Below, in pieces: positions 1-64,000 of a DNA stretch of 64,000 nt. The stretch comes from Chloroflexota bacterium (GTDB lineage Bacteria; Chloroflexota; Anaerolineae; UBA4142). Each line of letters opens with the position of its first letter. The stretch's first letter is position 1. The notes beneath the pieces are model-generated. The model saw nothing but the letters and a program-made list of their open reading frames with translations, was not told the DNA's origin and did no database searches. The DNA lies in contig JAMCQI010000061.1 in assembly GCA_023381515.1 (NCBI GenBank), forward strand, positions 62,001 to 126,000, given 5' to 3'. The position numbers and the translations under genes are program-made.

Positions 1-633
1 ACCCGAGTGGTCATTCTCACGGGAGCGGGACGTGTCTTCTCCGCCGGTGCCGATTTGGATATGCTCGTGCGTATCGGCGAGTCTTTTACCCCGGAGCAGA
101 CTCGCGCAGAGATCCGCGAATGGCGGACGACTTTTGATGCGCTCGAGTCGCTGCCTCAGGCGACCATTGCCGCCGTCAATGGGCTGACTTTTGGTGGGGG
201 CGTTGTCCTCGCTCTTGCGTGCGATTTTCGGCTGGCTTCGACCCGTGCGATTTTCGGCCTGCCCGAAATTAAGCTGGGTATGGTGCTCGCCCTCGGAGGC
301 ACTCAGCGGTTGACGCGTTTGGTGGGTCCAAGCGTGGCCAAGGAGATGATTCTGCGGGGCCGTAATGTAAGTGCCATCGAGGCTCAGCGACTGGGCCTGG
401 TCCATAGGATCAGTGAGCCGGGTGACCTGATGGGACTGGCGCGGAGTTGGGCCGAGCGCGCCGTGGCTTACTCCCCCCGCGCCGTGGCGCTCGCCAAGCA
501 GTTGATTGACGAGTCCTATGATCGCACAGCGGACGAATCCGCCGAGGCAGAAACGGCCGCGCAAGTCGAGTTGTTGCATTCCCCGGAATTCCTGGGACGT
601 GTTCAGGTAATGAAAGAGAGTGGAGAGATATAG
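1..633 (+). CDS. Enoyl-CoA hydratase/isomerase family protein (5' end cut by window)
   Basis: Crotonase-fold protein; the reading frame is open to the first base, so the true start lies upstream. The visible part holds the oxyanion-hole loop GAGRVFSAGADL, the NGLTFGGG segment, the ACDFRLAS strand and LPEIKLG followed by GGTQRL, in crotonase order. Of the two catalytic glutamates of classical hydratases, the second (PEI) is kept. The first, normally in GGGCELAMMCD, is Val here (GGGVVLALACD). The protein may therefore be a related crotonase (methylglutaconyl-CoA hydratase-like or another acyl-CoA lyase or isomerase) rather than a standard beta-oxidation hydratase. It lies 38 nt before a glycosyltransferase gene with no evident functional link. 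Family certain, substrate unknown. Confidence 0.9.
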   Translation, partial: TRVVILTGAGRVFSAGADLDMLVRIGESFTPEQTRAEIREWRTTFDALESLPQATIAAVNGLTFGGGVVLALACDFRLASTRAIFGLPEIKLGMVLALGGTQRLTRLVGPSVAKEMILRGRNVSAIEAQRLGLVHRISEPGDLMGLARSWAERAVAYSPRAVALAKQLIDESYDRTADESAEAETAAQVELLHSPEFLGRVQVMKESGEI

Positions 634-671
634 AGGTAGCGACCGCCAGCGCGTCATGAAAGGCAAGTCCA

Positions 672-2699
672 GTGCAGGTGCGCAAAGCAATCGTTCAGCC
701 GGTCCCGGAGGTCGTCGTTCGTGAATCCGTCCAGTCTCGGGACCATGTCCTCCAGGTGCTGGGGCAGCTTGCGATCCTTGGCGTTATCCTCATTGTGGCT
801 GCAGGCTTTCGTTTCTATGGTCTGGCCTGGGACCGCGGCTATCTTTTTCACCCCGATGAGCGCAAGATCATTCTGACTGCGGCAGGACTCCATCTTCCGG
901 CCAGTCTCCCCGAGTTTTTCTCCTCCGAGAGTCCGCTGAACCCCAAATTCTTTGCTTATGGCTCACTGCCTATCTACCTCATCAAGCTACTAAGCCCTTT
1001 GGCCCCTGTAGGCGCGGTGAGCGTCCCGTTGCGGGAAAATAGCCTTGCCGGGTTGGCCTTAATGGGCCGGGTCGTGTCCGGCCTGTTTGACCTTGGCACA
1101 ATCGTTCTGATCTTTCTCCTGGGTCGCCGCCTCTATAATGCCGTCGTGGGGCTGATGGCTGCGGCCTGTGTGGCGCTCGCCGTTCTGCACATTCAGCTGT
1201 CGCACTTTTACGCGGTGGACACGCTGCTGACCTTTTTTGTGGTCGCGACCCTCTATTTTGGCGCGCGGTTGGGCCAAGATGGAAAAAGGCGGGACGAGGT
1301 TGCGATGGCGATCCTGTTCGGCGCAGCGCTCGCAACCAAAGCTACAGCGGCCCCGCTCATTATTCCTATTGTCGTGGCCGTGGTCAAGGCGAGGCGGATA
1401 CCAAGGGACTCTGCCCGGCTTGTGGCGAAAGCTGAGCCTCGATCCCGTCCGGAAGGCGCCTTGACCCGAGGACGGGTCGCCGTATGGCGTGAGCAGATTA
1501 CATGGACTGCGCGCAACTGGCGCGACCGGGTCTGGGCAGAACGGCGAACGCTCGCCAAGGTCCTCGGAATCGCGCTCGTCGTATTTGTCGTCACTCAACC
1601 GTATTTCCTTCTCGATCCAATTCAGTATTTTGGCCAAGTAGGGACTGAAGCGCTCGTGGCGCGGGGCTGGTTGGATTATCCCTATACAAGGCAGTACGCC
1701 GGTCGAATTCCCTTCCTCTATCAGATCATTCAAAGCAGCGTCTGGGGGATGGGGCTACCGTTGGGCCTCTTCGCCTGGCTGGGGAGCGCACTGTTCGTTT
1801 GGCAGTGGTGGCGTAAGCGCGATTGGGAGTCGCTCTTTGTGCTGTCTTGGGCACTCGTCTATTTCTTTGGCATCGGAGCACAATTCGCGAAATACTTGCG
1901 TTATCTCCTGCCGCTCATACCTTTCTTGGCTCTCATGGCCTCGGCGGCTCTTCAGAATTTGCTTGCGAACCTGCGTTTGTCGGATTCGGCGCCGTCTGCC
2001 GGGACGCTGCTGGAACGAGTGAGGAGCCAGCGGCTGACCTATTACGGACTGGAGGCGGGCTTTGCGGTCGTTCTCGTCCTGACGCTCGCCTATGCGACCG
2101 CCTTCGATTCTCTTTATTCCCGCGAACATCCGTGGCTCCAAATTTCTCAGGAGATCTACAATACTGTTCCCGCAGGCTCGACCATCGCCGACGAGCATTG
2201 GGATGATGTCCTGCCGGTCGCCATGCAGGACGGTAACCAGGTGCGCTCGCCGAGTCAATACAAGTTTGAGACGCTGCCAATGTACGATCCCGACACACCG
2301 GCCAAGGTAGATACCATTGCGCAAACCCTTGTTTCGAGCGATTATATCGTGCTTGCGAGCCAGCGCCTGTATGGGGCGATCGCGCGGCTGCCGGCGCGCT
2401 ATCCCATGTCCTCACGTTACTATCACCTCTTGTTCGCGGGCAAGCTGGGATTTCAACTGGTGGCCCTGGCACGCGGCGATATGAGTCTCGCCGGGATTAC
2501 GATCGCAGATGACACCCTGTCCGAGGCCCATCTGGCTGTGCCTCCACTCCTCGCGCCCCATCTGTCCGGTCCGAACGTCTGGAATTGGGGCAGAGCGGAC
2601 GAAAGCTTTACAGTCTACGATCACCCGATGCCGCTGCTCTTCAAAAAGACACGCGCACTCTCTGCGAAAGAGATTCAAGCCTTGCTGTCGACTCCGTAG
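672..2699 (+). CDS. Polytopic GT-C glycosyltransferase (PMT/GT39-like)
   Basis: A 675-residue membrane protein with roughly ten or more hydrophobic segments. After the first one comes the motif YLFHPDERK; an Asp-Glu pair in the first external loop is the hallmark of GT-C glycosyltransferases using polyprenyl-phosphate sugars (PMT_2/ArnT families). The C-terminal third is a soluble extracytoplasmic domain, as in bacterial PMT-like enzymes. The GTG start at 672 is chosen because the ATG at 656 is in another frame that closes after about 20 codons. It is followed by a GT2 glycosyltransferase and a second polytopic protein, suggesting a small envelope glycosylation group in which the GT2 makes the lipid-linked sugar and the GT-C enzymes transfer it. 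Acceptor and sugar cannot be read from the sequence. Confidence 0.8.
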   Translation: MQVRKAIVQPVPEVVVRESVQSRDHVLQVLGQLAILGVILIVAAGFRFYGLAWDRGYLFHPDERKIILTAAGLHLPASLPEFFSSESPLNPKFFAYGSLPIYLIKLLSPLAPVGAVSVPLRENSLAGLALMGRVVSGLFDLGTIVLIFLLGRRLYNAVVGLMAAACVALAVLHIQLSHFYAVDTLLTFFVVATLYFGARLGQDGKRRDEVAMAILFGAALATKATAAPLIIPIVVAVVKARRIPRDSARLVAKAEPRSRPEGALTRGRVAVWREQITWTARNWRDRVWAERRTLAKVLGIALVVFVVTQPYFLLDPIQYFGQVGTEALVARGWLDYPYTRQYAGRIPFLYQIIQSSVWGMGLPLGLFAWLGSALFVWQWWRKRDWESLFVLSWALVYFFGIGAQFAKYLRYLLPLIPFLALMASAALQNLLANLRLSDSAPSAGTLLERVRSQRLTYYGLEAGFAVVLVLTLAYATAFDSLYSREHPWLQISQEIYNTVPAGSTIADEHWDDVLPVAMQDGNQVRSPSQYKFETLPMYDPDTPAKVDTIAQTLVSSDYIVLASQRLYGAIARLPARYPMSSRYYHLLFAGKLGFQLVALARGDMSLAGITIADDTLSEAHLAVPPLLAPHLSGPNVWNWGRADESFTVYDHPMPLLFKKTRALSAKEIQALLSTP

Positions 2700-2711
2700 C
2701 TGCCTTTCGCT

Positions 2712-2739
2712 TTGACCCGTGCTGACAAACGGGTATAAT
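2712..2739 (+). promoter_or_regulatory. Sigma-70-type promoter for the GT2 gene
   Basis: TTGACC (2712-2717), a 16-bp spacer and a perfect TATAAT (2734-2739). The predicted transcript starts near 2746. This places any upstream GTG (2719) before the transcription start and favours TTG 2767 as the start of the next gene. Confidence 0.75.
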
Positions 2740-2766
2740 GGGCACGATTTCATTCGGAGTCCCTCC

Positions 2767-3444
2767 TTGAAGCTATCCATTCTCATCCCGGTTTACAACG
2801 AGCGGACGACTGTCCTCGAGATCCTCAAGCGGGTGCAGGCTGTTCCCTTCGAGAAAGAGATCATCGCCGTAGACGACGGTTCTACCGACGGAACGCGCGA
2901 GCTTCTCCAGCAGGCGTGCAAGGACGGTCTCACCGTCCTCTACCACACAAAGAACCAGGGCAAAGGGGCGGCGATACGAACGGCACTGGCGCATGCGACG
3001 GGCGACATCGTCGTCATCCAGGATGCCGACCTGGAATATGACCCCAAAGACTATGGCCAACTCGTCCAGCCGATCGTCGAAGGTCGCGCCAAGGTGGTCT
3101 ATGGCTCACGCTTCCTCGGACCCCGCATGGCCATGTTCTTCTGGCATATGATGGCGAACAAGCTCCTCACGCTAATGACGAATGTTTTCTACGATGCCAT
3201 TCTGACTGATATGGAGACTGGGTACAAAGCCTTTCGTTCAGATGTGATCAAGGGAATCCCGCTGCGGTCGCGCCGGTTTGATTTTGAGCCAGAGGTGACG
3301 GCCAAAGTGCTCAAGCGAAGGCATCGCGTCTTTGAGGTGCCCATCTCGTATTTTGGCCGAGAGTACAATGAAGGCAAAAAGATCGCCATGAAAGATGCCT
3401 TTGTTGCAGTGTGGACCCTCTTCAAATACCGTTTCGTGGACTGA
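2767..3444 (+). CDS. Glycosyltransferase family 2 (dolichol/polyprenyl-phosphate mannosyltransferase-like)
   Basis: GT-A fold glycosyltransferase of about 225 residues: N-terminal LSILIPVYNE, nucleotide/metal-binding DDGSTDGT, then QDADLEYDP as the DxD-type motif. There is no C-terminal membrane domain, so it resembles soluble DPM1-type enzymes that load a sugar from a nucleotide donor onto polyprenyl phosphate at the inner face of the membrane. A longer frame opens at GTG 2719, but that codon overlaps the promoter. TTG 2767 has GGAG seven bases upstream and starts the protein exactly at the first beta strand. Flanking GT-C membrane proteins are plausible users of its product. Confidence 0.85.
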   Translation: MKLSILIPVYNERTTVLEILKRVQAVPFEKEIIAVDDGSTDGTRELLQQACKDGLTVLYHTKNQGKGAAIRTALAHATGDIVVIQDADLEYDPKDYGQLVQPIVEGRAKVVYGSRFLGPRMAMFFWHMMANKLLTLMTNVFYDAILTDMETGYKAFRSDVIKGIPLRSRRFDFEPEVTAKVLKRRHRVFEVPISYFGREYNEGKKIAMKDAFVAVWTLFKYRFVD

Positions 3445-3516
3445 GCTCGCAGTGTCCCTGGAAGTTGGCGTTCGACTCCCCTGCTGGGTCAACCCTGGCA
3501 ATATCGGCGGAACCGC

Positions 3517-5574
3517 TTGATTCAATCCCTTCGAAATGGCATCGACGAGCTGATCACAAGGCACTTGAACGCGCTCGCGCTGTGTGATTCCGATACCTCC
3601 TGCCCGGTCCCGTGGCCCTTGATGGTGGGGACGCTCGCTCTTCACCTTGCGGGATTGGCCGCCTTTTGGCGCTATTACCATCAACCTATATGGCTCGCTG
3701 TCCCAACGATTGCATTCTTGCTTGCGCCGGCGGTGATGGCGGGCCGTAGAAGTCGCCCCCTGGCCGTCGAGACGCTCGCTCCCCTCTTTTTCCTCTATGC
3801 GATATTGATCGCACGCGTGATTGCCGTTCGATTTCTCCTAGCGGCCGAGCCCTATCAGGACGAAGCATCGTTCGCGGATCCGCGCCTTATCTTTTTTCAA
3901 GTCGAAGCTACGGCCGCCGCCGTGATTGCCTACACGGCGATGGTCGTGACGGTCCAGCTCACAAAGGGCAAGCTCCGCACACGACTGCTCCTTGCTCTCG
4001 CCGGCTTATTTGCAGCCGCCGCGCTGGTCTGGTTCGCGTCAGAGGCAATCGGCCACAGGACGCGCGGGGTGACGGCGAGCGATCCCTATGCGTATGTTCA
4101 GATGGCCGTCGATCTTGCGACGCACGGCGACCCGCTGCACACCTTTTCCCTATTCCCTTACCTCGTCAATTCCAATTTGCCCTGGTACCCGATCGAGCAT
4201 GTAGGATATCGTCTCTTCTCCGACTTGAGCGGTCGCGCAGCCACCGTCTGGCCCTTTGGGGGGTCGGTAATTCTTGCACTCGCGTACCGGCTCCTCGGCG
4301 AGGAGGGACTATATCTAACCACTCCTCTGGCCGCCTGCGCCTCTCTCTTGGCCTTGGCACTGCTAGCGTGGGAGTATTTCCGTTCCGGAGGGACGGTTGA
4401 GCGGGCGGCTATTGCCGCGCTCTCGGTTGCGCTCCTCGCCACCTCTTGGGAGCTGGTGGACCGGAGCATCGTGCCGCTGGTAGATGCGGAAGCACAATTC
4501 TTTTCCGTCATAGCGATTTGGATGATGCTGCGAGCCGCGCGTACTGAGAGGACGGTGTTGAGCGGCATCATCGCCGGGGCGGCGCTTGGAACGGCTTATT
4601 TTATCCGCCACACCCAAGTCCTTGTCGCAATTCCAATGATCGTTGCAGTCTGGTCACTGCCGCGCCGTAAGCGCTGGGAGTTACTTGTCGCGGCAGGTTC
4701 TGCTGCAGTTGTTGTCGCACTACCGGATCTATGGTATCATAACGATCGCTTTGGGAATTGGTTCACCCCGGAATCACAAGAGCTTGTGCTCTTTTCATTC
4801 ACAAATATCGTGTCGAGTGCCAGGGCCTTGAGCGAGCGTTTCCTGGCCGGCAACGAGTTCGGTTACTTGATCTTTTTCATGCTCTATGGGGCCTACCGTG
4901 CGGCCCGAGAGAATTGGCGGCAATTCGCGGTTATTGCCACATGGATCGTCGTCCTGACCGGCTTTCAATTGCTCTATGCGGCGGTCAGGCTGCGTGACCT
5001 GTTGCCCGAATATCCGGCCGTCGTAATGCTCACGGCGTACGGGATGGTTGGACTGGGGCGCGACTTACGGGGATGGGTTGAAAGGCGAGCGCTGCAGTTC
5101 CGGGCGGGAAAAGTGGTGTGGGCGCGCGGGGCTGTGGCGGTGGTTCTCTTTTTGACCTTGCTCTTGCCGGCGATGCGCACACGCATCACGATCCTACGCC
5201 CCTTTGAGCCGGTCAGGATCACCTTTGGCTACGTGACGAGCGCGCAGCGAGCATCGTTCGATCGGATCGCAGCGCTCACTCCGAGCGATGCAGTCATCGG
5301 CTCGACGATGAATGATGGCCCGATCGATTTGTATGCCAAGCGTGCGACGTTCCGACCCGGCGTCTGGAATTCAACAGAGTACACGAACTTTGTCGACATG
5401 ATGCTCAAGGCGGGCCGACCGGTCTATATTCTGAATGACGGCGCCGAAACTAGCTCCGCGCTGGTCGATGCCGGCGCTCACTATTCGCTAAGGCAGGTTA
5501 CCGTACTCGACGTACCTTTGTTTGGTACTGTAGATGGGACTGCGGGAGCGCTGTGGGAAATCAATGATAAATGA
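3517..5574 (+). CDS. Large polytopic membrane protein, probable GT-C glycosyltransferase
   Basis: 685 residues with about twelve hydrophobic segments and a soluble C-terminal tail. A loop after the first group of membrane helices reads VTASDPYAYVQMA, an Asp-containing loop of the kind found in GT-C enzymes, followed by NSNLPWYPIEHVGYR. A region FIRHTQVLVAIPM resembles the membrane core of PMT-like proteins. The TTG start at 3517 has a GGCGGAA box just upstream; no ATG fits the full membrane domain. It lies 72 nt after the GT2 gene and only 6 nt before der. Exact family and substrate not recognised; assignment as glycosyltransferase is inference from topology and neighbours. Confidence 0.65.
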   Translation: MIQSLRNGIDELITRHLNALALCDSDTSCPVPWPLMVGTLALHLAGLAAFWRYYHQPIWLAVPTIAFLLAPAVMAGRRSRPLAVETLAPLFFLYAILIARVIAVRFLLAAEPYQDEASFADPRLIFFQVEATAAAVIAYTAMVVTVQLTKGKLRTRLLLALAGLFAAAALVWFASEAIGHRTRGVTASDPYAYVQMAVDLATHGDPLHTFSLFPYLVNSNLPWYPIEHVGYRLFSDLSGRAATVWPFGGSVILALAYRLLGEEGLYLTTPLAACASLLALALLAWEYFRSGGTVERAAIAALSVALLATSWELVDRSIVPLVDAEAQFFSVIAIWMMLRAARTERTVLSGIIAGAALGTAYFIRHTQVLVAIPMIVAVWSLPRRKRWELLVAAGSAAVVVALPDLWYHNDRFGNWFTPESQELVLFSFTNIVSSARALSERFLAGNEFGYLIFFMLYGAYRAARENWRQFAVIATWIVVLTGFQLLYAAVRLRDLLPEYPAVVMLTAYGMVGLGRDLRGWVERRALQFRAGKVVWARGAVAVVLFLTLLLPAMRTRITILRPFEPVRITFGYVTSAQRASFDRIAALTPSDAVIGSTMNDGPIDLYAKRATFRPGVWNSTEYTNFVDMMLKAGRPVYILNDGAETSSALVDAGAHYSLRQVTVLDVPLFGTVDGTAGALWEINDK

Positions 5575-5580
5575 CGAATC

Positions 5581-6930
5581 ATGAGTAAGCCGATTGTCGC
5601 GATTGTGGGGCGGCCGAATGTCGGCAAGTCCACCTTGTTTAATCGCCTGGCGGGAGAGCGGCTGTCCATCGTTTCAGAGACGGCGGGCACCACGCGCGAC
5701 CGTTTGTACGCCGATGCGGATTTCGCCGGGCGCGAGTTTACGGTTGTCGACACGGGGGGCCTGGCCCTGAATGTGCGCGCAGACCTGCCTGGGACGCCTG
5801 CGGCAATGCTGGCGGGGGTGCGCGCTCAGGCCGAAATGGCGATTCAGGAAGCGGACGTCATTGTCTTTGTCGTGGATGTCCAAGAGGGACCAAGCCCGGA
5901 TGATTTCGAAATTGCCGGGATTCTGCGGTCCAGCTCCAAGCCGGTTTTCCTCGTGGTCAACAAGGTTGACAATGAGGCCCGGCGATTGGAGGCGGTGGAG
6001 TTTTACCAGCTCGGCCTGGGAGAGCCGATGCCCATATCGGCGCTGCACGGGGTTGGGACCGGCGATCTTCTCGATCTCATCGTGGAGCATCTGCCGGAGG
6101 AGTCGTCGGGGGAGCAGTCCACGATCCCGCAACTCGCCATCGTCGGGCGGCCGAATGTCGGCAAATCGTCTCTCTTGAACGCGATTCTTGGGGAGGAGCG
6201 GGCTCTCGTCAGCGATATCCCCGGCACGACGCGCGATGCCGTGGATACCGAGTTGGCGTGGAACGGTGAACCGGTGATCCTGATCGATACGGCTGGACTG
6301 CGGCGGCGGGGCCATATTGCGCCGGGCCTAGAAAAGTACAGTTCACTGCGTGCCGTGCGGGCGATTCAGCGGTCGGATGTAGCGCTGCTTCTCCTCGACG
6401 CCGTAGATGGAGTAATGGCCCAGGACCAGCATGTGGCCCAATATATTCTCGCCGAGGGCAAAGGGGTCGTGATCGTGGTCAACAAATGGGACCTCGTCGA
6501 GAAAGAGACGCGGACGATGGAGGATTACACACGCCGCGTTCGCTCGGCGCTGGATTTCATTTCGTATGCGCCGATTGTTTTCGTTTCGGCCAAGACGCAT
6601 CAGAGAGTGCGCCAAGTCATAGACAAGGCGCTGGAGGTGCGCAAGGCGTGGCAGATGCGTGTGCCGACGAGTGAATTGAACGAGCTGCTGCGCGAGTCGA
6701 CCGAAGCTCATGCCCCGGCGGGCAAGGGGAAGAGGACACTAAAATTCCTGTACGCCACTCAGACGGACGTTGCGCCGCCGACCTTTGTCTTCTTTGTGAA
6801 TGACCGGAGACTGGTGCATTTTTCTTACGAGCGGTATCTGGTAAACCGACTTCGCGAGCGTTGGGGATTTGACGGGACGCCGCTGAAGATGATTTTCCGG
6901 ACTCGGCGGAGCGAGCCTAAGAGGGCATGA
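5581..6930 (+). CDS. der: Ribosome-associated GTPase Der (EngA)
   Basis: Tandem-GTPase assembly factor for the 50S ribosomal subunit. Two complete G domains are visible: the first has GRPNVGKS (10-17), TTRD, DTGG and NKVD (127-130); the second has GRPNVGKSS (189-197), TTRD, DTAGLRRRG and NKWD (301-304). A KH-like domain follows from about residue 350. Length 449 is normal for the family. The ATG at 5581 lies 6 nt after the previous stop, so the gene may be co-transcribed with the glycosyltransferase genes. Essential housekeeping gene in most bacteria; cytoplasmic. Confidence 0.97.
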   Translation: MSKPIVAIVGRPNVGKSTLFNRLAGERLSIVSETAGTTRDRLYADADFAGREFTVVDTGGLALNVRADLPGTPAAMLAGVRAQAEMAIQEADVIVFVVDVQEGPSPDDFEIAGILRSSSKPVFLVVNKVDNEARRLEAVEFYQLGLGEPMPISALHGVGTGDLLDLIVEHLPEESSGEQSTIPQLAIVGRPNVGKSSLLNAILGEERALVSDIPGTTRDAVDTELAWNGEPVILIDTAGLRRRGHIAPGLEKYSSLRAVRAIQRSDVALLLLDAVDGVMAQDQHVAQYILAEGKGVVIVVNKWDLVEKETRTMEDYTRRVRSALDFISYAPIVFVSAKTHQRVRQVIDKALEVRKAWQMRVPTSELNELLRESTEAHAPAGKGKRTLKFLYATQTDVAPPTFVFFVNDRRLVHFSYERYLVNRLRERWGFDGTPLKMIFRTRRSEPKRA

Positions 6931-7054
6931 GATGCTCTAGGAGAGTATTTAGAAACTCTCATTTACCGTCTCTATCAGTAGATTGATTCTATGATGATGG
7001 CATCTATCTGTTGAGAGATAGACTTGTCCTTCGGAAAAGGGCTTGTAGGCGCAG

Positions 7055-7540
7055 TCATCTTTGGCTCACTGCTTTCTTCACGAGCTCGCTGATCCTTGCC
7101 TCCTCGGCGGCGGTCAACTCCTTTAGCGCGAAGGTAGTCGCCCACAGTGCTCCTTCGTCCAGGTTCGCCTTGTCGCTAAAGCCCAACGTCGCGTACCTGG
7201 TCTTGAACTTGTTCGCGCTTTGGAAGAAGCAGACCACGTTCCCGTCCTTGGCATAGGCGGGCATGCCGTACCAGGTTTTCGGCCAGAGGTCTGGCGCGCT
7301 GTCTGTGATGATCGCATGGAGCCGCCTGGCCATGGCGCGATCCGGTTCCGTCATTGCGGCGATCGCCGTGAGCACGGCGCTTTCCCCTTCCGCCCTATTC
7401 TTGCTCGCGCGCGCTTCCGCTTTCAGCTCTTGGGCGCGATTCCTCATCGCGGCTTTTTCCTCGTCCGTGAACCCTTTGGACGTCTTGCCGGCCGCGGCGG
7501 TGCTCTTGGCCGACTTTTGCCTGTCCTTCTTTGGGCTCAT
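7055..7540 (-). CDS. DUF1801 (YdhG-like) domain protein
   Basis: 161 residues. A Lys/Ala-rich charged N-terminus of about 50 residues is followed by a compact domain with [22 protein letters not shown], typical of DUF1801/YdhG-like proteins of unknown function. The family belongs to a fold related to iron-sulfur-cluster and stress proteins, but no biochemical role is firmly known. The start ATG has a strong GAGGAGG ribosome site. It stands alone, about 180 nt downstream of miaB on the same strand; that gap shows no clear terminator. Confidence 0.75.
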
Positions 7541-7720
7541 GGGGACCTCCTCATACTGACTTGAAACCTCGCCTTGTTGGCCGGGCGAATGTTTCCGGTA
7601 AATTACTTCGACCGCACAACGGTCTCCCGCTGAGGATCACGCCCGGCAGGTCCCGCGGCGTCTGCGGGAAAATTCGCGATCCGCACCCTGGGCGGTGGGG
7701 AGAGGTTGATCAGTAACTTG

Positions 7721-9067
7721 CTAGGCGACGGTGCCGATCATGGACCATGGGCCTGTCCAGTTAACCTTGATGTGAGCAAGGCGGCCCTTCCAGTCGCGCG
7801 AATCGTCTTCGAAAAAGACGAGCTTGTTGTTGCGCGTGCGCCCCTTCCACCGCTGCTTATTCTTTTCCTCCACCAAAACCTCAACCGTCTGTCCCAGCGA
7901 TTTTCGGTTGATCTTGGCGACGATTTCGGCTTGGAGGTCGTCGAGTGCTTTTCGACGGCGCTCTTTTTCCTCTGCCGGTACGTTATCTTCCCAGCGCGCC
8001 GCCACCGTGTTGGGTCGCGGGCTGAACATGGCGATGTGCGCTACGTCCAGCTCCAGTTCCAGCAGCAACGCGTACGTCCCCTCGAACTCCCGCTCCGTCT
8101 CCCCTGGCAATCCGACGATAATGTCAGTCCCAATGCTGACGTTCGGCACGCGGTCACGAATCTGTCCAATGAGTCTCCGATAGTCATCCACTGTATAACC
8201 GCGCTTCATGCGGCGAAGCACCTCATCGTCCCCTGCTTGAACCGGCACCTCAATGTGTTCGCAGACCTTGGGCAATGAGGCGACCGCCTCCAAGAGGTCA
8301 CCCGTCATGTAGAGCGGATGGGAGGTGAGGAAGCGAATGCGCTCGAGAGCGTCGATATCGTGCACTGCGCGCAGGAGGTCCGGCAGGCGGGGGCCATCGC
8401 CCACGTCGTAGCCGTATCGGTCTACGATCTGGCCAAGGAGCGTCACTTCTTTGACCCCTTGGTTGACGAGGGCATGAATTTCGGCGGCAATCTCTCCAAT
8501 GGAGCGCGAGCGCTCGCGGCCGCGGCGATAGGGGATAACGCAAAAGGTGCAGACGTGATTGCAGCCGTAGATGATGGGAACGTGCGCACTGACGAGATCG
8601 CCGCGCTCGTGAGCGGGCAGAACAAAGTCGGCATCTTGGAGCGCAAACCGCGCTTCCGTCTCACGCTGTTCGATTTGATGGTCCTCGCTCGCGGAAGCCC
8701 CTCCGTCACGCGAGCGCAACAGGTCGACTAGGTTGGTCGGGTCCGAAGGAGGAAGGAAAACGTCGACGAATGGAAAGCGATTCCTGAGCGGCGCGGGATC
8801 GCGCACGCCGACGAGACAGCCCATAAGCCCAAGGACGAGGTCGGGGCGGGACTCTTTGAGTGGCTTTAGCGACATGAGGCGCCCGTAGGCTTTGTCTTCT
8901 GCACTCTGGCGAACGACGCAGGTGTTCAGCACGATGACATCGGCGGACTCGACGTCGCGAGTCGCCCGATAGCCGAGTTTCTCCAACTCCGACGCAACTC
9001 GCTGCGAGTCCGCGAGGTTCATTTGACAGCCTTCGGTCCATATATGGTATTTCATCAACTTGCTCAA
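7721..9067 (-). CDS. miaB: tRNA-2-methylthio-N6-dimethylallyladenosine synthase MiaB
   Basis: Radical-SAM methylthiotransferase modifying A37 of tRNAs that read UNN codons. The N-terminal UPF0004 domain carries the three Cys of the auxiliary 4Fe-4S cluster (C14 in EGCQMN, C50 in NTC, C84 in MGC). The radical-SAM cluster is CNHVCTFC (C169, C173, C176), followed by IPYRRGRERSR. A C-terminal TRAM domain (about 380-446, VEVLVEEKNKQRWKGRTRNNKLV) is complete. Length 448 is typical. It is the last gene of a minus-strand run starting at uvrA, 13 nt after a methyltransferase gene. Confidence 0.95.
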   Translation of the reverse strand: MSKLMKYHIWTEGCQMNLADSQRVASELEKLGYRATRDVESADVIVLNTCVVRQSAEDKAYGRLMSLKPLKESRPDLVLGLMGCLVGVRDPAPLRNRFPFVDVFLPPSDPTNLVDLLRSRDGGASASEDHQIEQRETEARFALQDADFVLPAHERGDLVSAHVPIIYGCNHVCTFCVIPYRRGRERSRSIGEIAAEIHALVNQGVKEVTLLGQIVDRYGYDVGDGPRLPDLLRAVHDIDALERIRFLTSHPLYMTGDLLEAVASLPKVCEHIEVPVQAGDDEVLRRMKRGYTVDDYRRLIGQIRDRVPNVSIGTDIIVGLPGETEREFEGTYALLLELELDVAHIAMFSPRPNTVAARWEDNVPAEEKERRRKALDDLQAEIVAKINRKSLGQTVEVLVEEKNKQRWKGRTRNNKLVFFEDDSRDWKGRLAHIKVNWTGPWSMIGTVA

Positions 9068-9080
9068 TGTTCTATCGAGA

Positions 9081-9614
9081 TCACTTTCTTTTCAGAACAA
9101 CCGTGAAGCAGTCGAAAAAGCTCGATTCAAGCTTGAACTCCCCTACGGCGTTGACCTCGACCGGAAAGCGGCGAAAGAACGTCAGCCACTCGGAGCGGCT
9201 CTGGGCCATGTAGCACGGCGGCGTGCCGTACCGGAGAGCCGGCCACGAGTCGACCACCCGCGTGATGGCTCTCCGCAGCGAGCCGCGGACGTTATTTTCG
9301 ATGACGACGACCTTGCGAGCTACACGGAGCGCCTCGCCGAGGATGGCTTCCGGCGAGCGGCTGTGATGAAGTACGAAGCTCAAGAGTGCCATGTCGAAGC
9401 TGTCACTGCCAAAAGCAAGGGCGCGGCTATCGCAAACAATCAACGGAAGGCGACTTTGGTTGTAGGACGCCACGTCTACCATCGTTACGCGTGCGCCAAA
9501 CCGGTCGGACAGGTGCTGCGCCAGGTATCCCTTGCCTGCGCCGATGTCGATGATACGGCTGCGCGGCTCGACTGCGGGAGCGAAGGAGGAAATGATAGGG
9601 TCGGTTCTCGGCAA
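9081..9614 (-). CDS. Class I SAM-dependent methyltransferase
   Basis: 177 residues with a Rossmann methyltransferase core: motif I IIDIGAGKGYLA, acidic end of strand 2 (MVDVA), and DSFDMALLSFVLHHS as motif IV. Only one short C-terminal segment follows, so this is a small methyltransferase with no obvious substrate domain. It starts 7 nt after another methyltransferase gene and ends 13 nt before miaB, so it belongs to the uvrA-miaB transcript. Substrate unknown. Confidence 0.8.
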   Translation of the reverse strand: MPRTDPIISSFAPAVEPRSRIIDIGAGKGYLAQHLSDRFGARVTMVDVASYNQSRLPLIVCDSRALAFGSDSFDMALLSFVLHHSRSPEAILGEALRVARKVVVIENNVRGSLRRAITRVVDSWPALRYGTPPCYMAQSRSEWLTFFRRFPVEVNAVGEFKLESSFFDCFTVVLKRK

Positions 9615-9621
9615 GGCGCAC

Positions 9622-10392
9622 CTATCCTTTGCGCCCGATCAGAATGGCCTCCGTCAACGCAAAATAGGTCTTGGTCCCTTCTGTTCGCGGGGCCAGGAAT
9701 TCGCGAGCACCCTCCGGGGCTTGCGCAAGCCGTTCGAGGAGCTTGGCTTTTGTTTCCGGCGTCGCTTTGGTGCGGTCGGCCCAGGGCTCGAATTCTATCT
9801 CTTTGCTAAAGGTCTCGGTGTGGACCAACTCCAACTCCGCGTCGGCAAATAGGGCCTGAAGGCGAGCTACGGGGAAAGCCCAGTTATGGGAAGGGTCGCG
9901 CATTTTCTCGTAATGATTGATGTAGCCGGCCACCTGCTTGTCGGGCGGGACAATATTGTCCACCAATGCCACCAGGCCATGGGGCTTGCACACGCGCGCC
10001 ATCTCCTGTATCGCCTTGCGGGCATCTGAATAATGGTGGAGCGCCATACGGCTGGTCACGACGTTGAACGTGTTGGCGTCAAAAGGGAGATTCTCGGCAT
10101 TGGCAGTCTTGAATTCGATATTCGTGAGACCGCGTTCGGTTGCTAGCCGCTGCGCCGTGGCGAGCATTTCGCGCGTCAAGTCGACCGCGACGACCTGTGT
10201 CACATGAGGCGCGAAAGTCAGCGCCGTATGGCCGGCGCCCGTGGCGACGTCGAGCACGATCCAATCCCGCTGGGGTTGAGTCAGTGCAATGAGTCGCCCA
10301 AGGCTCGGACCCTGAGCGTGAACCGGACTGGTAGCATAGTCCTCTGCACGAGCGCCGAATTCTTGTTGAACACGATCGATTTGATCATCCAT
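9622..10392 (-). CDS. UbiE/COQ5-like SAM-dependent methyltransferase
   Basis: 256 residues. Motif I is VLDVATGAGHTALTFA, followed by VVAVDLTREML (motif II) and NVVTSRMALHHYSDA (motif IV), the pattern of the Methyltransf_11/UbiE family. The C-terminal part (HTETFSKEIEFEPWADR) resembles arsenite-type or small-molecule methyltransferases with a WADR segment. It lies 8 nt downstream of the membrane-protein gene and 7 nt upstream of the next methyltransferase. Substrate not identifiable; a role in menaquinone methylation is possible but unsupported. Confidence 0.8.
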   Translation of the reverse strand: MDDQIDRVQQEFGARAEDYATSPVHAQGPSLGRLIALTQPQRDWIVLDVATGAGHTALTFAPHVTQVVAVDLTREMLATAQRLATERGLTNIEFKTANAENLPFDANTFNVVTSRMALHHYSDARKAIQEMARVCKPHGLVALVDNIVPPDKQVAGYINHYEKMRDPSHNWAFPVARLQALFADAELELVHTETFSKEIEFEPWADRTKATPETKAKLLERLAQAPEGAREFLAPRTEGTKTYFALTEAILIGRKG

Positions 10393-10400
10393 GATTTCAC

Positions 10401-11321
10401 CTAAGCCATACAGGTATTTTTGAGAATGCGCTGCTCCACAGCGTTCTGTGCAGCAAGCGCCGCGAGCGCTGCATCCGGGCCGCCGACGGCGGGCTGGGCG
10501 AGCGGGGAAAGGGCCGCGTCGATCTCTTGAATCATCTCATCCATCTGCCCGGCGCGGCCCTGCAGTGGAATGTGATCGAGGCGGACCACGAGCAGATTGA
10601 GGCGTTCGTCAAAGGGCGATGCTTCGTACTGGAACTGCCACTCGCCGCGCGCACTCTTATCCAGAGCATGCCAGCGCCCATATTCGATTCCGCTGTCTTT
10701 GTCCAAATGGGTTTTCTTGTGTGTAAAGTACCGGGCGGCCCAGCCTGCCAGGTTACCAAGAATCTGGTCCATCTGTGGTTTGGGGCAGAGATAGCTCATC
10801 GCGATCTCTTCCCGCTCGCGTGCCCGAACCAGCCACTCTTCCCGGCGAATGACGAAGAAGGCATACAGCATGGAAAAGGCGGTAACGAGTGGAAAGTAGA
10901 TTTCGGGAGGTACGGCGAGAGTCGGACCCCCTTCGATAATGGAGGGTATTCCGTGCTCGTTGATGAAGGAATGCGCCGCGAGAGTCTGGCCCAACCCAAA
11001 AAGAAAGATGGAAAGAGTCGTATTCCAGTCCATGATCGCGAACGCGATCAGGCCAAGGGGGATGCCATAGTACCAATGGTGAAAGTGGATGTTGAGTCCT
11101 AGGCCGCGTTCGATGAAATGGATTTCCCATCCGCCCTTGGTATAGTTGCTGACGCTGCTCGCAATCGTCCAGCCGAGCACGGCGGAGATGAACAGGGCGA
11201 GCACGGCCACGCCGTAACGGCGCGAAAAGCGGAGCAGGAGCAGCCAGCTGTGCTGAACCTGTCCCCACAGGCCGTTTTTCCGGGCGGGTTCGAACGTTGT
11301 CACGCTCTGGATGCGCTGCAA
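10401..11321 (-). CDS. Membrane protein of unknown function, uvrA operon
   Basis: About 306 residues; not recognised. Roughly four hydrophobic segments lie between residues 30 and 150, with the conserved-looking patch HFHHWYYGIPLGL in between. A soluble C-terminal half follows (about 160-300). The frame is open into uvrA, but translation most likely begins at TTG 11321, just after the uvrA stop. A GAGGAG box stands six bases before it, and an earlier start would need about 130 nt of overlap. The His-rich interhelical patch could bind metal or heme, but that is speculation. Confidence 0.65.
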   Translation of the reverse strand: MQRIQSVTTFEPARKNGLWGQVQHSWLLLLRFSRRYGVAVLALFISAVLGWTIASSVSNYTKGGWEIHFIERGLGLNIHFHHWYYGIPLGLIAFAIMDWNTTLSIFLFGLGQTLAAHSFINEHGIPSIIEGGPTLAVPPEIYFPLVTAFSMLYAFFVIRREEWLVRAREREEIAMSYLCPKPQMDQILGNLAGWAARYFTHKKTHLDKDSGIEYGRWHALDKSARGEWQFQYEASPFDERLNLLVVRLDHIPLQGRAGQMDEMIQEIDAALSPLAQPAVGGPDAALAALAAQNAVEQRILKNTCMA

Positions 11322-11335
11322 CAGTGTCTCCTCGC

Positions 11336-14194
11336 CTATGGACTCAAGATCTTGCTGAGATATTGCCCGGTGTACGAATGATCCATGCCGGCGACCTGCT
11401 CCGGCGTGCCCTCGGCGATAATGCGGCCGCCGGCATCGCCTCCCTCCGGTCCCAAATCGATAATCCAATCCGCCGTCTTGATGACGTCCAGATTGTGCTC
11501 AATCACGACCACGGTGTTGCCTGCGTCCACCAGTCTGTTCAGCACTTCCAGAAGCTTTTCCACGTCTGCCATGTGAAGCCCGACCGTCGGCTCGTCCAGG
11601 ATGTACATCGTTCGCCCAGTGGCGCGGCGCGAAAGCTCTTTGGCCAATTTGATGCGCTGCGCCTCGCCGCCGCTCAGAGTGGTCGCCGGCTGGCCGAGGT
11701 GGATGTAGCCGAGGCCGACATCGCGAAGCGTCTCCAATTTGGCGCGGATGCGCGGCACGTTTTCAAAAAAGCCGAGGCCCTCTTCGACGGTCATGTCGAG
11801 CACTTCGGATATGTTCTTGCCTTTGTAAAGGATCTCGAGCGCTTCCCGGTTGTAGCGTTTGCCGTGACAGACTTCACACGGCACGTACACGTCAGGAAGG
11901 AACTGCATCTCGATTTTGATAATGCCGTCCCCTTGGCAAGCTTCGCAGCGTCCCCCTTTGACATTAAACGAGAAACGGCCTGGCTTGTAGCCGCGAACCT
12001 TGGCCTCGTTCGTGGTCGCAAAAAGGTCACGAATATCGGTAAAGACATTGGTATAAGTGGCCGGGTTCGAGCGGGGAGTGCGCCCAATCGGCGACTGGTC
12101 AATGTTGATGACCTTGTCAAGATGCTCGGCGCCCTGTATGGCATCGTGTTTTCCAGGTTTGTCCTTGGCGCCGAAAAAGACCTGGGCGAGGCGGCGATGG
12201 AGAATGTCCACCACGAGCGATGATTTGCCCGAGCCGCTGACGCCGGTCACGCAAACGAACTTGCCAAGCGGAATCCTGGCGTCGACGTGCTTGAGGTTGT
12301 TCTCGGCGGCCCCACGTACGGTCAAAAACTTGCCGTTGCCGGAGCGGCGGCGCTCGGGGACAATCACGCGGCGGATGCCAGTAAGGTAGGCGCCCGTGAT
12401 CGATTGGTCGCACGCCATGATCTCTTCCGGTGTCCCGGCGCAAACGACATAGCCCCCGTGTTCTCCGGCGCCTGGCCCGAGGTCCACGACAAAATCCGCG
12501 GAGCGAATTGTCTCTTCGTCATGCTCGACGACGAGGACAGTGTTCCCAAGATTCCGCAAGCGCAGGAGCGTATCGATGAGACGCGCATTATCACGCGGGT
12601 GGAGACCGATCGAAGGCTCGTCCAGAATATAGAGGACGCCCATCAATTGGGAACCGATCTGAGTCGCAAGACGGATACGCTGTGCTTCGCCGCCGCTCAG
12701 CGACGCCGCGCTCCGATCCAAAGTCAAATAGTCCAAGCCGACGTTGACGAGAAATCCGAGGCGAGCGCGCAGTTCCTTCAAGATCTGATGAGCAATTGTC
12801 TTTTGCTTGTCGGTGAATTGTTTGGGGAGATCGTCAAGAAACGCGAGAACCTCGCCGACGGACATGGCGGTGACCTGCACGATGTTCTTGTCGCCTATGG
12901 TCACGGCCAGCGCCTCGGGCTTGAGGCGCTGCCCCTTGCAGACAGGGCAAGGGCGCGTGGTCATGTATTGCTCGATCTCCATACGGATGTAATCTGAATC
13001 TGTCTCTTTGTAGCGGCGCTCTTGATTCGGAATGACTCCCTCGAAAGTGGTCTCGTATTCGCGCCATTTGCCGAATTGATTCTCGTAGCGCACCCGGATG
13101 CGGTCGCCATTTGTGCCGTACAGAACCCGGTCGATTTGCTCGCGGGTCAATTCGCGGACGGGCGTATCCATTGAAAAGCCGTACTTGCGGGCAACGGCCT
13201 CGATGAGCTTGGAAAAGTAGGTATCCCCGCCGCTGTCAATGCCGTTCGCTCGAATCGCGCCATCGGCGAGCGAAAGGTCCCTGTTAGGAATGATTTGGTC
13301 GGGGTCGAGCTCCATCTGCGTGCCGAGACCCGTGCAGGCGGGGCAGGCTCCGTGCGGCGTATTGAAGGAAAAAGTGCGGGGCTCGATCTCGCCGAGCGAG
13401 ATATTGTCCACAGGGCAGGAAAAATGCTCTGAAAAGATGTGGTCCTGGCCCTTTTTGCTTCCCTCGGACTGAGCAGAGACGATGACGACACCGCCGCCGA
13501 GCTTGAGTGCAGTCTCGATAGAGTCGGTCAGACGGTTGTGATCGCCATTCGCCCCAGGCCTGATTACCAAACGGTCGACCACAGCTTCAATTGTGTGCTG
13601 CTTGTAGCGGTCGAGTCGAACATCCTCGTTGACATCCAGGACATCGCCGTTCACGCGCACGCGGACATAGCCCGCCTTGCGCACGTCTTCAAAGACCTTT
13701 TTATGTTCCCCCTTGCGGTCTTTGATGAGAGGGGCCAGGATCAAGATGCGGGACCCCGCCGGCAGGTTTTCGACGGCATCCACGATCTGTTCGACGGTCT
13801 GGCGTTCGATCGGGCGGCCGCACTTGGGGCAGTGGGGCTGCCCTACGCGGGCGAAAAGCAGACGGAGGTGATCATAGATCTCTGTGACGGTACCCACGGT
13901 CGACCGGGGGTTGTGGCTAACGCCCTTTTGGTCAATCGAAATGGCGGGAGACAGGCCCTCAATGTGGTCGACCTCAGGCTTGTCCATCTGGCCGAGGAAT
14001 TGGCGCGCATACGCGCTGAGACTCTCGACATAACGCCTTTGGCCTTCGGCGTAGATTGTGTCGAAAGCAAGAGAAGACTTGCCCGAGCCGGAGAGACCCG
14101 TAATGACTACAAAACGGTCGCGGGGAATCTCCAGATCGATGTTTTTTAGGTTGTGCTCGCGTGCACCGCGAATAACTAGTTTGTCCTGAACCAT
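11336..14194 (-). CDS. uvrA: Excinuclease ABC subunit A
   Basis: Damage-recognition ATPase of nucleotide excision repair, 952 residues, full length. Two ABC modules are present: Walker [13 protein letters not shown] near the N-terminus and [12 protein letters not shown] in the second half, each with an [15 protein letters not shown] signature and an [13 protein letters not shown] or [13 protein letters not shown]alker B. Zinc-finger cysteines appear as CPKCGRP, ACPACTG and CEAC...CEVCHG. It is first in a run with a membrane protein, two methyltransferases and miaB. The strand-coupling factor mfd is also in this window. Confidence 0.97.
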
Positions 14195-14222
14195 ACACCA
14201 AATCTCGAAAAATCAGAGGGAT

Positions 14223-14251
14223 ATTTTAGCACGAATAGCGAAAATGAGCAA
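14223..14251 (-). promoter_or_regulatory. uvrA promoter
   Basis: On the minus strand, TTGCTC (14246-14251), 17-bp spacer and TAAAAT (14223-14228). The predicted start of transcription is about 20 nt before the uvrA ATG. Confidence 0.65.
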
Positions 14252-14292
14252 TGTTTTTTCGTAACAGGGTGGGCGTCACGATTTTGGGCGCC

Positions 14293-14312
14293 AATTCGAC
14301 CTGCGTCGAATT
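14293..14312. promoter_or_regulatory. Inverted repeat AATTCGAC-N4-GTCGAATT upstream of uvrA
   Basis: Perfect 8+8 inverted repeat with a 4-bp centre (CTGC), about 100 bp upstream of the uvrA start and 41 bp upstream of its -35 box. The spacing of the half-sites (GAC-N4-GTC) recalls LexA-type operators (for example GAAC-N4-GTTC). The position is rather far from the core promoter, so an SOS role is only a hypothesis. Confidence 0.4.
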
Positions 14313-14374
14313 CGCTATGGGTTACTGCGATTCTAGTCGCCCGGAAAGTATGCCGTAAAATGCTGACGGGAACC

Positions 14375-14390
14375 TTTGTCAATTGACAAA
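14375..14390. promoter_or_regulatory. Palindrome TTTGTCAATTGACAAA
   Basis: Perfect 16-bp palindrome containing TTGACA on both strands, in the gap between the SDR gene and uvrA. On the minus strand it could supply the -35 box of a second, weaker uvrA promoter, since a T-rich TTTACG lies 17 bp further on. It could also be a protein-binding site. Confidence 0.35.
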
Positions 14391-14427
14391 AACGGCCGGC
14401 AGCGACGAACGGAAGGGAACCTCCGAC

Positions 14428-15249
14428 CTAGGTGATTTGGGCGAGCACTTGATCGACGCTCCGCAGTTCGGTCGTAAGAACGCGCCGAGCCAGAGAAGTG
14501 TTCAGAGTGCAATCGCGGGGACGAGGCTCCGTGGACGAAGAGCTCAGAGCGGGGCGGAAGCGAGGGGTAGTGTGAAAAGCCTCGACGAGCTTGAGGCCGA
14601 AATCGTAGCGGTTTAGGGACTGCGGACCTGCGACGTGGAGAATGCCGGTCAAACCAGACCCGGCCAGCTCGAGGAGCGCATCCGCCAAATCGTCGACAAA
14701 GATCGGGCAGCGATACTCGTCTGTGAAAAGCCAGGGCATGCTGCCTGCCAGCACCCCGCGGGTGCGAGGGTCAAGGGGATTGAACCCGTATACGAGTGAG
14801 GTGCGGACAATCAGAGCGGCAGGATGGCCTTCTGCCACGGCCTGTTCGGCGAGAGTCTTGGTTGCGGCGTACGGAGTCATAGGGACGGGCAGATCCCCTT
14901 CAGAGTACGGCGCGTGCTCACCATCGAAAATCACGTCGCTGGAAAGGTGGACGAGGCGGACATTCTCGCTCGCTGCCGCCGCGGCAACGTGGCGAGAGCC
15001 TTCCACGTTGACTCCCGACATGTCCGGGCCCCGCATCAACGCGGCTGTATGGATAATGACGTCCGGCTTGAAAGAGAGGAGGACACGCTCCACCGCTGGC
15101 TGGTCTCGAACATCTAGCAAGAACCCCATGGCATCAGCGGGTACAAGTGGATGCGAGAGTCGAGTCCCTCCGACGACCCAGCCCTGTGGAGCACGTCTCA
15201 GAAGAACTGAGCCAATGTAACCGCTTGCACCCGTGACGAGGAGTCTCAA
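14428..15249 (-). CDS. NAD(P)-dependent sugar epimerase/reductase (RmlD-like SDR)
   Basis: 273-residue extended short-chain dehydrogenase. The N-terminal Rossmann motif is VTGASGYIG (6-14). A catalytic YxxxK pair appears as YAATK, preceded by LSSDVIFDG and the APYSE motif typical of dTDP-4-dehydrorhamnose reductases. Overall it resembles RmlD_sub_bind proteins. A dTDP-4-dehydrorhamnose 3,5-epimerase gene lies elsewhere in the window (53.6 kb), so a role in dTDP-rhamnose synthesis is possible. The start overlaps the rnc stop by 4 nt (ATGA), so it is translationally coupled to rnc. Confidence 0.75.
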   Translation of the reverse strand: MRLLVTGASGYIGSVLLRRAPQGWVVGGTRLSHPLVPADAMGFLLDVRDQPAVERVLLSFKPDVIIHTAALMRGPDMSGVNVEGSRHVAAAAASENVRLVHLSSDVIFDGEHAPYSEGDLPVPMTPYAATKTLAEQAVAEGHPAALIVRTSLVYGFNPLDPRTRGVLAGSMPWLFTDEYRCPIFVDDLADALLELAGSGLTGILHVAGPQSLNRYDFGLKLVEAFHTTPRFRPALSSSSTEPRPRDCTLNTSLARRVLTTELRSVDQVLAQIT

Positions 15250-15995
15250 TGTTCGTCTGATGCCTGGCCGCGCAAAGCGAGCAAGGCTGCATGATCGCTG
15301 CGAGAAATCTCGTCGCGCAGCGATTCGAGGGCGACACGCGCGGCCTCCTGTTCGGCAGTTTGCTTGCTGCGCCCCATGCCAGTCCCGTACACTCGCCCTT
15401 TCAAGATGACCTCGACGGTGAATTGTTTGGCGTGGTCGGGACCCCGGGTCTCGACGAGACGGTATTGGGGGGTCACCTGCAGATGGCCTTGGCTCAGTTC
15501 CTGTAGCATGCTCTTGGAGTCGCGATCAAGCCGTTCCTCGTGAATGTGCTCGGCCTCTGATGAAATGAACCGCAAGACCAGATCCCGGGCCGCAAGCATG
15601 CCTTGGTCAATATAGAGTGCCCCCACTACCGCCTCAAAGGCGCCTGCGAGTAGCGGGGCGCGGCTCCGGCCGCCGGCGAGGTCTTCGCCCCGCGACATGA
15701 GCAAGTGCGGTGGGAGCCCGAGATCTCTCGCGAAACGCGCGAGCGAATCTCCCTTGACGAGGGCGGCCCGCAAGGAGGTTAGCTCACCTTCGCTCATCTC
15801 CGGGTAATGATGATACAGATACTCGGCAGTGACAAAATCGAGGATGGCATCTCCGAGGAATTCAAGGCGTTCATTGTCCAGATACGGCAAGTCGGGATTC
15901 TCATTCAAGTAGGAGCGATGAGTGAGCGCACGCGTCAAGAGCGACTTGTCGTCGAATGTGAATCTAAGAAGGGATTCCAAATCTTCCAAGGACAT
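15246..15995 (-). CDS. rnc: Ribonuclease III
   Basis: Double-strand-specific endoribonuclease for rRNA and mRNA processing. The catalytic signature NERLEFLGDAILDFV is intact and a dsRNA-binding domain (SMLQELSQGHLQVTPQYRLVE onward) fills the C-terminal third. The open frame extends far into fabF, but homology begins at SLEDLESLLRF. ATG 15995 has AGGTG five bases upstream; ATG 15998 and ATG 16025 (with GGAG) are alternatives. About 249 residues, normal for the family. It lies in the common fabF-rnc order; the stop overlaps the following SDR gene by 4 nt. Confidence 0.93.
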   Translation of the reverse strand: MSLEDLESLLRFTFDDKSLLTRALTHRSYLNENPDLPYLDNERLEFLGDAILDFVTAEYLYHHYPEMSEGELTSLRAALVKGDSLARFARDLGLPPHLLMSRGEDLAGGRSRAPLLAGAFEAVVGALYIDQGMLAARDLVLRFISSEAEHIHEERLDRDSKSMLQELSQGHLQVTPQYRLVETRGPDHAKQFTVEVILKGRVYGTGMGRSKQTAEQEAARVALESLRDEISRSDHAALLALRGQASDEH

Positions 15996-16041
15996 CATAA
16001 CACCTGGCAGTGGCTGACCCTGCATTTTCTCCGCAGTTCGC

Positions 16042-17301
16042 CTATGGCTCGTACCTCTTGAATATAACGATGGCGTTGTGCCCGCCGAAACCAAACGAGT
16101 TGGACATGCCAACGCGCACGTCTGCATGTCTCGCCTGGTTGGGCACATAATCGAGATCGCAAATAGGATCGGGAAACTCGTAGTTGACAGTAGGGTGAAT
16201 GGTCCCGGTCTCAATGGTCTTGATCGTCGCAATCGCTTCGATGGCGCCGGCGGCGCCGAGCATATGTCCCAACATGGACTTGCTGGAACTGATGGGAATC
16301 CGGTAAGCTTGCTCGCCAAAGACCGTCTTGATGGCAGCGGTCTCCGCGGCGTCGTTCAAGAGCGTTGAGGTGCCGTGGGCGTTGATATAGTTCACATCGT
16401 TTGGTTTCAGCCCGGCCTTGTCGAGGGCACGGCGCATGGCCCGCACCGCTCCCATGCCTCCCTCTGGCGGCGCGCTGATGTGAAAAGCATCATTGGTGGC
16501 GCCATATCCGACCATCTCGGCGATGATGTGGGCACCACGCGCCTGGGCAGCTTCCAGCGATTCGAGAATCAGAATGCCTGCGCCTTCGCCGAACACAAAT
16601 CCATCCCGTTTCGCATCAAATGGCCGCGACGCATGCTGCGGATCGTCATTGCGGGTGGACATGGCCTGCGTGCGGTGAAACGCGGCCATGCCGAGCTCGG
16701 TGAGGGAGGCTTCTGTCCCGCCAGTCACCATGGCTTGAGCATCGCCGCGCTTGATGATCTCAAAAGCTTCTCCAATCGCATTCGTTCCCGTGGCGCAGGC
16801 GGAAGCGACCGAAAAGCTGGGACCGCGTGGACCGAAAATGATGGCGACTTGGCCGGCGGCCATATTGGGAATCATAAAGGGGCCCGTGAACGGGCTGACG
16901 CGCATCGGCCCCTTTTGGATCAGCGTTCGCGCACTTTGCTCCAGCGTCATCATGCCCCCGATGCCCGACCCAATCAGGGTGCCGATTTGATCGGCATTTG
17001 ACTCATCGATCTTGAGACCGGCGTGTTTGATTGCCTGAGCTGCGGCGGCGATCGTGTACTGGATAAAGAGATCTAGGCGCCGGGCCTCCTTTCGGTCGAT
17101 GTACTGGGAGTACTCCTCGACGTTAAAATCCGTCACCTCGGCAGCAATCTGGACGGCAAAGGCGCTTGGGTCAAAGCGCGTGATGCGATGGACGACCGAG
17201 GTCCCGGCGACCAGGTTTGCCCACATTTGGTCGACGTGATTCCCCAAGGGGGAAATCACCCCGAATCCAGTGACCACGACACGGTGAGTGTTGTCCGCCA
17301 T
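16042..17301 (-). CDS. fabF: Beta-ketoacyl-ACP synthase II
   Basis: Fatty-acid elongation condensing enzyme, 419 residues. The Cys-His-His triad is visible: C169 in SVASACATG, H309 in INAHGTST and H346 in KSMLGHMLG. The C-terminal NSFGFGGHNA is also typical. ATG 17301 is preferred because GGAGGG lies about nine bases upstream and the protein then starts MADNTHRVVVTGFGV; a frame start 13 codons earlier lacks support. Usually acpP precedes fabF; here selD and a repeat-filled 119-nt gap are upstream instead, so acpP must be elsewhere. Confidence 0.95.
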   Translation of the reverse strand: MADNTHRVVVTGFGVISPLGNHVDQMWANLVAGTSVVHRITRFDPSAFAVQIAAEVTDFNVEEYSQYIDRKEARRLDLFIQYTIAAAAQAIKHAGLKIDESNADQIGTLIGSGIGGMMTLEQSARTLIQKGPMRVSPFTGPFMIPNMAAGQVAIIFGPRGPSFSVASACATGTNAIGEAFEIIKRGDAQAMVTGGTEASLTELGMAAFHRTQAMSTRNDDPQHASRPFDAKRDGFVFGEGAGILILESLEAAQARGAHIIAEMVGYGATNDAFHISAPPEGGMGAVRAMRRALDKAGLKPNDVNYINAHGTSTLLNDAAETAAIKTVFGEQAYRIPISSSKSMLGHMLGAAGAIEAIATIKTIETGTIHPTVNYEFPDPICDLDYVPNQARHADVRVGMSNSFGFGGHNAIVIFKRYEP

Positions 17302-17319
17302 TGGACTATCCCTCCGATT

Positions 17320-17480
17320 AGGTATGGTGTGGAAAATCACAGAACAGACGACAGACTACAGATCACAGACAACAGGCCGCAGAAGGCAGAAGGCACTAGG
17401 CAGAGAACAGGCAACGGATTCAGGTGACTAGGATTCGAACTGCCTTGTCTGACGTCTGTATCCTGTCGTCTGTGGGCTGT
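17320..17480. repeat. CAGA-type dispersed low-complexity repeat
   Basis: The fabF-selD gap (from about 17340) and the last codons of selD consist of reiterated ACAGA/GACAG/GGCAGA words, for example acagatcacagacaacagg and agaaggcagaaggcac. On the opposite strand they read tctgt/ctgcc. The same style of sequence is found inside mfd (about 28.5-28.67 kb) and inside the homoaconitase gene (about 52.97-53.06 kb). It behaves like a dispersed intergenic repeat that also invaded coding sequence. Confidence 0.55.
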
Positions 17481-18502
17481 AACGCTTCGCCAATGGCCCA
17501 GTGCGATGCACCGTGTGCTTCCAAGGCGCGCTCAAGATCTGCCTGGCGGTCTGGCGGAACGGCGATCAGCAAGCCACCGGATGTTTGCGGGTCAAATAGG
17601 ATTTCGTTCAAGTCCGCGGGGATAGACTCGCGAATTTGCACCTTGCCTTCCAGGTAGAGCTTGTTTCGGCCCGCGCCGCCCGGGATTTGATGCTTGGCTG
17701 CATATTCGAGCGCCCCGTCGAGAAGGGGAAGCGCGTCGGCACGCAAATGAAAACCAAGGTCCGCTGCTAGAGCCATTTCGTAGGCGTGCCCGAGCAGGCC
17801 GTAGCCGGTGATGTCGGTCGCGCCCCGTATGCCGATTTCCTGCATGGCGAGAGCGGCGCCTCGATTCAGCCTGGTCATCCAGTCGATCGCGTTATGCAAG
17901 TGCTGCGGAGAAACCACACTGTTCTTGCCGGCCGTGGTGATTAGACCAGTGCCTAAGGGCTTGGTCAAGACAAGAATGTCCCCGGCGCGCGCCCCCCCTT
18001 TTTTGATAACGCGGTTGGGATCGACCAAGCCCGTCACCGAGAGACCGAATTTGGGCTCGTCGTCGGTGATCGTGTGGCCGCCGGCAATGACTCCGCCTCC
18101 TTCGGCCATCTTGTCTGCGGCGCCGCGGAAAATATCGCCCAGGAGGTCGATGGGTAGGTCATCTCGCCAGGCGGCGAGATTGAGCGCGAGGACGACCCGG
18201 CCGCCCATCGCGTAGACGTCGCTCATGGCGTTCGCAGCGGCGACCGCACCAAAGACATAAGCGTCATCCACGACGGGCGGAAAAAAATCAAGGGTCTGGA
18301 TGAGCGCGGTCGAGTCGTTTACGCGATAGACGGCCGCGTCATCTGGTTCGCCGAGCCCGACGAGGAGGGGCGGATAGTCCGCAGGTTTGAACTTGTCTCG
18401 GAGTGGGCGCAAAACTTGCGCCAGTTCGGCGGCGCCGATTTTGGATGCTCAGCCTGCGCAAGCGGCGTATTCGGTTAGTCGTATTCTCTTGGATTCTGAC
18501 AT
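17420..18502 (-). CDS. selD: Selenide, water dikinase SelD, itself a selenoprotein (in-frame UGA = Sec18)
   Basis: Makes selenophosphate from selenide and ATP, the selenium donor for Sec-tRNA. An ordinary ORF starts only at TTG 18412, but in the same frame the gene runs back to ATG 18502. This is one nucleotide after the thrC stop, through a single TGA at 18449-18451. The extended N-terminus reads MSESKRIRLTEYAACAG-U-ASKIGAAELAQVL. It matches E. coli SelD, where the catalytic Cys17 and Lys20 fall at U18 and K21 here. Many SelD proteins are known to carry Sec at this position. A hairpin fitting a bacterial SECIS lies 33 nt after the UGA. The rest (TTDFF-like TLDFFPPVVDD, AMSDVYAMGG, AGGHTI, GFGLLGH-like GYGLLGH, DPQTSGGLL) is complete. 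The last ~15 residues are encoded by CAGA repeat and may be dispensable. About 360 residues including Sec. Confidence 0.93.
18406..18451 (-). promoter_or_regulatory. Sec codon and SECIS-like hairpin of selD
   Basis: The UGA codon occupies 18451-18449 on the minus strand. After 33 nt comes a perfect 7-bp hairpin, GGCGCAA-GUU-UUGCGCC (18422-18406). The apical loop starts with G at a distance inside the 16-37 nt window usually required of bacterial SECIS elements. Confidence 0.8.
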
Positions 18503-18503
18503 T

Positions 18504-19604
18504 CTACACGTTTGACTTGAGCCCGCTCCCCGTCAAGGTCACGACGGTCTCGCTGTTCTTGCGGACTGCTTCCGGCAGCCGGCGGAGGGCGGCAACAGCC
18601 GTGGCGCTTGTAGGCTCTATGTAGAGACCCACGCGCGCCATTTCATTACGGGCTTGGACAATTTCCTCTTCGCTGACGGCGATGGCGCCGCCTTGAGTCT
18701 CCCTAAGCGCGCGGAGTACCTCGCGCCCGCGCACGGGTTTGTTGATCGCAATCCCTTCGGCAACGGTTTGTGCGGGAGCGGCGACCGGAGCGTCCTCCAA
18801 CCCGTTCTCAAAAGCGCGGACCAGCGGCGCGACGACGGCGGCTTGGGCCGCGTAGAGGCGGGGCAGCCGGTCGATGAGGCCGACTTCCTGGAGCGCTTGA
18901 AAGCCGCGCGCCAAGCCTATGAGATTCGTGCCATGTCCTACGGGGGCGACGACGGCAAAGGGAGCGCGGCGACCGAACTGCTCCCAGAGCTCCCAGGCCG
19001 TTGTTTTCATTCCCGCCAGGACGAAAGGATTGTAGTAGTGAGAAGCGTAATAGGCGTCCCCTTGGGCCGCTTTCTGTACGGCCAAAGCGGCCTTCTCTCG
19101 GGGGCCTTCGATCTTGCGGACGCGTGCTCCATAAATCTCAATCTGGGCAAGCTTTGCCGGGGAGGCGTGAGCTGGGACAAAGATGTCCGCTGCAATGCCG
19201 GCCCGCGCCGCATACGCGGATAAACTCGCGGCGGCATTGCCCGACGAATCCTCGACGACGCGAGAGATGCCGAGCGATCTGACGAGGCTGATCAACACCG
19301 TGGTGCCCCGGTCCTTGAAGGATCCCGTGGGGGTCATAAAATCGAGCTTGGAGAAAAAGTGGAGGCCGTCCAGAAACGTCTCGACGACCGGGGTCAAACC
19401 TTCGCCCATCGAGATTGGCTCGGCGCCATCTGGCAAGGGTAGGAGGAAGCGGTAACGCCAAAGGGAAGAGTTGCCGGCCTCGATGCTCGCAGGGTCGAAT
19501 GGGACAGTACCGGCAATTTCAAAGAGACCGCCGCATTTGGGGCAGTGCCATGCGCGCGTGTCCAGCGGGTATTGAGCGTTGCAGGTTGAACAAACTATTT
19601 GCAT
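18504..19604 (-). CDS. thrC: Threonine synthase
   Basis: PLP enzyme converting O-phosphohomoserine to threonine. An N-terminal zinc-ribbon (C5, C8, C21, C24: CSTC...CPKC) is followed by the fold-type II core with the PLP lysine K97 in PTGSFKDRG. The phosphate-binding loop is replaced in style by APVGHGTNLIG, as in the cysteate/threonine synthase subgroup. 366 residues, complete. It lies between moaC and selD on one transcript; its stop is one nucleotide from the real selD start, which supports the longer selD reading. A cysteate synthase-type activity cannot be excluded. Confidence 0.88.
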   Translation of the reverse strand: MQIVCSTCNAQYPLDTRAWHCPKCGGLFEIAGTVPFDPASIEAGNSSLWRYRFLLPLPDGAEPISMGEGLTPVVETFLDGLHFFSKLDFMTPTGSFKDRGTTVLISLVRSLGISRVVEDSSGNAAASLSAYAARAGIAADIFVPAHASPAKLAQIEIYGARVRKIEGPREKAALAVQKAAQGDAYYASHYYNPFVLAGMKTTAWELWEQFGRRAPFAVVAPVGHGTNLIGLARGFQALQEVGLIDRLPRLYAAQAAVVAPLVRAFENGLEDAPVAAPAQTVAEGIAINKPVRGREVLRALRETQGGAIAVSEEEIVQARNEMARVGLYIEPTSATAVAALRRLPEAVRKNSETVVTLTGSGLKSNV

Positions 19605-19637
19605 CTAGGATTGTTTCTCTCATCGCTCTGGAGTAGA

Positions 19638-20126
19638 TCATTCCAGGCGGGTCTCTCCTGATTTGCCGCCGCGTTTCAAAACGAGACGGACGTTTTCGAT
19701 GTGCATGCCTCGGTCCACTGCCTTGGCCATGTCGTAGATCGTCAGAGCTGCCGTAGCGACCGCGACGAGCGCCTCCATTTCAACGCCCGTCTTGCCAACG
19801 TTCTTGGCAGTCCCGGTGATGCCGACCCGCGCCGGCTCATGCTCGTCGCCGGAGGAAAGAATCTCGAAATCCACCGCAACATCGGTGATGAGCAGCGGAT
19901 GACACATCGGGATCAACTCGTGAGTGCGCTTGGCGGCCATGATTCCGGCGACGCGAGCGACCGAAAAGACATCTCCTTTTTCAATCCCGCCGGACTGGAT
20001 CAACGCAAGGGTCGCCGGCCGCATTGTCACCTGGCCCTTGGCCACGGCCACGCGCTCGGTGTCCGGCTTGGCGCTGACGTCGACCATCTGCGCCCGCCCC
20101 TGTTCGTCCACGTGCGATAGAGTCAT
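19638..20126 (-). CDS. moaC: Cyclic pyranopterin monophosphate synthase MoaC
   Basis: Molybdenum cofactor biosynthesis, second step: converts the MoaA product 3',8-cH2GTP to cPMP. 162 residues with the conserved [14 protein letters not shown] and [13 protein letters not shown] motifs containing the catalytic Lys and His residues. ATG 20126 is preferred over the frame start seven codons earlier because an AAGGG box sits five bases upstream. It heads the thrC-selD-fabF-rnc-SDR run, directly downstream of tRNA-Val. No other moa genes are in the window. Mo/W enzymes such as formate dehydrogenases are frequent selenoproteins, which fits selD nearby. Confidence 0.93.
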
Positions 20127-20183
20127 GTCAACCCTTGTCCATGGCATATGACAATGGCGACTTCGTCGTTGAAATCGCCTAGG

Positions 20184-20259
20184 TGGTGGGCGAGGCAGGT
20201 CTCGAACCCGCGGCCTCTTCCGTGTAAGGGAAGCGCTCCACCAGCTGAGCTACTCGCCC
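20184..20259 (-). tRNA. tRNA-Val (anticodon UAC)
   Basis: Full cloverleaf on the minus strand: acceptor GGGCGAG pairs with CTCGCCC; D arm GCTC...GAGC; anticodon stem CTTCC/GGAAG around loop CTTACAC (anticodon TAC); T arm GCGGG-TTCGAGA-CCTGC; discriminator A and encoded CCA (20186-20184). 76 nt including CCA. The variable loop is AGGCC. Confidence 0.97.
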
Positions 20260-20268
20260 AACAAAATC

Positions 20269-20297
20269 ATTATAAATTCATGCAAGGGGTTTGTCAA
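20269..20297 (-). promoter_or_regulatory. Promoter of tRNA-Val
   Basis: Perfect consensus on the minus strand: TTGACA (20292-20297), 17-bp spacer, TATAAT (20269-20274). Transcription would start almost at the mature tRNA 5' end (20259). The same promoter may serve moaC and downstream genes. Confidence 0.85.
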
Positions 20298-20319
20298 ACC
20301 ATTGGGGCGGCGATATAAT
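20291..20319 (+). promoter_or_regulatory. Divergent promoter of the PEP-mobile-domain gene
   Basis: TTGTCA (20291-20296), 17-bp spacer, TATAAT (20314-20319). The -35 box overlaps the tRNA-Val -35 box on the other strand. ATG 20327 lies 7 nt after the -10 box, about where transcription should start, so the mRNA may be leaderless. Confidence 0.75.
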
Positions 20320-20326
20320 GTTGGCA

Positions 20327-22021
20327 ATGGACGCCACACGGGAAACCATCCTCTGGACTGCAGGCTTTTTCAACGAGCGGTTCTCCGAGCCCGTTTCACC
20401 GCTCGGGTGGTCGCTCATCGGGCCTCTGGTCGAAGAGCTGGCGCTGCGCGAGCCCTTGGAATACCTGGGCTATCCAAAGACGAAGGAAATACGCATTACG
20501 CGCCTGTGGCATGGACATCCGTACACGAACGTGGCGGTATTCCAGATCCTATACAAGATATTCCCTGACTGGCTCTTGCCCGAAGACGCCTATCGCTACT
20601 TTCCCGACGGCCAAGTCCAACTCCGCAAAGAGGCCGCATATCCAAGCTCGGCTCTTTCTCCTCGTCTCTTGTTTTCTTTGACGCGCGCGTTTTTCTCCGA
20701 TCCCGGGGATGTGTCTCCCTTTCACAACTATCGCAAATGGGCTGGCTACACGGTTGTGCACGATCGCCGAGTGCGGGAAATGGGCACGCGTGTTCAAGGG
20801 CTGGAACAGTCTGGCGCGGCGGCACGCGATATTCTAGAGGGCTTGAAAGAGGTCGAGTCGATTCACAGGGATTTGCTCCGCATTCACCGGTGGAGCCTTA
20901 CCCACGCAGACATTCTGTTCGGTCTCCTAAAGCGACTCGCGCGGAATTGGGTGGACCGCGAGCACGCGGATGAAATTGCCGCCGAGTGGATTGCGAACGT
21001 GTCCGACAAGACGATGCAAGTGGACGCGGCGCTGAACAGGATGGCAGATAGGCTCGCGCTGGCGCCGGAAATGCAGGATGCCATCCAAAAGGCGGACTCT
21101 TATCCCGAGCTCGTTCATTTGCTAGAAGGGAAGGGGGGAGGCCCCGAGTTTCTGGGATTGCTGCAGCAATTTCTCGCCGAGCATGGGCACCGGTCTTTTT
21201 CTCTGGATATCGCCGTCCCCACCTTTGCCGACGACCCGACTCAGGTGCTGCATCTGTTGCAAGGCATGAGTGCTGCAGGTAGGAACGGCATGGCCAGAAA
21301 CAGCCGAACGGCTCTAGCCGCGCATCCTCTACCTCCGGTTCGCAGGGGGTTGCTGGCAATCGTGCGCTCCCTGGCGCTCAAATATGTGGCGCTGCGTGAG
21401 GACCAGCGCTATTATTGGCAAAAGAGTCTGGCCATCTCCCGCCGCCTGTACCTGGTTTTGGCTGAGCGCCTATTAGCTGAAGGAGCCATCACTCGTCGTG
21501 AAGATGTCTTTTATGCGACGCATCGAGAGCTGGAGGAGTATTGTGGATCGAGAATGTCTCGGGAAACATTGGGTAGGCAAATTACCATTCGGCGAAGCGA
21601 GTGGGAAAGCTACTGGAGCGAATTCAAGCGGTCTCCTGATCTGTCGTATCCCGCGTTCCTGAGAGGTGATGAGCCGATTGTGGTGGCTCCCGTGCAGCAG
21701 CAGGTCTGGTATGCTCGCGCGGTGAGCCCGGGCACGGCCCGAGGGGTCGTGCGGATTTGCAGGTCGGCAAACGATCTGATGCACGTTCGCCCTGGCGAAA
21801 TTTTGGTCGCACCGTCAACGGACCCGGCATGGACGCCCGTGTTTGCCCGGATTGCGGGGCTGGTGCTCGAGCGCGGAGGGGTGCTGTCGCATGGGGCAGT
21901 GGTCGCGCGGGAATACGGAGTGCCCGCCGTCGTGGGTGCGACCAGCATTGCCGATCAGGTGCGCGATGGGGAGACCATCGAGGTTGATGGAAATCTTGGA
22001 CGTATCGCCCGCATCGCATAG
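20327..22021 (+). CDS. PEP-utilising enzyme mobile-domain protein without ATP-grasp domain
   Basis: About 564 residues. The C-terminal ~90 residues form a swivelling phosphohistidine domain: VSPGTARGVVRI, then LVAPSTDPAWTPVFARIAGLVLERGG, then VLSHGAVVAREYGVPAVVG with the phospho-accepting His. This is the module of PEP synthase, PPDK and rifampicin phosphotransferase. The N-terminal ATP-binding (PPDK_N) domain is absent; the first 450 residues are an alpha-helical region resembling the central part of such proteins (GHRSFSLDIAVPTFADDP). A frame start at TTG 20291 falls inside the -35 box, so ATG 20327 is chosen. The ATP-grasp partner may be encoded elsewhere. Substrate unknown. Confidence 0.75.
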   Translation: MDATRETILWTAGFFNERFSEPVSPLGWSLIGPLVEELALREPLEYLGYPKTKEIRITRLWHGHPYTNVAVFQILYKIFPDWLLPEDAYRYFPDGQVQLRKEAAYPSSALSPRLLFSLTRAFFSDPGDVSPFHNYRKWAGYTVVHDRRVREMGTRVQGLEQSGAAARDILEGLKEVESIHRDLLRIHRWSLTHADILFGLLKRLARNWVDREHADEIAAEWIANVSDKTMQVDAALNRMADRLALAPEMQDAIQKADSYPELVHLLEGKGGGPEFLGLLQQFLAEHGHRSFSLDIAVPTFADDPTQVLHLLQGMSAAGRNGMARNSRTALAAHPLPPVRRGLLAIVRSLALKYVALREDQRYYWQKSLAISRRLYLVLAERLLAEGAITRREDVFYATHRELEEYCGSRMSRETLGRQITIRRSEWESYWSEFKRSPDLSYPAFLRGDEPIVVAPVQQQVWYARAVSPGTARGVVRICRSANDLMHVRPGEILVAPSTDPAWTPVFARIAGLVLERGGVLSHGAVVAREYGVPAVVGATSIADQVRDGETIEVDGNLGRIARIA

Positions 22022-22116
22022 AAAGCGAACCACCGCGCCGGCCGCACGGTGGTTCGTAAGGGTGGGCTGCCCGGGGGGATGGGCAAACCCGCGAACGGTG
22101 AGACGGTCAAGCAAAT

Positions 22117-22157
22117 CGAGCCCGCTCCTTCGTCGAAGAAGCAGGCTCGTTTTTTTC
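22117..22157 (+). terminator. Intrinsic terminator after the PEP-domain gene
   Basis: Long interrupted hairpin CGAGCC...GCT...CTTC-gtc-GAAG...AGC...GGCTCG (22117-22149) followed by a run of seven or more T. A second hairpin, CGAACCACCG...CGGTGGTTCG (22026-22056), stands directly after the stop codon but has no T tract. Confidence 0.85.
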
Positions 22158-22334
22158 TACGGACTGATCTTCGGCGGCCCGGCGGTCATGACGTCGTTGT
22201 CTGCGTTACAGACCCGTGGCTTTGCGTCCCCACCTTTCGATGGGTTTGCCTTTATCGGAACGGTGTACGATTCACCCTCTCGAATCTTAACATTCGCTAA
22301 TACGGCGCACAATGGGAAATGAGTACTGGCAGCT

Positions 22335-23411
22335 TTACTCCAGTTTGATAGGGCGGCTCAGAAAGTCAAGGAGCAGTTTGATTCCGTTCTGCATATCGCC
22401 AAAGTCGACCATTTCTGAGGGAGTATGGATGTACCGAGTGGGAATAGAGAGCACACCTGCCGGCACCCCTTCACGGGAGACCTGCATGGCCACAGCATCC
22501 GTCGTACCGTGAGTGAGAATCTCGAACTGGTATGGAACGTTCGCGTCCTCTGCGGCGCTGACCAACAGATTCTTGACGGTCGGGTGCGTCAGCATTCCGG
22601 AATCTTTGACTTTGATCGCCGGTCCTTTGCCTAGTGCCACAGCCATTGTCGGGGCCTCGGGTGTGTCCCCGGTGTCCGTGACGTCTATCGCGAGGGCAAT
22701 GTCAGGTTGCAGACCGTAAGCGGAGGTGATAGCTCCCCGAGGGCCGACTTCTTCCTGGACGGTAAAGACGAAATAGACATCATGTGGGGTTTTCTTGAGC
22801 TGCTGTATTGTTTCAATCAGGACCGCGCAGCCGGCACGGTCATCCATCGCCTTGGCCATTATGCGATCGCCCAGATCGATAAAGTCGCGCATGAACGATG
22901 CCGCGTCGCCAATTCCTACTCGGCGGTTCTGACCGTCGCATGCGCCAATGTCGATGAACAACTGGTCGATCTTGACGTCGCTCGGTCTGACGTTCTTTCG
23001 CTCACGACCGATCGTCCCGACAACACCGTTCGCAAAAAGAACGCGATGCCCTAGGAGGGTCAAGGGTTGAACTCCGCCAAGGGACGCAAAGCGAAGAAAG
23101 CCCTTTTCGTCCACGTGCGTCACCATGATGCCAATCTCGTCCATGTGCGCGGCCAGCATGACCTTCTTGCGCGGCACAGTGCCGCTCCCGCGCTTGCGGG
23201 CGATCAGATTGCCGAGTGCGTCGGTGCGCACCTCGTCCGCCACGCTCTTGACTTCGTCCCGGATCATCTCGCGGATGCGTCCTTCGTATCCGGAAGGACC
23301 GTAGGTCTCGGTAAGCCGCTTGACGAGGTCCTTGGTGGGATGCAGCTTTTGGGCTCGCTCGTTCGCGCTGTCCATCATGGGGAAATGAGTGGTTTTCTTG
23401 CCGGTGGCCAT
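22335..23411 (-). CDS. M42 family metallopeptidase (glutamyl aminopeptidase/endoglucanase-type), copy 3
   Basis: Dinuclear-metal aminopeptidase of the M42 family, usually a large cytoplasmic tetrahedral (TET) complex that degrades peptides. Metal ligands in order: H in AAHMDEIG, D in AMDDRAGC, E pair in VQEEVG, D in IDVTDTGD and H in PTRYIHTPSE. 358 residues. Last of three tandem M42 genes on the minus strand, 13 nt after copy 2. The three differ clearly in sequence, suggesting different peptide specificities or a hetero-oligomer. Confidence 0.92.
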   Translation of the reverse strand: MATGKKTTHFPMMDSANERAQKLHPTKDLVKRLTETYGPSGYEGRIREMIRDEVKSVADEVRTDALGNLIARKRGSGTVPRKKVMLAAHMDEIGIMVTHVDEKGFLRFASLGGVQPLTLLGHRVLFANGVVGTIGRERKNVRPSDVKIDQLFIDIGACDGQNRRVGIGDAASFMRDFIDLGDRIMAKAMDDRAGCAVLIETIQQLKKTPHDVYFVFTVQEEVGPRGAITSAYGLQPDIALAIDVTDTGDTPEAPTMAVALGKGPAIKVKDSGMLTHPTVKNLLVSAAEDANVPYQFEILTHGTTDAVAMQVSREGVPAGVLSIPTRYIHTPSEMVDFGDMQNGIKLLLDFLSRPIKLE

Positions 23412-23424
23412 AAATCTACCTTTC

Positions 23425-24480
23425 TCAGTGCAAGTCGTCGAGGCCCCTCAACTGGCCAAGGGTTTTCAACATGAGCGCTGTGGCGCTTTCGAAATCTCTG
23501 AGACTCAGCAGGCTCACAGGTGCGTGGATGTAGCGTGTCGGAACAGCTACGACGGCAGAGGGAACACCCTCTTTCGCGGTGTGAATCCTGCCTGCGTCGG
23601 TGCCGCCTTTCAGGGGCTGCTTGATTTGGTAAGGAATGCGGTTCGCATCCGCCGTCTCCATGAGCAAATCGACAAGACGGCGGTCGGCAATCATCGAATT
23701 GTCTGCAATGGTGATAGCTGCGCCTTGTCCCAAACGCGTGGTCGGCGAAACGTCTCTGGTTTTGGGCAGATCGTCGCACACCGTGCTCTCGAGTACGAAC
23801 GCGGCGGTCGGCTCGACGGCATACGCCGCGACCTGCGCTCCGCGGGCCCCCACTTCTTCCTGCACGGTAAAGACGGCAAACAAGTCGAGTGGGAAATCGC
23901 CTTTCAAGAGCTCGACGAGGATCGCGCAGCCGCTGCGGTCGTCGAGTGCTTTGCCCTTGACCACGCCGTCGCCCATCTCGCCGAACTTGGTGGCAAAAGA
24001 CGCATAATCGCCAATCTTTACGGCGCCCTCCGCCTCCATTTTGGAACGCGCGCCGATATCAATCGACATGTTCTCTACGTCGACGACTTGGTCGCGCTCT
24101 TTTTGCTTTAGGAGGTGAACCGGCTTGACGCCGATGACGCCCGGAATCTGATCCTTGCCGATAAGGACCACTTTGCTCAAGAGGATCCGGTCGTCGATGC
24201 CACCCACTTTGTGGAAACGCAATTGGCCGGAGGACTCGTGGTGGACAATCAAAAGCCCCACCTCGTCCATATGGGCGGCCACCATCACCTTCGGGACAGA
24301 CCGAGCGCGCGTCCCGCGGGCTTTCTTGAACGCTATCAGATTGCCCAGTGGGTCGACGCGGTGCCAGTCGGCGAGGCCGCGGATGGCCCCGATCAGGATA
24401 TCACGGACATCACCTTCATTCCCGGAAACGCCGCGGGCATTGGAAAGTCTCTCCAGCAACGTGGGCATACTCGTAGGCAT
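23425..24480 (-). CDS. M42 family metallopeptidase, copy 2
   Basis: 351 residues with the full M42 metal set: AAHMDEVG, ALDDRSGC, VQEEVGARGA, and TRYIHAPVS near the C-terminus. An open frame extends 50 codons upstream into copy 1, but ATG 24480 lies directly beyond the copy 1 stop with an AAGGA box about seven bases ahead, and the protein then begins MPTSMPTLLERL. It lies 1 nt after the preceding gene, so tight translational coupling is expected. Confidence 0.92.
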   Translation of the reverse strand: MPTSMPTLLERLSNARGVSGNEGDVRDILIGAIRGLADWHRVDPLGNLIAFKKARGTRARSVPKVMVAAHMDEVGLLIVHHESSGQLRFHKVGGIDDRILLSKVVLIGKDQIPGVIGVKPVHLLKQKERDQVVDVENMSIDIGARSKMEAEGAVKIGDYASFATKFGEMGDGVVKGKALDDRSGCAILVELLKGDFPLDLFAVFTVQEEVGARGAQVAAYAVEPTAAFVLESTVCDDLPKTRDVSPTTRLGQGAAITIADNSMIADRRLVDLLMETADANRIPYQIKQPLKGGTDAGRIHTAKEGVPSAVVAVPTRYIHAPVSLLSLRDFESATALMLKTLGQLRGLDDLH

Positions 24481-24481
24481 C

Positions 24482-25624
24482 TTATTTCCTTCGTGATCTC
24501 CGGATCCTCTTTGTCCCTGCCCGCCGCGGCTTGTCAGCTGGTTCTGTTTCCGTGTCCTCCCCCTGCGCCTTGAGCTGCCGCAAAAAGGAGTCGTCCAGGG
24601 AGGCGCAAAACAGTGCAAGGAGCCGGCCAATGCGCTCGAGGTCCGATAGGCTCAGGGTTTCGACAGAGGTGTGCATGTAGCGGAGAGGGATGTCGATCAA
24701 GCCGGTTGGGATTCCATCGCGGACGACCTGAATGGCCCAGGCGTCGGTACCGGTTGCTCCAGCGTACGCAGTGACCCGATACGGGATTTCGTTCTCTTGT
24801 GCGACCTCGACCAGCTTGTTGTGAATCATGGGGTGGATGTTGGGACCCAGCGCGATCCCCATGCCGGAATCGAGAGGGACGGCGTTGACATCGGTCGTAT
24901 TTGGCTGGTCTGCGTGGCTGACATCCAGGGCAATCGCGATATCCGGGGCCACGGCGTAGGTCGAGGTGGCCGCGCCGCGCAAGCCGACCTCTTCCTGAAC
25001 ATTTGTTACGGCATATACGTCCCAAGTGTGTTTCATGGTGGCGAGATGGCGCAGGGCTTCAGAGATGGCGACTACGGCCGCCCGATCGTCAAAGGCTTTG
25101 CCCGCCACGATGTTGTTCTTCAGGTCCATCATTTTGCGGGAAATCGTGACCAGATCGCCCGGCCGGACGAGCTCTCGCACGCGAGCTTCGGGTAGTCCCA
25201 CGTCGATGAATAGCTCATCCAAGGGGACCACTTTGGTGCGTTCCTCTTCGGACAGAACATGAGGCGGACGCGACCCGATGATGCCGCGCAATTCTTGGTT
25301 GCCGCGCACGACGACCTCTTGGGACGGGAGCACGCGTGCATCAAAGCCGCCGATGTTTGTAAACCGGATAAAGCCGCGGTCAATGTCTGTCACCATGAGC
25401 CCGATTTCGTCCATATGCCCCTCGATCAGCACTTTGGGGGCGGGCGAGCGGGCCTGAGATGCCCAAGCACCGCACTTTTTCGCGATAATACTGCCCATTG
25501 CAGTCACAGTGATCTGGTCGGAGTACGGCCGCATCTGCTCGATGACAAGATCGCGAACCGAATGCTCGTAGCCGGAAACACCGCTGGCTTCCGAGATCTT
25601 TTGCAGAAATTCTTTGGCGGACAC
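24482..25624 (-). CDS. M42 family metallopeptidase, copy 1
   Basis: First of the three M42 genes. Metal-binding motifs: EGHMDEIG (with Glu instead of Ala before Gly), AFDDRAAV, VQEEVGLRGA, ALDVSHADQP and RYMHTSVE. The frame is open from TTG 25660, but GTG 25624, ten bases after a GGAGG box, gives MSAKEFLQKISEASGVSGYE, the usual M42 N-terminus. About 380 residues with a Lys/Arg-rich C-terminal tail (GTKRIRRSRRK) not seen in the other two copies. It is driven by a near-consensus promoter. Confidence 0.9.
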   Translation of the reverse strand: MSAKEFLQKISEASGVSGYEHSVRDLVIEQMRPYSDQITVTAMGSIIAKKCGAWASQARSPAPKVLIEGHMDEIGLMVTDIDRGFIRFTNIGGFDARVLPSQEVVVRGNQELRGIIGSRPPHVLSEEERTKVVPLDELFIDVGLPEARVRELVRPGDLVTISRKMMDLKNNIVAGKAFDDRAAVVAISEALRHLATMKHTWDVYAVTNVQEEVGLRGAATSTYAVAPDIAIALDVSHADQPNTTDVNAVPLDSGMGIALGPNIHPMIHNKLVEVAQENEIPYRVTAYAGATGTDAWAIQVVRDGIPTGLIDIPLRYMHTSVETLSLSDLERIGRLLALFCASLDDSFLRQLKAQGEDTETEPADKPRRAGTKRIRRSRRK

Positions 25625-25692
25625 CGAGATGTTGCCTCCCAGGGGTAAAGACAGTGTCAAGGGCTCACATTCGCCGTGTAAGGCTGGCGGCC

Positions 25693-25720
25693 ATTATAAC
25701 ACGAGACGATCGACTGTCAA
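25693..25720 (-). promoter_or_regulatory. Promoter of the M42 operon
   Basis: TTGACA (25715-25720), 16-bp spacer, TATAAT (25693-25698) on the minus strand, about 70 bp upstream of GTG 25624. Confidence 0.8.
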
Positions 25721-25745
25721 TGTGCGCAAATGCGAGTTCCTGCGT

Positions 25746-25774
25746 TTGTCAATTTGGCGGTTCGGTGCTAAACT
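25746..25774 (+). promoter_or_regulatory. Promoter of the secreted-protein/pth/mfd run
   Basis: TTGTCA (25746-25751), 17-bp spacer, TAAACT (25769-25774), divergent from the M42 promoter. Confidence 0.6.
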
Positions 25775-25820
25775 ATTAAACTTGGCATTGGTGCGCGCAT
25801 CCGGCAATCGCGGAGCCGAT

Positions 25821-26519
25821 ATGGATACCATTTCTACGCGAGCAGGTCGAATTTGCCTCAGTTTTCTTGGTATTTACCTCGCCTTCTGGGTCGGGGGGCT
25901 GTACGGAGTGAGCGGTCGAGTCCAAGCGGCCCCCAGCGCGCTCAACTGCCAGACGGTGGCGCTCACCGCCCCAGCCTCCGGATCCGTTCTGTCCGGAGCG
26001 GTCGAGATACGCGGTCGGGCGCTGGTGACCGGGTTTCAGTTCTACAAAGTGGAGGACAGCGCCCAGGGGCAGGGAAAATGGACGCTCATCGGAGCAGATG
26101 TTGTTCGCAAGCCGGTAAGCGAAGGCCGCTTGGTTGTGTGGCAGACGACCCTTGTTCAGAACGGCAGCTATCGCCTCCGCCTACATGTGGTGGACTCGAC
26201 GGGCAACTATTGCGAGGTTGTGGCGGGGCCGTTCCGAGTTTCAAACGCGTTTCCCACAGTGGTTGAGCTGCCAACTCTTACAGAGACGGTGCCGGAAGCT
26301 GTAGTGCCCGTTCAGTCCACCCCGACAATTGTCGTGAGTGTGCCTGTGGAAGTGGCTCCTAACCCAACTGTGCTCACCACACCGCTACCCGCCCGTACCA
26401 TTGGAGTAAAAGGGATCAACCTAACCGTATTGACGGCGTTCTTTCTGTTTGGGGTTATGGCGATGCTCGCAGTGGCAATGTTCGTTGGGGCTATTATGCT
26501 TGTCCGTAGGCGGGGATGA
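25821..26519 (+). CDS. Membrane-anchored exported protein with Ig-like domain
   Basis: 232 residues, no recognised name. ATG 25821 has GGAG six bases upstream. An N-terminal hydrophobic segment (ICLSFLGIYLAFWVGGLYG) acts as signal/anchor. A beta-rich domain follows (about 40-140: LTAPASGSVLSGAVEIRGRA...YRLRLHVVDSTGNYCEVVAGPF), like Ig/fibronectin-type modules. Then comes a Pro/Thr/Val-rich linker and a C-terminal membrane helix (LTVLTAFFLFGVMAMLAVAMFVGAIML) ending in RRRG. It overlaps pth by 4 nt. Likely displayed outside the membrane; function unknown. Confidence 0.75.
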   Translation: MDTISTRAGRICLSFLGIYLAFWVGGLYGVSGRVQAAPSALNCQTVALTAPASGSVLSGAVEIRGRALVTGFQFYKVEDSAQGQGKWTLIGADVVRKPVSEGRLVVWQTTLVQNGSYRLRLHVVDSTGNYCEVVAGPFRVSNAFPTVVELPTLTETVPEAVVPVQSTPTIVVSVPVEVAPNPTVLTTPLPARTIGVKGINLTVLTAFFLFGVMAMLAVAMFVGAIMLVRRRG

Positions 26520-27139
26520 TGCCGAGCCTGAAGTGGTTCAGACGCCACGACGCACCGGAGGACGGGCACCCAGTGAAAATGATTGTTGGGCTAGGCAATC
26601 CGGGGGCGCGATATGCCCACAGTCGTCATAATGTGGGCTTCCAAGTGGCTGACCGGTTCGGGCGTGAGCACGCCCTTTCGTTCTCGCGCAAGCGTTTTCG
26701 CGCCGACATCGCAGAGGCTAACCGGATGGGACAGCGTGTCATCGTGGCCAAGCCCCAGACGTTTATGAATTCGAGCGGGGAGGCCGTCGGAAAGCTGTTC
26801 GCCTTTTACAGGGTCGCCCCACAGGACCTGCTTGTTATCTATGATGATCTCGATCTACCTCTCGGCAAGACCCGCCTGCGGCCCAAGGGAAGTGCAGGGG
26901 GACATCATGGAATGGAGTCGATCATTTCGCATATCCATTCGACCGACTTTCCGCGCTTGCGGGTGGGGATTGGACGTCCGAATCCCGACGCCGACGTCGA
27001 TCATGTGCTGGGAGCTTTTAGTCCCCAGGAACGACAGGTGATGGAAGAGGCGATAGGCAGGGCGGCAGACGCGGTTGGAGTTTGGCTCGCCGAGGGCTTG
27101 GATGCCGCGATGAACAAATTCAATTCTGATAAGCGATAG
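26516..27139 (+). CDS. pth: Peptidyl-tRNA hydrolase
   Basis: Recycles peptidyl-tRNA released by stalled ribosomes. Core motifs IVGLGNPG, HNVGF (catalytic His), KPQTFMNSSGE and GSAGGHHGMESI are intact. 207 residues from ATG 26516, which overlaps the previous stop (ATGA); the family usually starts at MIVGLGN, so ATG 26579, without a clear ribosome site, is the alternative. It stands 16 nt upstream of mfd. Confidence 0.95.
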   Translation: MMPSLKWFRRHDAPEDGHPVKMIVGLGNPGARYAHSRHNVGFQVADRFGREHALSFSRKRFRADIAEANRMGQRVIVAKPQTFMNSSGEAVGKLFAFYRVAPQDLLVIYDDLDLPLGKTRLRPKGSAGGHHGMESIISHIHSTDFPRLRVGIGRPNPDADVDHVLGAFSPQERQVMEEAIGRAADAVGVWLAEGLDAAMNKFNSDKR

Positions 27140-27155
27140 TTCTGGCATTCTTCAC

Positions 27156-30100
27156 ATGGATCTTTCTGGACTAGTCACGTTAATTGAGGAAACGCAAGCT
27201 CTTGGGGAGCTGGTTGCCGCGCTGCACCATAGCAGAACAGTCACGGCCGACGTCATCGAATCAGCGCGCAGTCCAATGCTGGCTGGATTGGCACGCATGC
27301 TTGATGCCCCGTTGGTCATAATCACCCACCGATCGGAACGCGCAAAACAACTGGCCGACGAGCTGTCCGTCTGGTTAGGGCCGAACCGAGTAGTCTCGGT
27401 TTTTCCAGAGCCGGACCCGCTCTTTTACGAGAGAATAGCCTGGAGCGCTGAAACGGCCGCCGCGCGTCTCGGCGTTCTCGCTACACTGTCAGGGCGCTCG
27501 CCCATTGTGGTTTCCTCCATTCGGGCTCTGATGCAGCGGACGATGCCCCCCGCGGATTTTCGCGCAGGAGTTCGTGAGCTGCGTCAAGGTGCCGAAGGAA
27601 AAGAGTTGACGGAAATGGCCAGCTGGTTGGTGGCCCTGGGCTATGAGCACGTGCCCGTGGTTGACACTCCGGCATCTTTCAGCCGCCGTGGCGGCATTGT
27701 GGACATTTGGACTCCCTCCAGCCCGCGGCCGGTCCGAATTGAGTTTGAAGGGGACCAGGTGGCCTCTCTGCGCGCCTTTGACCCGGTGACACAGCGATCG
27801 GCAGAGGAATTGGAGGCGATCACAATTGTGCCCGCGAGCGAAGCGCTGCCGGGGCGCGGCCCGGACGTCGCGAAGGCGACGGAGGCCTGGGACCTTTCCC
27901 TTTGCCATCCCATCGCCGCCAGCACGTTCAAACAGGACCGCGATGCTTTGCAGAATGGTCAGCGCTTTCGCGGCATCGAGTTTTATCTGCCCTACCTCTA
28001 CCCGAACGCGGCGTCACTCCTGGACTATCTCGTCGAGAACAGCTGGCTGGTCGTCGAGAATTGGGGAGAAATCGAATCCACTGCCCAGTCTCTCGAATTC
28101 CAGGCAGAGGATGTGCGCGGTGATCTCGAAGCACGGCGGGAGATTCCGCCCGGAATCGCACTGCCGTATTTCGGCTGGGGTGCTTTGCAGGAAAAGATGA
28201 AAGGGCACCCGCGGTTGCTCCTCGACTATTCGAGCCCGGGCGAATCGATCCACTTGCCGTTCGTGCCCGGCCCCCGCTATGGCGGCCAGATGCGCAAGGC
28301 GCTCGATGAGATTCTGAAGCAGCGCAATGAACAGGCTCGTGTGGTTGTGGTCACGCGGCAAGCCGAGCGCATCTCGGGCCACCTCCGCGACCGCGATATC
28401 CATATCAAGCCCGTGAGCAAAATCACGCAACCGCCCCAGCCCGGCCACATCATCCTCGTCCAGGGAGCACTCGCGGAAGGATGGAAGCTTCAAGTCGTAA
28501 ATTGGAGGTCGGAGGCTGCAGGTCAGAAGCTAGACGTTAGAGAATCAACGCTTGGGATCGAGCCAGACAGCAAACTAGAGGTCCAATCTCCAACATCCGA
28601 TTTTTCGGAGCGAAGCGGAGATCCTGCGCACTCTGCGGGACAACTTCCAATCTCTAGCCTCCAGCTCCTCACCGACGCCGAGCTCTTTGGCTGGTCGCGC
28701 CCCAAGCCTCGCCGGATCGCCAAGTCGCGGGGGATGGCACCCGAGGCTTTTTTCGCAGACTTGGCCATTGGCGATTATATCGTGCACATCGACCACGGCA
28801 TCGGCATCTTCCGCGGCCTAGTCCGACTGGCGTTGAACGGGCCTGAGCGCGAATTCCTTTTGCTTGAATACGCGCAAGGAGACCGTCTCTACGTACCGGT
28901 TCATCAGATCGATCGCCTGAGCCGTTATGTGGCGCCCGGCGGTCACGCGCCCACGCTGCACAGGTTGGGCACCGCCGAATGGGCTCAAGTGAAAGAGCGG
29001 ACGCGGCGAGCGGTTGAGGACATTGCGGACGAGCTGCTCGAGCTATACGCCGCACGGGAGGTCGTTTCGGGGTATGCCTTTCAGGCCGACACGACTTGGC
29101 AGCACGAGCTGGAAGCTTCGTTCCCCTATGTCGAAACCGAAGACCAGCTGAATGCGATTGACGACATCAAAGCCGACATGGAGCGATCTCGTCCCATGGA
29201 CCGCCTGGTCGTGGGAGATGTTGGCTATGGGAAAACCGAGGTGGCTCTGCGAGCCGCGTTCAAGGCGGCCACCGACGGCAAGCAGGTTGCCGTTCTGGTG
29301 CCCACCACCGTTCTTGCACAACAACATTTCAACACGTTTAAGGAGCGGTTGGCGCCGTTTCCCATTGAGGTGGAGATGTTGTCCCGGTTCCGGTCTGAAA
29401 AGGAGCAAAGGGACATTGTTCAGAGAATTCAAGCCGGATTGGTGGACATTGTCATCGGGACTCATCGACTACTCTCTGAGGATGTGCGCTTTAAGGATCT
29501 CGGATTACTCATCATCGACGAAGAGCAGCGCTTTGGGGTTGTGCACAAGGAAAAGCTGAAACAGCTGCGGCAAGAAGTGGATGTCTTGACGCTCACCGCG
29601 ACCCCGATCCCGCGTACGCTTTATCTTTCGTTAAGCGGGGCTCGGGATATGAGCACGATCGAGACCGCGCCGGAGGACCGTCTGCCCATCCGGACCTATG
29701 TTGCCGAATACGACGAGCGGCTGGTGCGAGACGCCATTCTCCGCGAGTTGGACCGGGGAGGCCAAGTCTTTTTTGTGCACAATCGCGTGCGAGGCATCCG
29801 CATCATTGCGGAGCAATTGCGCAAGCTCGTGCCGGATGCGAATATCGCCGTCGGACACGGCCAGATGCCTGAAGAGGAATTGGAACAGGTCATGGTCGAC
29901 TTTGCGGCAGGCCGGTACGATGTCCTGGTGTGTACCACCATTATCGAAAGCGGGATCGACATACCGAACGCGAATACGCTGATCGTTAACCACGCCGACA
30001 AGTTCGGACTCGCGCAGTTGTACCAACTGCGTGGTAGGGTTGGCCGGAGCGCGGCCCGAGCCTATGCCTATTTCCTCTATTCCAAAGGGCAGCCGCTGAG

Positions 30101-30815
30101 CGAAGAGGCGAGGGCACGCCTACAGTCGATTGCCGAGGCGAGCGAGTTAGGCGCGGGCTTTCAGATTGCCATGCGAGACATGGAAATACGCGGCGCAGGC
30201 GAGATTCTGGGCTCGCGCCAGCACGGTCACATTGCGGCCGTCGGGTTCGACTTGTACTGTCGGCTTCTGGCGAACGCCATAGACACTGCGCGCGACAGAG
30301 CCCAGGGTTCTCCGGCTGAGACGATGAAAGCCGAACGGGTCACGCCTGCGACGAGGCTAGCTTCGCCGCTGATTGACCTGCCGTTGCAGGCGCAGATTCC
30401 GGAAACCTACGTCCCGGAATCGGGGCTGCGCCTGCGGCTATACCGCCGGCTGGCCGATGTTACGACGCGGGCGCAAGTGGACGACATGATGCGTGAACTG
30501 GAAGACCGGTTCGGCCCCGCACCCGACCCGGTAAAGAATCTCATTTATCTCCTGCGTCTCAAGGTGGAGGCCGCTCATGCTCATGTGAGCGGGATCAATA
30601 CGGAAGACGGGCGCATCGTGATCAAATTTGGGGAGCCAAACAGCGGGCTCGCCGCGCGCCTGAGCGCACGCTTTAATGGTCGCGTTCGGGTCTCGAGAGA
30701 CCGGGTGTGGCTAGCCAGCACGGAAGATGACCCGGAGTGGCAGCAACACTTGATGGATGTGATCGATGCTTTAACCCCGCGTCAGGGTGAACAAGCCCAC
30801 TCGGACGGCGCCTAG
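27156..30815 (+). CDS. mfd: Transcription-repair coupling factor Mfd with in-frame repeat insertion
   Basis: DNA translocase that removes stalled RNA polymerase and recruits UvrA. Order visible: UvrB-like N-terminal domains, RNA-polymerase-interacting domain (about 530-600, [18 protein letters not shown]), SF2 helicase motifs ([11 protein letters not shown] near 687, DEEQRFG near 788, TATPIPRTL) and a C-terminal TRCF domain. 1219 residues, longer than usual. The excess includes residues ~448-505, between GWKL and [10 protein letters not shown], which replace a short loop by low-complexity sequence encoded by CAGA/GCTTCGCTCCG-type repeats. Because the insertion is in frame and in a linker, the protein is probably functional. 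Confidence 0.95.
28497..28673 (+). repeat. In-frame dispersed repeat within mfd
   Basis: About 175 nt of words such as ggaggtcggaggctgcaggt, cagaagctagacg and tttttcggagcgaagcggag. The last resembles cttcgctccgag of the homoaconitase insertion on the opposite strand. It encodes a non-conserved linker. Confidence 0.55.
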
Positions 30816-30852
30816 CCGAGCCTGACTCGCCGGACCAATCGCCGAGGAGAAA

Positions 30853-31239
30853 ATGCCTTCGTTTGACCAAGTCATCTCCACTGCCTGCGAACGCCTGCTC
30901 GAAGACGAACGCCTCCGATCCAATCTCACTGACGCTGAGGCCAACCTTGTGCTCAGCTGGGCGATGGACTGGTTGGAGCGGAGCATCCGTCAAGCTCGCG
31001 ACGAAGCCGAAGCTCGGCGCATTGCAGAACGCGACGCGCCTCGCGTCCGTGAGGCAGTGTTGGCGATCAACGATCGCGCTTCGGGGTGGGGCGCCCGCGG
31101 GTTAACGAAAGCCTCAAAGGCGGTCGAGCCTTTACTGGGAAAAGAACGGGCGCCCACCCGTGCGGAAATCGACCGCGTGTTGACTGCAACGTCAAGCGAG
31201 TTTAAGCGAGCTCCGGATACCGGCGCACCGCACAAATAG
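30853..31239 (+). CDS. Conserved-looking hypothetical protein
   Basis: 128 residues, predicted largely helical and charged (LERSIRQARDEAEARRIAERDAPRVREAVLAIN). No signal peptide or membrane segment, no recognised family. ATG follows a GAGGAGAAA ribosome site. It lies 37 nt downstream of mfd in the same direction, so it may be co-transcribed. Codon usage looks like its neighbours, so it is probably a real gene. Confidence 0.6.
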   Translation: MPSFDQVISTACERLLEDERLRSNLTDAEANLVLSWAMDWLERSIRQARDEAEARRIAERDAPRVREAVLAINDRASGWGARGLTKASKAVEPLLGKERAPTRAEIDRVLTATSSEFKRAPDTGAPHK

Positions 31240-31297
31240 CCATGCCATATCTTGCGGCGAGAAACCGATCAGCCGCTCCGTCCGACCGGGCCCCTTT

Positions 31298-31325
31298 TTG
31301 CCTCTTGCTGGATTGAGTTTATAAT
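31298..31325 (+). promoter_or_regulatory. Promoter of the lipoprotein gene
   Basis: TTGCCT (31298-31303), 16-bp spacer, TATAAT (31320-31325). It predicts a 5' leader of about 75 nt before GTG 31406. Confidence 0.55.
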
Positions 31326-31405
31326 CATACGCGTGGCCCAGGACCGCAGCCCTCGTCGTTTTCTCTTCCATCACCTGTGTTGTCGGGCCCAGCCAGGAGG
31401 AAAAG

Positions 31406-32128
31406 GTGAAGCCATTTCTGGTTCTCGCTGCGATGCTCGCGGCACTGACGGTGACGGCATGCGACAGAATTCCCGGGTTGTCCGCTCCCCCGACTCCTAC
31501 GCGCCTACCTACTCCAGTGCCGACGGCGACCCAGACGACGCCGCCGGCGGCAACCGCGACGACTGCACCTACGGCGACGCCGACGGCCGCCCCCTCGCCC
31601 ACCCTTGGCAGTCCCTCCGATGTGGTGAGCAATGCGTTCAAGGCGATGGCCGGGGTCAAGTCCTTTCGCGTCAAGATGACAAGCACGGGCATACCGGGGG
31701 TTATCAATAAAGAAATGACGATCGAGGTCGTCATGCCGGACCGATTTCACTTGACCGGCCCGAACACCGACATCGTTTTGATCGGCAAGACTGTCTACAT
31801 GAAGGTGGGCACCAAGTGGAGCAAGGTCGCCTCGATGAAGGGGTTTGACCTGAGCGGGGCTGATCCAAGCAAGCTGCAGGCGAACCTGAAAACGTCCGCC
31901 GATTTCAAGATAATCGGCACGGACGTCGTGAATGATACTCCTACCTATGTACTTCAGTATACGACGAACATCAAGGGGCCTCCGGCTCAAAAGATCTTGA
32001 CCAAAGTCTGGGTCGGGATCAAGGATGGACTGCCATACCAGAGCGAGACACGGCCGAAGGCGGGCCAGGACATCACGATGACGTTCTACGATTATAACGC
32101 GAACATCTCGATCAACGCGCCGATTTAG
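31406..32128 (+). CDS. LppX/LprAFG-like lipoprotein
   Basis: 240 residues. GTG start with an excellent AGGAGG box. Signal peptide MKPFLVLAAMLAALTVTAC with the lipobox Cys at 19, so it is lipid-anchored. A Thr/Pro/Ala linker (about 25-70) follows, then a LolA-like beta domain (DVVSNAFKAMAGVKSFRVKMTSTG...MPDRFHLTG...YMKVGTKWSKV) of the type found in LppX/LprG and many Chloroflexota lipoproteins. Such proteins bind lipids or act in envelope maintenance; the ligand here is unknown. Own promoter and terminator. Confidence 0.8.
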   Translation: MKPFLVLAAMLAALTVTACDRIPGLSAPPTPTRLPTPVPTATQTTPPAATATTAPTATPTAAPSPTLGSPSDVVSNAFKAMAGVKSFRVKMTSTGIPGVINKEMTIEVVMPDRFHLTGPNTDIVLIGKTVYMKVGTKWSKVASMKGFDLSGADPSKLQANLKTSADFKIIGTDVVNDTPTYVLQYTTNIKGPPAQKILTKVWVGIKDGLPYQSETRPKAGQDITMTFYDYNANISINAPI

Positions 32129-32136
32129 ATTGCGTT

Positions 32137-32184
32137 GCGTGGGTGAAAGCGGGGGCAGGGACTCCGCCTTCACTCACGCTTTCG
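32137..32184 (+). terminator. Hairpin terminator between converging lipoprotein and argH genes
   Basis: GCGTGGGTGAA-a-GCGG...CCGC-c-TTCACTCACGC (32137-32179), a 15-bp interrupted stem with one G-U pair, followed by TTTCG. It fills the gap between the two stop codons and could act in both directions, though the T tract is short. Confidence 0.6.
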
Positions 32185-33552
32185 TCATACCGCTGCCATC
32201 ACTTCGCGGGCGCGCTCAATTTGCGCACGGACAGAAGCGGGCGCGGTGCCTCCCACGGCGTCATGCGTCGCGATCGACCGTCCGAAATCGAAAACCTCTT
32301 TCACATCCGCCCCGAACTCGGGTGCGATTTTCTGATAGTCTTCCACGGTTAGCTCTTCTAGGGCAACCCCGCGTGCCTCCGCAAGCTTGACGGCCTCTCC
32401 CACCTTGTGATGCGCTTCTCGAAATGGCACTCCGCGCCTAACCAGATAATCGGCGAGGTCCGTCGCAAGCATCGTCGCGTCTAGAGCGGCGTGCATCCGC
32501 TTGCCGTTCACATGCAGACTGCGAATCAAGCCCGCGAGGACAGGGAGAAGAGCAGCGAGCGTTTCCGATGCGTCGAAAAGCGGCTCCTTGTCCTCCTGGA
32601 GGTCCTTGTCATAGGAGGACGGGAGGCCCTTCATGGTGGTGAGAAAACCGGTGAGGTGCCCTACCAGCCGCCCCACCTTGCCCCGCGCGAGTTCCAGTGC
32701 ATCGGGGTTTTTCTTCTGCGGCATCAGGCTCGAACCGGTCGCATACGCTTCGTCCATCGCGACGAAACCGAACTCTGCCGTCGAATAGAGGATGAGGTCT
32801 TCGGACAAGCGGGAGAGGTGAACGCCCAGGAGAGAGGCAGCAAACAGGAAGTCGGCGATAAAATCACGGTCGCTCACAGCATCGACACTGTTGGCTGCAA
32901 CATCTCTAAACCCCAAGGCGCGCGAGAGAAACTCGCGATCAATTTGGAAAGCATTCCCGGCGAGAGCGCCGGCGCCAAGGGGTAGAACGGATGCGTGGTC
33001 TCCCGTTTCGCCGAACCTCCCGTAATCGCGCTGCAGCATCCAGAAGAAGGAGACAAGCCAGTGCGAGAACAGGAGCGGTTGCGCACGCTGGAGATGCGTA
33101 TAGCCCGGCATGGCCAAACCTAGATGCTCTGTGGCCTTGTCGACCAATGCACGCTGGAGCGTACGAATATCAGCTTGCACGCGACCGGCGGCGCCGATCA
33201 CATAGAGCCGGGCGTCCGTGGCGACTTGGTCGTTGCGACTGCGCCCGGTATGAAGCTTGCCCGCAACGGGACCGACCAGTTCGCCGAGACGCCGCTCGAC
33301 AGCTGTATGGATGTCTTCGTCCCCCGGCTTTGCCTGGAACGAGTCCGAGGCAAACTCGGACTTGACGCGCTCGAGTCCTTGAGCGAGCGTGTCGCGTTCG
33401 GCCGCGCTGATGATGCCCGCACGGGCCAGGGCGTGCGCGTACGCGATGCTGCCCCGGATATCTTCGTCGTAGAGACGCCAATCAAAACTGAACGACGCGT
33501 TCAGCCGAGCAAACGCGTCGTCCGTGCCCTTGGTGAATCGTCCACCCCACAT
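32185..33552 (-). CDS. argH: Argininosuccinate lyase
   Basis: Last step of arginine synthesis, cleaving argininosuccinate to arginine and fumarate. The signature GSSLMPQKKNPDALELARGK is present, as are the N-terminal MWGGRFTKGTDDAFARLNASFSFDWRL segment and HTGRSRNDQVATDARLY. 455 residues, complete. Last gene of the seven-gene arg operon, 13 nt after argJ. Confidence 0.97.
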   Translation of the reverse strand: MWGGRFTKGTDDAFARLNASFSFDWRLYDEDIRGSIAYAHALARAGIISAAERDTLAQGLERVKSEFASDSFQAKPGDEDIHTAVERRLGELVGPVAGKLHTGRSRNDQVATDARLYVIGAAGRVQADIRTLQRALVDKATEHLGLAMPGYTHLQRAQPLLFSHWLVSFFWMLQRDYGRFGETGDHASVLPLGAGALAGNAFQIDREFLSRALGFRDVAANSVDAVSDRDFIADFLFAASLLGVHLSRLSEDLILYSTAEFGFVAMDEAYATGSSLMPQKKNPDALELARGKVGRLVGHLTGFLTTMKGLPSSYDKDLQEDKEPLFDASETLAALLPVLAGLIRSLHVNGKRMHAALDATMLATDLADYLVRRGVPFREAHHKVGEAVKLAEARGVALEELTVEDYQKIAPEFGADVKEVFDFGRSIATHDAVGGTAPASVRAQIERAREVMAAV

Positions 33553-33565
33553 GTCGGCCCCTTTA

Positions 33566-34759
33566 TCATGTCCTATAGCTGCCGTTGATGGTCACATAGT
33601 CATGTGTCAGATCACACGTCCAGACCGTTGCATTTGCATTTCCCATACCGAGGTCGAGGCGCATGGCGATTTCGCTCCCTGCAATCGCGCGCGTCGAATC
33701 CGCTTCGTCGAAATCCGTGGGCGTTCCGTGGCGAAAGACCTGGACATCGCCGAACCAAAGTGTCATTGCATCCGGCTCGACAGGGATGCCGCTGTACCCC
33801 GCCGCTGCGACCACACGGCCCCAGTTGGCGTCCCCCCCATAGAGCGCGGTTTTGACGAGCGGAGAGTTGGCAATGGCTCGGGCGACGCGAGTCGCGTCCG
33901 TCTCGTCACGTGCCCCGGTCACCTCAATCTCCACGAACTTGGTTGCGCCTTCTCCATCTCTGACGATTTGTTTGGCCAGGCTGGTCGCGACTTGGGTGAG
34001 GCCCTCGGTGAATTCGGCAAAGCCGGAATTCTCGCGAATCGCGTGGCCGGAAGACCCGTTCGCGAGGACGAGGAGCGTGTCATTCGTGCTCATGTCGCCG
34101 TCGACGCTGATATGATTAAAGCTCTTGTCCACGGCGGCTCGGACGGCTCGATCCAAGAGCGCCGGAGAAACTTGAGCATCCGTCGTGATCACCGCGAGCA
34201 TGGTCGCCATGTTCGGATGGATCATGCCCGCGCCTTTGCACATGCCGCCAATGACATAGTCCGCGAGACGCAGAGCCTGGACTTTGGGGCGAGTGTCCGT
34301 CGTCATGATGGCGCGGGCGGCATACTCTCCCCCCTCGACGGTCAATTGCTGAGCCGCTAATGGAATCCCCGTCCGCAGCTTGTCCATCTCGAGCCGCTGG
34401 CCGATCACCCCGGTGGACAGGACGAGTACTTGCTCTTTTCTGCAACCCAACGCCTTCGCCGTGACCTCTGCCGTCGTCTCGGTGTCCGCGAGCCCTGGCT
34501 CGCCCGTGCACGCGTTGGCACATCCGCTGTTGGCGACGATGGCTCGGATCGAGGCGTTGTTAATGGCGAGAACGCGCTGGTCGTACAAGACGGGCGCTGC
34601 CTTGACGCGGTTGGTCGTAAAAACGCCGGCACAGGCGCATCCGGTGTCAGTGGCGACGAGGGCAAGATCTAGTGCCCCGTTTGCTTTGAGGCCACAGGCG
34701 ACCCCCGCGGCTCGCCAGCCGCGGGGCGCCGTGACACCGTTGATTTCGGAAGGCTCCAT
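33566..34759 (-). CDS. argJ: Bifunctional ornithine acetyltransferase / N-acetylglutamate synthase
   Basis: Recycles the acetyl group from N-acetylornithine to glutamate. 397 residues; self-cleavage site and Thr nucleophile at T186 in HPNMATMLAV. KGAGMIHPNM and the C-terminal GNANATVWTCDLTHDYV are typical. The ATG overlaps the argG stop (TAATG). Presence of ArgJ means acetylornithine is processed by the acetyl cycle, so ArgB/C/D here act on acetylated intermediates at least in part. Confidence 0.96.
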   Translation of the reverse strand: MEPSEINGVTAPRGWRAAGVACGLKANGALDLALVATDTGCACAGVFTTNRVKAAPVLYDQRVLAINNASIRAIVANSGCANACTGEPGLADTETTAEVTAKALGCRKEQVLVLSTGVIGQRLEMDKLRTGIPLAAQQLTVEGGEYAARAIMTTDTRPKVQALRLADYVIGGMCKGAGMIHPNMATMLAVITTDAQVSPALLDRAVRAAVDKSFNHISVDGDMSTNDTLLVLANGSSGHAIRENSGFAEFTEGLTQVATSLAKQIVRDGEGATKFVEIEVTGARDETDATRVARAIANSPLVKTALYGGDANWGRVVAAAGYSGIPVEPDAMTLWFGDVQVFRHGTPTDFDEADSTRAIAGSEIAMRLDLGMGNANATVWTCDLTHDYVTINGSYRT

Positions 34760-36021
34760 TAGTCCCGCTTAAACTCGCTGTAATCGGGTGCCGCATACGT
34801 GCTTTTGCCGTGGCGCTCCACGTCGATGAGGGCGCGCACCTTGAGAGGAAGACCAAAGAGGCGGATAAAGCCTTCCGCGTCCTTTTGGTTGTATACGTCG
34901 TCCTGGCCAAAGGTGGCATAGTCCTCGCGATAGAGACTCACCGGCGATTTCCTCCCCACGAGCGTCGCGCTCCCCTTGTACAATTTCACGCGGGAGACCC
35001 CAGTGACGTTTTGTTGGGTCACTTGGACAAAGGCATCCAGCGCTTCGCGCAAGGGGGTGAACCACTGGCCGTTGTAGACAAGGTCCGCATACTTGAGCGC
35101 GACCTGCTCTTTATAATGCAGCGTCTCTCGGTCCAGACATATCTGCTCCAGACCTTGATGGGCCTCGAAGAGTATCGTCCCCGCAGGAGTCTCGTAGACG
35201 CCGTGAGACTTGATGCCCACGAGACGGTTCTCGACCAAATCGACGCGTCCAACGCCGTGCTTCGCGCCGAGAGCGTTCAAGGTGGTGATGAGCTCGATGG
35301 GACCCAGGGCGTGGCCGTTGATTTTGCGGGGAACGCCACACTCGAACTCAACCTCAACGTATTCGGGTTCGTCCGGAGCCTGCTCGGGCGCCACGCTCAA
35401 CTGGAACATGGAAGCCTCCGGTTCGAGCCAGGGGTCTTCGAGTGGCCCACCCTCGTGTGAAAGGTGCCAAATATTCCAGTCACGGGAATAGATAGACTTT
35501 TCCGTCGCCGTTACCGGCACATTGTGCTCCTTGGCGAATGCGAGCGCATCCTGACGGGAACGGATGCTCCACTCACGCCATGGAGCGATGACCGTGAGCT
35601 TGGGGTTGAGCGCCTGGTACGTGAGCTCAAAGCGCACCTGATCGTTACCCTTGCCGGTGCAGCCGTGAGAGACGGCATCCGCGCCTTCCATTTCTGCAAT
35701 CTCAACTTGCCTTTTTGCAATGAGAGGCCGCGCAAAAGAGGTTCCCAGCAGGTATCTTCCTTCATAAATAGCGCCCGCCTGCAAGGTCGGATAGATGTAC
35801 TTGACAATGAACTCTTCCCTCAGGTCTTCGACAAAGCATTTCTTCGCGCCGCTGGCGAGGGCCTTGGCCTCGACGCCGCTCAGGTCGTCCCCCTGTCCTA
35901 TGTTGGCGCATACACAGATCACTTCGCATTCGTAATTCTCTTTGAGCCACGGAACGATCACGGACGTATCCAGACCGCCCGAGTACGCGAGCACCACCTT
36001 GCCGGCTTTCTGCTTTGCCAT
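34759..36021 (-). CDS. argG: Argininosuccinate synthase
   Basis: ATP-dependent joining of citrulline and aspartate. N-terminal PP-loop [20 protein letters not shown], followed by [15 protein letters not shown], both diagnostic. ATG 36021 is chosen over the GTG one codon upstream because GGAGGTG lies at ideal distance. About 420 residues, slightly long because of the C-terminal [12 protein letters not shown] tail. It lies between the GNAT gene and argJ. Confidence 0.97.
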
Positions 36022-36059
36022 CACCCCACCTCCAATGTAAGCCTGCCAGTCTTTGGTCT

Positions 36060-36575
36060 TTAGCTTGTTTCCAGTCCACTCTTTTCTGTCTTTTCAAGGT
36101 TGACGACGACCCACGCCTCGCTCTTCACGGAATAAACGACGGCCACCTCATCACACGCATGCCGCACAGGACAGATCATGCAGTCCCGCCACACCTTCTC
36201 CGGGAAATCCTCTTTCACCGTATTCTGAAAGCCTAGCTTTTCAAAAAAAGGGACCGCCCGCGTCAGAGCGAAAACAGTGGGTATCTCGCGTTCGCGCGCC
36301 AATTGAAAGAGCGCTTGAACAATCTCGGCGCCGATGCCGTTCTTGCGAGCCGCAGGGTTGACGTATAAAGAGCGTATCTCGCTCAGAACCGGGCTCATCT
36401 CGATCAGTGAGCCGCAGCCAATGACGCGTGTGCTCTCCTTGGCGACCACCCAGTCTCGGATGCTCGCCCGGATAGAGTCGAGCGAGCGAGGCAGTAACTG
36501 CCCCTCACGCTCGCCCATGTTCACCAGTTCGGCAATGGCCTGGGCGTCTTCCAGGCTTGCAGACTGAATGATCAT
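36060..36575 (-). CDS. argA: GNAT-type N-acetylglutamate synthase (short ArgA-like)
   Basis: 171-residue single-domain acetyltransferase. It resembles the C-terminal domain of Arg[38 protein letters not shown] (acetyl-CoA loop), [16 protein letters not shown] and [23 protein letters not shown], the Cys-rich end seen in short NAGS enzymes. The amino-acid-kinase domain of classical ArgA is absent, so allosteric arginine feedback through that domain is unlikely. Start overlaps the argD stop (ATGA). It supplies the first acetylglutamate to prime the ArgJ cycle. Confidence 0.85.
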
Positions 36576-37756
36576 AGTTCGGCCAATATCCGCTCTAATT
36601 TGCTGGCCAACTCGTCAATGTGCTGCTTTTCGATCACAAGGGGAGGGACGATGCGGACGACGCGCTCGCGGGCTTTGATCACGAGCAGACCGTTGGCATA
36701 GCCCTTGTCGAGCACTCGCTGCGCCTCCGTGTCCAACTCAATGCCGACCATGAGGCCGCGGCCGCGCAATTCCTTAATGTGCGGTGAGTTGATCTCGCTC
36801 AAACGCTCCATCAGGAAAGCGCCTTTCTGGCGGACGCTGGAGAGAAACTCGGGCTGGCTGACACGATTCAGCACCTTGAGCGCCACCGAGGTGATAAACG
36901 GCCCACCGCCAAAGGTAGTGCCGTGTTCGCCGACATGCATCGCCGACGCCACGCGCTCGGTCATGAGAGTCGCTCCGATCGGCAGGCCGCCCGCGAGCGG
37001 CTTGGCGACGGTCATGATGTCCGGCTTGACATTCGCATGCTCATAAGCCCACAACGTGCCCGTCCGTCCCACGCCGCATTGAATTTCGTCAAAGATGAGA
37101 AGAGCGCCGCGTTCGTCGCAGAGCTTGCGCAAACCACCCAAGAACTCGGGCGTCCCGGGGTAGATCCCCCCTTCGCCCTGGACCGGCTCGACGACCACCC
37201 CGGCGGTCTGATCGTTGATGGCCGCCGCGGCCGACCTCACGTCATTGAAATTCGCAAAGGTCACACCGGGCATGAGAGGACGGAACGGGGCCTGGTATTT
37301 CTCCGAGTCGGTCAAGGCAAGGCTGCCCATCGTGCGGCCGTGAAAACTACCGTGAAAGGCCACGAAATTGGTGCGCTGGGAATCGCCGCGCTCGTGGGCG
37401 AATTTGCGGGAGAACTTGATGGCCGCCTCCATCGCCTCAGTGCCTGTGTTCGCAAAATAGACGCGATCGGCGAACGATTTCTCAACCAACGCCTTGGCCA
37501 GTTCGATCTGTGGGGCAGTGTAGAAAAGGTTGGAGGTGTGAAGCAAGCCGGCGGCCGCCTCCTGGATCGCGCTGATCAGCATCGGATCGTTGTAGCCGAG
37601 TGCGTTGACGGCGATGCCGGCTGCGCAGTCCAGGTACTTGTTTCCTTTGGCATCGTAGAGATAAACTCCTTCGCCGTGTGTGATCACGAATGGCGGACGT
37701 CCATACGTGGGGGCGAGGTAGCGCTTTTCGGCCTGCATCAGTTCTTGTGGGTCCAT
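36572..37756 (-). CDS. argD: Acetylornithine aminotransferase (possibly also LysW-lysine transaminase)
   Basis: Class III PLP aminotransferase, 394 residues: YLDCAAGIAVNALGY, ANTGTEAMEAAIKFSR, HGSFHGRTMGSLALT, IFDEIQCGVGRTG and PLP lysine K242 in TVAKPLAGG. Within the arg operon its job is acetylornithine formation. No separate LysJ is found near lysW/lysX, and ArgD/LysJ are known to overlap in specificity, so a dual role is plausible. Confidence 0.94.
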   Translation of the reverse strand: MDPQELMQAEKRYLAPTYGRPPFVITHGEGVYLYDAKGNKYLDCAAGIAVNALGYNDPMLISAIQEAAAGLLHTSNLFYTAPQIELAKALVEKSFADRVYFANTGTEAMEAAIKFSRKFAHERGDSQRTNFVAFHGSFHGRTMGSLALTDSEKYQAPFRPLMPGVTFANFNDVRSAAAAINDQTAGVVVEPVQGEGGIYPGTPEFLGGLRKLCDERGALLIFDEIQCGVGRTGTLWAYEHANVKPDIMTVAKPLAGGLPIGATLMTERVASAMHVGEHGTTFGGGPFITSVALKVLNRVSQPEFLSSVRQKGAFLMERLSEINSPHIKELRGRGLMVGIELDTEAQRVLDKGYANGLLVIKARERVVRIVPPLVIEKQHIDELASKLERILAEL

Positions 37757-37775
37757 GGTATCATCTCCCGAATAG

Positions 37776-37886
37776 GTATTTATGATTTAGGATTATAGAT
37801 TTCAGATTCCGGGCTTGGTATTCCACATGAACGCTGGCTTGGGACCCGGCTCCAAATCTTGAATCCTAAATCATAAATCAGAAATT
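37776..37886. repeat. AAATC-type dispersed repeat between argD and argB
   Basis: The gap holds tatttatgatttaggatta and, in the opposite orientation, cctaaatcataaatcagaaa, forming a long inverted arrangement. The same words occur at 38618-38711, 47377-47428, 50977-51000 and, inside a gene, at 53078-53107. Confidence 0.6.
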
Positions 37887-38614
37887 ACGATTGTTCCCGT
37901 CCCGCTTTTCAGCCCGGCCAGGTCCGTGATGCGCGCGGCACAGGCGCCGCCGGAAATCGCATCCAAGGCCGCGCGGACCTTGGGGACCATGCCGCCCCGG
38001 ATGACTTGGCTCTTGATCAAGCCGCTTGCCTGCCGCGCGGTGAGCGTTGGAATCACTTGGTTGCCGTCCATCACCCCCGCGACGTTCGTCACAAAGACGA
38101 CCGCGTCTGCATTCATTGCGCCCGCAATCGCGCAAGCGACCGAATCCGCATTCACGTTGTAGCTTCCGTCGGGGCCGAGCGAGATGGGAGAAATGACGGA
38201 GACGACGCGTTGCTGGGCTAGGCTCAATAGTACCTCACCTCTTACATGCGTGACTTTGCCCACCCGTCCCAGGTCCCCGGCCGGATGATGCATTCTTTCG
38301 ACCTGAATGAGACTGCGGTCCAGTCCGCTCAAACCGATGGCGTCGACGCCCCCCTGGATCAGTGCCGTGACGATTCGTTTGTTAACGCGCCCGCAGAGGA
38401 CCATCTCGGCGATGGCCAGGGACGCCTCATCGGTGACTCGCAAGCCTTCGACAAAATGCGGGGTCAGCCCGAATTTGATCTGCAGGTCGGCAATCTCTTT
38501 GCCGCCCCCGTGCACGACGATTGGCGTCTCGTTCAGCGCCGCGACCGAAAGTGCGAACTCGCGAAGAAAAGCCGCATCGTCGATTTCATTTCCGCCAATC
38601 TTGAGGATAAGCAT
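37871..38614 (-). CDS. argB: Acetylglutamate kinase (short form)
   Basis: Amino-acid kinase, 247 residues: N-terminal LILKIGGNEIDD, VHGGGKEI, MVLCGRVNKRIVTALIQGG, IGLSGLD, NVNADSVACAIAGAM and GGMVPKV. It lacks the N-terminal extension that makes hexameric, arginine-inhibited kinases, so it resembles the E. coli-type enzyme insensitive to arginine. This fits control at transcription by the leader described upstream. LysZ, the LysW-aminoadipate kinase, is a close relative; HGGG favours ArgB, but a shared role with LysW substrates is possible. Confidence 0.9.
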   Translation of the reverse strand: MLILKIGGNEIDDAAFLREFALSVAALNETPIVVHGGGKEIADLQIKFGLTPHFVEGLRVTDEASLAIAEMVLCGRVNKRIVTALIQGGVDAIGLSGLDRSLIQVERMHHPAGDLGRVGKVTHVRGEVLLSLAQQRVVSVISPISLGPDGSYNVNADSVACAIAGAMNADAVVFVTNVAGVMDGNQVIPTLTARQASGLIKSQVIRGGMVPKVRAALDAISGGACAARITDLAGLKSGTGTIVISDL

Positions 38615-38707
38615 ATCAGTGATTTCGGATTGCAGAGTTTCAATTGCAGATTGCAGATGTGCGATTTAAAGACCAGTTCGACGGGTTTTCCAATCTGCAA
38701 TCTGAAA
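38615..38707. repeat. AAATC/CTGCAAT repeat between argB and argC
   Basis: Words such as tgatttcggattgcagagtt, caattgcagattgcagatg and ccaatctgcaatctgaaatt, the last nearly the inverse complement of the first. Same repeat family as at 37.8 and 47.4 kb. Confidence 0.55.
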
Positions 38708-39715
38708 TTACACGAGTCCTTCCGTTTCCTCGAATCCGAACATGAGGTTCATGTTCTGCACTGCCTGGCCCGCAGCGCCTTTGATCAGGTTGTCGATACT
38801 CGAACAGATGATGACCTGGCCGGTTTCTGGGACGGGATGGATGGAAAGGGTGCAGAGATTGGTGTAGGTGCTGTGCGCGAGGGTGGCTGTCTGGCCGCTG
38901 GGCAGAACGCGCACGAAAGGCTCTGACTGGAACGTTCGAGCGTACAACTCACGTAGAGGCCTGTCGTCCCAGCCGTTCTTGAGCTTGACGTACATCGTCG
39001 AGAGAATGCCGCGATTCACGGGCACAAGATGAGGAGAGAAGATGAGGCAGGCTCGGGCGTTGATGGCTTGCAGCTCTTGTTCCATCTCGGGAAGATGGCG
39101 GTGCACTCGCCCAATATTGTAAGGAGCAAGATTCTCGTTCACCTCGACGAAGGTAGTAGTGAGGGAAGCCTTGCGTCCCGCCCCGGAGACGCCGGATTTC
39201 GAATCCACGATGATCGTCTCATCCGTCGCCTCGGCGCGCATGAGCGGGGAGAGACCCAAAATGACACCCGTCGGATAGCAGCCTGGATTCCCAACAAGCT
39301 TGCTCTGTTTGATTTCTGCCCGGTGCAGTTCGGGCAGACCGTAAACGGCTTGCGGCAAGAGCTCGGGGGCATGGTGCTTCAACCCGTAATATTTCTCGTA
39401 AGCTGATGCGTTGTGCAGTCGAAAGTCTGCCGACAGATCGATCACGCGAACGCCAGCGGAGAGGGCGCGTTTGGCGAATTCGGCGGACACGCCGTGAGGC
39501 AGGGCGAGAAATGCCACATCGATCGCATCGAGGGGAGCCGCGTCATGCCCGATGAGAGGGACATCAAACGTGCAAGGCAAGACCTCGCTCAGCTTTTTGC
39601 CGACGTAGCTATCCGATGTCCCAAAGGCGATTTTCACTTCGGGATGGCGCGCGAGAATCTTGAATAGCTCAATCCCAGTGTACCCACTCGCTCCAAAGAT
39701 GCCGGCTCGTATCAC
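38708..39715 (-). CDS. argC: N-acetyl-gamma-glutamyl-phosphate reductase
   Basis: NADPH-dependent reductase, 335 residues: GIFGASGYTGIELFKIL nucleotide-binding loop, C146 in VGNPGCYPTG as catalytic Cys, and HRHLPEMEQEL. First gene of the arg operon. It is preceded by a terminator and a leader peptide with Arg codons, so its expression should depend on antitermination. It could also act as the LysY-type reductase for LysW-bound aminoadipate, because no lysY is nearby. Confidence 0.95.
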   Translation of the reverse strand: MIRAGIFGASGYTGIELFKILARHPEVKIAFGTSDSYVGKKLSEVLPCTFDVPLIGHDAAPLDAIDVAFLALPHGVSAEFAKRALSAGVRVIDLSADFRLHNASAYEKYYGLKHHAPELLPQAVYGLPELHRAEIKQSKLVGNPGCYPTGVILGLSPLMRAEATDETIIVDSKSGVSGAGRKASLTTTFVEVNENLAPYNIGRVHRHLPEMEQELQAINARACLIFSPHLVPVNRGILSTMYVKLKNGWDDRPLRELYARTFQSEPFVRVLPSGQTATLAHSTYTNLCTLSIHPVPETGQVIICSSIDNLIKGAAGQAVQNMNLMFGFEETEGLV

Positions 39716-39759
39716 TCTTCCCTCCTACGGTTCCGACCTGCCAACTTACTTAGGGAACG

Positions 39760-39778
39760 ATGTTTCTGCCAGAAACAT
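39760..39778. promoter_or_regulatory. Odd-centred palindrome before argC
   Basis: ATGTTTCTG-C-CAGAAACAT, a perfect 9+1+9 inverted repeat between the leader terminator and the argC ribosome site. As RNA it forms a 7-bp hairpin with a 5-nt loop. It may protect the processed mRNA end, or bind a regulator. Confidence 0.45.
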
Positions 39779-39789
39779 GCTTTCTGCGC

Positions 39790-39833
39790 CATAAACAAAG
39801 AGCCCAGACCCCTCTTGTTAGGCGGTCTGGGCT
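39790..39833 (-). terminator. Attenuator terminator of the arg operon
   Basis: Minus-strand RNA AGCCCAGACC (39833-39824), 13-nt loop, GGTCTGGGCT (39810-39801), a perfect 10-bp stem followed by CTTTGTTTAT. It lies about 75 nt upstream of argC and downstream of the leader peptide stop, the classical place of an attenuator. Confidence 0.8.
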
Positions 39834-39859
39834 GCTATGCGTCATGTACAATCATGCGT

Positions 39860-39937
39860 TCAATAGGCAGCAGCAAATCCACCAGACCGATGGCCTGGCG
39901 TAGGACGCGGGCGAGGATTGAATACGGAAAGATTCAT
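39860..39937 (-). CDS. Putative arginine leader peptide (25 aa)
   Basis: ATG 39937 with GAGAGG seven bases upstream. It encodes MNLSVFNPRPRPTPGHRS... ending in AAAY. Arg codons at positions 9, 11 and 17 (CGC, CGT, CGG). Codons 13-14 contain CGCCAG (39900-39895), which can pair with CTGGTG (39885-39880). CGGTCTGG (39889-39882) can instead pair with CCAGACCG (39830-39823), the 5' arm of the terminator. A ribosome stalled at the Arg codons would cover the first segment and free the second for antitermination. The peptide is also Pro-rich (five Pro), so a proline response is an alternative reading. Confidence 0.7.
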   Translation of the reverse strand: MNLSVFNPRPRPTPGHRSGGFAAAY

Positions 39938-39962
39938 CTGTCTGCCTCTCGAATTGACGAAG

Positions 39963-39991
39963 AATATACCACAACTCAGAGGCATTGTCAA
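39963..39991 (-). promoter_or_regulatory. Promoter of the arg operon
   Basis: TTGACA (39986-39991), 17-bp spacer, TATATT (39963-39968) on the minus strand. Only 8 bp separate its -35 box from that of the his promoter, so the two operons share a compact divergent control region. Confidence 0.85.
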
Positions 39992-39999
39992 ATCTCAAC

Positions 40000-40028
40000 T
40001 TGACAAGAATCGGCGTTTCGCTTATAAT
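40000..40028 (+). promoter_or_regulatory. Promoter of the his operon
   Basis: Exact consensus TTGACA (40000-40005), 17-bp spacer, TATAAT (40023-40028). Transcription should start about 40035, only a few bases before the leader-peptide ATG at 40039. Confidence 0.9.
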
Positions 40029-40038
40029 CGCCGCTAAT

Positions 40039-40104
40039 ATGGTAGACTTGGTCTCGAAATTCAACTCAACCAAGCATCATCACCGGAGCGGGGTGAGTCG
40101 GTAA
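40039..40104 (+). CDS. Histidine leader peptide (21 aa, three consecutive His)
   Basis: ATG 40039 opens MVDLVSKFNSTKHHHRSG..., ending at TAA 40104. Three adjacent His codons (CAT CAT CAC, 40075-40083) are the hallmark of his attenuator peptides. There is no room for a ribosome-binding site between the promoter and the ATG, so translation is leaderless or nearly so. Confidence 0.8.
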   Translation: MVDLVSKFNSTKHHHRSGVSR

Positions 40105-40140
40105 GCGACTGGCCGGATTCGTCGCGTCTACCCTCGCCCC

Positions 40141-40175
40141 AAAGACAAGTCGAGCAAGACTTGTCTTTTTTGTTT
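40141..40175 (+). terminator. Attenuator terminator of the his operon
   Basis: AAAGACAAGTC (40141-40151), loop GAGCAA, GACTTGTCTTT (40158-40168), perfect 11-bp stem followed by a T run, ending 6 nt before the hisZ start. GACTTGGTCT (40045-40054) could pair with the 5' arm except for one bulged G. GGGGTGAG (40090-40097) can pair with CTCGCCCC (40133-40140). Together these give alternative folds. Confidence 0.85.
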
Positions 40176-40180
40176 ATACT

Positions 40181-41359
40181 ATGGTTGCACATTCGTTGGA
40201 CAAGCAGCTTCCTCACGGCGTCGCCGATCTGTACTTTAACGATGCGGCGCGCAGACGCGTTGTGGAACGTGCGCTCGCAGAGACTTTTGCGCACTGGGGC
40301 TATTCCGAGATCATTCCCCCGACCTTCGAGTACTATGAATCGCTTGCCGCGGAGGCGGGGCCCCAGCTGCGTGAAGAGATGTACCGCTTTTTCGACCGGG
40401 ACGGCCGGACACTCGCGCTCCGCGCCGACTTTACGATCCCAACTGCGCGGATTGTCGGGACCAAGCTCTTTGACCGGACGATGCCTCTGCGCTTTTTCTA
40501 CGTCGGCTCGGTTTTTCGCTATGAAGAGCCGCAGGCAGGCATCCGCCGCGAGTTTACGCAGGCGGGCATCGAACTGATCGGCGCCTCGACCGCGGATGCA
40601 GACGCAGAAGCGATTGCGCTCGCGATGACGGCTTTGCGCGCGATCGGGTTGGAGGATTTCCGCTTTACCCTCGGCAATGCCGCTTTTCTTCAGGCGCTCA
40701 CGCGCGGTTTGGACGGTGGCGAGGATATGGCATTGCGCGAGGTGATTCGAAGGAAAAACACAGCCGAGCTGGCGCGGCTGCTGGCATCTCTGGAATTAGA
40801 GCCCAGACAACGGGAGGCGATCGCGCAGATTCCTGGCCTATGGGGCGGGCCGGAAGTGCTGGATCGCGCCGAGTGCATCAATGAAGGCACGCGAGCCGCC
40901 GTAGAGCATCTGCGGCGAGTCGTAGAGCGCCTTACGCAGTACGGCTTGCAGGACAAAATCACGCTCGACCTGGCTGAGAATCGTGGCATGGCATATTACA
41001 CCGGCATTCTGTTTGAGGGGTTTGTGGAAGGGCTCGGTTTTTCAGTTGTGAGCGGGGGACGGTATGATGCCCTTATTGCACATTTCGGGCCGTCGATTCC
41101 CGCCGTGGGCTTTGCCATGGGGGTAGAACGGGCATTGATGGCTTTACGCGCGCGCGGGCGGCCAAGCGTAAATGTCGCTCCGGACATTCTCGCGGCTAGG
41201 GGAAAAGATACAGCGCTGATTCAAGCCGCCCGGGCAGAGGGACAAAGCGTTGAGGTAGACGTGCTCGAGCGATCGGACGAGGGCCTGCGAGAGTATGCGC
41301 GTGTACGAGGGGCACGCGAGATTTGGTTTGCTGACGGCCGGGCCGAGGTATTGAAATGA
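40181..41359 (+). CDS. hisZ: ATP phosphoribosyltransferase regulatory subunit
   Basis: HisRS-like paralogue without aminoacylation activity, 392 residues. Class II motif regions are recognisable (LPHGVADLYF, RADFTIPTARI, RYEEPQAGIRREFTQAGIELIG). The C-terminal anticodon-binding domain is reduced and divergent. It pairs with the short HisG encoded next (ATGA overlap), the combination required for the hetero-octameric enzyme. First gene of the his operon, just after the attenuator. Confidence 0.92.
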   Translation: MVAHSLDKQLPHGVADLYFNDAARRRVVERALAETFAHWGYSEIIPPTFEYYESLAAEAGPQLREEMYRFFDRDGRTLALRADFTIPTARIVGTKLFDRTMPLRFFYVGSVFRYEEPQAGIRREFTQAGIELIGASTADADAEAIALAMTALRAIGLEDFRFTLGNAAFLQALTRGLDGGEDMALREVIRRKNTAELARLLASLELEPRQREAIAQIPGLWGGPEVLDRAECINEGTRAAVEHLRRVVERLTQYGLQDKITLDLAENRGMAYYTGILFEGFVEGLGFSVVSGGRYDALIAHFGPSIPAVGFAMGVERALMALRARGRPSVNVAPDILAARGKDTALIQAARAEGQSVEVDVLERSDEGLREYARVRGAREIWFADGRAEVLK

Positions 41360-42003
41360 GCGCGCTAACCATCGCACTTGCCAAGGGTCGGCTCCTGGAA
41401 CCTTCGATCAGCCTATTTGAATCCTTCGGTTATGCACTCGACGGCGGACAAAATGGGTCGCGCAGCCTGATTGTAGAAGCCGAGTCCGGTGGGGTGAGAT
41501 TTCTTTTTGCCAAGGCTTCGGACGTCCCGGTCTATGTCGAGTACGGCGCGGCAGATATAGGCATCGTAGGCCAAGACGTTCTGCGCGAAATGGGCAGCAA
41601 TGTGTATGAGCCGCTCGTCCTGAACTATGGGCAATGCCGCCTTGTGGTCGCGGGCAAGCCGGAGCATCGTGATGCGGATTGGCGACTGGTCACCGGGCTG
41701 CGGGTGGCCACCAAGTATCCGCGACTCGCGGACAAGTTCTTTTCTTCCCGCGGCTTGACGGTCGAGATCATAGGCTTGTACGGATCGGTGGAATTAGCGC
41801 CCCGTGTAGGACTGGCAGATTTGATTGTGGACGTGGTGGACACTGGGCGGACACTGAAGGAAAACGGCCTTGTAGAGCTGGAACAAGTGCTCAAATGCCA
41901 GGCCACGCTCATCGTCAATCGGGCAAGCCATACTCTGCGCGTGACAGAGATCCGCGATTTGATCGAGAGAATCAGCGCAACCGAAATTGCCGTGAGATCC
42001 TAG
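41356..42003 (+). CDS. hisG: ATP phosphoribosyltransferase, short catalytic form
   Basis: First step of histidine synthesis: PRPP + ATP. 215 residues; lacks the C-terminal regulatory domain, consistent with HisZ dependence. Motifs: LAKGRLLEPSISLFESFG, AADIGIVGQDVL and the PRPP-binding stretch DLIVDVVDTGRTLKENGL. Overlaps the hisZ stop by 4 nt. Confidence 0.96.
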   Translation: MSALTIALAKGRLLEPSISLFESFGYALDGGQNGSRSLIVEAESGGVRFLFAKASDVPVYVEYGAADIGIVGQDVLREMGSNVYEPLVLNYGQCRLVVAGKPEHRDADWRLVTGLRVATKYPRLADKFFSSRGLTVEIIGLYGSVELAPRVGLADLIVDVVDTGRTLKENGLVELEQVLKCQATLIVNRASHTLRVTEIRDLIERISATEIAVRS

Positions 42004-42021
42004 CACGGCTCCGAGGCTTTC

Positions 42022-42405
42022 GTGAACGAGCATAAAGAAATTGTAACAAAGTTCTGGAAAGCCTTTGGTGAGGCCAGGTTCGCCGACGCAAGGCCGCTGC
42101 TGCATCCGAACATCGTGGTCTATTGGCCCAACACAAGAGAGATGTTCAAGGGCAGGGACCGATTCATACGCGCCAACGAAGAATATCCAGGCAGATGGAT
42201 TATCTCGCTCGCAAGATTAGTCTCTGAGAACGATACGGTTGTTTCTGTTGTCTACGTCGAATCTGCTGATCGTGCAGCCAGCTTCTACGCAACATCCTTT
42301 TTCACTTTCAGGGACGGGTTAATAACAGAAATAACAGAGTACTGGTCTGACAGTGGCGAACCGCCGGCTTGGCGGATCGAAAAGGGGTTATCGGAAAGGT
42401 ACTAG
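42022..42405 (+). CDS. SnoaL-like / NTF2-fold protein inside the his operon
   Basis: 127 residues with the NTF2-like pattern: helical start (EIVTKFWKAFGEARFADARPLLHPNIVVYWPNTREMFKGRDRFIRANEEYPG) then beta strands ending in FFTFRDGLITEITEYWSD. Typical of SnoaL_2 proteins, a fold used by isomerases, hydrolases and dimerisation modules. GTG start with a weak GAGG box. Placed between hisG and hisD with normal operon spacing, so it may be co-expressed with histidine genes, but no histidine role is known. Confidence 0.75.
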   Translation: MNEHKEIVTKFWKAFGEARFADARPLLHPNIVVYWPNTREMFKGRDRFIRANEEYPGRWIISLARLVSENDTVVSVVYVESADRAASFYATSFFTFRDGLITEITEYWSDSGEPPAWRIEKGLSERY

Positions 42406-42409
42406 TGCC

Positions 42410-43747
42410 ATGTCCATTCCGGTCTTTACGGGTGTGGCGGCGGGGCGAGAGAGAATTCAAAAACAGCGCGCGTTGGGGGATAAGCAAGTCGCGCCCGCAG
42501 TGCTGGAAAGACTGCATAATCTGTTCGGCGAAGCGCTCACCCCGGATGAAGCGGTGGCGCGCATCATTGCCGACGTGCGCAGCCGCGGCGATTCCGCAAT
42601 CCTCGATTGGACCCGTCAGCTAGATGGTGTCAACCTGGCAAAGACGGCCGTCGGCGCGGAGGAAATCGAAACTGCGTACGAGGAAACACCAGCCGCTGTT
42701 CGTGAGGCACTCGCGCTAGCGGCAGGCCGCATCCGCGCCTTTCACGAAAAGCACAAACCCAGATCGTGGTTGGAATGGGACAAGGAAACCGCGCTCGGCC
42801 AACGAATTACGCCGCTAGCACGCGTGGGCGTTTATGTGCCCGGAGGGGGCGCGCCTTATCCTTCGTCGCTGCTCATGGCGGCCATCCCGGCCCAGGTGGC
42901 TGGTGTGAACGAGGTGACCATCGCGACGCCTCCGCAGCGGGATGGGCATGTAGCGCCCGTAATCCTGGCCGCGGCTCGCGTGGCAGGATTGTCCCATGTA
43001 TTTGCAATGGGGGGCGCACAGGGAATTGCCGCGCTCGCGTTTGGCACCGCAAGCGTGCCGCGTGTCGACAAAATTGTCGGACCGGGCGGGCTTTTTGTGA
43101 CCCTCGCCAAGCGGCAGGTCTTCGGCGCCGTCGGGATTGACGGCTTGTACGGGCCAACCGAGACTCTGCTGCTCGCCGACGATTCTGCAAACCCGGCCTG
43201 GGTCGCGGCCGACCTGCTCGCCCAGGCGGAACACGACGAGCTTGCGACCAGCTTGCTTATCACCCCTTCCCGTGCACTCGCGGACTCTGTCGCAAACGAA
43301 ATCGAGCGCCAGGGGGTGGAGCTGAAGAGGCGCACGATCATCGAGCGCTCGCTGCAAGGGCAGGGGGCGATTATCGTCGTCGACGATTTGGCAGAGGCGC
43401 TTGAACTGGCCAATCTCTATGCCCCTGAGCATCTGTGCTTGCTCGTGCGGGAACCGTGGAATTGGTTGGGACGGGTCGAGAACGCCGGCGGTGTATTCAT
43501 CGGTGAATGGACAAACGAGGCGCTGGGGGACTATGTGATCGGTCCCAGCCACGTGATGCCAACGGCCGGGACCGCTCGTTTTTCCTCGGCGCTGAATGTG
43601 AACGACTTTTGCAAGATCACCAGCGTGTTCAATCTGAGCGCTGCAGAAGCAAAGGCTTTGGGACCATCGGCGGCGGCGCTCGCGGATGCGGAAGGACTGA
43701 CTGCCCATGCGAACGCGATTCGGCAGCGGATGGAGGGCAAAAAGTGA
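42410..43747 (+). CDS. hisD: Histidinol dehydrogenase
   Basis: Last two steps of histidine synthesis; zinc- and NAD-dependent. 445 residues from ATG 42410; the frame is open upstream into the SnoaL gene but family homology starts here. Motifs: VGVYVPGGGAPYPSSLLM, GPGGLFVTLAKRQVFGAVGIDG, ALGDYVIGPSHVMPTAGTARFSS containing catalytic His. Its stop overlaps the GTG start of the selenoprotein gene (GTGA). Confidence 0.96.
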   Translation: MSIPVFTGVAAGRERIQKQRALGDKQVAPAVLERLHNLFGEALTPDEAVARIIADVRSRGDSAILDWTRQLDGVNLAKTAVGAEEIETAYEETPAAVREALALAAGRIRAFHEKHKPRSWLEWDKETALGQRITPLARVGVYVPGGGAPYPSSLLMAAIPAQVAGVNEVTIATPPQRDGHVAPVILAAARVAGLSHVFAMGGAQGIAALAFGTASVPRVDKIVGPGGLFVTLAKRQVFGAVGIDGLYGPTETLLLADDSANPAWVAADLLAQAEHDELATSLLITPSRALADSVANEIERQGVELKRRTIIERSLQGQGAIIVVDDLAEALELANLYAPEHLCLLVREPWNWLGRVENAGGVFIGEWTNEALGDYVIGPSHVMPTAGTARFSSALNVNDFCKITSVFNLSAAEAKALGPSAAALADAEGLTAHANAIRQRMEGKK

Positions 43748-44466
43748 AAGAGCCGCTGAAGGTTGGCATCATTGGAGATTTCGATCCGGGATCGCCGTCC
43801 CACCGGGCCACCAATGAAGCATTAGAACACTCCGCGCGCTATCTGTCGGTTGCCCTGGATCATGTCTGGATTCCCACTCCCTCGCTGGACCGTGCCGGCG
43901 AAGCGATTCTGGACCGGTTTGACGCCCTGTGGTGCGCGCCCGGCAGTCCCTATTCCAGCATGAATGGGGCGCTCAAGGGGATTCAATTCGCCAGGGAAAG
44001 GGACCTGCCGTTTCTGGGAACCTGAGGAGGCTTCCAACATACTCTGTTAGAGTATGCGCGCAATGTGCTGGGCATCCAGGATGCAGAGCATGCAGAGACC
44101 GCTCCGGATGCCTCGACATTGGTGATCAGCAGGCTGACCTGCTCGCTGGTTGGCAAGACCGAAACCGTGCAGATTATGCCCGATACGCTGGCACACAGGG
44201 CTTTTGGGAAAGATGAAACTATCGAAGAGTTCCGCTGTAATTATGGACTAAATCCAGAATACCGCGAGCGATTCGGTAGCGGCGCGCTTTGTATCTCAGG
44301 ACAAGATGCCAATGGCGAGGTGAGAATCTTCGAGTTGCAGGATCGCCGCTTTTTCGTCGGCACGCTATTCCTGCCGCAACTTTCTTCGAGCCCCGCCGCG
44401 CCCCATCCTCTCATTCTGGCATATTTGAAAGCTGCTACATTGAGGACGGCGAATGCCCACTATTAA
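43744..44466 (+). CDS. CTP synthase C-terminal-like amidotransferase, selenoprotein (in-frame UGA = Sec94)
   Basis: 240 residues including Sec. GTG 43744 overlaps the hisD stop; the frame runs KVGIIGDFDPGSPSHRATNEAL...RDLPFLGT, then TGA (44023-44025), then GGFQHTLLEYARNVLGI...LILAYLKAA to 44466 with no other stop. In class I glutamine amidotransferases of the CTP-synthase type this site reads GTCGGFQH, with Cys as nucleophile; here UGA replaces exactly that codon. A hairpin with a GUU loop follows at 20 nt. The family (CTP synthase C-terminal region-related protein) is known to include selenoprotein members. The usual His-Pro-Glu of the triad reads FLPQ here, so glutaminase chemistry is doubtful and a redox or other Sec-based role is possible. 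Start of hisC overlaps its end by 14 nt. Confidence 0.88.
44023..44056 (+). promoter_or_regulatory. Sec codon and SECIS-like hairpin in the his operon
   Basis: UGA at 44023-44025; 20 nt later a perfect 8-bp stem CATACTCT-GTT-AGAGTATG (44038-44056). The loop begins with G within the 16-37 nt window for bacterial SECIS elements. The loop is the same GUU as in selD. Confidence 0.8.
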
Positions 44467-45520
44467 TCTCAATAAACTGTTTCGTCACGACCTTGAGGGC
44501 CTCCAGCCCTATGCACCCTCGCGGGTGACGATTTCGGATATGGACCGAATCATCAAGCTGGACGCGAACGAAAATCCTTACGGTCCGTCGCCCAAGGCAA
44601 TGGCCGCGCTTGCACAAATGCGTCATTGGGAGCGTTACGCAGCCCAGGATGAGCTGCGCCCTGCGCTCGCGCAATATGGGAGGGTTGGGGTCGAGAATAT
44701 CGTCGTCGGAAATGGGGCGGACGAGGTCATCGACTTGGTGCAACGTGTCTTTCTTGACCCCGGCGAGTCGATTGTGGATTTCCCGCCGACGTTTGAAATG
44801 TACAGCCAATGCGCCGCGGTCATCGGCGCACGAGTGATCGAGGTGCCTCGCCGGGCTGATTTCTCCCTGGATATCGACGCCGTCGAACGACTCGTTACAC
44901 AAGAAAGACCCAAACTGATTTTCGTCGCGAACCCGAACAACCCGGACGGCCGCCTGGCCCGTCGACAAGACGTCGAGCGCCTGCTCGAATTACCCGTCGT
45001 CCTGGTTGTCGATGAAGCCTATGCCGAGTTTGCCGGCGAGAGCTTGATCGAGCGAGTCCCGCTGGAAGCCAATTTGGTCGTGGTGCGCACCTTTAGCAAA
45101 TGGGCGGGGCTGGCAGGACTGCGGATCGGCTACTGTGCCGCGCCTGCCAAGATTGCTGACCAGATGTTGCGGATCAAGCCGCCCTACAATGTGAACGCGG
45201 CAGCAATCGTGGCGGCAAAGGCGTCGCTTGAAGATGCCGACTACTTGCTGGGAAATGTTCAACGTCTCATCCAGGAGCGAGAACGCCTGTCGTGGGAGCT
45301 GGCCCAAGTCGGATACTTGGAGCCCCTGCCGAGTTGTACGAATTTCATCCTTTGCCGCGTCGGAAACAAGTCGCCGCTCGATTTGCGGAACCGGCTTGCG
45401 TCCCAGGGGATATTGATCCGGGCCTATACTGCGCCCCAGCTCAGAGAGTACGTTCGCATCAGCGTAGGCACGTCCGAGCAGGATGATGTGCTGCTCCAAG
45501 CCTTGAAAGGACAGGGATGA
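44453..45520 (+). CDS. hisC: Histidinol-phosphate aminotransferase
   Basis: Class I/II PLP aminotransferase, 355 residues: LDANENPYGPSPKAM, VVGNGADEVIDLV, FVANPNNPDG, VDEAYAEFAGES and PLP lysine K216 in RTFSKWAGLAGLRIGY. It starts 14 nt before the selenoprotein stop, indicating coupled translation across a gene that needs UGA read-through. Confidence 0.95.
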   Translation: MPTINLNKLFRHDLEGLQPYAPSRVTISDMDRIIKLDANENPYGPSPKAMAALAQMRHWERYAAQDELRPALAQYGRVGVENIVVGNGADEVIDLVQRVFLDPGESIVDFPPTFEMYSQCAAVIGARVIEVPRRADFSLDIDAVERLVTQERPKLIFVANPNNPDGRLARRQDVERLLELPVVLVVDEAYAEFAGESLIERVPLEANLVVVRTFSKWAGLAGLRIGYCAAPAKIADQMLRIKPPYNVNAAAIVAAKASLEDADYLLGNVQRLIQERERLSWELAQVGYLEPLPSCTNFILCRVGNKSPLDLRNRLASQGILIRAYTAPQLREYVRISVGTSEQDDVLLQALKGQG

Positions 45521-46131
45521 TCGTCGAACACCAAGGCAAGCGTCCCCAAATCCATCCATCTGCTTTTGTCGCGCCGACCGCGACGGTCTGCGGTGACGTT
45601 CGAATTGGCGAAAACAGCCGGGTACTTTTCGGCGCTGTTCTTGTCGCCGAAGGTGGTCCCGTCGAGATAGGCGCCGAGTGCATCATCATGGAAAACGCGG
45701 TTATCCGGGGGAGCAAACGGCACCCGGTGCGTATAGGCATTCATGTTCTAGTGGGCCCGAGAGCCTATCTGACTGGATGCACAATCGAGGATGATGTCTT
45801 TCTCGCCACGGGCGCGACGGTGTTCAATGGCGCCCGTATCCAGACCCGCTCGGAAGTACGGATCAACGGCGTTGTGCACCTGAAAACTGTTCTGCCGCCT
45901 GACAGCGTGGTTCCCATCGGCTGGGTTGCAGTCGGCAATCCCGCGAGTATTTTGCCTCCACAGGAACATGACAAGATCTGGGAGCTTCAAGGGCCGCTGA
46001 ATTTCCCCCACGAGGTATTTGGGCTGGAACGGGCGGCGCAAGGGGAGACGATCATGCCCGAATTGATGCGTCGCTACAGCCAGTACCTCGCGAGTCATAA
46101 AGATGATCGACCGCTGGATCAGGAGGAGTGA
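45517..46131 (+). CDS. Gamma-carbonic-anhydrase-like left-handed beta-helix protein
   Basis: 204 residues with hexapeptide repeats: IHPSAFVAPTATVCGDVRIGENSRVLFGAVLVAEGG, ECIIMENAVIRGS, VLVGPRAYLTGCTIEDDVFLATGATVFNGARI. This is the gamma-CA/YrdA/PaaY fold, with a His in GIHVLVGP and GVVHLKT as possible metal ligands. The canonical ligand pattern is not fully conserved, so carbonic anhydrase activity is uncertain. Overlaps hisC (ATGA) and lies 3 nt before hisB. Confidence 0.8.
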   Translation: MIVEHQGKRPQIHPSAFVAPTATVCGDVRIGENSRVLFGAVLVAEGGPVEIGAECIIMENAVIRGSKRHPVRIGIHVLVGPRAYLTGCTIEDDVFLATGATVFNGARIQTRSEVRINGVVHLKTVLPPDSVVPIGWVAVGNPASILPPQEHDKIWELQGPLNFPHEVFGLERAAQGETIMPELMRRYSQYLASHKDDRPLDQEE

Positions 46132-46134
46132 GCC

Positions 46135-46719
46135 GTGCGCACTGCGACTGTCGAGCGCAAGACCAAAGAGACGGATGTGCACGTCAATCTGAACTTGGAT
46201 GGATCGGGACAGGCAGAGCTGGCGACGGGAGTCCCGATGCTTGATCACCTGCTTTCCCATGTTGCCGTCCACGGATTAATCGACTTGACGGTGCATGCGA
46301 CCGGGGACCTCGAAATCGATGCGCATCACACTGTCGAGGATATTGCGATTGTCTTGGGCCAGGCCATTGACCAGGCGTTGGGGGACCGGCGGGGCATTAC
46401 GCGTATGGGGCACGCGATTGTACCGATGGACGAGGCTCTCGCTCTTGCCGCGGTCGACCTGAGCGGGCGCGGCTACGCAGTCGTCAATGCGGAATTCGCC
46501 ACGCCAATGATCGGGGCGCTGCCGGCGAGTTTGGTTGGTCATTTTCTCGAAACCCTCGCGGTGCAAGCACGCATGAATCTGCACGCCCGCGCGCTGTACG
46601 GGCGGGACGATCATCACAAGGCGGAGGCCATGTTCAAAGCTTTGGGCCGCGCCTTTGCGATGGCCGTTGTGATCGACCCGCGCCGGACGGGGGTCGCTTC
46701 GTCCAAAGGGGTGCTGTGA
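46135..46719 (+). CDS. hisB: Imidazoleglycerol-phosphate dehydratase
   Basis: 194 residues, monofunctional. Manganese-binding His clusters [11 protein letters not shown] and [18 protein letters not shown] are intact, with [14 protein letters not shown] near the N-terminus. GTG start at 46135, shortly after the preceding stop. The phosphatase (HisN/HisJ) step is not encoded nearby. Confidence 0.97.
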
Positions 46720-47321
46720 TTGCGGTTGTGGACTATGGCATGGGGAATCTCCGCAGCGTCCAAAAGGCTTTGGAACGGGTAGGGGCAGACGCGCAAGTGA
46801 TCAAATCTCCTCAGGGGCTCGAAGAGGCGCGGGGCATTGTCCTACCGGGCGTCGGCGCTTTTGGGCAGGCGATGGAGAATCTCCGGGCAGAGGGGTGGGT
46901 TGAGCCGCTCAAACTGAAATGCGCAGACGGCATCCCGTTCATTGGAATCTGCCTGGGGATGCAGCTCCTCTTTGAGACAAGCGAGGAAATGGGCCAATTC
47001 GACGGCCTCGGCATCGTACCCGGCAAGGTAAAAAGGTTCCCCGACGGTCTGAAAGTCCCTCAGATGGGATGGAATCAGATCCATGTGCGCCGGCCCAGTC
47101 CTCTGCTCGACGACGTCGCGGACAGCAGCTATGCCTTTTTTGTTCATTCGTACTATTGTGTGCCGAGCGACCCTGAAATCATTCTCGCGACCACGGATTA
47201 CGGCATCGAGTTCGCATCTGTGATCGGCCGCGGCAACATCCACGGCGCCCAGTTCCACCCGGAAAAAAGCCAAACCGTCGGCCTCAAGATCCTGGAGAAC
47301 TTTACAAGGATTGCTTATTGA
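46716..47321 (+). CDS. hisH: Imidazole glycerol phosphate synthase, glutaminase subunit
   Basis: Class I glutamine amidotransferase, 201 residues: nucleophile Cys in [11 protein letters not shown], His-Glu in [23 protein letters not shown] at the N-terminus. GTG start overlaps the hisB stop. This intact triad contrasts with the Sec protein three genes upstream. Partner of HisF. Confidence 0.97.
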
Positions 47322-47428
47322 AAATTCCGCCCAATCCTACGGATTGGGACGAATGCTGATAGGCGCGGCGAATGTCTTAATCTGCAATCTGCAATTTGAA
47401 ATCATAAATCATAAATCATAAATCTGAA
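47322..47428. repeat. AAATC-type repeat between hisH and hisA
   Basis: Contains a short inverted repeat cccaatcctacggattggg (47332-47350) and the word series aatctgcaatctgcaattt, atcataaatcataaatcata and aatctgaaat running right into the hisA ATG. It splits the otherwise overlapping his genes. Confidence 0.6.
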
Positions 47429-48181
47429 ATGTTTGCCATCTTTCCCGCCATCGATCTCCGACACGGCCGCGTGGTCCGCCTTCGCCAGGGCCGCGCAGAG
47501 GCTGAAACGGTTTATGCGCATAACCCCGCTCGGACAGCGCGCCTGTGGAAGGAGCAAGGAGCCGAGTGGCTGCACGTCGTGAATCTCGACGGAGCGTTCG
47601 GCGACCCCGCGACCCTTAATTTGAGCGCGCTGGAAGGAATTCTGAGAGCGGTCTCCATTCCCGTCCAATTCGGCGGTGGGTTGCGGGATCTGGAGAGTAT
47701 CACGAGGGTTCTGGGTCTCGGCGTGACCCGTGTGGTCCTTGGCACGGCGGCGGTGGAGAACCCGCAGCTCGTTGCGGATGCAGTAGCGAACTTTGGATCA
47801 GCGCGTATCCTCGTCGGTATCGACGCGCGCGAGGGTTTCGTCGCCGTTCACGGGTGGCGTCAACCTACGCAGGTGCGTGCGGTAGATCTAGCCCTGCAAA
47901 TGCGGGAGCGGGGAGTGGAACGTGTGGTCTATACTGATATTGCCCGGGATGGGATGCTGCAGGGGATCGATGCGGCTGCAATGGTTTCCCTGGCACAGGC
48001 CACCGGCCTGGGCATCATCGCATCCGGCGGGATATCGGGCCTGCTGGATATCGAGGCGCTCGCGGCGCGAGCAGGGGACGGAATCGAAGGCGTTATCGTC
48101 GGCCAAGCCCTATACAGCGGCGCTCTGAGCCTCTCCGAGGCCCTCAAAATCGCTGCCCGCGCGACGGCGCAGGAGGACTAG
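47429..48181 (+). CDS. hisA: ProFAR isomerase
   Basis: TIM-barrel isomerase of histidine synthesis, 250 residues: IFPAIDLRHGRVVRLRQG with catalytic Asp, FGGGLRDLESI, YTDIARDGMLQGID with second Asp, and ASGGISGLLDIEAL. Complete. Its ribosome site is unclear because the repeat lies directly upstream. Confidence 0.96.
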   Translation: MFAIFPAIDLRHGRVVRLRQGRAEAETVYAHNPARTARLWKEQGAEWLHVVNLDGAFGDPATLNLSALEGILRAVSIPVQFGGGLRDLESITRVLGLGVTRVVLGTAAVENPQLVADAVANFGSARILVGIDAREGFVAVHGWRQPTQVRAVDLALQMRERGVERVVYTDIARDGMLQGIDAAAMVSLAQATGLGIIASGGISGLLDIEALAARAGDGIEGVIVGQALYSGALSLSEALKIAARATAQED

Positions 48182-48265
48182 CCGGAATCGGAACGTGCCG
48201 TTAGCACGTGAGTCTTGCTATTCCTCTCTCAAGACTTGGCCCGATGGAGTAACACAAACCAAACC

Positions 48266-49036
48266 ATGCTTGCCAAGCGGATCATCCCCTGTCTAGACGT
48301 CAAGGCAGGGCGGGTCGTCAAAGGCGTGAATTTCGTCCAACTGCGGGATGCCGGAGATCCGGTCGAGCACGCACGGGCGTACGACGCCGCGGGCGCGGAC
48401 GAACTGGTCTTCCTGGATATCACCGCCTCCTACGAAAAGCGGGACATTCTCCTCGACGTCGTCCGGAGGGTAGCCGACCAGGTTTTTATCCCCTTTGCCG
48501 TTGGCGGTGGCGTCCGGGACCTGGACGATTTTCGAGCCATCCTCCTCGCCGGAGCGGATAAGGTAGCGGCGAATACGGCTGCTGTCGAAAACCCGGCATT
48601 GATTACGGCGGCGGCGGAGAGGTTTGGCAGCCAGTGCGTCGTCATCGCGATTGACGCCAAGAGGGTAAAATCGAACGAGCTAGGGGCGCTTTGGCAAGTT
48701 TATACCCATGGGGGCAGGACGCCGACGGAAAGGGACGCGGTGGCCTGGGCGAAAGAGGTCGAGGCGAGGGGGGCCGGCGAAATCTTGCTGACGAGCATGG
48801 ACCGTGACGGGACGCGTGATGGCTATGATATTGAGCTGACCAGGGCCGTCGCCGACGCGGTCTCAATCCCCGTGATCGCCTCAGGTGGGGCCGGGCGGAT
48901 CGAGCATTTTGCCGAGGCGCTCATCGAGGGTCACGCCGATGCGGCCCTGGCGGCGAGTCTGTTTCACTTTGGAGAGTTGACAGTCCAACAGGTCAAGGAC
49001 TATGTCTCGGCTCGCGGCGTCGCCGTGCGGAGATAG
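48266..49036 (+). CDS. hisF: Imidazole glycerol phosphate synthase, cyclase subunit
   Basis: TIM-barrel partner of HisH, 256 residues from ATG 48266 ([22 protein letters not shown]). Catalytic Asp residues in IPCLDVK and [13 protein letters not shown]. An upstream in-frame extension of 17 codons is not conserved. Separated from hisA by 84 nt. Confidence 0.96.
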
Positions 49037-49048
49037 GGGAGAAGGGCT

Positions 49049-49372
49049 ATGGCTGGTGAAATTCAATGGGATACCAATGGTCTGGTGCCTGCCATCGTGC
49101 AGGACGATCAGACGCATCAGGTGCTAATGCTCGCCTACATGAACGCCGAGGCGCTTGCCAAGACGATGCAAACGGGGATTGCCCACTTCTGGAGCCGGCG
49201 GAGACGGCAGCTCTGGATGAAAGGTGAGACCTCGGGCCATATCCAGCATGTCTCCGAGATCAAGTACGACTGCGACGGGGATACCATCCTCTTACTCGTA
49301 AGCCCGGAAGGGCCGGCGTGTCACACCGGAGAAGTAAGCTGCTTTTACCGCAGCCTGGGGAACCTCCCATGA
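49049..49372 (+). CDS. hisI: Phosphoribosyl-AMP cyclohydrolase
   Basis: 107 residues: [61 protein letters not shown], with the Cys and Asp metal ligands. Single-domain form; the pyrophosphohydrolase is a separate gene that overlaps by 4 nt. Confidence 0.96.
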
Positions 49373-49656
49373 GCGAGGTACTCGATAACCTCTTTGCGAC
49401 GATCGAGTCGCGCAAGACGAATGCGCCTCCCGGTTCCTACACGGCCAAGCTCTTCGCCGCAGGCGAAAACGAGATCGTCAAAAAGGTTGGCGAAGAAGCG
49501 ATCGAGGTCATTGTCGCGGCCAAGGGGCAGGGGGATAAACGACTGGTCGAGGAGGTCGCAGACCTCGTCTATCACACGATGGTGCTCCTTGCCAGCCGCG
49601 GCGTAACTTGGCAGCGCGTGGAAGACGAACTCGCGCGCCGGTCCCAGCAGAGGTGA
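49369..49656 (+). CDS. hisE: Phosphoribosyl-ATP pyrophosphatase
   Basis: 95 residues, all-alpha MazG-like fold: [35 protein letters not shown] and [19 protein letters not shown] with Glu/Asp metal ligands. ATG overlaps the hisI stop. Last gene of the his operon. Confidence 0.95.
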
Positions 49657-49681
49657 TTCCACATTTTAAGGCGACAACATA

Positions 49682-49710
49682 TTGACACGCTCTCTGGGTC
49701 GTGATAGACT
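49682..49710 (+). promoter_or_regulatory. Promoter of the lysW-lysX operon
   Basis: TTGACA (49682-49687), 17-bp spacer, TAGACT (49705-49710). It predicts a leader of about 190 nt before lysW. Confidence 0.75.
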
Positions 49711-49765
49711 GTGCGCAATTATCTGACGAAATCGGATTCGATGGATACGGACCCCTCAAGTCCTT

Positions 49766-49786
49766 CGCGGGAGCTTGGCTCCCGCG
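49766..49786 (+). promoter_or_regulatory. Strong hairpin in the lysW leader
   Basis: CGCGGGAGC-TTG-GCTCCCGCG, perfect 9-bp stem without a T tract. It lies inside a 44-codon frame (49741-49875) that is Arg-rich and has no Lys codon. Role unknown; it does not look like a lysine riboswitch. Confidence 0.45.
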
Positions 49787-49907
49787 TCTCTCGTGTACGT
49801 ATGCGCACGCTGCCGATTGAAATGCACCAGTTGGGAGATCGCAGCGCGCGCTTTCATTTTCCCCCGCGGAGATGAACGGGGTTGAACGGCTACTCTGGAG
49901 GTGAACA

Positions 49908-50072
49908 ATGAAGGCGAATTGCCCGGAATGCGAAGCCGAAATCACGCTCGACAAGGTCCTGCGGGGTGAAATCATCGTGTGCCCCGATTGTGGCGTCGAG
50001 CTGGAAGTGACGAGCGAAAACCCATTGACGCTCGAACTGGCACCGCAGGAAGAAGAGGATTGGGGAGAATAA
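49908..50072 (+). CDS. lysW: Amino-group carrier protein LysW
   Basis: 54 residues. Zinc-ribbon pairs CPEC (5-8) and CPDC (26-29), then an acidic tail ending in EDWGE; the C-terminal Glu is the attachment point for 2-aminoadipate. This is diagnostic of LysW, which carries and protects the amino group through lysine (or ornithine) synthesis. GGAGG ribosome site; stop one base before the lysX ATG. Confidence 0.95.
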
Positions 50073-50073
50073 G

Positions 50074-50976
50074 ATGAAAATTGGCGTGCTGTATTCGCGC
50101 GTGCGCGTGGAGGAGAAATTGCTGTTCGATGCTCTGGACGCGCGCGGCGTTCCGTACGATCGGATTGACGACCGGGAAGTCGAGTTTGACTTTCAGAATC
50201 CCGGCCACTGGCGCGACTATGATGTGATCCTCGAACGCTGCATCAATCACTCACGCGCCGCTTCCGCCCTCCGCGTACTGAATGATTGGGGAATTCCCTC
50301 GGTCAACACGGCCTACGCGGCCGACGTTTGCGGCAACAAGCTGGTCACCTCGTCGGCGCTCGTGCGGGCGGGCGTGCCGACGACCCGCATCAAGGTGGCC
50401 TTTACGCCCGAATCGGCCATCCGCGCGATTGAAGAGTTCGGATACCCCGTCGTCCTCAAACCGGCCGTCGGTTCGTGGGGGCGGCTGCTCTCCAAGATCA
50501 ATGACCGAGAAGCCGCCGAGGCCGTTCTTGAGCACAAGGAGGTCCTCGGCTCTTACCACCACTCGATCTTTTACATTCAAGAGTACATCCGCAAGCCGGG
50601 ACGGGACATCCGCGCCTTTGTCGTCGGCGATCGGACGATTGCGGCCATTTACCGGGCTTCTGAGCACTGGATCACAAACACCGCCCGCGGCGGCCAGGCT
50701 TCCAACTGTCCTGTGACACCCGAATTGGACCGGATTTGCGTTGCCGCAGCGCGCGCCGTCGGGGGTGGCATTTTCGGGGTCGACGTGATGGAGGATAAAG
50801 AGCGCGGCTATTTGGTCAATGAGGTGAACTATACGATCGAGTTTCGGAACAGCATTTCGACGACGGGCGTTGATATTCCAAATCGGATCCTCGACTATGT
50901 TCAAGCCGTCGGTCAAGGCGAGATCAAGCCTCTGGCAGCCATTCCGCTGCCCGTCCCGTCGGCATCCACCGTCTGA
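50074..50976 (+). CDS. lysX: LysW-2-aminoadipate ligase LysX
   Basis: ATP-grasp (RimK-like) ligase joining the alpha-amino group of aminoadipate to the C-terminal Glu of LysW. 300 residues: N-terminal [18 protein letters not shown]-grasp core [29 protein letters not shown] and [13 protein letters not shown] metal/substrate loop. The first and last match LysX more than glutamate-specific ArgX, and the homocitrate synthase gene next door supports lysine. LysZ, LysY, LysJ and LysK are not encoded beside it. Confidence 0.92.
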
Positions 50977-51010
50977 ATTCCGGATTCCGAAATCCTAGAC
51001 AGGTCTCTCC

Positions 51011-52150
51011 ATGTCGCTCGAATCTTTCAATATTATCGAGTCCACCCTACGCGAGGGCGAGCAATTCGTCGGCGCGAATTTTACGACCGACGACAAAGTG
51101 CGGATCGCGCGATCCCTCGACGAGTTCGGCGTCGAGTACCTCGAACTGACCTCGCCGCTTGCCTCGCCCCAAAGCTACACGGATGCTTGCACGATTGCTC
51201 GGCTGGGTTTGAGGGCCAGAATCCTCACCCATATCCGCTGTCATCTCGACGATGCCAAAAAGGCGCTCGACACCGGTGTGCAGGGCATTGACCTCGTGAT
51301 TGGCACCTCCTCTTACCTGCGCGAATTTTCCCTCGGCTTGGCCATGGACCAGGTCATCGACCGTTCGGTCGAGGTGCTCGCCTGGTTGCGCAGCCAGGCC
51401 CCGGGCCTCGAAATCCGCTTTAGTACTGAAGATTCGTTCCGAAGCGAAGAGGCGGATTTGTTTCGGGTCTACCTGGCGGTGGACAAAGTCGGCGTCAACC
51501 GCTTTGGGATCGCTGACACGGTTGGCTTGGCGACGCCGACCCGGGTCTTCCAACTCGTGAGCGGACTGCGGCGCCTCGTCAAGGCCGATATCGAATTTCA
51601 CGGCCACAATGACTCGGGTTGCGCGATCGCCAATTCCTTCACCGCCCTCGAAGCGGGCGCGACGCACATCGACACGAGCGTTCTCGGCATCGGCGAGCGC
51701 AACGGCATCACGCCGCTTGGCGGGTTCGTCGCCCGCATGTATGCGACCAACCGCGACCTCGTCAAGAAAAAGTACAAGCTCAAGAGATTGCGCAAGATCG
51801 ACGAAATGATCGCAAATATGGTGGGGATCGGTATTCCATTTAACAATTATGTCACCGGCGTCACCGCTTTTACGCACAAGGCGGGCATTCATGCGAAAGC
51901 CATCCTGAACCAACCGGAGACATACGAAATCCTCAATCCTCGGGATTTCGGCATGACGCGATACATTAGCATCGCTCACAAGCTGACTGGCTGGAACGCG
52001 ATCAAAGACCGCGCCGAGCAACTGGGGCTGAGCCTGAGCGATGAGCAGCTGAAAGAGGTGACCGCCCACGTCAAGGCGATTGCCGACCAAAAGCCTATCG
52101 AACTCAACGATGTCGACGAGCTCTTGTATCGCTGGGCGGACGGGCAGTGA
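51011..52150 (+). CDS. lysS: Homocitrate synthase
   Basis: Condenses 2-oxoglutarate and acetyl-CoA, first step of the alpha-aminoadipate lysine pathway. 379 residues, DRE-TIM barrel: [61 protein letters not shown] with metal-binding His residues, and AGIHAKAIL. The N-terminus STLREGEQF distinguishes it from most 2-isopropylmalate synthases (STLRDGEQ). No C-terminal regulatory domain of the LeuA type is present, so regulation would be within the barrel. Confidence 0.92.
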
Positions 52151-52246
52151 GGAGCGAGTACAAAGCGTCAGGGTCAAGGTTGTTGGCGGCAAGACTCAAG
52201 TGTTTGGAAACGTCGCAAGTCTGGGGATACCAGAGAGACAGCAAGC

Positions 52247-53638
52247 ATGGGCAAGACGTTTGCAGAAAAAGCGTTGGCGCGAGCGTCCGGGCAGCGCGAA
52301 GTCGTCGTCGGACAGATCGTGGATGCGGTGCCGGATGTCGCGCTCTCGCACGATAATACGGCCGCGATCGCGAAAATCTTTCGCAGCCTGGGAATCGACC
52401 AGGTCAAGTATCCGGATCGGCTCGCGATCACGCTCGATCACGCCGTCCCGGCGCCCACAACCGTTCACGCGACCAACCATGCCGAGACGCGGCGCTTTGT
52501 CGAAGAACAAAAGATCGAGCACTTTTTCGAAGTGGGACGCGGCATTTGCCATCAGGTCCTCAGCGAGGAGGCCATCGTCCTCCCTGGCCAGCTCATCCTA
52601 GGCGCCGATTCGCACACCACGCACTATGGATGGATGGGCGCGTTTGGTGCGGGAATTGGCAGGAGCGAGATGGCTGCCATCTGGGCGACGGGCGAGTTGT
52701 GGCTCCGCGTGCCCGAATCAATCCGGATAACTGTGAATGGTCGCCTTCCTCTAGGGACCACTTCCAAAGACCTCTGCTTAAAGATCATTGGCGACCTCGG
52801 AGCGGATGGAGGATTGTACGCGTCGGTGGAATTGGACGGTTCCGCCATCCACGCATTGAGCATCGAGAGCCGGATGGTTATCCCCAACATGATGGCCGAA
52901 TTCGGGGCCAAGAATGCTTATCTGCCGCCGGACGACGAGGTCTTTGAATGGCTGGCGCGAAGGAAGGATGAAGTCAGAAGGCGCTCCGCAAAGCCCGCGG
53001 AGTCTCAGCTTCGCTCCGAGAAGGCAGAAGGCAGAGAGCAGAAAGCAGGGGAGCAGGCGGGGGAACCAGCTGCCAAATCTGAAATCCTAAATCTTAAATC
53101 TGAAATTGCCCAAAGGGCAATCTACCCCGACATTGACGCGAGCTACGCCGCCGTGTATCATTACGATGCCGTCGAGCTAGAGCCCTACGTGGCGTGCCCG
53201 CACCGGGTGGACAATGTCAAGCCGTTGTCGGCGGTCCGCGGCACGCGCATTCAGCAGGCTTTTATCGGCACCTGCACGAACGGCCGCATCGAAGATTTGG
53301 CCGCCGCCGCCGAAATCTTGCGTGGGCGCAAGCTCGCACACGGGACAAGGCTCCTCGTCATCCCCGCGTCCAGCCAAGTGTTGAGCGAGGCACTAAAGCG
53401 CGGGTATATCCAGACCTTTGTCGAAGCGGGCGGCGTCATCGGCGTTCCCGGTTGCGGCCCCTGCATGGGCAACCATATGGGCGTGCCCGCGCCTGGCGAA
53501 GTCACCATTTCCACAGCTAACCGGAATTTCCGGGGCAGGATGGGGACGCGCGAGTCAGAGATCTATCTAGCCAGTCCGGCGGTCGTCGCCGCGAGCGCCG
53601 TCGCCGGAACCATTGCCGATCCTAGGGATTTGTTTTAG
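52247..53638 (+). CDS. Homoaconitase / 3-isopropylmalate dehydratase-type large subunit with repeat insertion
   Basis: Aconitase-family 4Fe-4S protein, 463 residues. Cluster Cys in [13 protein letters not shown] and [30 protein letters not shown] is typical. Next to homocitrate synthase it is most likely the homoaconitase large subunit (LysT-like), though 3-isopropylmalate dehydratase cannot be excluded. Residues ~241-290 ([16 protein letters not shown]...[13 protein letters not shown]) are an in-frame insertion encoded by CAGA and AAATC repeats, between EWLARR and [14 protein letters not shown]. The small subunit is not downstream; the next gene is rfbC. Confidence 0.88.
52967..53116 (+). 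repeat. In-frame dispersed repeat within the homoaconitase gene
   Basis: Two repeat styles side by side: ctccgcaaagcccgcggag (inverted repeat) with gagaaggcagaaggcagaga, then aatctgaaatcctaaatctt and aaatctgaaattgcc. The second is the same AAATC family seen between arg and his genes. Confidence 0.65.
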
Positions 53639-54196
53639 ATGCCATTCGATTTCGAACCTTTGGAAATTGGCGACGTCATTCTGATCAAGCCGCAAGGCGC
53701 CATCGACCAGCGTGGCTTTTTTCGCGAGATCTACAAGCTTTCCGATTTCCGCGCGCATGGAATCGGGGTTCCATTTGTCCAGGAGAACCATTCGCGCTCT
53801 GCCCAAGGCGTTCTCCGCGGCTTGCACTATCAAAAGAATCCTCAGGCTCAGGGGAAACTTCTCTCCGTGAGCAGGGGCCGTGTCTTTGACGTCGCCGTGG
53901 ATATCCGCCGCGGCTCGCCGGATTACGGTCGCTGGGTAGGGATGGAACTGTCCGATGAAAACGGCCACATGCTGTACGTTCCCCCGGGCTTTGCTCACGG
54001 CTTTTGTGTCCTTAGCGAGCAAGCCGACTTGATCTACAAGGTCACCACCGAATATGCCCCCGATCTCGAGCGCGGCATCCTCTGGAATGATCCCGCGATT
54101 GGCGTGCGCTGGCCGATCGAGGACCCGCGTCTCTCCTCCAGGGATGTCAAGCTGCCCCTCCTCAAGTACGCAGACAACAATTTCGAGTTCTCTTGA
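53639..54196 (+). CDS. rfbC: dTDP-4-dehydrorhamnose 3,5-epimerase
   Basis: Cupin-type epimerase for dTDP-L-rhamnose, 185 residues: AIDQRGFFREIY, QENHSRSAQGVLRGLHYQ with catalytic His, GRVFDVAVDIRRGSPDYGRWV, YVPPGFAHGFCVLSE. The ATG directly follows the homoaconitase stop, but function is unrelated; it may serve envelope sugar synthesis with the SDR and glycosyltransferases in the window. Confidence 0.94.
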   Translation: MPFDFEPLEIGDVILIKPQGAIDQRGFFREIYKLSDFRAHGIGVPFVQENHSRSAQGVLRGLHYQKNPQAQGKLLSVSRGRVFDVAVDIRRGSPDYGRWVGMELSDENGHMLYVPPGFAHGFCVLSEQADLIYKVTTEYAPDLERGILWNDPAIGVRWPIEDPRLSSRDVKLPLLKYADNNFEFS

Positions 54197-54228
54197 CCAC
54201 TACCCCACAATTTTGAGACAATCCGGTG

Positions 54229-54234
54229 TATAAT
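54229..54234 (+). promoter_or_regulatory. -10 box (TATAAT) upstream of the dodecin leader
   Basis: Perfect TATAAT after ccggtg; no good -35 at 16-18 bp. Transcription would start near 54241, giving a leader of about 140 nt. Confidence 0.5.
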
Positions 54235-54257
54235 CAGAAACTACGGCGGAGCTGAAA

Positions 54258-54365
54258 GCCGGGCCGACAGGTAGTACATCGCACCAGGACTGCCGGCGCA
54301 TTTGCAGACAACGTCTCTGCAGTTGCCCGGCGATTGCCGAGAGGACGGGAATCCGACTCGTCGGC
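54258..54365 (+). ncRNA. Structured 5' leader of dodecin, three-way junction plus hairpin
   Basis: P1 GCCGGGC (54258-54264) pairs with GCCCGGC (54325-54331). Enclosed are P2 GGTAGT (54270-54275)/ACTGCC (54289-54294) and P3 TGCAGA (54303-54308)/TCTGCA (54316-54321, loop CAACGTC). P4, GCCGA-GAG-CGG-GAAT-CCG-CTC-TCGGC with small bulges, spans 54336-54365 and ends 5 nt before the dodecin ribosome site. The fold matches no riboswitch I recognise (not FMN, TPP or B12). It is a candidate regulatory RNA; only pairing by eye supports it. Confidence 0.45.
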
Positions 54366-54379
54366 GGTAGGAGGGAGCA

Positions 54380-54595
54380 ATGACAGAGAGTGTTTACAAA
54401 CTGATCGAGCTCGTCGGGACAAGCACCGAGTCGTGGGAAAAGGCGGCGGCCGCCGCAGTCGAGCAAGCCGCGAAAACGCTGCGCGACCTGCGCATTGCCG
54501 AGATCGAAGAGCTCGACATGCAGATCGAGAACGGCAAGATTATGGCCTATCGTGCCAAGGTTAAGGTCTCGTTCAAGTATGAGGGGACGGGCTAG
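54380..54595 (+). CDS. Dodecin family flavin-binding protein
   Basis: 71 residues: VYKLIELVGTSTESWEKAAAAAVEQAAKTLRDLRIAEIEELDMQIENGKIMAYRAKVKVSFKYE, the full dodecin fold. Dodecins form hollow dodecamers storing riboflavin/FMN or CoA and protect against free flavin. A strong GGAGGG ribosome site sits at the end of the structured leader. Confidence 0.95.
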   Translation: MTESVYKLIELVGTSTESWEKAAAAAVEQAAKTLRDLRIAEIEELDMQIENGKIMAYRAKVKVSFKYEGTG

Positions 54596-54631
54596 CTCGC
54601 GAACCGGATGAAATCGCGGAGACGCCCCGTA

Positions 54632-54664
54632 AGACCTTTGAGGTGTCCAAAACCTCGAAGGTCT
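54632..54664. repeat. Palindromic hairpin repeat after dodecin
   Basis: AGACCTTTGAGGT-gtccaaa-ACCTCGAAGGTCT, a 13-bp stem with one G-U. I recall similar hairpins of the agacct-gaggt type as repetitive elements in other Chloroflexota genomes, but only one copy is seen here. Confidence 0.5.
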
Positions 54665-54680
54665 CAAGCCTCCAAAACAG

Positions 54681-54716
54681 CCGCCCCTCTGCTCTAATCT
54701 GTAGAGGGGCGGTCTT
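54681..54716 (+). terminator. Probable terminator downstream of dodecin
   Basis: CCGCCCCTCT (54681-54690), 12-nt loop, AGAGGGGCGG (54703-54712), perfect 10-bp stem followed by TCTTG. T tract short. Confidence 0.6.
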
Positions 54717-54860
54717 GATCCCGGCCAAACCGCCCGGCTTGATCAGGTGCGATCCCCAGTTCGCCCGTTGACTGAAAACGGAATCGCGTAGATTGGCGTT
54801 GCGCGGCACTGGCGACTGTATGCGCGCAAGTCCAGCCCAAGGGGCTTTTCTCCTACAATG

Positions 54861-55262
54861 CTACCCGGTGACCGCCAGCCGCTCCATGCTGGTAATGTAC
54901 CATCTCCCATCGCGCCGGACCAGTACCGCACTGTTCAACGTGGCGCCTACGGCGATCACGCCCAGAGAGGGCAGAACGAATTGGACGATGGTCTGGTCAA
55001 AGCTCGGGCTCTCGATACGCGGTCGCCAGATCTGAAACCTGAGGAACGCCAGGGTGCTAGCTACAACGGCCCACAGAACAATCCTAGGCCCCAGACTCGT
55101 TTTGTCGAGTTTCGCTGCGGAGACGAATGCTGCCAGTGCTATGAGGACACCTAAAATGGACAGGAACAACGCCCTGTTCTCGGGAGCCACGACCCAGAAT
55201 AATAGGACTGCTATCCCTAGCTCCAGCACGAGCCTAGATACCTGAAGCACGGCTCTCAGCAT
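54861..55262 (-). CDS. Small membrane protein, unknown
   Basis: About 133 residues with four hydrophobic segments (LELGIAVLLFWVVA; FLSILGVLIALAAFV; IVLWAVVASTLAFL; FVLPSLGVIAVGATL). It ends in a short cytoplasmic-like tail RRDGRWYITSMERLAVTG. ATG 55262 has GGAGGG at good distance and is preferred to the TTG four codons earlier. No family recognised. Confidence 0.6.
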   Translation of the reverse strand: MLRAVLQVSRLVLELGIAVLLFWVVAPENRALFLSILGVLIALAAFVSAAKLDKTSLGPRIVLWAVVASTLAFLRFQIWRPRIESPSFDQTIVQFVLPSLGVIAVGATLNSAVLVRRDGRWYITSMERLAVTG

Positions 55263-55676
55263 ATGACCCTCCAATGTCCTCAGCCGTCTGGATCAATGGG
55301 CAAGCTATTCGTGGACCAACCGCGCCACAGACGCGGGGTCACGATGGACAGACTAATTCCCGGTGACAAAGCGCGCGTGCACACCCCTGCGAGCCGCAGG
55401 GGTGTGCACCGGGCACGCTAACCGTATGTAATGCGTACTTGTCCGAAATAAGGCTCACCGGATGGTCGATCGTTGTAATTCTAACATAGTTCTTGGGTCC
55501 CGCGACGTATTCCAGGTCGACCGCAGTGGTGCTTTGGGGAAGTCCTTGCACAAACACCAGTTACTCATGCAAATCCAGGTCTCTATTGCGAGCTTGAGAG
55601 GAAAAGGGAATAATAACGCCCGGACGATAGTGATGCCTAACGCTCCGCGTCTGCTGCTTGGCCAAAGGTGGATCGA
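55263..55676. other. Intergenic region with a strong hairpin
   Basis: About 410 nt between divergent genes with no convincing gene. It contains TGCACACCCCTGC-gagcc-GCAGGGGTGTGCA (55378-55408), a perfect 13-bp palindromic stem without a T tract, perhaps a terminator or binding site. Promoters for either flanking gene are not obvious. Confidence 0.5.
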
Positions 55677-56426
55677 ATGAGCGATGAACAGGCGCCCAAC
55701 TGGCGGTCCCTAGCGCGCGCGGCGAAAACCGACACGCCGGCGTGGGACCTATGGGCATCCCTCAGACGCGCCCTCAGCATCAATAACTACGAAGACGCAA
55801 TCGTGGCATTGCTCGCGCTCGCCACGGTTGAAGGAGTGCACACTCACAACCCCCACACCGGACTGGCCTTCCTTGACCTCGCGCTGGCTATAGCGAACAA
55901 GACGTCGAGCCCAGTCAAGGTCGAGATTCAATACCATCGTTCCACCCTCCTCAGCGCGTCCGGTGATTTGGCAGGCGCGTACCTCGCGTTGGACGATGCC
56001 TTGGCATCGGCCAAAGCAGCCGGAGATCTGAAATCGATAGCACGGCTGGCCAATCTCCGTCTGGCCCTGAAATTAGCAGGTGCCCAGCTGGAAGGCTCGT
56101 TCCTGGCCGAAGCGCGGGAGGTCGTCCGCGCATACGCTGAAGCTCATGACGTGAACGGACAACTGGGCGCTATGGTCGCCTCTGCCGCGCTCGGAGCCCA
56201 GGCGTACCCGTCTGAGGCATTATCACTCCTTGATCAGGCAGAAGCATTCTTGAACGCGCTCGATCAAGGGCAAGTGGTCGCCCCGCCCCGATCGGTACTT
56301 ATCCGGCTTCCCCTCTCGGCCGGCCAAGCCCACGAGAATCCTGCTGGTGAGAGCGCTCTGGACAGCTGGCGGCTTTATATCAGACAACTGCGCGAATGGA
56401 TCGGCAAGATACGTTCCACTTCCTAG
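55677..56426 (+). CDS. TPR-like helical repeat protein, unknown
   Basis: About 249 residues, almost entirely alpha-helical with TPR/SEL-type spacing: SINNYEDAIVALLALATVEG, TGLAFLDLALAIANKTSS, GDLAGAYLALDDALASAKAAGDLKSIARLANLRLALK, SEALSLLDQAEAFLNAL. No signal peptide. ATG 55677 (AAGGTGG six bases upstream) is favoured over GTG 55668. Likely a cytoplasmic scaffold; partner unknown. Confidence 0.6.
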   Translation: MSDEQAPNWRSLARAAKTDTPAWDLWASLRRALSINNYEDAIVALLALATVEGVHTHNPHTGLAFLDLALAIANKTSSPVKVEIQYHRSTLLSASGDLAGAYLALDDALASAKAAGDLKSIARLANLRLALKLAGAQLEGSFLAEAREVVRAYAEAHDVNGQLGAMVASAALGAQAYPSEALSLLDQAEAFLNALDQGQVVAPPRSVLIRLPLSAGQAHENPAGESALDSWRLYIRQLREWIGKIRSTS

Positions 56427-56549
56427 CAAGTCCCACGTTCTTTGATCAGAACGACCTGCGAGTTCGACGCTAGGCCGACCTTAAAGGGAGGGTGCAAGGA
56501 AACGCCCTCCCCCACATAACTCATGCGAGCATGCCGGCGCACTGTTGGC

Positions 56550-57068
56550 TCAATTGCAGCCCCACGTGATGTGGTCGGCCCAGTCAGCCTGCACCATGTG
56601 AATCCAGTATGCCCTGTCCGGCGAGCCTCCAATGCTATGGAAGTATGTGCAAAACGCGTCGTTGCACCAATCCGGCATCGGCGTCTCGAGCCCGAGACTA
56701 GATATGTAGGTAGCAACCATTGGGCCTATCGCGGTTTCAAACAAGGTCCACGCTCCCTTGCCTACTCCGCAGGAAAGTGGCTGGTTGTCCCCACCTACAT
56801 CCTGTGGCGAGACCGGAGGCTCGTTGAACCGCTGGCTTGCCGACCCCTGCCGCGCACGTTGCCGCATTTCCCTGATCTGGCCCTGGGTGAACCCAAGCTC
56901 AACTAGCTTCGCAAGGGCTTGGTCCCCCTTCAAAAGGATCTCTTGCGGCTCCGGTGGTTGTAGCCCTTCGGGCACCGTGGGTGAGTCCGCCCGAACTACA
57001 CTTGCCGTGGCAAGCAGAAACGCGGCCACAACAAACAAGACGGTCAGGCTCTTCTCGCTCGGTCTCAT
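56550..57068 (-). CDS. Secreted protein of the repeated right-end array (copy A)
   Basis: 172 residues from ATG 57068. Signal peptide KSLTVLFVVAAFLLATASVVRA followed by DSPTVPEG. The mature part carries a helical charged segment (ALAKLVELGFTQGQIREMRQRARQGSASQRFNE). It ends in a Cys-containing region with CGVGKGAWTLFETAIG, WCNDAFCTYFHSIGG and a terminal DWADHITWGCN. Three Cys or more in the mature part suggest disulfides. No family recognised; positional and upstream similarity to the other secreted genes of the array supports a set. Confidence 0.6.
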   Translation of the reverse strand: MRPSEKSLTVLFVVAAFLLATASVVRADSPTVPEGLQPPEPQEILLKGDQALAKLVELGFTQGQIREMRQRARQGSASQRFNEPPVSPQDVGGDNQPLSCGVGKGAWTLFETAIGPMVATYISSLGLETPMPDWCNDAFCTYFHSIGGSPDRAYWIHMVQADWADHITWGCN

Positions 57069-57503
57069 TTTGGGTTCCCCCTTCCGCTGCGACATACTCA
57101 CCGGTTTCCCGGTGGCATCTCCAGGATACGGCAATTCTCGCCGCCTGCATAGGCACGCGCGTACTCTCTTTGTACCGCCGCTTTGTGCGCGCGCACTTGG
57201 TTGGGAGGTGAAACACGGAGTCGGAACATGCTCGAGTGAGCAAGTGGACCGGGCGGCCGGCAGTCCACCTGGTTGATTGAAATTGCGGAGCAGCCTGAAG
57301 AATCAGCAGAGCTTCCACGAGCGCACCCAGCTTGGGGAGGCCGTTCCCGCCAGCGTCCCGTCTCACGCGGGGTCGCGGCGTGTGGCTGGGCGCTTTTCTT
57401 TCGCGGCTTTCGCGCCCCAAGACCCCGCGCTCTCCAGCGGGGCGTGCGTCTCGTGTTCCGAGCGCTCTCGCCATCGCCCCCCGAAACCTTGACGTCCACC
57501 GCA
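57069..57503. promoter_or_regulatory. Conserved upstream module of copy A plus unassigned sequence
   Basis: Minus-strand module 57196-57091: palindrome GTGCGCGCGCAC (57185-57196), CACGCGTACTCTCTTTGTAC-like stretch and hairpin CACCGG-TTTC-CCGGTG (57099-57114) near the start codon. Similar elements recur at 60.03-60.15 and 63.08-63.19 kb. The rest (57.2-57.5 kb) holds only long high-GC frames without protein-like character. Confidence 0.5.
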
Positions 57504-57785
57504 TCAGCGGGGTGGAAGGAACGCCCCCTGCTCTCTGCGCCTGGCCACGAAACCCAGGAGCCCAATGATCGCGACAAGACCGCTCGCCCAAGCAAAAGCA
57601 GGCCAGTTGAGGGCCAGATGGAGGAAACGACCGGCCGCGTGACGGAGAAGAGCAGGCCGAGCCCCGGCACGAGAAGAGCGATCGAGACCAGGGTGCTCCC
57701 TCGCCTCGCCAGGATCGCGTGGCACGCGAGAAGCAGCGGGGTGCCCGCCGCGACAACGCGAGCGGCGACACCACGACGGCAGACT
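57504..57785 (-). pseudogene. Frameshifted small membrane protein remnant
   Basis: In one frame the sequence reads ACHAILARRGSTLVSIALLVPGLGLLFSVTRPVV, and from the same point the next frame continues RFLHLALNWPAFAWASGLVAIIGLLGFVARRREQG to the stop at 57504. Together they would make one membrane protein of about 90 residues, so a frameshift near 57620 is likely. No good start codon is visible. It occupies the place of the small membrane gene in the neighbouring unit. Confidence 0.4.
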
Positions 57786-58200
57786 AATGCAGGCGCCTCG
57801 ATCCTCGGGGTGGGAAGGAAAACCGTTCGAGCGCTTGGCCCTCCCCTCCTTGAACAGTGACCTCGAAAGGTGCCGGGTCCAGTTCCCTCACGACAAGGAA
57901 CGCATCATTCTGGACGGCCGCATCCACGGCGTCCCCTTCGCGCAGTTGGAGTTGAAGCGAGGCCGCCCGAGGATCGAGGCGCCTGCCCACGATAAGCCAT
58001 AGTCCCAGGAAATTGAAGCAACCGATATCTACTGAACCGGAAGGGGCTCTGGTTCCCTTGACTGTGATCGAGTTCTCCACACCCCAACCGGATGGCTTTC
58101 TGACAGAAGGCGAGACCAGTGCAGCGCATAGGTCTTGGGGGGTAGTCAGCACCGTTACCCAGCTCTGCCCGATGCCCTTGAATTCACCGGCAACTTGCAT
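57784..58200 (-). CDS. Hypothetical protein of the right-end array
   Basis: About 138 residues from ATG 58200, no clear ribosome site. A central hydrophobic stretch (CFNFLGLWLIVG) is followed by an acidic, beta-like region (ASLQLQLREGDAVDAAVQNDAFLVVRELDPAPFEVTVQGGEGQALERFSF). Not recognised. Could be real or a decayed gene; the alternative frames look less protein-like. Confidence 0.35.
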   Translation of the reverse strand: MQVAGEFKGIGQSWVTVLTTPQDLCAALVSPSVRKPSGWGVENSITVKGTRAPSGSVDIGCFNFLGLWLIVGRRLDPRAASLQLQLREGDAVDAAVQNDAFLVVRELDPAPFEVTVQGGEGQALERFSFPPRGSRRLH

Positions 58201-58339
58201 AGGGCTGGCGGGCCGACCGAGCAAGCCTTGCTGCTTACGCAGTTCAGTTATCGCTGCCTGGGCCTATGGGCTCATGCAAAACACTTCATACGTCGGTGTG
58301 GCAAATGCAGAAGCTCAAGCCGTCCACGCGATCTATCAT

Positions 58340-59452
58340 CTAGCGCGCGTCCAACCCGAGTCGGGGCGAACTGAAGACGAATGGCATAACCACCTCCTTA
58401 CGGAGGACGGATTTGTAGGGATCAAACACGTAGACTACCTGTAACTCGTGAATGCTCGGTGAGTTCGGCACGTCGACGCGTGCGTCCAGGACGACCTCTT
58501 GCCCTGGTCCCACCTGCGCTACTGTTACAAGTGGCTGAACGAGATCGATTTGGTGGAAATCAAGGAATCCCACCAGCGCATAGTTGAAGGTGTCGGCTTG
58601 GTCGTTGCCGAAGTTAGTTGCCCAAATCTGATACGCAAACCCTTGTCCTGGAGGTGCTTGGGCAAACGTGATGTAGCGTTCGGAAGGGTGGGACATCTGC
58701 CCCTTCGGAGCATTGGCAAAACCGAGGCGGATTGGAACGAGGGGCAGCTTGGGAGGCGCTTCTCTTCCGAATGCTACGGGCGTCAGCGACCGAACGGGCT
58801 GGTTTCGGTCACCCACCACGATCACTGCGCGGCGCCCTATTATGCTACCCTGGTCGCTTTCACGCTGCCTCGGATCAAGAGGATGATCGTACAGGTCCGC
58901 GAAAGCCACCAGTATGAGATCGTGGGCGCCGGTGCCATTCGCCTTGAGCCGTAATGGGAGATTTATCTCGGCAGGCGATGGAACCGTGACTTCATGCAGG
59001 ATTCCACTTGTGCCGTCGACTTCGAATGGGACCTGTTCATAATCCAGCAACGCAGTAACGAGAAAGGTGCGGGATCTGCCGATCTGGTTGATCAGGATCA
59101 AGAAGAGGTCGAGAGGCTCCCCCGCTGGTACGCTCAGCTCTTCATTTTGCGGACGCTGAGCGGGCGCCAACGCGAGGTCACCGGCTCTCGCCCATCCCAG
59201 CCGTTTGTCCCCTTGAACTCCGGCGGGCACTGGGTTCAGCACAACGCGGCTGGACAGTCGCGAGTGGACGACGACATCTGTGACAGCGGGTATTGCCGGA
59301 ACCCGGTCTGCGCTGCTGCTCCGCCACACCCCGTTGCAGCCGGGTAGCAGCAGTGCGCAGAGCGCGGCTAGTCCGGGGACCAGCAGCCCCCGGACAGTGG
59401 CAAGGCGCAGCAAAGCAACCCTGGGGTCAAAGCCCAGCTCTTTGGCAAGCAT
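58340..59452 (-). CDS. Two-domain lipoprotein, array paralogue A
   Basis: About 370 residues. ATG 59452 overlaps the stop of the secreted gene upstream (TGATG). Signal segment LLVPGLAALCALLLPGC with lipobox Cys. Two similar beta domains: the first has LLDYEQVPFEVDGTSGILHEV, the second IWATNFGNDQADTFNYALVGFLDFHQIDLV...IHELQVVYVFDPY. The same motif pairs recur in the lipoprotein at 61.4-62.4 kb, so the two are paralogues by tandem duplication of a whole unit. Exposed on the membrane; function unknown. Confidence 0.7.
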   Translation of the reverse strand: MLAKELGFDPRVALLRLATVRGLLVPGLAALCALLLPGCNGVWRSSSADRVPAIPAVTDVVVHSRLSSRVVLNPVPAGVQGDKRLGWARAGDLALAPAQRPQNEELSVPAGEPLDLFLILINQIGRSRTFLVTALLDYEQVPFEVDGTSGILHEVTVPSPAEINLPLRLKANGTGAHDLILVAFADLYDHPLDPRQRESDQGSIIGRRAVIVVGDRNQPVRSLTPVAFGREAPPKLPLVPIRLGFANAPKGQMSHPSERYITFAQAPPGQGFAYQIWATNFGNDQADTFNYALVGFLDFHQIDLVQPLVTVAQVGPGQEVVLDARVDVPNSPSIHELQVVYVFDPYKSVLRKEVVMPFVFSSPRLGLDAR

Positions 59453-60012
59453 CAACCCGACCATGTATCTTCGGTCTGAAAATCATCATCCACGTACCCG
59501 GTCTTGTGGAAGTGGTGCCACGAATGTCCAATTGCAGTATAAAGACGCCCGAGGGGACCATAGTATATCTTCGTGGTGGCGACTGCAATCTTCCCCACCG
59601 TGTGCTTTTGTTGAAAGTCCTGCCATCCGGTGATGTCAGTCCGCCTGGCGGCGCCGTCGATGTTGATCTCCTCCTCGTTCAAGTCGGACTGGCTGTTGTG
59701 GCTACCGCATGCGTACACTGGGGCGTCACCGCACTGGTACTCGTCGGTCCACCCCGCACGATACTCAGTGAGCGGGGATGCGGGCGACGCCCCCGGCAGA
59801 CTCGGACGCCGCACCGCAACCCTCTTCAGGGCGTCGGGACCGAAGACCTTGTACCCGCCCACCCCAGGGGTGAGCCCCGGCTGGACCGGTCCAAGGTTTG
59901 GAAGGAGTTGAGTCTCTCCATACGGGCCTTCTGCCTGCGCGATCCCTGCCCCGAAGTTTAGCGCAAGCAAGGCCAGGAGAGCGAATCCTGTCAGCAACTG
60001 GATCCAGCGCAT
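59452..60012 (-). CDS. Secreted protein of the array (copy B)
   Basis: 186 residues from ATG 60012, GGAGG seven bases upstream. Signal peptide QLLTGFALLALLALNFGAGIAQA then EGPYGETQLLPN. The mature region includes YQCGDAPVYACGSHNSQSDLNEEEINIDGAARRTDITGWQDFQQKHTVGKI and ends HSWHHFHKTGYVDDDFQTEDTWSG. An HxWxxFH-type His/Trp patch recalls the HNWLHLY patch of the partial gene at the window edge. Translationally coupled to the lipoprotein. Confidence 0.65.
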   Translation of the reverse strand: MRWIQLLTGFALLALLALNFGAGIAQAEGPYGETQLLPNLGPVQPGLTPGVGGYKVFGPDALKRVAVRRPSLPGASPASPLTEYRAGWTDEYQCGDAPVYACGSHNSQSDLNEEEINIDGAARRTDITGWQDFQQKHTVGKIAVATTKIYYGPLGRLYTAIGHSWHHFHKTGYVDDDFQTEDTWSG

Positions 60013-60540
60013 CTGATACCTCCATTGACCTGACATACTCACCGGTTCCCGGTGGCATCTCCAGCATACGACAGCTCTCGTCGTCCGCCTAGACACACGC
60101 GTACTCTTCTTGTGCTCTCTTTGTAGCGCGCGATCGGGTACGCGCGTACCCGGTTGAGAGGGAAGGAGGAGGCCAGAATGACAACCATCGCGGTAAAGGG
60201 CTCGGCTGCTACCCCAACGCGTGATCGACAGGCCGGATGGCTGACCGGAATTGCGGAGCGAGCGACAGCCCCGCCCTGCATCGGAAGGCTTGGCGGGAAT
60301 AGGGTGCAATCGCCGCCAAAGGTCGCCCGACGAAGAAGCGCCGACGACGGGCCGGATTGTCGCAGAAAGGTTGCCATGCCCATCCCCTCGCCAGCGGCTA
60401 TGGTAGCGGCAAGCCTAGGCGCGAACCATCAGATTAAGCGTCGGCCAGCTGCCATGCTGGCAATCGGCAAGACCGCAGCAATGTGGGTGCAGGCACTCAC
60501 CTGCCATCGGGCACGCGGCCCCAAAGAGCGGAATGGGGTC
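60013..60540. promoter_or_regulatory. Conserved upstream module of copy B, then unassigned sequence
   Basis: 60034-60152 carries hairpin CACCGG-TTC-CCGGTG (minus strand near the start), the gtactct/ttgtgctctctttgta stretch and the perfect 18-bp palindrome CGGGTACGCGCGTACCCG (60135-60152). From 60155 to 60540 I see no convincing gene. A plus-strand frame at 60178 has a good AAGGAGG box but an Ala/Arg/Pro-rich shadow-like product. Confidence 0.5.
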
Positions 60541-60909
60541 CTATGATCGCGCCCTCGGTGCGAGGACGAGCAGTATTCCAGCGGCCAAGACGGCAATGGC
60601 TGGATAGATGGTATACCCACCGACCGTCAAGTCCCCGAGAAGACTGAGGAAGGTGAGAACGATTCCTAGTAGCAAAACGAGCTCGCCGCCCAGGCGGCCC
60701 GACGGCTCGATGGCTGTCGCAAGCGCTAGGAGGCAAGAGAGGAGAAACCCAGCTGCCTGGCTCTCTAGGGATCGGAATCCACTCACGCGCGCGTCCAATA
60801 CCTCGAGCGTGATCAGATCTGGCGTGAGCCTCAGCTCAGGGTACGCAGATGAGAGATAGGACTGGGCGAACGGTAAGACGGCTATCAGGCCACCGAGTCC
60901 GCCCACCAA
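60541..60909 (-). CDS. Small membrane protein, duplicate with truncated N-terminus
   Basis: About 120 residues, four hydrophobic segments. It is nearly identical to the protein at 63272-63727 (SYLSSAYPELRL-PDLITLEVLDARVSGFRSLE-QAAGFLLSCLLALATAIEPS-RLGG). Directly upstream the frame has RPRWT-TGA-AIGSGLVLVGG where the intact copy has SRWVSRIGSGLVLVGG, so this copy has lost its N-terminal start region and probably begins at an internal TTG or GTG. Function unknown. Confidence 0.5.
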   Translation of the reverse strand: MVGGLGGLIAVLPFAQSYLSSAYPELRLTPDLITLEVLDARVSGFRSLESQAAGFLLSCLLALATAIEPSGRLGGELVLLLGIVLTFLSLLGDLTVGGYTIYPAIAVLAAGILLVLAPRARS

Positions 60910-61097
60910 GACCAGACCCGAGCCAATTGCTCAAGTCCATCTTGGACGATTGTCCATCACGGGAGCCTCCGTGCCATTGATTGGTCCCCCTCTCCGCAAA
61001 AACGCAAGGTCCCCTCAAACGACGTCCCGTAACGCTGGTGTTGCCGTCGCTATGCAATATTAACCAGGAGGTCCCAGGTGGACGGTCGCGAAGGAAT

Positions 61098-61301
61098 CTA
61101 TGGAGCGTTGAGGCATGGCAAGAGCCCAAACAATGTGGCGAATGTACCTGCGAGCGTGATGGGGAGCAGAGGCATCAGGTAGATCAGACGACTCCTGTAA
61201 TGTCTGCGCCAAAGGACGACTGAGACCACCGCCAGCAAAAGAAGCGCGATCAAGTTGATGGCGAACGCCATCCCTGCTAAAAGGGGGAACTGACAGCTCA
61301 T
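61098..61301 (-). CDS. Small two-helix membrane protein
   Basis: 67 residues from ATG 61301 (AAAGGG five bases upstream): two hydrophobic helices, FAINLIALLLLAVVSVVLW and LMPLLPITLAGTFATLFGLL, separated by RRHYRSRL. It sits after the lipoprotein, the same place as the frameshifted remnant at 57.5 kb. A longer frame to 61391 overlaps the lipoprotein end and is less likely. Confidence 0.5.
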   Translation of the reverse strand: MSCQFPLLAGMAFAINLIALLLLAVVSVVLWRRHYRSRLIYLMPLLPITLAGTFATLFGLLPCLNAP

Positions 61302-61368
61302 CGTTGCCCTTTGTTTGCGCCGGAGCCATGCCTGGCTGCCTGTGCACTGGACGGTCGGGGCCAATTCT

Positions 61369-62406
61369 CTATTTTCCATCCTTGACGACAAGCGCGGAGC
61401 GCATGGAGGACTCTACCACTTTGTCCGTCACCCGGTCAAGCGCTTGATGGGGATCGAAGATACTGATGAATTGGAGTTCATGGACTCCATTTTCTCCAGG
61501 CACCCGGATGTCACCGGGAATGATCAACTCACTTCCCGGTGGCATGCGAAGGTGTAGCACGTTCGAGCCCGCAAACGACACCTGCCCGTAGTCCAATAGA
61601 GGGATCACGAAATAGTCGCGCAACTTGTCCCCTGGGTTTCTGGCCCAAAGCTGGGTTGAGAGTCTGGCTCCCGCATGAACTTCGGAGGACAGCAAAAGGC
61701 GGCGCTGGGGGGCCCCCTCTTCACCCAATAGGGGGTAGGCGTACACTGAATTGCTCTGCAGCTCAGTCTTCTGCCCAGTCATCACTTTCGGTGATGCTCG
61801 GGTTGGTGTTGAGCAATCTCCTGCACAGAGCACCGTTCGGAGTCCACCAACGCCGAGGCGAGGTGGAAGCCGTGCCTGTGGGTCGGTAGTATGATTGTCC
61901 GGATCGCGGAAGACGACAACGAACAGGTCGTGCCAGCCGGGCGTCTGGACCGCCACTTCCATCGGAATCTCCATGTCTACCCCCGGCTCAACGTTTACGT
62001 AATGCAGAACACCCGCCTCACCATCCAGGCTGAAATTGACTTGCTCGTAGTCTAAAAAGACTGATACCAGTACCGGATAGGGCGCACTGAATCCGCTCTT
62101 GAGGATCAGGAGTGTACTAAATGGTTTCCCGGCTTCCAGGTCGAACTTGGTAATCGGCACGGTTCGTTGCCCTGGAGGAATAACGCGGTGTTCGGGACGA
62201 ACAAAACCCACGAATAGACTGGTAGCACCTCTGGCTTCTGACCATTTCGTAAGAGTGGTCGCTGCTGACCACCCAGAGTGACGGATCCATTCGATGCGAT
62301 GGGCGGAGCGCTCCTCGTCAATCGGTTTTTCGCCGCCAAAAGAAAAACAGGCGCTCAACGCGCCAATCAGGCAAAGGAGCACAAGGTGTCTGGAGGAATT
62401 GCACAT
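61369..62406 (-). CDS. Two-domain lipoprotein, array paralogue B
   Basis: 345 residues from ATG 62406. Signal HLVLLCLIGALSAC with lipobox Cys. Domain 1 has FLDYEQVNFSLDGEAGVLHYV, domain 2 LWARNPGDKLRDYFVIPLLDYGQVSF and VHELQFISIFDPHQALDRV, matching paralogue A motif by motif. It overlaps the upstream secreted gene by 40 nt, which may mean that gene's end is frameshifted. Function unknown. Confidence 0.7.
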   Translation of the reverse strand: MCNSSRHLVLLCLIGALSACFSFGGEKPIDEERSAHRIEWIRHSGWSAATTLTKWSEARGATSLFVGFVRPEHRVIPPGQRTVPITKFDLEAGKPFSTLLILKSGFSAPYPVLVSVFLDYEQVNFSLDGEAGVLHYVNVEPGVDMEIPMEVAVQTPGWHDLFVVVFRDPDNHTTDPQARLPPRLGVGGLRTVLCAGDCSTPTRASPKVMTGQKTELQSNSVYAYPLLGEEGAPQRRLLLSSEVHAGARLSTQLWARNPGDKLRDYFVIPLLDYGQVSFAGSNVLHLRMPPGSELIIPGDIRVPGENGVHELQFISIFDPHQALDRVTDKVVESSMRSALVVKDGK

Positions 62407-63053
62407 ATGCTCTCCCAACTGGGAAATAGAGTACAAGAATGTCGAGGAAGCGCAATCCGAGGCACGATAGATGCAGGGATCGCACACCAGCAGAACAGAC
62501 GGGCAGGATATCCTGCCGGTCTCTGCGGAAAGCCCAGGTTAGCTGTGAACCAATTGTCGTACGTCTCAAGGCTCTCGTTTCCATAGGTGCTGTTGATCCA
62601 GTAATGGTAGCCGTCCTGAGCCAAGTTTGTACCCGATCCGCCGTACCAGTAGGTCCTACACGCAGCGTGCTTGGCGAGCGGCTTGGGATCCGAGCATGAG
62701 TCTTCTAGCTGCCACACCTCGGGCATGGGGTACCACGCGGACAGGTATCCATCAGCCTTGATCTCATCCTCAATGATACCCGAATCGCTAGTCGTCGTGA
62801 ACATGACGGTGCTGCCGCTTCGACCATAGCTTAGAGCTATGCCCATACCGCCAGAATTGACCATTACTGACAACTGACACGCGCTGCCCGGCTTGGTTCC
62901 CGGGATCTGAGCCGCCGGCATGTCAATGCATCGAGGAACACCGGGGTGTTGGAGTGGAGGGGGCGGAGGATCTGCCGCTAGGCTTGTTGCTGGGAATCCG
63001 ATCAAGAGGAGCATGAGCACGACGAACGGCGCAAGAAACTTGATTGGACGCAT
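62367..63053 (-). CDS. Secreted protein of the array (copy C)
   Basis: 228 residues. Signal peptide KFLAPFVVLMLLLIGFPATSLAA followed by a Pro run. Mature part: CIDMPAAQIPG, SVMVNSGGMGIALSYGRSGSTVMFTTTSD, DSCSDPKPLAKHAACRTYWYGGSGTNLAQDGYHYWINSTYGNE, at least four Cys. The last ~40 residues (LFCWCAIPASIVPRIALPRHSC...) run over the lipoprotein start and look unlike the rest, so a frameshift before them is possible. Confidence 0.6.
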   Translation of the reverse strand: MRPIKFLAPFVVLMLLLIGFPATSLAADPPPPPLQHPGVPRCIDMPAAQIPGTKPGSACQLSVMVNSGGMGIALSYGRSGSTVMFTTTSDSGIIEDEIKADGYLSAWYPMPEVWQLEDSCSDPKPLAKHAACRTYWYGGSGTNLAQDGYHYWINSTYGNESLETYDNWFTANLGFPQRPAGYPARLFCWCAIPASIVPRIALPRHSCTLFPSWESICAIPPDTLCSFA

Positions 63054-63271
63054 TTGAACCTCCTGTAGTCTGCAATTGTCACGAGTCTATCTCGAGACAT
63101 CTCCAGCATACGACAGCTCTCGTCGTTTGCATAGGCACACGCGTACTCTTTTTGTACTCTCTTTTTGTACTGCCACCTTGAGTACGCGCGTACCTGGTCA
63201 GCAGGATGAGGCCCGCGATACCCGCACGCGATGACCGTGCTATGGAATCATGCCGCTACTCCAGGTTCCGC
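63054..63271. promoter_or_regulatory. Conserved upstream module of copy C
   Basis: Same order as before copies A and B: ctccagcatacgacagctct, acacgcgtactctttttgta with a second ctctttttgtact, then palindrome GTACGCGCGTAC (63182-63193). The CACCGG hairpin of the other two is missing here. Confidence 0.5.
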
Positions 63272-63727
63272 TCACGCGCTCCGAGACGACTCCCACCGCG
63301 CCGCGACGAGCAGCATTCCCCCAGCCAACACGCCCATAGCTCCATAGAGAGTGTACCCTCCCACAGAGAATCCTCCGAAAAGGCTGACGATGGTGAGAAC
63401 GGTTCCCAATAAGAGGACGACCACACCGCCCAGGCGGCTCGATGGCTCGATGGCTGTCGCAAGCGCTAGGAGGCAAGAGAGGAGAAACCCAGCTGCCTGG
63501 GTCTCCAGGGATCGGAATCCACTCACGCGCGCGTCCAATACCTCGAGCGTGATCAGATCTGGCGCGAGTCTCAACTCCGGGTAGGCAGACGAGAGGTAGG
63601 ACTGGGTAAACAGCAAGACCGCGATCAGGCCGCCGAGCCCGCCCACCAAGACCAGACCCGAGCCAATTCTCGACACCCATCTTGAACGGCCGCCCGCCGC
63701 ACCAGCGCCTCTTTTCCTCAATGTCAA
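63272..63727 (-). CDS. Small four-helix membrane protein (intact copy)
   Basis: About 151 residues (TTG start at 63727 by frame; start uncertain). Basic N-terminus (RKRGAGAAGGRSRWVSR), then hydrophobic segments LVLVGGLGGLIAVLLF, AAGFLLSCLLALAT, GGVVVLLLGTVLTIVSLFGG and YGAMGVLAGGMLLVAA. The duplicate at 60.5-60.9 kb shares long identical DNA. Function unknown. Confidence 0.6.
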   Translation of the reverse strand: MTLRKRGAGAAGGRSRWVSRIGSGLVLVGGLGGLIAVLLFTQSYLSSAYPELRLAPDLITLEVLDARVSGFRSLETQAAGFLLSCLLALATAIEPSSRLGGVVVLLLGTVLTIVSLFGGFSVGGYTLYGAMGVLAGGMLLVAARWESSRSA

Positions 63728-63870
63728 GCCTCTTCACAGAAGCGTGCTTGATCATCGCCGAAACGCTCGCTACAATCAAGCACGATCACCAGTTCGCCTG
63801 TTGACCGACTGTGGTGTCGGTCATGTTACCATTGCGATCATCCCAAGGGAGCACCATTATCCAGACTGCC

Positions 63871-64000
63871 TCAATCTCTAATGACGAAATCGTAATCGAG
63901 ACTTCCGCCTGGAATGATAGTTCCCTCGGAGGACGTCCCCGTCATACTGGCACCGCCGCTGCTGTACAGGTGCAGCCAGTTGTGCCACGTGATGACATCT
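63871..64000 (-). CDS. C-terminus of another array protein (cut by window)
   Basis: Minus-strand frame entering from the right edge: DVITWHNWLHLYSSGGASM...EGTIIPGGSLDYDFVIRD, then TGA at 63873-63871. Composition and the HNWLHLY patch fit a secreted protein like copies A-C. Too short for more. Confidence 0.5.
   Translation of the reverse strand, partial: DVITWHNWLHLYSSGGASMTGTSSEGTIIPGGSLDYDFVIRD

Follow-up and report, generated by a model that had tools for sequence, protein, structure and literature searches.

We found that a gene of the NF004836 family in a Chloroflexota bacterium very probably encodes a selenoprotein, its in-frame UGA at position 44023 being predicted to be read as selenocysteine (Sec94). 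The gene lies at positions 43744-44466 of the forward strand of the window, by which we mean the whole 64,000-nt stretch of DNA that was analysed. It starts with a GTG codon, and its frame (43744-44463) contains a single internal stop, the TGA at 44023-44025, before the terminal TAA (44464-44466). Read through, it yields 240 residues, in which PFLGT precedes the TGA and GGFQHTLLEYARNVLG follows it. The original prediction had described this frame, its only interruption and the flanking residues, all of them accurately. The read-through protein matches the NCBIfam profile NF004836 with 336.1 bits over residues 5-231 (curated cut-off of 260) and thus belongs to this family, whose NCBI name is "CTP synthase C-terminal region-related (seleno)protein". 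The window gene carries its TGA where the GT[CU]GGF motif of the family has Cys or Sec. It does not encode a CTP synthase: the 240 residues match only residues 288-542 of PyrG, and the N-terminal synthetase domain is absent.

The selenoprotein family itself is already known, since its Sec form was predicted in 2025 and the NCBI name already contains "(seleno)protein"; the window gene is a well-supported member rather than a new kind. Xiao and Zhang predicted the Sec form in Desulfosediminicola ganghwensis under the name "glutamine amidotransferase (COG0504, PyrG)" and reported TGA homologues in other bacteria (2025; PMC12013277); in a review of 2026, which cites their paper, NF004836 is listed with the motif GxUxG (PMC13188914). 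Judging from the sections of these sources that describe the family, the window gene resembles NF004836 (PRK06186) in its family score, in the Sec at the nucleophile elbow, in its widespread Cys homologues and in the TGA homologues of other bacteria. Relative to the same sections of the 2025 paper (PMC12013277), the present genes differ in belonging to Chloroflexota, in having a hairpin sequence common to six loci and in lying beside hisC in three genomes. What is new here is therefore the Chloroflexota members, their conserved bacterial SECIS (bSECIS) element and the position just before hisC in three genomes. The family gains members from this phylum, and the conservation of the bSECIS at the codon level gives stronger support than any single genome does.

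Genomic context of the Sec gene

As originally predicted, the Sec gene lies inside the his operon. Upstream of it is hisD (histidinol dehydrogenase; 42413-43747, forward strand, with a chosen start codon, the longest frame beginning at 42353), with a TGA stop that overlaps the GTG codon at which the Sec gene begins; downstream is hisC (histidinol-phosphate aminotransferase; 44453-45520, forward strand). The complete cluster of the window reads hisZ, hisG, a SnoaL-like gene, hisD, the Sec gene, hisC, a hexapeptide gene, hisB, hisH, hisA, hisF, hisI and hisE. The SnoaL-like gene (42022-42405) and the hexapeptide gene (gamma carbonic anhydrase-like; 45517-46131) are interwoven with this operon, and neither had a match in the related loci L006 and L007. 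The order in L006 is hisZ-hisG-hisD-Sec-hisC-hisB-hisH-hisA-hisF-hisI-hisE. In L007, the Sec gene also precedes hisC; no hisD was found in the 1175 nt upstream, where the contig ends, and a frame of the histidine phosphatase family separates hisC from hisB. The Sec gene is thus located just before hisC in three genomes and between hisD and hisC in two of them, a placement in the operon that is specific to this lineage. Elsewhere in the window, a c-di-GMP-I-GGC riboswitch aptamer was identified at 22169-22259 of the reverse strand (75.4 bits).

No location in a his operon was found when we compared the flanks of three other UGA loci (L064-L066), three Cys loci (L067-L069) and six distant loci (L008, L009, L010, L012, L014 and L016). 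Near the gene in L009 there are two weak hisC-like matches (21-24% identity). A Pfam scan of 16 near neighbours in L064-L069, three of which had no match, revealed no family common to the loci. We draw no functional link from gene context, as the gene lies outside the his operon except in the three genomes and no neighbour family is shared. The Sec gene is no known part of histidine synthesis; in this bacterial family it is probably co-transcribed with the his genes because it was inserted at that place.

The junctions with hisC allow a further role to be considered, which is compatible with the selenoprotein explanation. The gene could also serve as a selenium-dependent valve of the his operon: at low selenium, ribosomes would stop at the UGA and the coupled translation of hisC would fall. 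In the window, hisC begins 14 nt before the Sec gene ends, and in L006 the two genes share a TAATG stop-start overlap, preceded by only a GGA, some 9 nt from the start, and by no strong Shine-Dalgarno sequence; both junctions favor such a valve. Yet hisC of the window has its own possible Shine-Dalgarno sequence, GAGGA (44442-44446, forward strand), 6 nt before its ATG at 44453, and in L007 a gap of 115 nt separates the genes and a separate AAGGA stands 6 nt before the hisC ATG. The location of the gene outside the his operon in the other loci compared also argues against the valve. From these junctions, translational coupling between the Sec gene and hisC appears possible in two of the three loci (the window and L006) and unlikely in L007, because of its gap and its own AAGGA. 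The L007 gap (1887-2001) contains an inverted repeat, CTGTCATTCTGAGCG ... CGCTCAGAATGACAG, with arms at 1893 and 1962, which looks as if it were a small inserted palindromic element; because repeats of this kind insert between genes, the two genes may originally have been closer together. On balance we consider the valve improbable. Slightly more doubtful still is the reading of the Sec codon as a selenium sensor, in which read-through would bring ribosomes to the overlapping hisC start so that the output of hisC tracks the selenium supply. The original prediction had inferred that initiation of hisC depends on Sec read-through, which would tie histidine synthesis to selenium. Such a tie is a guess, and among the titles and abstract openings covered by our literature search we recognised none that connects selenoproteins with the biosynthesis of histidine.

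Conservation of the UGA codon

Less likely than the valve is the possibility that the TGA is a true stop, leaving a pseudogene or a truncated protein of 93 residues, or a sequencing error in a Cys codon. The distribution of the codon argues against it and in favor of selenocysteine: a TGA occupies the same column in five further Chloroflexota loci with 58-69% protein identity, where it is accompanied by the same hairpin and by frozen codons. In addition, the invariant residues of the family are retained in frame downstream of the TGA. The database protein P0029, whose sequence starts after the TGA, shares 98% identity with the downstream part; this would fit a second sequence interrupted in the same way.

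The residues found at this position in homologues also point to selenocysteine. We aligned 134 homologues to the window protein: 124 present a Cys, two a TGA (L006 and L007), six a Trp and one a Leu, and one does not cover the position. Unrelated residues in the homologues had been named in advance as grounds for abandoning selenocysteine; most homologues in fact have Cys. The alignment likewise supports the proposal that the TGA codon is homologous to the nucleophile Cys379 of PyrG. When the search was made across genomes of the class, the gene was detected above the cut-off in seven of 298 genomes, of which four have a frame interrupted once only, by a TGA, and three contain Cys codons.

A conserved hairpin downstream of the UGA

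A bSECIS-like hairpin, CATACTCT-GTT-AGAGTATG, is found at 44038-44056 of the forward strand. Its stem (44038-44045 and 44049-44056) is formed by eight Watson-Crick pairs and starts 12 nt past the UGA, and its GTT loop (44046-44048) is reached at 20 nt; the original prediction had given this geometry correctly in every detail. The published bSECIS model requires a loop of 3-9 nt, a stem of 4-16 bp, a G among the first two loop bases, a distance of 16-37 nt from the UGA and a minimum free energy of at most -7.5 kcal/mol (PMC13188914). Set against that model as given in the legend of Fig. 2 of the review, the window hairpin agrees in its 3-nt loop, its 8-bp stem, its distance of 20 nt and its first loop base, a G followed by U or G across the loci (PMC13188914). 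In energy it is marginal: the minimal 19-nt hairpin alone reaches -7.4 kcal/mol, narrowly missing the limit of -7.5 set by the model, and the 50-nt stretch reaches -13.9 kcal/mol.

On its own, this hairpin is only moderately unusual. Three of the 1816 TGAs of the window (both strands), including the one at 44023, are followed by a perfect stem of at least 8 bp under the spacing and loop-G rules. The 50-nt fold has a z-score of -0.79, and 38 of 200 shuffled sequences fold at least as well. That the folding energy alone is not extraordinary is a point in favor of a true stop.

Conservation is what lifts the hairpin above chance. The sequence CATACTCT-G[T/G]T-AGAGTATG was found at an equal distance from the UGA in all six distinct UGA genes (the window, L006, L007, L033, L035 and L036, with L034 and L006 counted as one gene), with 18 of 19 bases identical, and it was absent from all three Cys genes of the 298-genome class draw. 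The key result comes from codon usage, which we compared at columns where the six UGA genes agree in their residue, excluding Met and Trp. A single codon is used for five of the six invariant residues inside the hairpin vs. one of 72 elsewhere (Fisher p = 1.7e-6). For comparison, the same test on 13 Cys loci gave none of two columns inside the hairpin region, where only these two were countable, and none of 33 outside. Selection on the RNA would simply explain the frozen stem codons. The claim of a bSECIS hairpin therefore gains support from its conservation, frozen codons included, in all six UGA loci. A search for the same hairpin in 400 genomes of the phylum returned one match, the same gene in genome G296; since this draw included only G296 of the four UGA carriers, the count says little on the frequency of the gene.

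These observations suggest that the UGA at 44023 would be decoded as Sec94 by SelB and tRNA-Sec, with the downstream hairpin directing them.

Decoding machinery in related genomes

Evidence on sel genes comes from five relatives whose genomes carry the UGA form (G002/G299, G003, G102, G009 and G296), G002 and G299 having identical tRNA and SelB coordinates. SelB was detected above the cut-off in all five, and a tRNA-Sec with the anticodon tca in four (G002/G299, G003, G102 and G009). SelA was above the cut-off in G003 and G102, and G009 presents a fragment at a contig end. G299 (L006/L034; 93% complete) gave no SelA match, despite its UGA gene, two SelB matches above the cut-off and a tRNA-Sec. 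The three components were thus found together in G003 and G102 only.

Two genomes leave some room for a true stop. G296 (99% complete) contains the UGA gene and its hairpin, but no tRNA-Sec was found in it. Its best candidate (C5, 17502-17588), which scored 47.9 bits in Rfam against a cut-off of 47, was rejected as it is a tRNA-Ser according to ARAGORN. The selA match in the same genome is split over two overlapping frames (C6, 30365-31518). In G001, the nearest genome compared, selA was not found, no selB was above the cut-off, and the best tRNA-Sec match was rejected as a tRNA-Leu by ARAGORN; this genome is 70% complete, and it also presented no match to the hisD-hisC stretch and no his region. 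The original prediction had named the absence of selA, selB and selC from the genome as a ground for refutation, and the answer, which comes from relatives only, is divided: all three genes are present in G003 and G102, and none was found in G001 at its 70% completeness. With the conserved TGA column and hairpin weighed against these absences, selenocysteine remains the preferred reading.

Because selA is common in the class, with a match above the cut-off in 245 of 298 genomes, its presence does not discriminate between readings; a selA match was obtained for nine of the 13 genomes of family f1, to which G001 belongs. Matches to tRNA-Sec (65-71 bits) also occur in the three genomes of the class draw that carry the Cys form; one of these matches, in G125, was checked by ARAGORN. 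When the window was queried with two SelA and two SelB proteins, only SelB gave a match, a weak one (27%) at 6133-6639; this SelB-like stretch is probably another translational GTPase.

A second gene interrupted by TGA was observed in L065 (5535-7262, reverse strand), about 3 kb from the Sec gene. Its two in-frame pieces both match the Pfam family UGSC (PF24696), with the TGA at GVGH-TGA-STCAPAV. UGSC is itself a selenoprotein family. Because this gene is interrupted by TGA and lies near the Sec gene, the L065 genome probably makes other selenoproteins.

Fold and predicted chemistry

The AlphaFold model of the read-through protein has a pLDDT of 95.2, and among the 50 PDB matches listed by a structure search with this model, all are CTP synthases, with TM-scores up to 0.92. 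The protein is thus predicted to fold like the glutaminase domain of CTP synthase, with Sec94 aligned to Cys379 of PyrG. It resembles the glutaminase domains of E. coli (1s1m), Sulfolobus (3nva) and human CTPS2 (2vkt) in fold and in the position of the nucleophile, with 25-29% identity. Unlike PyrG, it has no synthetase domain and lacks the catalytic His and Glu, and Cys165 and His99 are invariant in its family.

This retention of the PyrG fold and of the nucleophile elbow could indicate that the protein is active as a glutaminase and provides ammonia, Sec serving as a better nucleophile. We consider this even less probable than a true stop. The His-Pro-Glu of PyrG (residues 515-517, of which the His and Glu are catalytic) corresponds in the window protein to Leu210-Pro211-Gln212 (codons at 44371-44379, forward strand, placed by the alignments), so the protein departs from the Cys-His-Glu triad of class I glutamine amidotransferases at Leu210 and Gln212. 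Across the 135 aligned rows, the column of His515 contains Val in 93, Leu in 25, Gln in 16 and Glu in one, and never His; the column of Glu517 contains Gln in 126, Pro in seven, Glu in one and Leu in one. As the glutaminase His is missing from every aligned row, amidotransferase activity is unlikely. The original prediction had read FLPQ in place of His-Pro-Glu and had concluded that Sec is probably not used for glutaminase chemistry. The reading was right, and the conclusion is borne out: all 135 rows lack the His, and 134 of them lack the Glu.

Because the His and Glu for glutamine hydrolysis are absent, the protein most likely does thiol or selenol chemistry rather than releasing ammonia. 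All 38 rows of alignment A1 share five residues: Cys165, His99, Glu103, Glu161 and Arg194. Cys165 aligns with His469 of PyrG, which adjoins Arg470, a residue that binds glutamine in PyrG. We propose that Sec94 would attack an electrophile or an oxidant and that the invariant Cys165 may then resolve it, in a redox or transfer chemistry of the Sec/Cys type; this pairing is suggested by the alignments. The puzzle extends to the whole family, in which a glutaminase fold retains its nucleophile, sometimes upgraded to selenium, with the rest of the triad discarded.

Tryptophan at the Sec position and phylogeny

A reading of the TGA as tryptophan under genetic code 4, to which the six homologues with Trp at this position would point, is the least credible of all, because hisZ, hisD, hisC, hisB, hisH, hisI and hisE of the window all stop at TGA; moreover, the relatives whose DNA was seen carry Cys codons or TGA and never TGG. 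The six Trp homologues were compared as predicted proteins, and their Trp letters probably reflect gene calls made under code 4.

In the tree of the family, the Sec and Trp rows fall within one half, alongside Cys rows, although the fork that defines this half is weakly supported (45/99). The window protein groups with L006, L007 and P0003 (98/83). P0003, a homologue in the clade of the window, is the one that presents a Leu at the Sec position, which may be a real loss of the nucleophile or an artefact of gene calling.
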